Virus record (IMG/VR): IMGVR_UViG_3300047482_000061
Span: 1-21,241 of that record
DNA: 21,241 nucleotides
Reading direction: 5' to 3' (one strand)
Source: a virus
Shown: positions 1-21,241 of the stretch, in pieces
Layout: every line of letters starts with the position of its first letter
Position numbering within the stretch: position 1 is the stretch's first letter
Made by a program: the position numbers and the translations under genes
Notes under the pieces: model-generated
Databases searched by the model: none
What the model was told of the DNA's origin: nothing
What the model saw: only the letters and a program-made list of their open reading frames with translations

Positions 1-239
1 AATTGATAGTTTAGAAAATTAGACTCTGTAATACCAATAGAGATAGAAAGTATATACTCTCCACCTAGCAAAAACTCATTAGCATTAATACTTTTTGTCC
101 TATTGGCTCTCCTAATAGTAACACTACCTAGTATATATCCTTGTTGAGTAACAATATTTCGTATTTCATTAATAAAAGGGGTTAGAACCCTTTGTTCTAC
201 AAGAACTGAATTTATAGAGTCTAGGATAGACGGCAGCAT
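1..239 (-). CDS. Partial CDS, probable phage protein, 3' end outside window
   Basis: An open frame reads leftward from an ATG at 239-237 and stays open for 79 codons to the window edge, so the C-terminus is missing. The visible product begins MLPSILDSINSVLVEQRVLT and continues as a mixed helix/strand sequence without a recognisable motif. No clear Shine-Dalgarno sequence precedes the ATG. I do not recognise the family. Its position, facing away from the plus-strand block, suggests a separate transcription unit starting in the 240-427 gap. A gene is supported only by the uninterrupted frame in AT-rich DNA and by a protein-like composition. Confidence 0.6.
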   Translation of the reverse strand, partial: MLPSILDSINSVLVEQRVLTPFINEIRNIVTQQGYILGSVTIRRANRTKSINANEFLLGGEYILSISIGITESNFLNYQ

Positions 240-427
240 TAGTTTAGATATTTTTTAACAATATTATTAATCTATTGTATACTGATTATTTTATGAAAAA
301 AAAAGACTAAATACAGAAGAGTATTGTATAGATAGATACCACGTAAAATAAATAGAGGATTACAAAAAAAAATAATTAAAAGTTAAACTAAAAAAAGAAG
401 TATAAGAGAAAAAAACAAAAGAATATC
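240..427. promoter_or_regulatory. Divergent AT-rich intergenic region with TATTGTATA repeats
   Basis: This gap separates the leftward partial CDS from the rightward acidic-repeat gene, so it must hold promoters for both. It is extremely AT-rich and has the 9-mer TATTGTATA twice (273-281 and 322-330). These copies could be -10-like elements or a small direct-repeat operator. No convincing -35/-10 pair could be fixed by eye. Confidence 0.3.
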
Positions 428-1186
428 ATGGAAATGCAAGGATTAAAAGAGCAGATTGAGATTATTTTCTTTGAATGTATAAGAATAAGACAGCTAACCG
501 AAGAACAAATACGTTTTAGACTAAAAGAGTTGATAGCTACGAAGTACCCAGAAGCTTTAGTAAAGTTTTCTTTAACTGATGAAAGTGGTAGGAGGGTAAG
601 AGTAGAGGAAGAGAGGGAGGTAGAGAAGATAATAGTAGGAGTAGCAGTAAAGGTAAAGTCTGAAACATTGATGTTTCACTTTAACATAACAAAGAGTTTT
701 TGTTATGGGGATGAAAGTAAAGCCCTCCGGGCTGAAGAGAAAGAGGAGGTAGTAGAGGTTACATCTGTTAAACTTCTATCGGCTGAGGAGACGACAGTTG
801 AGTCTACTAGTGAGAGTAGTGTAGAAGCTGTGGCGGCACTAACTGTAGAGGTAGAAGAGGTAGAAGAGGTAGAAGAGGTAGAAGAGGTAGAAGAGGTAGA
901 AGAGGTAGAAGAGGTAGAAGAGGTAGAAGAGGTAGAAGAGGTAGAAGAGGTAGAAGAGGTAGAAGAGGTTACATCTGTTAAACTTCTATCGACTGAGGAG
1001 ACGACAGTTGAGTCTACTACTAAGGAGGAGGTTGCATCGGTAGCTGAACCGACTGTAGAGTTGATACAAGTAGGAGAAGTTGAAATAAATAAAAAGACTT
1101 CTAGCCTTAAAAAAAGACCAGTGAGAAAAGGTGCTGGTAGAAATCAAAAACAAAAAAGTTTAGGGAGGGAAGAAACAAAATCTTAA
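428..1186 (+). CDS. Hypothetical acidic protein with VEE tandem repeat
   Basis: I do not recognise the family of this 252-aa product. Residues 1 to about 95 look like a small folded domain (helical start, then strands). A strongly acidic low-complexity region follows, containing 13 consecutive Val-Glu-Glu units. It is bracketed by two copies of a segment reading VTSVKLLS(A/T)EETTVEST. The last 35 or so residues are basic and rich in Lys/Arg (KKTSSLKKRPVRK). An acidic middle with a basic tail could contact nucleic acid or a partner protein, but this is inference. Two in-frame ATGs (428 and 434) can start it, and neither has a strong Shine-Dalgarno. It sits 10 nt upstream of nblA and probably shares its transcript. 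The repeat is likely to vary in copy number. Confidence 0.75.
   Translation: MEMQGLKEQIEIIFFECIRIRQLTEEQIRFRLKELIATKYPEALVKFSLTDESGRRVRVEEEREVEKIIVGVAVKVKSETLMFHFNITKSFCYGDESKALRAEEKEEVVEVTSVKLLSAEETTVESTSESSVEAVAALTVEVEEVEEVEEVEEVEEVEEVEEVEEVEEVEEVEEVEEVEEVTSVKLLSTEETTVESTTKEEVASVAEPTVELIQVGEVEINKKTSSLKKRPVRKGAGRNQKQKSLGREETKS
754..809 (+). repeat. 56-bp direct repeat, copy 1 (copy 2 at 964-1019)
   Basis: Positions 754-809 and 964-1019 match over 56 bp, differing only at 782 (G) versus 992 (A). The copies flank the VEE tandem array at a 210-bp offset. Together they form a nested repeat inside a single gene. Confidence 0.95.
851..967 (+). repeat. 13 x 9-bp tandem repeat GTAGAAGAG
   Basis: There are thirteen perfect head-to-tail copies of GTAGAAGAG, preceded by a partial GTAGAG. 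The 9-bp unit keeps the reading frame and encodes Val-Glu-Glu. The absence of any mismatch suggests recent expansion by slippage. Confidence 0.97.
964..1019 (+). repeat. 56-bp direct repeat, copy 2 (copy 1 at 754-809)
   Basis: This is the right-hand copy of the 56-bp repeat. It begins inside the last GTAGAAGAG unit and encodes the second VTSVKLLSTEETTVEST segment. It has one mismatch to copy 1. Confidence 0.95.
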
Positions 1187-1196
1187 TAAAAAAAAT

Positions 1197-1436
1197 ATGG
1201 AGATATCAATAGAACAAGAGTTTAGCATACACGCATTTGCTGCTCGCATAGAAAAGCTTAATGAAGAGGAGCTAAAAACACTATTAGTTAGTTTTTATAC
1301 TTATGACCTTTTGAAAGATAAAGCATACCAAGAGTTGCTAGCGTATAAGTGGGGGATAGAGGAACAGAAAGAGGAAGTTAATGAGAAAGAGATAGATGAT
1401 GGGTTAGACTCTGGGTGGGAATACCTATTATTTTGA
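1197..1436 (+). CDS. nblA: NblA-family phycobilisome degradation protein
   Basis: NblA is a small adaptor of cyanobacteria and some freshwater cyanophages. It binds phycobiliproteins and delivers phycobilisomes to Clp-type proteolysis. Residues 3-54 follow the family pattern closely. ISIEQEFSIHAFAARI matches the typical LSLEQQFSIRSFATQV start. A helix with LNEEELKTLLVSFY comes next, then AYQELLAYKWGI, which matches the family's ATYQELLKHQWGL. Host NblA proteins are about 55-65 aa. This one is 79 aa because of an acidic tail after residue 55 that ends in GWEYLLF. It lies 10 nt after the acidic-repeat gene and is followed by a strong terminator, so it is likely the last gene of its transcript. 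There is no strong Shine-Dalgarno upstream. The family call is confident by motif. Activity, and the role of the tail, are inferred. Confidence 0.88.
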   Translation: MEISIEQEFSIHAFAARIEKLNEEELKTLLVSFYTYDLLKDKAYQELLAYKWGIEEQKEEVNEKEIDDGLDSGWEYLLF

Positions 1437-1465
1437 CGAACGGTTCGTTGTTTTAACAGCAAGGT

Positions 1466-1500
1466 AAAGGAAGAGCCTTATAAGGCTCTTCCTTTTTTTT
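1466..1500 (+). terminator. Rho-independent terminator after nblA
   Basis: A perfect 15-bp inverted repeat (1466-1480 with 1481-1495) contains GGAAGAGCC/GGCTCTTCC and runs into a T tract ending at 1500. It closes the acidic-repeat/nblA unit. Confidence 0.93.
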
Positions 1501-1520
1501 GTAACAAAAAAAGTAAAGTG
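1501..1520 (+). promoter_or_regulatory. Shared upstream element GTAAC-A7-GTAAAGTG, copy 1
   Basis: This element starts directly after the nblA terminator and ends 38 nt before the rIIA-like ATG. The same sequence with six A instead of seven lies at 6196-6214, just upstream of the endolysin. Repetition of a gene-proximal element after a terminator suggests a phage promoter or activator site. It does not read as a standard sigma-70 promoter. Confidence 0.45.
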
Positions 1521-1558
1521 TGTGAGAAAATTCATCATAGTTAATAAAGGCAGTAGCA

Positions 1559-4168
1559 ATGGAAATCAACTTTAAGCCAGTAGAGCTAGAGAGCAATATT
1601 AACCTAGAGGGTTTACCGGAATTTGAGTTGCCAACGGGTGGTATAGCAAAAGATGTTATTCTCGATGTGCTAATTAGTAAACAATACCAGAATCCTTTAA
1701 ACTCTTCTATTAGGGAGGCTTTTCAAAATGCGTTTGACGCTAACATAGAGTCTGGAAATGAGAACTTAGGTGTGCAGATAACGCTACCCTGTTGGACAGA
1801 CCCTACATTTTCAATCAGGGATTTTGGTAGGGGTATAGACCGGGAGCGGTTTGACAAAGTGTATAGAAGGATTGGCGAGTCAACAAAGAGGTCAGATAAT
1901 ACACAGTCAGGTGGTTTTGGTATAGGTAGGCTGTCAGCTTTAGCGGTATCAGACCAGGTTGCTATTACTTCTGTGGTAGATGGTGTAAAGTACACTCACG
2001 TATTGCTAAAAAGAGGAGACGGCAAGTACAGCTTTGTTACTGTAGATGAGAGTCCAACTGAGGAATTAAACGGGACAACAGTATCATACTCTGTAGCCGA
2101 GTACTTAAAGGGCTCTAACTACGCTGGAAAGGTTAAAGGTATTGAAGAGTTTATAAAAGAACTAACGTGGTGGTCAAAGCAACCTGTCTGGGTGAAAAAG
2201 TACATCCAAGCAGATGGAGGAGAAGGGGAAGGGCAAGAAACCTTTTCTTTACTAAACTCAAAGAAAGACCAAAACAAGGAAATTTTTGTTGACAGAGGTA
2301 ATTTCTTCTTCCCTGATGGGACGGCTTTTGAGTGGGAGTACAACTCTGATGACTTATTTGACTCAGTAGACTTTTATTTCATTGTAGGAAATTTAGCGTA
2401 CTGGGTGAACCCAGAAGATTTTAGGCCAACTAGAAGAGGAGGTAGCTATCTTACCTTAAAAAGCGAATATGCATTTTTTCTAAGTCATAGAGGACGCTTT
2501 GACCACTCGGCGTATCTTAATACAACAAGAAAGCCGTATTACGGGGATGTAACCGAGGGTAGAAAGCTAGCTATCTATACTAAACCTGGGGTACTAAAAT
2601 TAACTTCAAACAGGGAAAGGTTTCTTGATGATGAAGAATCTAGATCTCTTCAAAGAAAGTTATTAGATTATGCTTCTGAAGAATTTTTATTAAAAGCAAA
2701 AGCAAAGCTTGAAAATTCTAAGTCGTTAAAGGAGGCAATTCAAAACTTCTCAGTTTTTTACCCAGTAGAGAGTGAGACAGAAGGTTCAGCAACTTATAAA
2801 GGACATAAGCTGTCTCATTCGTGTTTAAGCTTCCGCTTTAACAGTGAAGAGGAGAAAAATTGGGTTATCTTCAAGCCGCTCAGTTCACTAAGTCCTGAAG
2901 ACTTGAGAGAGGTTGATAGAGACCTACAGGTTTTAGAACACTCTGGTTTAAAGACTAAAGAAGACTGTAAGGACAGCACTTGTCATACATTTAAAGGTGG
3001 AGAAGGGAGAGGGAGAATTTACAAGCAGATTCCTTTATACTACTTTCTAAAGTTTACTTGGGTAGTATGTAAAAAAGGTGTAAGACTAGATAAGATAAGG
3101 CAAAATCCTAGGGTACCAAAAGACAAAGTGCTGCTAGTTATTCAGCTACCTTTAGAGGGATGTACTACCCTAGCAGAGCAAGTAAGCAAACATTCTCTTT
3201 TGAAGTTAGCAGAACCACATGAGCTAGTTGTACTTGAGCCAGAAAAGAAGAAACCGAGTGCAAAAAAAGTTAGAGAGATTGACCCAGCTATTGAAATAAA
3301 ACAGCTAACAAAGCAGGGAAGAGTTAGAAAACTTGTACAAGGTTGGGAGAGGAGTAGAAAACGTTCTATCTATGAGATGACGCAGCCTTGCTACACAGAT
3401 CAAACTGGAGGGGTTTACGCTCTTACTACTACAGAAATGAATAACTTCTGTGCAGACTTTGTTCCTCCTAACCTGGCTGTTCAAGATATAAATTTTGTCC
3501 CTGATTCTGTAACAAGAATTTTAAGAAACGACCCAAATTGGATAAGCTTACAGGATTACTCTTGTAAGTATTTTAACGAGCTTATTACTAGATATGAAGA
3601 TGCTTTAGCACTGCTTGACTACAGAATTGACCTAAACTGGCTATCAGACGATGCAAAGCTTAGTAATCACCAGGCTGCAGAAGGTTTAGCTCAGATTCTA
3701 AGAGAAGCAGTAAGAATACATCCGGACTTTCCTGCCCTCTACTCTTTGATAGAACTTTTGTGCTCTCATCAAGAGTTTAGGTGGCTATCAAAAATATCTT
3801 CTCTAGAGGGAAACTCTTATATAAATGAGGAGAGTTCTGGAAGTCTTGAGAGAGTAGAGCACATAAAAAAGGTAAGGGTTAGGATAAACAACCAGAAAGG
3901 CTGGTCTGGCTGGGGTTTAGATAGTGAGTGGTATGTTAGTGATCTAATACCAGTCTTTTCTGCCTTGTATAAAGAATACCCAATGCTCTTATACTCTTTG
4001 GGGCAGTATAAATTGTGTGATCGTAGTAGACACCTCTCGCTTCCTAAATTTAAGGAGTTCCGCTATAGTTACAACGACGAAAAAGGACTCTCTATTTGGG
4101 GATCACATGATAAAATACTCGATGTACTGATTGACTACATTAAACTAATAAATAGTCAATCAGCATAA
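1559..4168 (+). CDS. rIIA: rIIA-like GHKL ATPase-domain protein
   Basis: The N-terminal domain of this 869-aa protein has the Bergerat ATP-binding motifs. The N-box is IREAFQNAFDA (E53, N57, D60), the G1 box is IRDFGRGID (D88, G90, G92) and the G2 box is GGFGIGRLSA (118-127). The pattern matches phage T4 rIIA (RELITNMIDA, CRDFGPGM, GGFGLGSKSP) better than Hsp90, MutL or gyrase. The remaining roughly 650 residues have no motif I recognise, and the protein is longer than T4 rIIA (about 725 aa). In T4, rIIA and rIIB are membrane-associated and counter lambda RexAB exclusion. The next gene is rIIB-like, which supports the call. Start: AAAGG about 8 nt before the ATG. It follows the shared element at 1501-1520. 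A weak hairpin lies just after its stop. Confidence 0.75.
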   Translation: MEINFKPVELESNINLEGLPEFELPTGGIAKDVILDVLISKQYQNPLNSSIREAFQNAFDANIESGNENLGVQITLPCWTDPTFSIRDFGRGIDRERFDKVYRRIGESTKRSDNTQSGGFGIGRLSALAVSDQVAITSVVDGVKYTHVLLKRGDGKYSFVTVDESPTEELNGTTVSYSVAEYLKGSNYAGKVKGIEEFIKELTWWSKQPVWVKKYIQADGGEGEGQETFSLLNSKKDQNKEIFVDRGNFFFPDGTAFEWEYNSDDLFDSVDFYFIVGNLAYWVNPEDFRPTRRGGSYLTLKSEYAFFLSHRGRFDHSAYLNTTRKPYYGDVTEGRKLAIYTKPGVLKLTSNRERFLDDEESRSLQRKLLDYASEEFLLKAKAKLENSKSLKEAIQNFSVFYPVESETEGSATYKGHKLSHSCLSFRFNSEEEKNWVIFKPLSSLSPEDLREVDRDLQVLEHSGLKTKEDCKDSTCHTFKGGEGRGRIYKQIPLYYFLKFTWVVCKKGVRLDKIRQNPRVPKDKVLLVIQLPLEGCTTLAEQVSKHSLLKLAEPHELVVLEPEKKKPSAKKVREIDPAIEIKQLTKQGRVRKLVQGWERSRKRSIYEMTQPCYTDQTGGVYALTTTEMNNFCADFVPPNLAVQDINFVPDSVTRILRNDPNWISLQDYSCKYFNELITRYEDALALLDYRIDLNWLSDDAKLSNHQAAEGLAQILREAVRIHPDFPALYSLIELLCSHQEFRWLSKISSLEGNSYINEESSGSLERVEHIKKVRVRINNQKGWSGWGLDSEWYVSDLIPVFSALYKEYPMLLYSLGQYKLCDRSRHLSLPKFKEFRYSYNDEKGLSIWGSHDKILDVLIDYIKLINSQSA

Positions 4169-4196
4169 AAGTGTAGACAGCTTGGCTGTGTACTTT
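4168..4196 (+). other. Imperfect hairpin between rIIA-like and rIIB-like genes
   Basis: AAAGTGTAGACAGC (4168-4181), loop TTG, then GCTGTGTACTTT can fold into a stem with small bulges. No T tract follows, so it is more likely an mRNA processing or attenuation structure than a terminator. Confidence 0.3.
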
Positions 4197-4228
4197 AGAG
4201 ACTAAAAGCTAATTAAGAGGAAAGGAAA

Positions 4229-5083
4229 ATGAGATACATTGCATCATCTAGGTTGATTTCTTACTATAACGACGAGACTAAGACTGTTTCTTTTCTATCA
4301 GCGGAGACAAACTCTTACTTCCAGATAGTAAGAGAGCACTTAAGGAAAAACCTTAACTGTAATGAGGTGACTGCAGCAGCAATAGAAGGGGATGTAGCTG
4401 CTTTAGTTAAGAACCTTAGGGACACAGACTTAGTTTATCAAGACGGTAAGTACTTTCTGTTTGAGGAAGAGATTCCGGAGGGGATAGCTAAGAAAGTTTT
4501 AGACTTGAGGCAGCAGGAGTTACCTTATCAACCTTTGCTAAACTACTGGAGAAAAGCAAAGCAGGGCGGGCTAGTTAGCCAGATAATGTGTGCTGAAATC
4601 GCTTCTTTAGTAGGTACCAGAGATATTCCCCTTACTTGGGACGGTGATTTAATTTTATACATGCGCTCCTCTTGGGTTAAGCCTAATGAAGAAACTCCCT
4701 GGGTTCAGAACCATAAGCCAGGTCAGAAAGTAAATCAAGAGTCAATCTGTGGCGGGTTTACATGGGTCTCTTCCACCTGCCCAGATGCAGGTTTAATGTT
4801 TGAAGTACAGGTAAACCCTGTACAATTAACGCCAGTCTATGAAAGAGGAGCTATGACTAATTTTAAAGCCACAGCAATCACCTTTATTGGACAGGTGAAC
4901 GGAAAGATGGCAGAGTCTGGCTTGTTTTTCCTGGACACTAAGACCAATACCCTTGGAGATAAAGTAGTCATTAGAGCTCCTTATAGCCCAGAGTCTTTTA
5001 GAGCATATCTAACAACTTTAGTACCTGGAGAAAATAAGCTACCACAGCAAGAAATGGTAAGCGTTAGACTAACTGGTTGTTAG
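4229..5083 (+). CDS. rIIB: Divergent rIIB-like protein
   Basis: This 284-aa product matches the architecture of T4 rIIB when aligned by eye. Residues 12-31 resemble the short strand/helix part (T4: ISITVDGVTYNAT). LPYQPLLNYW (98-107) followed by a helix corresponds to T4 FYFPFLENLL. LTWDGDLILYMRS (135-147) corresponds to TEDGYFYAYKVV. HKPGQKV (162-168) corresponds to NSPGKLV. ICGGFTWVSS (173-182) corresponds to CSAGLHVCSK. MFEVQVNPVQLTPV (190-203) corresponds to VKVKVHPRDVVSIP. It lacks the T4 N-terminal helix-turn-helix and has an extra C-terminal segment from about residue 225. It starts behind a good AGGAAAGGA Shine-Dalgarno, directly follows the rIIA-like gene, and ends at a terminator. 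In T4 the two act together. The identification rests on motif order plus synteny, since overall identity is low. Confidence 0.62.
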   Translation: MRYIASSRLISYYNDETKTVSFLSAETNSYFQIVREHLRKNLNCNEVTAAAIEGDVAALVKNLRDTDLVYQDGKYFLFEEEIPEGIAKKVLDLRQQELPYQPLLNYWRKAKQGGLVSQIMCAEIASLVGTRDIPLTWDGDLILYMRSSWVKPNEETPWVQNHKPGQKVNQESICGGFTWVSSTCPDAGLMFEVQVNPVQLTPVYERGAMTNFKATAITFIGQVNGKMAESGLFFLDTKTNTLGDKVVIRAPYSPESFRAYLTTLVPGENKLPQQEMVSVRLTGC

Positions 5084-5106
5084 GACAAAAGTTTGTTTAC
5101 ACCTGT

Positions 5107-5137
5107 GGTGAGGTCAAAATGACCTCACCTTTTTTTA
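5107..5137 (+). terminator. Rho-independent terminator after rIIB-like gene
   Basis: GGTGAGGTCA (5107-5116), loop AAA, TGACCTCACC (5120-5129), then a run of T to 5137. The 10-bp stem is perfect. Confidence 0.93.
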
Positions 5138-5162
5138 CAAAAAACAAGGAGTAGTTTACAAA

Positions 5163-5504
5163 ATGCCTGAGACAGAAAGAAAACTTTTCTCTTTTTCAAG
5201 GTCTATTGCAACTGAAGAAGAGCTAAGAGAAAAAGTAACCTCTACTTTGTGTTGCTTTTTAGGGTCAAGATTTCAAGAGGTCTTATCAGATTTAAAATTC
5301 TGCGAAGGGTTAACAACTGGCAGAATGAATGAAAGGATACTCCCATCCTTACTCAAAGACTTAATATTTAACAAGCTATGTGATGAACACGAGACATACC
5401 CAGTGTTCATAGAACTTTGCATAGAAAGCGCAGATTGGGAAAGAGTAGTAAAGCTTTTTGAACACTTAACTCTAGTTTCAAAAGTGGGGGTGTCAGATGA
5501 CTAA
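5163..5504 (+). CDS. Hypothetical helical protein, overlaps WD40-like gene
   Basis: This 113-aa product is not recognised. Predicted by eye, it is almost entirely alpha-helical and contains five cysteines (including a CC pair and an FIELCIES segment). It has no membrane segment and no catalytic motif. The start is well supported by AAGGAG about 9 nt upstream of the ATG. It ends inside the next gene: its stop TAA (5502-5504) overlaps the WD40-like ATG (5497) by 8 nt. Such overlap usually means translational coupling and often a shared complex, so a direct partnership with the WD40-like protein is a reasonable inference. The pair is bounded by a terminator on each side. Confidence 0.75.
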   Translation: MPETERKLFSFSRSIATEEELREKVTSTLCCFLGSRFQEVLSDLKFCEGLTTGRMNERILPSLLKDLIFNKLCDEHETYPVFIELCIESADWERVVKLFEHLTLVSKVGVSDD

Positions 5505-6060
5505 TCTGAAGACTTGGACTTCTGTAACAGTTGATGCAGAGGACTCTGCTCTTGACTTTGTAAAGAGTAGCCATGATACTAACCTTTTAGCTATGGTTTC
5601 TGGGGGAAGAGTTACTATCTGGGGTGAGGAAAGCTATAAGTTAGACAACTACGTTTCAAAGTGTAGTTGTATAGAGTTTTCAGATGACTCAAAGATTCTA
5701 GCAGCAGGATTTGAGGACGGCTCCATATTTGTATATAAGCTACCTTTACAGTTAAATGGTGAAATGACCGTTGAAAAAGTTGACCTTACTAGTCGTGATT
5801 TTTTCCTCCCTGGGGGGCTAAACGCAATTAGATGTTTAGCTTTTAACAAAGATAGTAGTCTGTTGGCTTATGCTAACGATTTTGGCTCAGTAGAAGTTGT
5901 GTCTGTTACTAACCAAAGCTCTGTGTACTTAGCTTTTGACTGTCACAGAAGTAAACCCCTATTTCTCTCTTTCTTAAGAGAGTTCAATAAAAGTGAAAAG
6001 AAAGAGTACCTTCTAAGCTGCTCTGAGAATGGGAAAATTATTCTACACTATCCTTACTAA
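5497..6060 (+). CDS. WD40-like mini beta-propeller protein
   Basis: The 187-aa product has about four WD40-type blade repeats. LLAMVSGGRVTIWG covers 30-43; IEFSDDSKILAAGFEDGSIF (59-78) leads into VYKL. LAFNKDSSLLAYANDFGSVE covers 114-133, and YLLSCSENGKIILHY (171-185) forms the last. The hydrophobic-D-S-x-hydrophobic-AxGxxDGxIxVY spacing is typical of the family. A closed propeller normally needs six to eight blades, so this protein would have to dimerise, pack against a partner, or be a shortened form. It overlaps the 113-aa gene by 8 nt and has a GTGGGGG Shine-Dalgarno inside that gene. WD40 domains are protein-binding scaffolds and are uncommon in phage operons of this kind. The target is unknown; a phage-encoded adaptor acting on a host complex is one possibility. 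Confidence 0.7.
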   Translation: MTNLKTWTSVTVDAEDSALDFVKSSHDTNLLAMVSGGRVTIWGEESYKLDNYVSKCSCIEFSDDSKILAAGFEDGSIFVYKLPLQLNGEMTVEKVDLTSRDFFLPGGLNAIRCLAFNKDSSLLAYANDFGSVEVVSVTNQSSVYLAFDCHRSKPLFLSFLREFNKSEKKEYLLSCSENGKIILHYPY

Positions 6061-6130
6061 GCCCCCTTATTTTGAAAAGTCACATGGAAATTATGTTTTT
6101 TTTGGGGGTGTGCTAAAAGAAGATATTTTA

Positions 6131-6159
6131 GGAAAAGGTACTATATACCTTTTCCTTTT
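6131..6159 (+). terminator. Rho-independent terminator after WD40-like gene
   Basis: GGAAAAGGTA (6131-6140), loop CTATA, TACCTTTTCC (6146-6155), then TTTT. The perfect 10-bp stem separates the overlapping pair from the endolysin. Confidence 0.85.
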
Positions 6160-6195
6160 CAGAAAAAAAGATCTTTACTTTGTTAACAAAAAAAA

Positions 6196-6214
6196 GTAAC
6201 AAAAAAGTAAAGTG
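6196..6214 (+). promoter_or_regulatory. Shared upstream element GTAAC-A6-GTAAAGTG, copy 2
   Basis: This is the second copy of the element at 1501-1520, placed 26 nt before the endolysin GTG and after a terminator. An overlapping AACA(n)GTAAC precedes it, giving a partial tandem duplication. It is a candidate phage promoter. Confidence 0.45.
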
Positions 6215-6240
6215 CTAGTAAAGCATTCTGAGGGGAAGTT

Positions 6241-6864
6241 GTGTTTAGAAAAAAATTAATGATAGAAGTTTTACTTACAACAGCTTTAGCTTTAAATCCA
6301 ACTCCAGTAGTAACATCAGAACCTGTTAGGTTAACTGAGGAAAGAGTAGAGAAAATAGAAAGGCTACAGGAGGTATTAAAAAAAGATGTTATGCCCTTCA
6401 GGCAAGAAGAAGAGGAAGGAGTAAGCCTAACACAAGCTGGAGTTGATTTAATAAAAAAATCAGAGGGTTTAAGGCTCCGCTCTTACAGGTGTCCTAGCGG
6501 CAAACTGACAATAGGCTACGGTCATACTGGTAAAGAAGCTAGAAGAGGAAGAATTACTAAGCTAGAAGCTGAAAACCTTTTAGAACAGGATTTGGTAAAG
6601 TACGAAAGAGTTGTAAAAAACAGGGTAAAAGTTAGAATTAACAATGATCAATACACAGCCTTAGTCTCCTTTACCTTTAATATAGGTGAAGGAGCTTTTA
6701 GTAGGTCTTCTCTTTTAAGAAAGCTAAATAATGGTGACTTCTGTGGTGCTTCTAAAGAGTTTAAAAAATGGGTGAAGGGTAATAACGAAAGAATTTTGGG
6801 AGGGTTGGTTAAAAGAAGGCAGCAAGAGCAAGACATGTTTCTAACTGGTTTACAATGTAAATAG
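6241..6864 (+). CDS. GH24 endolysin (lysozyme) with N-terminal hydrophobic segment
   Basis: This muramidase of the T4/P21 lysozyme family cleaves the glycan backbone of peptidoglycan at the end of infection. The catalytic triad has the family spacing E-x8-(D/C)-x5-T: E75 in KKSEGLRLRSY, C84 in RCPSG, and T90 in LTIGYGH. Cysteine replaces the aspartate of T4 lysozyme, as in part of the family. The rest of the fold is visible in NNDQYTALVSFTFNIG (134-149) and the C-terminal WVKG...GLVKRRQQE. Residues 6-26 form a short hydrophobic stretch that could be a signal-arrest-release or signal sequence, but E9 lies within it, so secretion mode is uncertain. Residues 29-60 are a charged linker. It starts with GTG behind GAGGGGAAG, since no suitable ATG lies earlier. 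It converges with the tail-fibre operon. Confidence 0.92.
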   Translation: MFRKKLMIEVLLTTALALNPTPVVTSEPVRLTEERVEKIERLQEVLKKDVMPFRQEEEEGVSLTQAGVDLIKKSEGLRLRSYRCPSGKLTIGYGHTGKEARRGRITKLEAENLLEQDLVKYERVVKNRVKVRINNDQYTALVSFTFNIGEGAFSRSSLLRKLNNGDFCGASKEFKKWVKGNNERILGGLVKRRQQEQDMFLTGLQCK

Positions 6865-6929
6865 AGCAGCAGGGCATTCCGTTCTTAAAGCCAAGAGCCT
6901 CCTAAGCAATAGCCAGATTGTCTTGGAAG

Positions 6930-6959
6930 CCTACACTGTACTCGAAGAGTCAGTGTAGG
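6930..6959. other. Strong intergenic hairpin between converging units
   Basis: CCTACACTG (6930-6938) pairs with CAGTGTAGG (6951-6959), extended by ACTC/GAGT around a GAA loop with one bulged T. It lies between converging transcripts, where a two-way terminator is expected, but no T tract follows on either strand. On the minus strand it overlaps the end of a 37-codon ORF. Confidence 0.55.
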
Positions 6960-7044
6960 AGTATGTCACGTACTCAAGTAGTTCTAATTGTTCTGCTTGA
7001 GATAAAGATTCTATTAACTGCATTATCTCGTCTTTTTTAAACAT
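6931..7044 (-). CDS. Possible 37-aa small protein at end of fibre operon
   Basis: An ATG at 7044-7042 opens a 37-codon frame ending in TAG (6931-6933). The product begins MFKKDEIMQLIESLSQAEQL and reads like a short two-helix peptide (LIESLSQAEQLELLEYV), a pattern also seen in small antitoxin-like proteins. The ATG is 8 nt after the stop of the M15 peptidase gene, so it could be the last cistron of that operon. The Shine-Dalgarno is weak. Coding status is uncertain. Confidence 0.4.
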   Translation of the reverse strand: MFKKDEIMQLIESLSQAEQLELLEYVTYSYTDSSSTV

Positions 7045-7052
7045 AGTTTTAA

Positions 7053-7780
7053 TTAATATCCAAACCTAACCTGTGATAGACCATCCCTGATGTCAAAATG
7101 AACGAACCCACCTTTTCTGGGGTTAGTAGCGTCACCTAATCCCATAACACCCGGAGTATCTCTGAGGATGTTATACCATAGATTTATATCGTTCCGGTTC
7201 ATAGGAAATGAGTCTAGCGCCTTTCCTGGTATATGTTGACTCCGACTAGCTCCTATACCTAGATTAGCAGGACGATAACCAGACGTAATGGCTACAGGTT
7301 TCCCATATTTAGCTCTAGCTACACCAAAAACTTTAGCAGTAGCTATCAAGTTTTCTACTATTTGCTTAGAATTTGGTATGCGACGAGAATTAAAGTCCTT
7401 GGTCATTTCACCCCATGTTAAAGGGATGCCAGGAACAATGTATTCATTGGCGTAAACCAAGCCTAAGCCTGGTAAGTTAACTTTGTTACCTGTGCGACTA
7501 CCAGCCTCGACGATTACTTTAGTGGGAATATCCTCAAGCTGTTCAGATATATCATGAGGATGAATTGACTCCAGCAAAGATAAAGCCGTACTTGATCCTA
7601 ATTTGTCTGGGTACTCTAAATAATTTTTTTTTTAAACTCAGCAAACTTTTTGATTGTCTCACCACAGCAAAGCCCTGTAACTTGAATATCAAGGATAGCT
7701 TGAATTTCCTTTATGATGTCGCTGTCTAGGTAGTGTATAGAGGCATTACCTGTGAAACTGGATAGTAGTGGGTATGACAT
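7053..7780 (-). pseudogene. Peptidoglycan-binding/M15 peptidase gene, split by frameshift at A10 run
   Basis: Two frames together give one coherent 242-aa enzyme. Frame one starts at an ATG (7780-7778) and encodes a peptidoglycan-binding-like helical domain (IIKEIQAILDIQVTG, GETIKKFAEFK). It stops at 7616-7618 just after ten A (T at 7624-7633 on the plus strand). A -1 shift on that run continues as NYLEYPDKLGSSTALSL. It then reads through the 174-aa part opened by a TTG at 7577. The second part is a Peptidase_M15_3-type zinc peptidase: TSGYRPANLG, SQHIPGKALD (zinc ligands His and Asp), and GGFVHFDIR (third ligand His). Such enzymes cut peptide cross-links in peptidoglycan. As the last large gene of the fibre operon it is likely virion-associated or an accessory lysin. 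The break may be a real mutation, a homopolymer sequencing error, or programmed slippage. The TTG start alone would give an enzyme without its wall-binding domain. Confidence 0.72.
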
Positions 7781-7858
7781 TTGTTTGATCTATACAGAAT
7801 ATCAGAATACTTGCGATGCAAAATCATTGGTGCAATGTAGAATAAGCGAGTGTTAAAC

Positions 7859-8212
7859 TTATTGCTGAGAAAATGGAGTCTCATCTTGCTGAAAAATAAA
7901 TTCTCCAGGCACAATGTCATAATCTAATTCCATGGCATCAGGAACTAGGTCTAGTCCTTCAAGTACAGGATGAAAATCATTAGAAAGCACAGGGAACCCC
8001 CAGCCGTTTTGATATTCCATAACTTCAGCCCATCCTTTTACTCTAACGTCTAAATCAATGGCTAAAGACCCATCCCCAGCGTTAACGGGGATAATTCCTG
8101 CATCATCTATTATTTCAGGATTTTGCTCCCTAATTCTTGCTAGCACCTTAGCATTAATATCATCTAAAGCTGTTAATGCATCAGCTTGTGTTTTAAATAC
8201 GTAATGGTTCAT
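7859..8212 (-). CDS. Small fibre-operon protein, possible fibre accessory or chaperone
   Basis: This 117-aa product is acidic (MNHYVFKTQADALTALDDIN at its start). It has an N-terminal helix followed by strands, and a tail rich in D/E/Q (FIFQQDETPFSQQ). I do not recognise it by family. Its place directly after the distal fibre gene, with a 9-nt gap, is typical of fibre-assembly chaperones or small fibre accessory proteins, and that is the only basis for the suggestion. The ATG is supported by AGAGGA four nt upstream. An intergenic gap of 78 nt separates it from the peptidase gene. Confidence 0.7.
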   Translation of the reverse strand: MNHYVFKTQADALTALDDINAKVLARIREQNPEIIDDAGIIPVNAGDGSLAIDLDVRVKGWAEVMEYQNGWGFPVLSNDFHPVLEGLDLVPDAMELDYDIVPGEFIFQQDETPFSQQ

Positions 8213-8221
8213 AGCATCCTC

Positions 8222-9370
8222 TTAGTGTGAATTGTCAAAGTTCCATGTAGGTGATTTTGCTTTCATCCAGTTTCTAGCTTGAACTCCAGTAATGCCTGTG
8301 GAGAAATTGTAAGATGTTCCTCCCAAGGTTTCGTTTACGTTACGCAAGTTAGTTAAGAAAGGATAATTTAGCAGCAAGCTCTCTAAATTGTATACAGTGT
8401 TGTTGGGGTGTGGTTCAGTTAAAAAAGTTCCCTCGTTTCCTGAACCACTCGCAATAGTGGCAACAACTTTAGTGGGATTATTAGCTAACCCTGCGGCTAA
8501 AGATATATAAAGCTTATTAACAGAATCCTGGCTTAAAGCGGTAGACCCCCAGGTATATCTAAAAAAGGTTCCTGCTGTTAAATCAATAAAATCTGATGTT
8601 GTCAAAGTTTGCAAATGAGTCCAGGTAAAACCAAAGTTAGTTATGTTGCGATAGTTTAACCGGGGAACATTACTAATGCCATTTCTTAAGCTTCGTCCAC
8701 CCCATGTAGAAAATAATTCAGTAGTGGAAGTTATGTCTATGGGAGGAAAGTTACTAATGTAATTTTCAAAAACATTCATAGAGGCGTTTCCAATAGAAAA
8801 TCTATTAGCAAAATCAGTCTTGCCTTTGAAGTTAGACCCTCCCGTTTTACTTTGATGCCAAGCAGTGATTTTAGCCTCTATTTCTTGCATACCAGATGAT
8901 GTAAGCTCGTTAATTTTAGCGGTATTAATCATCATGATTCCAAAGATAAAATCACTCATATTAATGCCATAAGTACTCAACTCTAGAGGCAGTTGAGTAC
9001 CAAAAAAAATAGTAGTATTATTAGGAATTGTTCTGATAATTTCATACTTCAACAATCCTGCACTCGTACTAATATAGACATTTCCCGAGAAGGATGTGGG
9101 GAAATTTATGTTGATATTTCTAATGGCTGTGGAGCGAAAATCCAAACACCTTATTCCGTTTACAGTGGTATACAGAGGCTGATTCACCACAGTGCTGGGA
9201 ATAGTGGGATTTATTTTATCCGTTCCTCTATCAATCCAAGCCGATACGCTGTTAGAAGTGACAAACACTAACTCTGGTATGGTAGCGTCGTAAAACCTCT
9301 GAAAAACACCAGCGTTTATTTCGTTGGTCAGTGATGGACTAGACTGAGTTCTAACAATTAGTTTTGTCAT
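8222..9370 (-). CDS. Probable tail fibre/receptor-binding protein with LRR-like segment
   Basis: The 382-aa product is rich in Asn, Thr and Ser, as expected for an exposed virion adhesin. Residues from about 215 to 350 read like irregular leucine-rich surface repeats (FTWTHLQTLTTSDFIDLTAG). A segment STALSQDSVNKLYISLA (about 276-292) then resembles the closing repeat unit of LRR-type phage surface proteins. No catalytic motif and no membrane segment are seen. It is a middle gene of the leftward operon, 4 nt after the 750-aa gene and 9 nt before the 117-aa gene. No clear Shine-Dalgarno precedes the ATG, so coupling to the upstream gene is likely. The role in host recognition is inferred from position and composition. 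Confidence 0.65.
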   Translation of the reverse strand: MTKLIVRTQSSPSLTNEINAGVFQRFYDATIPELVFVTSNSVSAWIDRGTDKINPTIPSTVVNQPLYTTVNGIRCLDFRSTAIRNININFPTSFSGNVYISTSAGLLKYEIIRTIPNNTTIFFGTQLPLELSTYGINMSDFIFGIMMINTAKINELTSSGMQEIEAKITAWHQSKTGGSNFKGKTDFANRFSIGNASMNVFENYISNFPPIDITSTTELFSTWGGRSLRNGISNVPRLNYRNITNFGFTWTHLQTLTTSDFIDLTAGTFFRYTWGSTALSQDSVNKLYISLAAGLANNPTKVVATIASGSGNEGTFLTEPHPNNTVYNLESLLLNYPFLTNLRNVNETLGGTSYNFSTGITGVQARNWMKAKSPTWNFDNSH

Positions 9371-9374
9371 AGCA

Positions 9375-11627
9375 TTAAGATACTAAATGTCTGTAGGATG
9401 CGCGATCGCCTGTTTCGAGTGTGAATCTCAAAGATGTATTTGAATATTGATTTATAGCATCTGATATATAGGTTTCATTGGTTGAAAAATTATCCTGAGC
9501 CGAGGAAAACTCAAAGGCAAAGGTCAATGACACCCCCAATCCTGCACTTATTTGATTGGTGGATGATTGAAGCAAAGTAACAGAATCATTACCCTTGCGA
9601 ATGACCGTAGCTGGATAATAATTAGCAGTACTTATAGGCAGAGTAGGTAAAGTTCCTTGCCACGCCGTATCGCCAATGAAGATATTATTAAGGTTCTCAT
9701 TTGTCAACCCACTAACAATAAAAGTATTGGCTTGTTGACTATTATTATTGGCAACGGTTAAGCCAGTAAGAGCCAATGGATTTCTAACCCTAGCCACAGT
9801 GATGACATATTGAACAAAGGACAAAGTATAATTAGTGCCTGCAATGTTAACGACATCAGTTACGTTGCTTTGGGTAACTCCAGAAATTAATCTTAGCTGT
9901 CTATTGGTTGGGCTGTTAGCGTCATAAATTAACAACAAATTCCCCACAGCAGGAGCCGTATGATTAACCGTTGACCGCACTCTAATAGTTACTTGATTGT
10001 TGTTTATGGCGGTTAAAACATAGCTTCTAGATTGAACGTTAGAACCTTCTGCTATCAAGGCAGTACCGTTCCCGAAGGTTAAACCTGCGGTGGTATTCAC
10101 CAGGGACATGAAGGATTGATTATTGGTAACATTCCAGGACGATCCGTATAGCAGCACTGCGGATCTGTTGGCTATGGCTAAATCTCTTTGAGTTGTAGCA
10201 TTTAGCACTCCTCCTGATGTTTGAGTGCTTCTGTTAACCCTTATGCCATGAGTTATGTTTGTTCGAGCAGGGTTGAACATCTGTCTAAAATTAATCAAGG
10301 CATTGGATTTTAAAATCTCAAGAACAGATGTGGTAAACTCCAAAAACTCTAACCTACTAGCAGCACAAGGCTGAAAGCTTACAGCGCTGTTTACGTACTG
10401 GGCAATGCAGAGATTCTTTAAGCTTTGCTGATAACTTAAATCAGGAGAAGTAGCTGTGTTAAAAGTTCCCTCCAGTAATGCTGTTTCCAAGGATGACGGC
10501 ACAGGAAAGGGGATATTTCCTATATTTGGATAAAAGGGCTTTTTGAGTTCCTCTGATGCTGGTAAAAACGCAACGCTACTGCGTAATTCCAAATCTTTCA
10601 ACCCAGACAAATTCCCTAAATTTCTTTCTAGGGATGTTTCCGTGCTAATAAGTCCATTGACCACCCTTAATCCTGTTAAATGACTAAGGCCATTGGGCAA
10701 TCTTATCCTTAAGGTAAAGGGTAAATTGTCGATATTGTATCCTCTGTCAGGCACGACATACCAATTGTTGGTTCCTTGCACTGTAGATACAAAGTCATCT
10801 GGATACAACAGTTCAAAGGATTGATTAGTGGCTACTCTAATTTGTATGTTGCTAATGATACCGTGGGGAAGGTTTTCATCATTGTTGTTAGGTTTATTTG
10901 TTCCTCTAGGGTTTTGTGTCCCCAAGGGATTTTGGCTAGTAGTGGTTAAACCTAGGCAAGGTATAAATATTTCCTTGCTAAAATCAGGGTTAAGGGTGGG
11001 GATGGAAACGCCACCTTGAAGAGAAATGTCAACTATCTTGTTTCCGGAAAACCCAATAATCCCCACTCCATACAAAGTTCCTTGGGAAGTTAAGACAGGG
11101 CTACTATAAACCGTGGCTCCACCAGAAATATAAGAAACTATCCCGTTTTTAATATGTATTTCTAAGCTGGCAAAGGTTCTGTTAGAACCTAAGTCAATTA
11201 AATTTCTTCCATGTTGGACATATAGAACATCGCTAACATTAAATCCAAAGGGATTAACAATAAATCCATAAGCCATTAACCTTGTTACAGAATTAATGTG
11301 TCTCCCATGAAGGGGAGGAATTCCTATGGTAAAGCCACAAGCTGCTGACAATGGCGGGCTATTAGATTCAAGAGAATCCTTAGTAAAGCCAAACTTAAGA
11401 ATTACCCCGTTTTCCCCTCCATAGCCACCTTGATGATTAACCTTAAGATTGAAAGACCTCCACTGTCCAGTGCTATTATCAAAAGGTCTATTAACAAGGT
11501 TAACGTCACTACTTTGGGATGTTCTAGCTAGTTCCTGGGTGGGATACCCAGCCCCTTCATATTGCGATCGCTGATAAACAAAAGTTTCAGTATTAGAGGA
11601 AATATTTCGAGTTAAATCGTTTTTCAT
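9375..11627 (-). CDS. Large tail fibre-like structural protein (750 aa)
   Basis: This is a long, beta-rich, Asn/Ser/Thr-rich protein with no transmembrane segment. A central part carries leucine-rich stretches (LRVVNGLISTETS, NLGNLSGLKDLELRSS), suggesting LRR-like surface repeats shared in style with the downstream 382-aa protein. The C-terminal third is strand-rich (repeated NNxQxTIRVRS-like segments). No enzyme motif is visible. The start has AGGA about 5 nt before the ATG. The gene lies 7 nt after the 805-aa gene and 4 nt before the 382-aa gene. Two HIP1 octamers occur in it (9402 and 11564). It is most likely a fibre or adhesin; the exact position on the virion is unknown. Confidence 0.65.
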   Translation of the reverse strand: MKNDLTRNISSNTETFVYQRSQYEGAGYPTQELARTSQSSDVNLVNRPFDNSTGQWRSFNLKVNHQGGYGGENGVILKFGFTKDSLESNSPPLSAACGFTIGIPPLHGRHINSVTRLMAYGFIVNPFGFNVSDVLYVQHGRNLIDLGSNRTFASLEIHIKNGIVSYISGGATVYSSPVLTSQGTLYGVGIIGFSGNKIVDISLQGGVSIPTLNPDFSKEIFIPCLGLTTTSQNPLGTQNPRGTNKPNNNDENLPHGIISNIQIRVATNQSFELLYPDDFVSTVQGTNNWYVVPDRGYNIDNLPFTLRIRLPNGLSHLTGLRVVNGLISTETSLERNLGNLSGLKDLELRSSVAFLPASEELKKPFYPNIGNIPFPVPSSLETALLEGTFNTATSPDLSYQQSLKNLCIAQYVNSAVSFQPCAASRLEFLEFTTSVLEILKSNALINFRQMFNPARTNITHGIRVNRSTQTSGGVLNATTQRDLAIANRSAVLLYGSSWNVTNNQSFMSLVNTTAGLTFGNGTALIAEGSNVQSRSYVLTAINNNQVTIRVRSTVNHTAPAVGNLLLIYDANSPTNRQLRLISGVTQSNVTDVVNIAGTNYTLSFVQYVITVARVRNPLALTGLTVANNNSQQANTFIVSGLTNENLNNIFIGDTAWQGTLPTLPISTANYYPATVIRKGNDSVTLLQSSTNQISAGLGVSLTFAFEFSSAQDNFSTNETYISDAINQYSNTSLRFTLETGDRASYRHLVS

Positions 11628-11634
11628 AATGTTC

Positions 11635-14052
11635 CTAGTTTTGTCCAGTAATTATCGATATATTTGCCGTGACAACCTCTCCATTGCCTATGTGATCAGG
11701 ATATTCCTCAACATTTCCATAACTTGCTAGCAAGCTATCTCCTGTTCCAGATTCCCACTTTATTTGTTCTTGAAGAGTACTGAAGATTTCTCCTAGATTT
11801 TTAACGTAGAACAATATTAAATCTTGGGAAACAACACCTTTATTAAAGTCGAAACTATCAAAGGAAGATGAGAAAAACTCTCTATATTCTTGGAATATAT
11901 TTACAAGATTTATTTGCCTTGCCCCAGAGGAAATAAAGCTAAATATCTTTTCCCCCATCACTTCCAAGCCATCAGAAATCACCGCCGATATACCAGATGC
12001 CAAAAGATTTCCTTTAAGGAAAGAACCCCCAGCGTTTAAATCCACCAGCAACTTGTCAGTAGAATAATTGTAAACCTTGTTACTAGAGTCAAAAACAATT
12101 AACTCTAATAATTCATTAACCAACAAATCCACAGTTTCAAGAGCCAAAGACAGGGTGCTGGTGCTGTTGGTGCGGTAATTTCGTTGAGTAATGGTTCTAT
12201 CTAGCTTATTAGATACATAGGCAACATCTAAAGCGTCCACATATTGAATAATATCTGGATAATTCCCAGTGGCAAATCCCAGGGTGGTATTAAGGACATA
12301 ATTTGTGCTAGTTCTTTCAAAAACTTTCACGCTATTGTCCCCTACATTGGTTACATAAATGCGTTGACGGTTGTAAGCTATGGCTTTAGGTTGATTCAAT
12401 CCACTAAGGGTTTCCAGAACTGTATTGTTACTTGTACTAATGACCGTTACAGTGTCGTTAGCTTCATTAACCACAAACACCCTGCTGTCTCCAGCAACTA
12501 GAGCATTGGGTTTATCAGTTATTGGCAATGTTGCAATTAAAGATGCGGAACCTTGAGATACATTCCACACAGTTACTTTATCGTCATCAGGATGACTGGC
12601 ATAAAGAACAGAACCCACCAGCGCCAAATCACCACAGTTAAGATTATCTGTGATGATTCTGTAGGACTGTTGTAATGTGTTAGCATCTAAAGCTAAGATA
12701 TCCCCTTCATTAGACTGTCCCACAAACAAAACATTATCATCTTCTTTAAAACCAATGGCTGAAGCGTTAACGTCCACTTCTAATACAATAGCATTAAGTT
12801 CAATAGAAGCGACAATTAACTTTTCAGTCCCCACAAGATAAACGACTTCGTTACGACTGTATTCCTCTCGCAACGTAGGCTTAAAGTCCAAAGAATTAAT
12901 GTTATTAGGCGTGACCAAAAACCGCCTAATTATTATCTCGCAAGGTACTGTGCTGGACACATTTAAAAGCTTAGGAAATTGTTTAATTGTGCATTGCTTA
13001 TTATTAAACAAATCCTTGGTAAACATAGCAAACATCAATACCTCTTTCTCAGGAATTAATATCTGAGATTGAGAAGACATGGAAAAAAGCTTAATGGGGG
13101 CTGTGTCTACCCCCAGCTTAATAGCAGAAGTTCCGTATTTTGCCAATACCTCAGTGGTTAAGCCGTTAGATATGTTCTGGAATGTAATAGGCAACGACGT
13201 AGGTGACCGCTCGGCCACAATGTCAATATCACTGCTAGGTATTTTTGCAAAACAAATCCATCGGTGAGAACCACCTTGGGATGCATCCTTTGCATAGATA
13301 TAAAACTTCGTAGCGCTGGAGTCGTAGCTACCAAGTTCAATAGCAAACATAGCAACAAGGTCAAACTTCAGAACCAGTCCAGAGGAACCACTACCATCCA
13401 GGCGATCGCTGAAATAAGGGCTGAACCTATTAAACCTAAGCTCTTGGGTTTGACCTAGGTCATCCACATATCTGCGAACCAATCGAAAGTTATCGCCACT
13501 GCCATCTTCTACAACCTCTATATACCATCCAGAAGATTCAGAAAATATACCAGCCCGTTTTATTCCTGAACCTGTACTCATTTTCATTCCAAAGCTAATA
13601 AACAAGTTAGTTCCAGATGGACAATCAAATAGCTGCTTACTAGTAAGAATGATGTATTTCTGATTACTAATGGTGGAAGAAGGGATTATTAATTCAATGG
13701 CAGAATCATTGTAAGTTGCAAAACTATCAAAGCCACTATAGGAGGCGGACAACCCTTGTCCATAACCCCACAAACGCAGGTTTTCAGGAGTAGCAGACTC
13801 ATCAGCCGAGGAATAAGACAATATCCATCGGTTAAGGTCGATGCCGTAGGCATTGGTATCTGCAAATAAAAGTACTCGCTCATCTTGCACTGGAAAGCCA
13901 AACTGGCTAATTTCCAACACTTCAGGAGGAATAGGCTGAGATATCCTATCGACAGGAAATATTCTATCAGTAGCTAACACCACCGGATAGGACTGAGAAG
14001 ATAAAGCACTTCCCCTGGCTGCAATGTTCTCAGGAAAGTAAAGCTTTTTCAT
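11635..14052 (-). CDS. Tail fibre-like protein with YVTN-type beta-propeller
   Basis: The 805-aa product has three parts. Residues 45-80 contain FGFPVQDERVLLF and YGID..RW, also found in the upstream 636-aa protein, so the two share a virion-attachment or core domain. Residues about 100-400 are beta-rich. Residues about 400-675 form a run of roughly 40-residue repeats of the YVTN propeller type: KVTVWNVSQGS, RVFVVNEANDTVTVIS, RIYVTNVGDNSVKVFE, VAYVSNKLDRTI. The repeats would close into a six- or seven-bladed propeller. The C-terminal 120 residues are helical (SFDSFDFNKG... then EQIKWESGTG). YVTN propellers occur in surface-layer and adhesion proteins. In a fibre operon this one may bind a host surface structure. 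One HIP1 site lies in the gene (13402). The gap to the upstream gene is 2 nt. Confidence 0.72.
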   Translation of the reverse strand: MKKLYFPENIAARGSALSSQSYPVVLATDRIFPVDRISQPIPPEVLEISQFGFPVQDERVLLFADTNAYGIDLNRWILSYSSADESATPENLRLWGYGQGLSASYSGFDSFATYNDSAIELIIPSSTISNQKYIILTSKQLFDCPSGTNLFISFGMKMSTGSGIKRAGIFSESSGWYIEVVEDGSGDNFRLVRRYVDDLGQTQELRFNRFSPYFSDRLDGSGSSGLVLKFDLVAMFAIELGSYDSSATKFYIYAKDASQGGSHRWICFAKIPSSDIDIVAERSPTSLPITFQNISNGLTTEVLAKYGTSAIKLGVDTAPIKLFSMSSQSQILIPEKEVLMFAMFTKDLFNNKQCTIKQFPKLLNVSSTVPCEIIIRRFLVTPNNINSLDFKPTLREEYSRNEVVYLVGTEKLIVASIELNAIVLEVDVNASAIGFKEDDNVLFVGQSNEGDILALDANTLQQSYRIITDNLNCGDLALVGSVLYASHPDDDKVTVWNVSQGSASLIATLPITDKPNALVAGDSRVFVVNEANDTVTVISTSNNTVLETLSGLNQPKAIAYNRQRIYVTNVGDNSVKVFERTSTNYVLNTTLGFATGNYPDIIQYVDALDVAYVSNKLDRTITQRNYRTNSTSTLSLALETVDLLVNELLELIVFDSSNKVYNYSTDKLLVDLNAGGSFLKGNLLASGISAVISDGLEVMGEKIFSFISSGARQINLVNIFQEYREFFSSSFDSFDFNKGVVSQDLILFYVKNLGEIFSTLQEQIKWESGTGDSLLASYGNVEEYPDHIGNGEVVTANISIITGQN

Positions 14053-14054
14053 AA

Positions 14055-15965
14055 CTATTGCACTCCATAGGTTAAAGCACAGGATGCGATCGCACTAGAT
14101 GTTCCTAAACTACGAGCAATAATAGTTAAGGTGTCTCCAGGGCTACCACTTGCTGTAGTTTCGGCTCTCCCTAATAGTTCTCTTTGAGGATCAAATATCT
14201 CTGAAAGGTTAATTTCTGTTCCTTCGTCTTGTCCACAGTAGAAGGCTCCAATCAATTTACCTCCAGTATTGGAAGGGAAATAATTAACACTATCAAAGGT
14301 ATTAGTACTACCTTTTAAAACCGCAACAGCTCGTAAATGGTCAGCATCTTGCTTCCCTCTATACCAGTCTCCATCAGTAACGAATTGATTTGTAGTATTT
14401 TTAATTAAATAGAACTCGGTATTTTGAGTTGAACTAACGTAAAGACTGAGTGGATAAACGCGGCTTTTTTGTGGACGTTCACTATCTTGTGTTGCGACAT
14501 CCTTGTTGTAAATAAAAGGTTTAACCGCGATCGCAAGCATGATTTTATAGCTATCAGTTGCAACAGATAATCCTGTACTAGATGCACTTTCAATTTTAGC
14601 CGGACGAGGGTCTCCACCGTTAATCCATACAGATACGCCAAACCGTCGCAAGAAAGCAGCAGAAGTATCCTTGTCTACTTTGTCTGCTCTTTTCCCGATC
14701 ATGTACGTAATAGGCATATCTGGAGAAGACATGGAAGGTACAGGCAATGTGTCCCCTACCCTAATTTCATGTCCTGGAACCCAACGAGTTGCTCCATTGA
14801 ATGGAGGGTTTTGATCAGGAATGTAAGCCATCCCTCTTCCACCAGCACCGCCATACCAACTGCGTTCGATTAAGAACATGCAGAGGTTTGATTCTTCATT
14901 GAAGTAAAGAGTAGAACCAGAAAGTCCTGTAGCACTAATAGTGATAGTATTGTTCTGACTATTGACCGAAACAATCCTGGCTTTGTTGTTGATATCCCTA
15001 ACAGTCATTCCAGGACTTAGGATGGTGCCAATTTGTATGTCTAGATTATTAAAGGTAATAGTAAAACCATTTACCGTACAACCTGAGATTTCAAAAGAGT
15101 CAGAAATGTAACTAATGTTTTTGGCTGAGGGTTTAGTTCTAAATCCACTAATTCCTGGAGCGGCATCTGCTTCTTTTCCTGTGTACCTATCTTGATTAAA
15201 CCTTGCTTCAACGATGGTATCAGAAGTATCATCGCTAAGAGTAGTAAAGCCTATGTCTTCCCAAGTGTTTAGTCCTATGTAGGTTGTATCGTTTCCACTA
15301 CCTACCAGATAGCTAGGTCTGTAACAAGTGGAATTACCAATAGAAACACCAAAAGATCCCCCAACAATACCACTGGGACATCTAGTAGCTGTGGAGGTTA
15401 TTCCAGACGGAATAGCGGAAGTACGACGGAAAAAGAGTAGGTAATTATGCCACCTAGTTACTGAACCTACTGGTGTTCCTCTCCTTGATAATACGCGCCA
15501 TCCATACCCATCATTTTTTGTATATTCTCCCCATTGAACAAAGGAATTAGCGATAGAAGCGCCTTTGGCGATTTGAACCGCCTGGGAAATAAATATTGGT
15601 TTACCAGGCTGATATTTGTAGGCGAATTTCGTTTGATGGGACGAGAATAAACTGTTACCTGTAGGAATAGCTAGATTAACCGCACTATTGATAGGAAGGT
15701 AAGTTACAGATCCTGTTGCGGGTGTATTCAACCATGTGTTTTCATCAATTCCATATTGCGGTAGCTCCTGTAATAAGAATTGGCGATTTTCCACTACAGG
15801 AAAACCAAACATTGAAGATTTTACGTCACTTACTAGCGCAGTTGCATCAGTAACTAATAGAGCTTCTTGGTCTAAAGGTAAGGTTACTGGTAGAGATTCA
15901 GATGAGGGTTTGGGTCCTGGGGTTAGTGGTATGTTTCTAGAAAATACATATTCTGTGTTAGACAT
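14055..15965 (-). CDS. Tail or capsid fibre-like protein (636 aa)
   Basis: The N-terminal 150 residues carry the block shared with the 805-aa protein (FGFPVVENRQFLL at 54-66, YGIDENTW at 71-78). It then reads QTKFAYKYQPGKPIFISQAV and VQWGEYTKNDGYGWRV. This is a layout I associate with phage fibre proteins having a beta-sandwich that recognises fluorescence-like 'FG.F...DG' patterns; I cannot name the family with certainty. The rest is beta-rich, with a glycine-rich stretch near GGAGGRGMAYIP. Shine-Dalgarno AAAGGA lies about 8 nt before the ATG. It is the second gene of the leftward operon and contains two HIP1 octamers (14086 and 14527). A structural role is likely; position in the virion is unknown. 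Confidence 0.68.
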   Translation of the reverse strand: MSNTEYVFSRNIPLTPGPKPSSESLPVTLPLDQEALLVTDATALVSDVKSSMFGFPVVENRQFLLQELPQYGIDENTWLNTPATGSVTYLPINSAVNLAIPTGNSLFSSHQTKFAYKYQPGKPIFISQAVQIAKGASIANSFVQWGEYTKNDGYGWRVLSRRGTPVGSVTRWHNYLLFFRRTSAIPSGITSTATRCPSGIVGGSFGVSIGNSTCYRPSYLVGSGNDTTYIGLNTWEDIGFTTLSDDTSDTIVEARFNQDRYTGKEADAAPGISGFRTKPSAKNISYISDSFEISGCTVNGFTITFNNLDIQIGTILSPGMTVRDINNKARIVSVNSQNNTITISATGLSGSTLYFNEESNLCMFLIERSWYGGAGGRGMAYIPDQNPPFNGATRWVPGHEIRVGDTLPVPSMSSPDMPITYMIGKRADKVDKDTSAAFLRRFGVSVWINGGDPRPAKIESASSTGLSVATDSYKIMLAIAVKPFIYNKDVATQDSERPQKSRVYPLSLYVSSTQNTEFYLIKNTTNQFVTDGDWYRGKQDADHLRAVAVLKGSTNTFDSVNYFPSNTGGKLIGAFYCGQDEGTEINLSEIFDPQRELLGRAETTASGSPGDTLTIIARSLGTSSAIASCALTYGVQ

Positions 15966-15982
15966 TTTTTTATAATCCTTTT

Positions 15983-17416
15983 TTATTGATATGTAGTATC
16001 TGTATAGTTTTCAACTAAATCTAATGTACCTGAACCGAGTAATGAAGATACATTGTTCTTTAGTAACATAACATCGTATCCATATTTTTCAGTACCTAGG
16101 AGTCTTGCTAGTTCATCCACTTCCATAGAAAGGTAAAACTGGTTATAAGGAAAAGATCCAAAAAATATAACCGAACCTTGAGGAATAGTTGTTTTAACTA
16201 TATCTGGACTGGTAAAAGTAATACTTATACTACCCTTTAAATGTGGAAGAAATGTTTTTATACTACCAATCAACTCCCACCCAGTTGCAGACTTATACCC
16301 AATCCACAGTGTTTTATCTGAAGGGAGGTCAACATCTAAGGGTGAGATATCAAGAATGTACTGTTGCTCTTCCTGACCAGTGTCTCCTGATAAGTCAATG
16401 GCTAAATCTGAGGTAGTAGTTATTTTTGTTACACCTAACGTAGAAGTAAAACCTTGTATAAAGGGTAAAGGGTCATTAGATAAGTAAGTAAACTCTATCT
16501 CCTTTGAGTCAACCGAGACCTTATTATTTACTATTAATTCATAAATTGTTATAAGATTACCTTCAGTATTACTAAAAACTAGTTTCGTCCCAGCAGGTAG
16601 TTCTTTTACTAGTGGCGAAGTTAAGGTTATTTTATTTGTAGTTATATTTTCTATCACTAAGGTTATTGTAGCGGTGTTTCCTCCTGAAGGTGTGATGTCA
16701 AAAGAGGCTTCTACTCTAGGTTGATAGTAAAGTCTAGCGTCAGTTACTCTTCTAGTAGCATTTTTATCTACAGTAATAGTGTTATGAGAGACAGTTTGTA
16801 TAGCAGCATCTTTTATACCAGAACCCTCAACAGTAATATAATCTCCGACTTTTAGGTCTAACTCACGTAGAATTTGTAGTCTACTAGCAGTTCGACTACC
16901 AAAGAAGTTTAAGTTAATTATGTTAGCACCCAAAGTAGTGTTAGCTGTAAAGTTATCTACTAGTTTAATACCAGTAGTCTTCCGCCTAACTTCAGAGAAG
17001 ATTAAAGAGTCCTGTAGATTTAAATTTAAAATAGTGACGTAAACTGGTTCAATAGTTTGATTTTTATGGGCTAGTAGGTTAAGAGTATACCCTCTCTCAT
17101 GTAACCTAGCGGTATCAGTAAAAAAGTCCTTGTAGCTACTTCTTAAAAGCTGCTCTAGATCAACACTTAATACACCATCAGGACTAATAGTAAGGTTTGA
17201 ACCAACTCTGATAGTTCCTGATGTACTCGCAGAAGCTCTGGGCAACAAAACAGGGTTTATTAATGAAATAGTGCCATCTCTATCTATATATATATTGTTA
17301 CCTATTTTTACAACACCTAAGTGTTGTTGAGACGCAATAGGAAAGTTAGGAAAAGAAGGTGTAGGAGGACTACCAAAGGAGGTTGAGCTATCGTCATACT
17401 CAATAGAAATAGACAT
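15983..17416 (-). CDS. Fibre-like virion protein, first gene of leftward operon
   Basis: The 477-aa product starts at ATG 17416-17414 (MSISIEYDD). A longer TTG-initiated version from 17473 adds a hydrophobic stretch with no ribosome binding site and looks like untranslated leader. After a Pro/Ser-rich segment come two repeats of a motif common in phage fibre and tail proteins: LGVVKIGNNIYIDRDGTIS (about residues 33-51) and SGTIRVGSNLTISPDGVLS (66-84). The remainder is beta-rich. A C-terminal segment (QFYLSMEVDELARLLGTEKY) is more helical and may trimerise or attach to the next protein. No enzyme signature is seen. It opens an operon of at least six genes and diverges from the cysteine-rich gene on the plus strand. 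It contains no HIP1 site, unlike the next three genes. Confidence 0.72.
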   Translation of the reverse strand: MSISIEYDDSSTSFGSPPTPSFPNFPIASQQHLGVVKIGNNIYIDRDGTISLINPVLLPRASASTSGTIRVGSNLTISPDGVLSVDLEQLLRSSYKDFFTDTARLHERGYTLNLLAHKNQTIEPVYVTILNLNLQDSLIFSEVRRKTTGIKLVDNFTANTTLGANIINLNFFGSRTASRLQILRELDLKVGDYITVEGSGIKDAAIQTVSHNTITVDKNATRRVTDARLYYQPRVEASFDITPSGGNTATITLVIENITTNKITLTSPLVKELPAGTKLVFSNTEGNLITIYELIVNNKVSVDSKEIEFTYLSNDPLPFIQGFTSTLGVTKITTTSDLAIDLSGDTGQEEQQYILDISPLDVDLPSDKTLWIGYKSATGWELIGSIKTFLPHLKGSISITFTSPDIVKTTIPQGSVIFFGSFPYNQFYLSMEVDELARLLGTEKYGYDVMLLKNNVSSLLGSGTLDLVENYTDTTYQ

Positions 17417-17524
17417 AAGTATTTTATATAAAAGTATTAATACAACTGTAATTCTGAGCAAAGAAAAAAACAAAAAAAAGAGTAGCAGGTGGATGAACTA
17501 GTTATTGAGGTAAAAAGTTAGAAG
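17417..17524. promoter_or_regulatory. Divergent promoter region for fibre operon and cysteine-rich gene
   Basis: On the minus strand TTACAG-17 nt-TATAAA lies just before the 17416 ATG. With that -10 the transcript would be nearly leaderless, so a farther promoter (TTGCTC upstream) is also possible. On the plus strand a GAGGT about 16 nt before the 17525 ATG may serve as ribosome binding site. Confidence 0.35.
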
Positions 17525-18220
17525 ATGATAAACGGCTATCAGGTGTGGGATGGCGAGAGTTTAATAGACGGAAGGGAAATAATTTTGATACTAACTGGGG
17601 TGAATATTCCTTCTTCAAATAGAAAAACTGGATGGATGATACAATCTTGGGTTTTAACAAAAGAACATCCGGTAGAAGCTATTAAGAGTGGTAGAGACTA
17701 TAGTATCTGTGGTGATTGTGCCCTCCGGGGGGAGAAAGGTAAAGGGAGGGTATGCTACGTCATGCCTTTAAGTATCAGTCAGATCTACCAGAAATATTTG
17801 AAGGGCGGCTATCCTCTCTTAGATAAGGAGACTTTTAATAGGATGGGAGGTCGTGACCTTCGTATAGGTAGTTATGGAGAACCTGCTGCAATTCCATTTG
17901 AGGTATGGGAACCTTTGATCAGAAATTCTAGGGTAACTACTGGCTACACCCACAGATGGTTAGTGTGTGACCCCAGATGGAAAACTAAGGTTCATGCTTC
18001 TGTAGAATCAGTAGAAGATCAGAGGCTGGCTAGTTCTCTTGGTTGGTCTACCTATAGAGTTAAGAGTCCTAATCAACCAATTCTAGAGAGTGAGATTTAC
18101 TGCCCAGCTGAGAACCCTAATAATAAATACTTTATAACTTGTCAAAGGTGTGGTAAGTGCAATGGTAAGAGCGGGAATATAACTGTGGATGTACACGGTA
18201 AAGGTTCAAGAAATTTCTGA
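17525..18220 (+). CDS. Cysteine-rich phage protein with two CxxC clusters
   Basis: The 231-aa product has an N-terminal segment NRKTGWMIQSWVL, then ICGDC (C62, C65) and C77. A conserved-looking core IGSYGEPAAIPFEVW (114-128) follows, then RWLVCDPRW (C148). It ends with IYCPAE (C193), TCQRCGKC (C206, C209, C212) and a DVHGKG tail. The cysteines could bind zinc or an iron-sulphur cluster in two places. I recall proteins with this exact order of motifs (GSYGEPAA, CPA, CxxCxxC, HG) from diverse phages and phage-like plasmids, annotated as unknown function; I could not verify a family name. It stands alone between the fibre operon and the HU gene, and no terminator was recognised after its stop. 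The stop is followed directly by CGAAC-T-GTTCG. Confidence 0.72.
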   Translation: MINGYQVWDGESLIDGREIILILTGVNIPSSNRKTGWMIQSWVLTKEHPVEAIKSGRDYSICGDCALRGEKGKGRVCYVMPLSISQIYQKYLKGGYPLLDKETFNRMGGRDLRIGSYGEPAAIPFEVWEPLIRNSRVTTGYTHRWLVCDPRWKTKVHASVESVEDQRLASSLGWSTYRVKSPNQPILESEIYCPAENPNNKYFITCQRCGKCNGKSGNITVDVHGKGSRNF

Positions 18221-18516
18221 CGAACTGTTCGATGAACTACCGACAGTTTGTTCTTAGTAAAACCTTCTGAAGATTTTTTGTCACTTTTTTTGCCCCATCT
18301 GCCACATACTTCCAGCTTGCTTGCTATTAATTGTAGGCGTAGTGGGGCTAGACGACTCTAAGACTACTAAGGCAGTTCCTGACTCTAGTAGAATGTCTTT
18401 TCCCCAGTAAAGCATTTTAAGGATAAAAAAGTTTTTGCTACTAGTAAAATAATTCATTAAGTTAGATTTACCAGTATAAGGCTGGATAAATACTAGTAGT
18501 AGTAAAAAAAAAGAAA
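18221..18516. other. Intergenic region with inverted repeats and a small minus ORF
   Basis: It begins with CGAACTGTTCG (18221-18231) and a related GACAGTTTGTTC 11 nt further on. No clear terminator is seen. A minus-strand frame (next entry) covers 18281-18457. The segment before the HU gene is AT-rich, and TTCATT-16 nt-TATAAG may be its promoter, at low confidence. Confidence 0.4.
18281..18457 (-). CDS. Possible 58-aa small protein (low confidence)
   Basis: An ATG at 18457-18455 opens 58 codons to TGA (18281-18283). An internal ATG at 18415 gives 44 aa. The sequence includes MLYWGKDILLESGTALVVLE and ends SMWQMGQKK, protein-like in composition but unrecognised. No Shine-Dalgarno is visible for either ATG. 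The frame runs opposite to both neighbours, so it may be chance. Confidence 0.25.
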   Translation of the reverse strand: MNYFTSSKNFFILKMLYWGKDILLESGTALVVLESSSPTTPTINSKQAGSMWQMGQKK

Positions 18517-18831
18517 ATGACAGAAGTTACTAAGAATGATACCCTATTAGGAACAAAAGATATCCTCTCTTGCTTAAAGTCAAAAGGGCTATCAACTGAA
18601 CAGGCAAAAGTGGCTCTAGACACAATTATTGATTTAATAAGAGAGTCTGTTTCTAGCGGCAATACTGTCAGAATTGGTAAGCTTGGTAAATTCACTAAAG
18701 TTTACAGAGCTGAGAGAAAAGCTAGAAATCCTCATAACAGGGAAGAAATAATAGTTGTTCCTGGTCATTGGGTAGCTAAATTCTACCCAGCAAAAGCTAT
18801 GAAAGAGTTGATTAGCTCTAATTCACAGTAA
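18517..18831 (+). CDS. HU/IHF-family DNA-binding protein
   Basis: Small dimeric DNA-bending proteins of this family coat and bend DNA. The 104-aa product shows the whole pattern: an N-terminal helix pair (TKDILSCLKSKGLSTEQAK), a helix DTIIDLIRESVSSG, and the V-x-I-G-x-(L/F)-G-x-F motif as VRIGKLGKFT (51-60). The arm RAERKARNPHNREEI includes the family's intercalating proline after Asn (N71-P72). The C-terminal strand/helix is KFYPAKAMKELI. It is slightly longer than bacterial HU (about 90 aa), with short extensions at both ends, similar to phage-encoded versions. It is a single gene with its own terminator. A likely role is phage nucleoid organisation or late-gene control. Upstream of the ATG the ribosome binding site is poor (A-rich). 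Confidence 0.93.
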   Translation: MTEVTKNDTLLGTKDILSCLKSKGLSTEQAKVALDTIIDLIRESVSSGNTVRIGKLGKFTKVYRAERKARNPHNREEIIVVPGHWVAKFYPAKAMKELISSNSQ

Positions 18832-18864
18832 ATAGTAACCATAGTTTCTGCTGCGTTATCATTT

Positions 18865-18900
18865 AAGCCTAAGTAACTATACTTAGGCTTTGTTATTTTT
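18865..18900 (+). terminator. Rho-independent terminator after HU gene
   Basis: AAGCCTAAGTA (18865-18875), loop ACTA, TACTTAGGCTT (18880-18890), then TGTTATTTTT. The 11-bp stem is perfect. Confidence 0.88.
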
Positions 18901-19003
18901 GATATAGATAAATAGAAAAAAAAGATAGAGGAAAATACTAAAGAAAAAGGTACTAGAAAAGTAATAAGCTGTTTTCGTAGATAAAAAGAGAGCGAGAGAG
19001 AAA

Positions 19004-19276
19004 GTGGAAGAAAACCAGAGTAATAAAATGTGTAAAAGAGAATTAAAGAACAGAAGGAGGAACTATCAACCAATAGAAATAAAGTTAGGGGTGAGTACAA
19101 AAGAGGTGTGTCGGTGGCTAGAAGAGGGAGTTCTTAAGTTTACAGAGGAGGAGGCTGCTGCTTACCTTAAGTTTTTTGTTCTTCCCCTTTACCATAAAGG
19201 AGATGTGACATTAAAGGAAGTTAGTAGAGTGATAGATACCTACGCTAGGTTAAAAATTATAAATTTTAAAAGCTAA
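19004..19276 (+). CDS. Small basic protein, possible helix-turn-helix
   Basis: The 90-aa product starts with GTG at 19004; an ATG at 19028 would give an 82-aa form beginning MCKRELKNRRRN. The N-terminus is very basic. LGVSTKEVCRWLEEGVLKFT (28-47) resembles the first helix-turn-helix of excisionase/MerR-like proteins ('GVS...V.RW...G.L'). A second helical half follows (LKEVSRVIDTYARLK). A role as a small DNA-binding regulator is an inference from this partial motif. It lies between two terminators, so it appears to be transcribed alone. Confidence 0.6.
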   Translation: MEENQSNKMCKRELKNRRRNYQPIEIKLGVSTKEVCRWLEEGVLKFTEEEAAAYLKFFVLPLYHKGDVTLKEVSRVIDTYARLKIINFKS

Positions 19277-19309
19277 CTGCTACTTTTTGCTTTTGAGTTT
19301 TTAAACAGT

Positions 19310-19351
19310 GAGCTGAAGCTATTAGCTAAACTAATAGATTTGGCTCTTTTT
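19310..19351 (+). terminator. Probable Rho-independent terminator
   Basis: GAGC (19310-19313) pairs with GCTC (19343-19346) and CTATTAG (19319-19325) pairs with CTAATAG (19331-19337) around a CTAAA loop. An internal bulge is present, and TTTTT follows. Confidence 0.7.
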
Positions 19352-19471
19352 GTTTGATAACTTATATAAATAGAAGCTGTAGTATATATTAATATTTGTT
19401 ATTGGTAGTTAAAAAAAGGACTAGTAGTGAGTTAGCATAGCAAGAAGAATAAAAATAGTGGAAAGACAGAG

Positions 19472-20869
19472 ATGGAGACCAAGATGGAGACCAAAATAGA
19501 GTTTGGAGATGGGAGAGAGATAGAGGTAGTAGTTGAGAGAGAGGAAGGGGTGGAGGCTGAGGAGTTACTAGTAAATATAGGAGAGGAAGACCGAAAGAGT
19601 TTGGGGTTGATAGCTGATGAAGTAAAAGACTTATGTATAAAGTGGAGAAGGTCTTCTTACGAAGTAGCTGTTGAAGTAGGTTGTAAACTAAACAGAGTAA
19701 AAGAAATCTTTCAGGCTAATAACAGTGGTGACTTTTGGCAGGCTTGGATTAAAAAAGAGCTGAAAGGAGAAATCAGTCACGATACAGCTACAAACTTAAT
19801 AAACTTGTATCAACTTCACCAGGAACATGGTGCTGATTACCAAGAAGGACTATCAAAACTAAGCTTGTCTGCTCTTTACTACACAGCAAGAGGTAGTGTC
19901 GAACCTGAACTAAAAAAAGAAGTACTAAAGATAGCTGCAGAGGGAGAGCTACCGCCTAATAGAGAAGAGCTGGCTGCTATCTTTCAGGTGTACAGAAGAG
20001 TAAAGCTGGCAGAAGCTGGGGTTATACCTCAAGCTATAGAGGGGCTATCAGAAAGCGAAGTTGCAGAAAACCCAAAGGAGCTAAAAATGTTAGCTCGTTA
20101 CAGTAAAAAGAAACAAATCCAACTAGCTGAAGTCCTTGGTAATAATGACAATGCAGCTAAAAGTGTAAGAGAAGCTCTAGCAATTATTCGGGGTGAAGAG
20201 AAAGAAGAGAAGAAAGAATTTTATCTAGAAGAGACTACAGAAAAAAGTTTAGAACCTACTGCAACCATAAAGACAAAGGTATATAGGGGGCTAGCTACAA
20301 ATGCCCTAAAAAAGGTGCCTGTGGAGGAAGTAGACTTAGCTATAGTTGAGGCTCCTATGAAATTTGATTTTGTGGTGGGGACTGAGCTAAGTCAGTTGTG
20401 TAGAGACTTAAACTCTCTACTAAAGCCTGGGGGTTTTGCTTTAATAACCTTAGGGCATAAAGGTAGTATGTTCTGTGGAGCAGCTATAGAAATAAGTGGA
20501 CTCAACCCTTTGCATTTAATAGTCTTAAGGAGACAAAGCGGCAGAAGTAGAAGTATAGTTGGTATAAATATTACAAGCGCTTCTGTCATAATGGCTTTGG
20601 TTTACAAACCACCTTATAGAGCTCCTAAGAAAATGCTTATAGATTTACAGACTATAGTAGAAGAGGAGAGCCCCCCAGAGGTAATAGATGAACTGACTGA
20701 AGTGGGTAATGGAATAGAAGAATGTCTAAGAAGACTCTTAACCCCCTTACTAACAGTAGACTCCACTGTATTACATTGTATCTACAGTTCAGAACATTTC
20801 TCAATTAGGTCTCATATAAAAAACGTCGCTAGTGATAGTGGAGTAGCTAAGTTTATTGAGATAGGGTAG
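19472..20869 (+). CDS. DUF3102-like domain fused to degenerate methyltransferase-like domain
   Basis: The 465-aa product has two recognisable halves. Residues about 45-120 fit the DUF3102 pattern of phage and plasmid proteins (SSYEVAVEVGCKLNRVKEIF, FWQAWIKKEL, then TATNLINLYQ). Residues about 285-385 resemble the second half of an adenine-type DNA methyltransferase: EVDLAIVEAP (286-295) where DPPY/DPPW is expected, then LCRDLNSLLKPGGFALITLG (309-328), then strands and SVIMALVYKPPY. The catalytic motif reads EAPM, so enzymatic activity is doubtful. Between them is a helical linker (about 130-240). The gene starts METKMETK, from a 12-bp duplication that provides two ATGs (19472 and 19484). GGAAAG precedes the first. 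It may be a DNA-binding regulator derived from a methyltransferase; this is inference. Confidence 0.72.
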   Translation: METKMETKIEFGDGREIEVVVEREEGVEAEELLVNIGEEDRKSLGLIADEVKDLCIKWRRSSYEVAVEVGCKLNRVKEIFQANNSGDFWQAWIKKELKGEISHDTATNLINLYQLHQEHGADYQEGLSKLSLSALYYTARGSVEPELKKEVLKIAAEGELPPNREELAAIFQVYRRVKLAEAGVIPQAIEGLSESEVAENPKELKMLARYSKKKQIQLAEVLGNNDNAAKSVREALAIIRGEEKEEKKEFYLEETTEKSLEPTATIKTKVYRGLATNALKKVPVEEVDLAIVEAPMKFDFVVGTELSQLCRDLNSLLKPGGFALITLGHKGSMFCGAAIEISGLNPLHLIVLRRQSGRSRSIVGINITSASVIMALVYKPPYRAPKKMLIDLQTIVEEESPPEVIDELTEVGNGIEECLRRLLTPLLTVDSTVLHCIYSSEHFSIRSHIKNVASDSGVAKFIEIG

Positions 20870-20909
20870 TCTAACTTAGATTAGCAGAAAAGTTTTAGTT
20901 ACTAATCTT

Positions 20910-20933
20910 CCTCCCTAGTCAGGAGGTTTTTTT
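20910..20933 (+). terminator. Rho-independent terminator after DUF3102 gene
   Basis: CCTCC (20910-20914), loop CTAGTCA, GGAGG (20922-20926), then seven T. The stem is short but GC-rich. Confidence 0.78.
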
Positions 20934-20984
20934 GTTGAAGACTTTCAATCTAGTTAGACAGACTACTAATAGTTTGCTTCTTCT

Positions 20985-21013
20985 GAACTGCGGGTTTCTA
21001 AGTCCCTCAGTTC
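20985..21013 (-). repeat. Hairpin overlapping tnpB stop, possible IS right-end/omegaRNA structure
   Basis: GAACTG (20985-20990) pairs with CAGTTC (21008-21013), and GGG with CCC inside, separated by one mismatch and a 9-nt loop. The hairpin spans the TGA of the tnpB fragment (21007-21009). IS200/IS605 elements carry hairpin ends, and their guide RNA overlaps the tnpB 3' end, so this fits such an end. Confidence 0.5.
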
Positions 21014-21219
21014 TTTTTTAGCAAGACCTTAGCAGCATTATCTCTGTTCTGCAAATATTCACAAACACTACACTCATAAACTTTGATATCTAGAGTTTTC
21101 TTGTGTTGATGTCCACATTTGGGACAGATTTGAGAGTGTCTAACTTTCTTAGTTGAAACTTCCACTTCCTTATCAACCTTGAGGTTGATTTTGATCAGGT
21201 ATACAATCGTCGCAACGAG
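21007..21219 (-). pseudogene. tnpB: TnpB (IS200/IS605-type) C-terminal fragment
   Basis: TnpB is an RNA-guided nuclease encoded by IS200/IS605-family elements. The 70-codon open frame contains the four-cysteine zinc finger (CPKCGHQHKKTL, then YECSVC) and the hallmark NRDNAAKVLL just before the stop. An in-frame TAG (21220-21222) lies upstream, and no usable start is seen, so within this window the gene is broken, frameshifted or truncated. More of it may lie beyond the right edge. TnpB genes are common in cyanobacterial genomes and in large phages. The RuvC catalytic residues upstream cannot be checked here. Confidence 0.65.
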
Positions 21220-21241
21220 CTATTTATCTCCACCTTATGAG

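Follow-up and report, generated by a model that had tools for sequence, protein, structure and literature searches.

A short gene near the start of a virus record raises two questions: does it encode NblA, and what is the long tail that follows the NblA-like part of its product? The window, by which we mean the whole stretch of DNA analysed, comprises 21,241 bases of this record. The reading frame and its two parts are located as follows.

1197-1436, + strand: nblA open reading frame, ATG to TGA, 79 aa
1197-1355, + strand: NblA core, residues 1-53, two predicted helices, ending in W52-G53 (from Pfam PF04485, PDB 1ojh and pLDDT)
1356-1433, + strand: C-terminal tail, residues 54-79, 26 residues compared with 0-16 in other NblA sequences, net charge -8

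The N-terminal 54 residues had been assigned to NblA in an earlier note on this DNA, and profile searches agreed with this assignment. Residues 2-48 of the product matched the Pfam family PF04485 (NblA) with an E value of 1e-9 and 39.1 bits, above the curated cut-off of 25, and phmmer aligned residues 1-56 to PDB entry 1ojh (Anabaena NblA, E 1.7e-10). Both sequence motifs quoted in the note are present in the product. The tail was matched by no family over the cut-off in Pfam or NCBIfam; below threshold, it was overlapped by DUF515 (E 0.079, 11.8 bits, cut-off 29) and phrog_2310 (E 0.05). With the strict NblA equivalog model NF045916 of NCBIfam the window protein scored 14.1 bits, below the cut-off of 100, and a PHROGs search of the protein returned no NblA match. 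At 79 aa the protein is longer than the typical length near 60 aa, which is not required for PF04485; the average given in PMC4103541 is 63 aa. Relatives were recovered by alignment-based searches. The window protein as lone query found no relative in viral_contigs or phages, and the Anabaena segment queried against phages found no NblA and a single chance-like match (E 3). A DNA search with positions 428-1520 against phages also gave no match. By its family match the protein is NblA and, as had been claimed, it is found in a virus record; a phycobilisome-bearing cyanobacterial host can soundly be inferred. Phage-borne NblA is already known, as described in PMC9602691, PMC4103541 and PMC5780444, and the copy in the window is a variant of NblA seen once.

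By alignment, the core of the window protein is divergent. Its highest core identity to any gathered sequence is 42%. A 24-row alignment, consisting mostly of close host and viral relatives of the window NblA, contains 26 core columns that are conserved to at least 90%; the window agrees with 11 of them and differs at the other 15. Many of these differences are mild, in contrast to the changes Q36 to Y, M37 to D and K49 to A. Residues E6, Q7, F9, F14, L30, Y44, L48, W52 and G53 are invariant in this alignment and kept in the window, and in a more diverse alignment of 7 rows the only invariant columns are E6 and Q7. Alanine 49 occupies the position at which a lysine stands before W-G in 119 of the 122 other W-anchored sequences (the count leaves aside 14 more distinct sequences that have no W anchor). 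This lysine is K53 of Anabaena, with a role in antenna binding; its loss may weaken that binding.

To compare the tail with those of other NblA proteins, frames were identified with one profile built from seven seeds, of which the window is one. Of the 271 frames obtained, 269 lie outside the window. Some loci stand for one and the same place, and deduplication left 136 distinct core-plus-tail pairs besides the window. The sources were host loci (the best 80 of 233 from genome_contigs, mostly titled Nostoc, Calothrix and kin), viral loci (43, plus 5 more, two of which repeat earlier ones), 386 genomes of the host phylum, records found through rIIA, and named phages; the S-SCSM1 protein lies outside this profile set. 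The set leans to close relatives, and its 60 hand-fetched host regions were, with one exception, chosen for tail-sized frames. For the 386 genomes, tails were judged among the matches listed, down to an E value of ~9e-19. Those with an open frame of at least 73 aa (counted by hand) were fetched, except for one in G122, in which the aligned stretch contains a stop; in frames shorter than 73 aa a tail of more than about 20 residues is impossible.

The tails of the 136 other sequences are 0-16 residues long, most commonly 8 (64 of 136), and carry net charges of -2 to +1. The next longest tail after that of the window, with 16 residues, belongs to an NblA at 3974-4207 of the viral-collection contig L253, which is also without the usual lysine; this contig may be a plasmid-like element, since a nearby ORF looks ParA-like by eye. 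In the window, 26 residues follow W52-G53, of which 10 are D or E and 2 are K, resulting in a net charge of -8. The earlier note had described about 25 extra residues ending in GWEYLLF, and the tail found is indeed of this size and longer than in all 136 other distinct sequences. Its description as mostly acidic is too strong: 38% of the residues are acidic and the last seven, GWEYLLF, contain one acidic residue. In the 386 host-phylum genomes no match with an E value up to 0.001 aligned beyond query residue 65. A literature search, outside of which most subscription papers lay, found no report of a tailed NblA form. In this comparison of sequences the tail is a real outlier, but one seen once.

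The genes around nblA, together with other features of the window, are the following.

428-1186, + strand: acidic-repeat gene, 252 aa (from the ORF list), stop 10 nt before the nblA start
1466-1500, + strand: intrinsic terminator 3' of nblA, 13-pair stem followed by a T run
1559-4168, + strand: rIIA-like gene (phrog_612, E 4e-37; Pfam HATPase_c_3, 1.5e-8)
4229-5083, + strand: rIIB-like gene (phrog_609, E 1.6e-5)
5497-6060, + strand: WD40-repeat protein, 187 aa (Pfam WD40, 1.2e-9), between the rIIB-like and lysozyme genes
11635-14052, - strand: large protein matching the virion structural protein phrog_1645, with a weak sub-threshold beta-propeller match inside
21007-21165, - strand: zinc-ribbon end resembling the TNB domain of Cas12f1/TnpB (Pfam, 6.3e-7)

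The setting that had been reported, with an acidic-repeat neighbour and rII-like genes downstream, was recovered in both respects. The rIIB-like protein is 33-34% identical to the product of the gene that follows rIIA in L327 and L328. Within the acidic-repeat gene, a perfect 9-bp tandem unit is repeated 13.7 times at 847-969 and encodes VEE repeats; the protein matched no Pfam or NCBIfam family up to an E value of 0.1. On either side of this array stands a copy of VTSVKLLS(A/T)EETTVEST, the two being nearly identical. The segment 1464-1502, containing the terminator, folds with -20.5 kcal/mol (z -5.9). Because of the gap of 10 nt between the two genes and the strong terminator after nblA, the acidic-repeat gene and nblA likely form one two-gene unit that is separate from the rIIA and rIIB-like genes. 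A second small hairpin (1435-1449, + strand) overlaps the end of the nblA stop codon and precedes the terminator. A promoter scan found 5 sites, compared with 4.1 expected, and therefore no promoter is claimed. The window contains no Rfam match over the gathering score and no tRNA. Since the zinc ribbon at 21007-21165 resembles the Cas12f1/TnpB TNB domain, it may belong to a transposon-related gene, or to what is left of one, at the window edge.

Is the tail part of a sound reading frame? A leucine or isoleucine is present at position 54 in 119 of 121 other W-anchored sequences, and an aspartate or glutamate at position 55 in 95 of 121; the window has I and E. Because both positions fit the family, the reading frame appears sound into the tail. 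In addition, five residues of the tail recur in a common host ending.

1401-1415, + strand: GLDSG within the tail, the same five residues as in the common host ending WGLDSG

Both observations bear on the explanation that a one-base insertion or deletion, viral or introduced by assembly, produced the tail. Another frame contains two stops about 8 residues past W-G, so that the protein would end near the usual length, 8 being the commonest. Such a close stop is not rare by chance, however, and with the family-like positions 54-55 as well as GLDSG lying in the present frame we consider this origin improbable.

Among the other tails, 39 of 136 start with LDSG or IDSG, and a shared run of at least 5 residues with any of 88 other endings was obtained in 28 of 10,000 tail shuffles; in DNA, the closest host sequence to the GLDSG codons agrees at 12 of 15 positions. 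Since the shared GLDSG was noticed after the fact, it is a hint, and no proof, that acidic residues were inserted in frame between W-G and an LDSG ending like that of hosts.

Composition bears on another explanation, namely that the usual stop was lost or that purine-rich DNA grew, as in the 9-bp repeat array of the neighbour, leaving a tail with no function. The purine content of the tail (0.69) is near that of the acidic-repeat gene (0.68) and above that of seven other coding stretches (0.54-0.61). Furthermore, one in four (25%) of the + strand positions of the window is followed by 26 open codons, and a frame of the length of the tail would therefore open easily by chance. That no comparable tail was present in the other NblA proteins examined also agrees with a neutral addition. 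However, similarity between the DNA of the tail and that of the acidic-repeat gene is not significant (70 of 500 shuffles score as high), and short phage genes as a rule stay compact. We regard a neutral tail as a serious possibility that falls somewhat short of being probable.

The structure of the protein was predicted with AlphaFold2 using 24 aligned sequences. The model contains helices at residues 5-20 and 23-51, with block mean pLDDT values of 83-95 over residues 1-50. Confidence is low from residue 59 on, with block means of 45 and 44 from residue 61, and the tail is predicted to be disordered. No PDB structure, and hence none with the helix-loop-helix fold of NblA, was retrieved for the model by Foldseek or a second aligner, possibly owing to the shortness of the chain. 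According to PMC4103541, NblA binds ClpC with a motif near its N terminus and phycobiliproteins with a motif near its C terminus; phycobilisome binding at the C terminus is also stated in PMC7760959. With the motifs placed in this way, the tail would be on the antenna side. An alternative action of NblA, loosening of the antenna rods by structural mimicry, is likewise described in PMC4103541.

These reports bear on the proposal of the earlier note that the tail might give the adaptor a different protease partner, which would be one other than ClpC-ClpP. The tail is new and predicted to be disordered, and nothing more speaks for this proposal. With the ClpC motif reported near the N terminus (PMC4103541) and the tail on the phycobiliprotein side, redirection is very improbable; in addition, S4, E6, Q7 and F9 of the N-terminal region are retained in the window protein, though L3, L5 and Q8 are changed, and no family over the cut-off was found for the tail. 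A related reading treats the two acidic genes as a cassette, in which the tail would re-target or regulate the adaptor, so that during infection the protease would receive either another subunit of the antenna or the adaptor protein. We think it improbable too.

The charge of the tail and the change from lysine to alanine might also alter antenna binding itself, in target or in strength. The tail lies next to the end for which phycobiliprotein binding is reported (PMC4103541 and PMC7760959), the lysine kept in almost all W-anchored proteins is lost, and the protein of L253 with the next longest tail is without it as well. Two sequences with both traits are weak evidence, however; the two other W-anchored sequences without the lysine (L196 and L222) have tails of at most 16 residues, and the surroundings of L253 are unrelated. 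Changed antenna binding is rather unlikely, though less so than a frame error. Both this explanation and the neutral tail concern the tail alone and overlap with the one that we prefer.

That preferred explanation, which we hold to be moderately probable, is an ordinary phage NblA adaptor with a tail that at most tunes antenna binding and is possibly an in-frame acidic insert. The phage-carried NblA would dimerise during infection, hold phycobiliproteins and recruit the host ClpC-ClpP protease. Dismantling of the antenna would release amino acids and lower the capture of excess light. The 26-residue tail would be a flexible acidic extension at the phycobiliprotein-binding end; it would leave the basic adaptor role as it is and would at most tune antenna binding, together with the change from lysine to alanine at position 49. 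The family match and the anatomy of the core come directly from the analysis, and the activity would follow from the family and from phage relatives: phage NblA causes phycobilisome loss in other systems, as reported in PMC9602691 and PMC5780444. NblA is a minimal protease adaptor of which phages carry natural variants, and a tailed form without the near-universal lysine would offer a natural test of the role of the C-terminal region. If the tail is inert, the window adds a further cyanophage to those that carry an auxiliary gene already described.

Among the viruses retrieved, the two nearest relatives are G413 (196.9 kb) and G414 (136.9 kb). They have in common with the window, in the same order, rIIA, rIIB, lysozyme, a phrog_2554 protein and three or two more genes. 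No NblA was detected with PF04485 in the whole of either record, and a search of both with the window protein, run without a positive control, was empty. The 18.0 and 19.5 kb read around rIIA contained no significant match to the acidic-repeat protein or NblA (best E values 0.25 and 5.7), nor did the stretches read contain one to the WD40-repeat protein. Since neither gene of the cassette was found near rIIA in these relatives, it may have been gained in the window virus, lost in the relatives or be located elsewhere, since both records may be fragments. With rIIA alone or rIIB alone as query, no relative was found in viral_contigs. An rIIA-based search led to 11 viral loci, and the records of 10 of them also carry NblA; these 10 proteins are 75-79% identical to Ma-LMM01 NblA and have a 9-residue tail.

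In a tree of 44 core sequences, the window fell within a starred set, 11 rows in size, containing Nostoc-type and Oscillatoria-type hosts and the viral loci L083, L084 and L255; the end branch of the window is very long, the alignment has 53 columns only and the bootstrap is unsettled. AU tests rejected no grouping tried (Ma-LMM01 type, p 0.36; PaV-LD, 0.20; L083 and L084, 0.47; L253, 0.56), and for L253 the held tree was slightly better than the free one. Because no grouping is rejected, the branch is long and the columns are few, the tree assigns no origin to the window nblA, which includes a common origin with the Ma-LMM01-type genes.

Among known systems, the structure 1ojh presumably represents NblA of Anabaena sp. 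PCC 7120. It is like the window protein in aligning over residues 1-56 and keeping W-G, but its chain has 65 residues, the identity is 36% and it has the lysine where the window has A49. The marine Synechococcus phage S-SCSM1 encodes an annotated phycobilisome degradation protein, phage-borne as in the window; this protein has 54 aa and is without a tail, and its record was unmatched by PF04485. No NblA match was found in S-TIM5, a phage reported to carry nblA, or in the Microcoleus phage My-WqHQDG. The Planktothrix phage PaV-LD also carries NblA (PF04485, E 1.2e-12) and, unlike the window, has no residues past the core by our tail measure. The Ma-LMM01 nblA (L134, 4899-5138, - strand) has its annotated start at a GTG that still lies within the end of nrdA, whereas an ATG further on suits the core. 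The MaMV-CH01 annotation has a shorter, hypothetical ORF at the corresponding place. Ma-LMM01 and its relatives (Fukuivirus) resemble the window in having a phage-borne NblA near rIIA, and Ma-LMM01, MaMV-DC and MaMV-CH01 all match PF04485 over the cut-off, as the window does. The Ma-LMM01 protein differs in its tail of 9 residues, compared with 26 in the window, and the identity is 21% in one alignment. The gene order differs as well: in Ma-LMM01, nblA is located ~2.5 kb upstream of rIIA and is followed first by two unknown genes, next by nrdB and then by rIIA, whereas in the window it comes after the acidic-repeat gene and directly before rIIA.

Follow-up and report, generated by a model that had tools for sequence, protein, structure and literature searches.

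Reading Frames at the Locus

The window, by which we mean the whole stretch of DNA analysed (21,241 bases), comes from an IMG/VR virus record and belongs to a virus, not to a cellular genome. On its minus strand, a frame of 54 codons opens with the ATG at position 7780 and closes with a stop codon ending at 7616, shortly past a run of ten A (A10; 7633–7624). Reading in the −1 frame from this run onward yields a stop-free 242-aa protein (MSYPLL...FKKKNYLEYPDK...RFGY) that ends at 7053. The original prediction had described a 54-codon frame terminating just past ten A and a seamless 242-aa product generated by a −1 shift at that place; its coordinates were exact, and we reproduced the continuous product. 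As recorded, the gene is not a single ORF, being interrupted at A10, whereas the 36 homologues described below are uninterrupted (features are listed in table 1). Convergent with it lies an intact phage lysozyme gene on the plus strand (6241–6864; PF00959, E-value of 2e−42), whose product has a hydrophobic N-terminus.

Table 1. Features of the interrupted gene, with window coordinates
Feature	Coordinates	Strand	Basis
Complete interrupted gene, PGB-like plus peptidase M15 cell-wall hydrolase	7053..7780	−	242 aa via −1 reading at the A run; homologue alignments
54-aa frame-0 ORF, PGB-like helices 1 and 2, then KKKII and stop	7616..7780	−	ORF list; predicted structure of homologue L004
A10 run at the frame break, containing A AAA AAA in frame 0	7624..7633	−	Sequence
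174-aa ORF of the −1 frame, covering PGB helix 3, the linker, and the catalytic M15 domain (S181-Q-H183 ... D190 ... H228)	7053..7577	−	TTG start; Pfam; alignments

Domain Composition and Known Relatives

Judged by its sequence, the 242-aa product is a cell-wall hydrolase that combines a peptidoglycan-binding (PGB) domain with a peptidase M15 (zinc DD-peptidase) domain in the architecture of the solved structure 1LBU, with a predicted enzymatic activity. Its downstream part matches PF08291 (Peptidase_M15_3; E-value of 2e−10, 41.2–42.7 bits for a cut-off of 23.2) as well as PHROGs endolysin families, and contains the M15 motif SxHxxGxxxD and the later H (SQHIPGKALD and GFVHFD), the S, H, D, and H residues being invariant in the alignments. 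In a profile search of solved structures, the best match of this catalytic part was the muramoyl-pentapeptide carboxypeptidase 1LBU (2.7e−13), which was also the sole match below 1e−3 in a fold search (4e−5). The N-terminal part had been described as PGB-like at its start; it has no Pfam match in the window protein itself, but it is colinear with the PF01471 (PG_binding_1) match of homologues, so that the assignment is putative, being made through homologues and not through direct detection. In the homologue of a Nodularia MAG (L004), the PF01471 match reaches 23.7 bits for a cut-off of 23.0, and the predicted structure (mean pLDDT 88) shows helices at residues 19–29, 39–51, and 62–72, with the M15 domain after them. 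Profile searches with the N-terminal part matched the spore cortex-lytic enzyme and other PGB domains. The DGxxG motif of PGB domains is altered in the window protein (D35T and G39C).

The most similar proteins are cyanobacterial and cyanophage proteins that associate PGB and Peptidase_M15_3 domains, such as WP_179070732.1 from a Nostoc plasmid (annotated as "D-Ala-D-Ala carboxypeptidase family metallohydrolase") and L004. These are colinear with the window protein over their full length (39–57% identity) and have the same domain order and HxxGxxxD...H motif, but are uninterrupted, whereas the window gene is broken at A10 by a −1 shift and its PGB DGxxG is degraded. 1LBU, the zinc DD-carboxypeptidase of Streptomyces albus G, likewise possesses an N-terminal three-helix PGB domain followed by an M15 catalytic domain; it is, however, only 16% identical, and the whole chains superpose poorly (TM 0.36–0.40, rmsd 13.7), indicating that either the domain placement or the model differs. 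Similarity to the endolysins of Synechococcus phage S-CBS3 and Microcystis phage LMM01 is confined to the catalytic part, the M15 regions being 36–38% identical.

A Single Frame in All Homologues

Homologues were gathered from IMG/VR viral contigs, genome contigs, a Nostoc plasmid, and 391 genomes from the order to which the Nodularia MAG (G001) belongs. The resulting set comprises 36 sequences (32–57% identity) from Nostocales genomes, the Nostoc plasmid, and IMG/VR viral contigs. In every one of them, a single stop-free frame encompasses both parts, which excludes the possibility, raised in the original prediction, that homologues always encode the two domains as separate genes. At the junction, FKKK-NYLEYP aligns without gap to the homologous segments (e.g., FKEK-RYLDYP). 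The run itself, whose conservation in related phages had been put forward as informative, is absent from all 36 homologues, none of which has more than six A at this place. A DNA search with the gene region in 391 genomes from the Chlorogloeopsis (G002) order retrieved as best match the same gene (L091) in genome G284, with 67% identity, and direct DNA alignment with this nearest relative displays a one-base gap precisely at A10. Together, the fused and gapless homologues and the one-base gap indicate one gene broken once, and neither two genes nor a conserved recoding site. The single frame of the homologues gives the ancestral state, so that the shift out of frame is confined to this record or its close lineage. 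That two halves of one binding-plus-peptidase enzyme are split by one base at A10, as originally proposed, agrees with the fused form being the norm.

Codon comparison indicates that the −1 frame past the break is under coding constraint: over 186 codons, mismatches at the three codon positions amount to 53/44/114 with L091 and 56/41/116 with L007, and a weaker excess at third positions is also seen before the break in frame 0. Of 10 positions within residues 1–53 that at least 80% of homologues conserve, the window protein has lost 3 (D35T, G39C, and A45K) versus at most two in any homologue, and the PGB aspartate replaced by D35T is otherwise invariant. These three substitutions may be taken as mild support for relaxed constraint. 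They could speak, as could the presence of a second lysozyme in this phage, for a genuine decaying pseudogene in which relaxed selection has let several lesions accumulate, the break among them, which would be a sub-case of a real indel. Such decay nevertheless seems unlikely, as no additional stop or frameshift was found in the gene and, of 52 conserved positions in the catalytic part, 46 are retained, a count inside the homologue range.

Programmed Frameshifting and Separate Genes

Slippage at the run had been considered as a device for making two products. Frame 0 does contain an in-frame slippery heptamer (A AAA AAA) with a stop soon after, as programmed frameshifting would require to deliver both the binding domain alone and the binding plus catalytic form, but several observations make this very improbable. 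The run and the dual-frame arrangement are kept in none of the 36 homologues. No 3′ stimulatory structure was detected in the 113 nt that begin at the run (pseudoknot-free folding, z = −0.85, 34 of 200 shuffles being as good). The 54-aa product stops before helix 3 of the binding domain (residues 62–72 of L004) and, since it would end just after the second of three helices according to the L004 model, it would be an incomplete binding module, in which the hallmark D and G are already lost.

It is likewise very improbable that the locus consists of two separate genes with the M15 part translated from its own start at TTG 7577. Although a 174-aa ORF is present, no Shine–Dalgarno-like sequence lies upstream of this TTG, the next ATG of the M15 frame (7406) falls inside the catalytic domain, and both domains are fused in all homologues. 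No credible independent start for the M15 part was found.

Origin of the Frame Break

The locus is best explained as one cyanophage cell-wall hydrolase gene, with an N-terminal PGB-like three-helix domain and a C-terminal M15 zinc DD-peptidase, whose frame is broken in this record by a one-base change in the length of a lysine-coding A run. The event would have occurred by chance, either as an error in the contig consensus or as a real and presumably recent indel due to replication slippage. We consider it very probable that one hydrolase gene was broken by such a homopolymer event, without programmed recoding, and regard a homopolymer error and a real indel as roughly equal in likelihood. One A10 is seen in the window while shuffling predicts 0.88. 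Within coding frames of the window it is the sole run of at least nine A or T, the next in length having eight, which makes it the expected place for a consensus error or for replication slippage. Homopolymer errors in metagenome contigs affect ∼0.3–1% of genes with Illumina and 2–3% with 454 sequencing (PMC3277595). Two points count against a chance event: A10 is sufficiently long for bacterial transcriptional slippage, and, as the nearest homologues are only 56–57% identical, closer relatives may share a recoding site specific to their lineage.

A real indel could also be tolerated if RNA polymerase slipped at A10, or ribosomes at A AAA AAA, so that some full-length enzyme was made in a nonprogrammed manner. 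We hold this only as a tentative reading, rather doubtful on balance; it does not conflict with the real-indel branch of the chance event, and our confidence in the two overlaps. A10 lies within the range of ∼9 or more A or T expected for poly(A) slippage, and there are precedents in Citrobacter rodentium tssM1, where slippage at an A11 run reaches 20–25% (PMC4256274), and in Blochmannia genes with poly(A) frameshifts (PMC3017870). As in the window, the frame of C. rodentium tssM1 and Blochmannia dnaX is broken at a long A run and the downstream frame is otherwise intact; slippage was measured for tssM1, however, whereas the window gene is known from sequence alone. Slippage by the Escherichia coli RNA polymerase needs at least seven T and even more A, being comparatively poor on A runs (PMC6260861). 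The apparent constraint on the frame past the break and the intact catalytic residues would be consistent with rescue, but an intact downstream frame is equally explained by recency or by error, and the second intact lysozyme (6241–6864) means that loss of the M15 gene may simply be tolerated.

A stronger form of slippage, in which A10 would be a fixed site in this phage lineage only, throttling the M15 hydrolase during infection so that full-length lysin is made at a low, ratio-controlled level, is highly unlikely. Were slippage to be demonstrated, the locus would be a rare example of poly(A) slippage controlling the dose of a phage lytic enzyme, but no observation speaks for slippage rather than for an error or an indel by chance. 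The chance break matters mainly for annotation: both ORFs are best recorded as a single interrupted endolysin-type gene.

Relatives, Host, and Other Genes of the Window

Scans for near-identical viral contigs, in which the run length could be compared, returned none, but passed over the record of the window itself and possibly others near it: a degenerate pattern satisfied by the window returned nothing in the collection scan, the window included. Because very near records are omitted, the lack of a match there says nothing about close relatives. Two further window proteins, one RIIA-like and one a virion structural protein, retrieved no relative in viral contigs, a DNA search of known phages with positions 6200–9400 gave no match, and the literature on frameshifted endolysins held nothing directly relevant at the level of titles and abstracts. 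The host is probably a filamentous cyanobacterium, as judged solely from the closest homologues (Nodularia, Nostoc, and Chlorogloeopsis). In the Nodularia MAG, the PGB-M15 gene (L004, 614–1336) lies near putative chromosomal genes resembling hisF and ruvB (named from their translations), with no evident prophage.

Elsewhere on the plus strand, the RIIA-like protein (1559–4168, 869 aa) matches the PHROG RIIA lysis inhibitor (E-value of 4e−37) and has no viral-contig relative by peptide patterns; a phage WD40-repeat protein (187 aa; Pfam WD40) is encoded at 5497–6060 and an HU/IHF-like DNA-binding protein (PF00216) at 18517–18831. A 9-bp unit encoding (EEV)n is repeated in 13.7 perfect copies at 847–969, within the ORF at 428–1186. 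On the minus strand, two large adjoining ORFs (11635–14052 and 14055–15965) correspond to distinct portions of one virion structural family (phrog_1645), with beta-propeller-like repeats also present in the former, and a 52-aa ORF (21007–21165) resembles the zinc-ribbon end of TnpB/Cas12f (PF07282), perhaps a transposon remnant by the contig edge.
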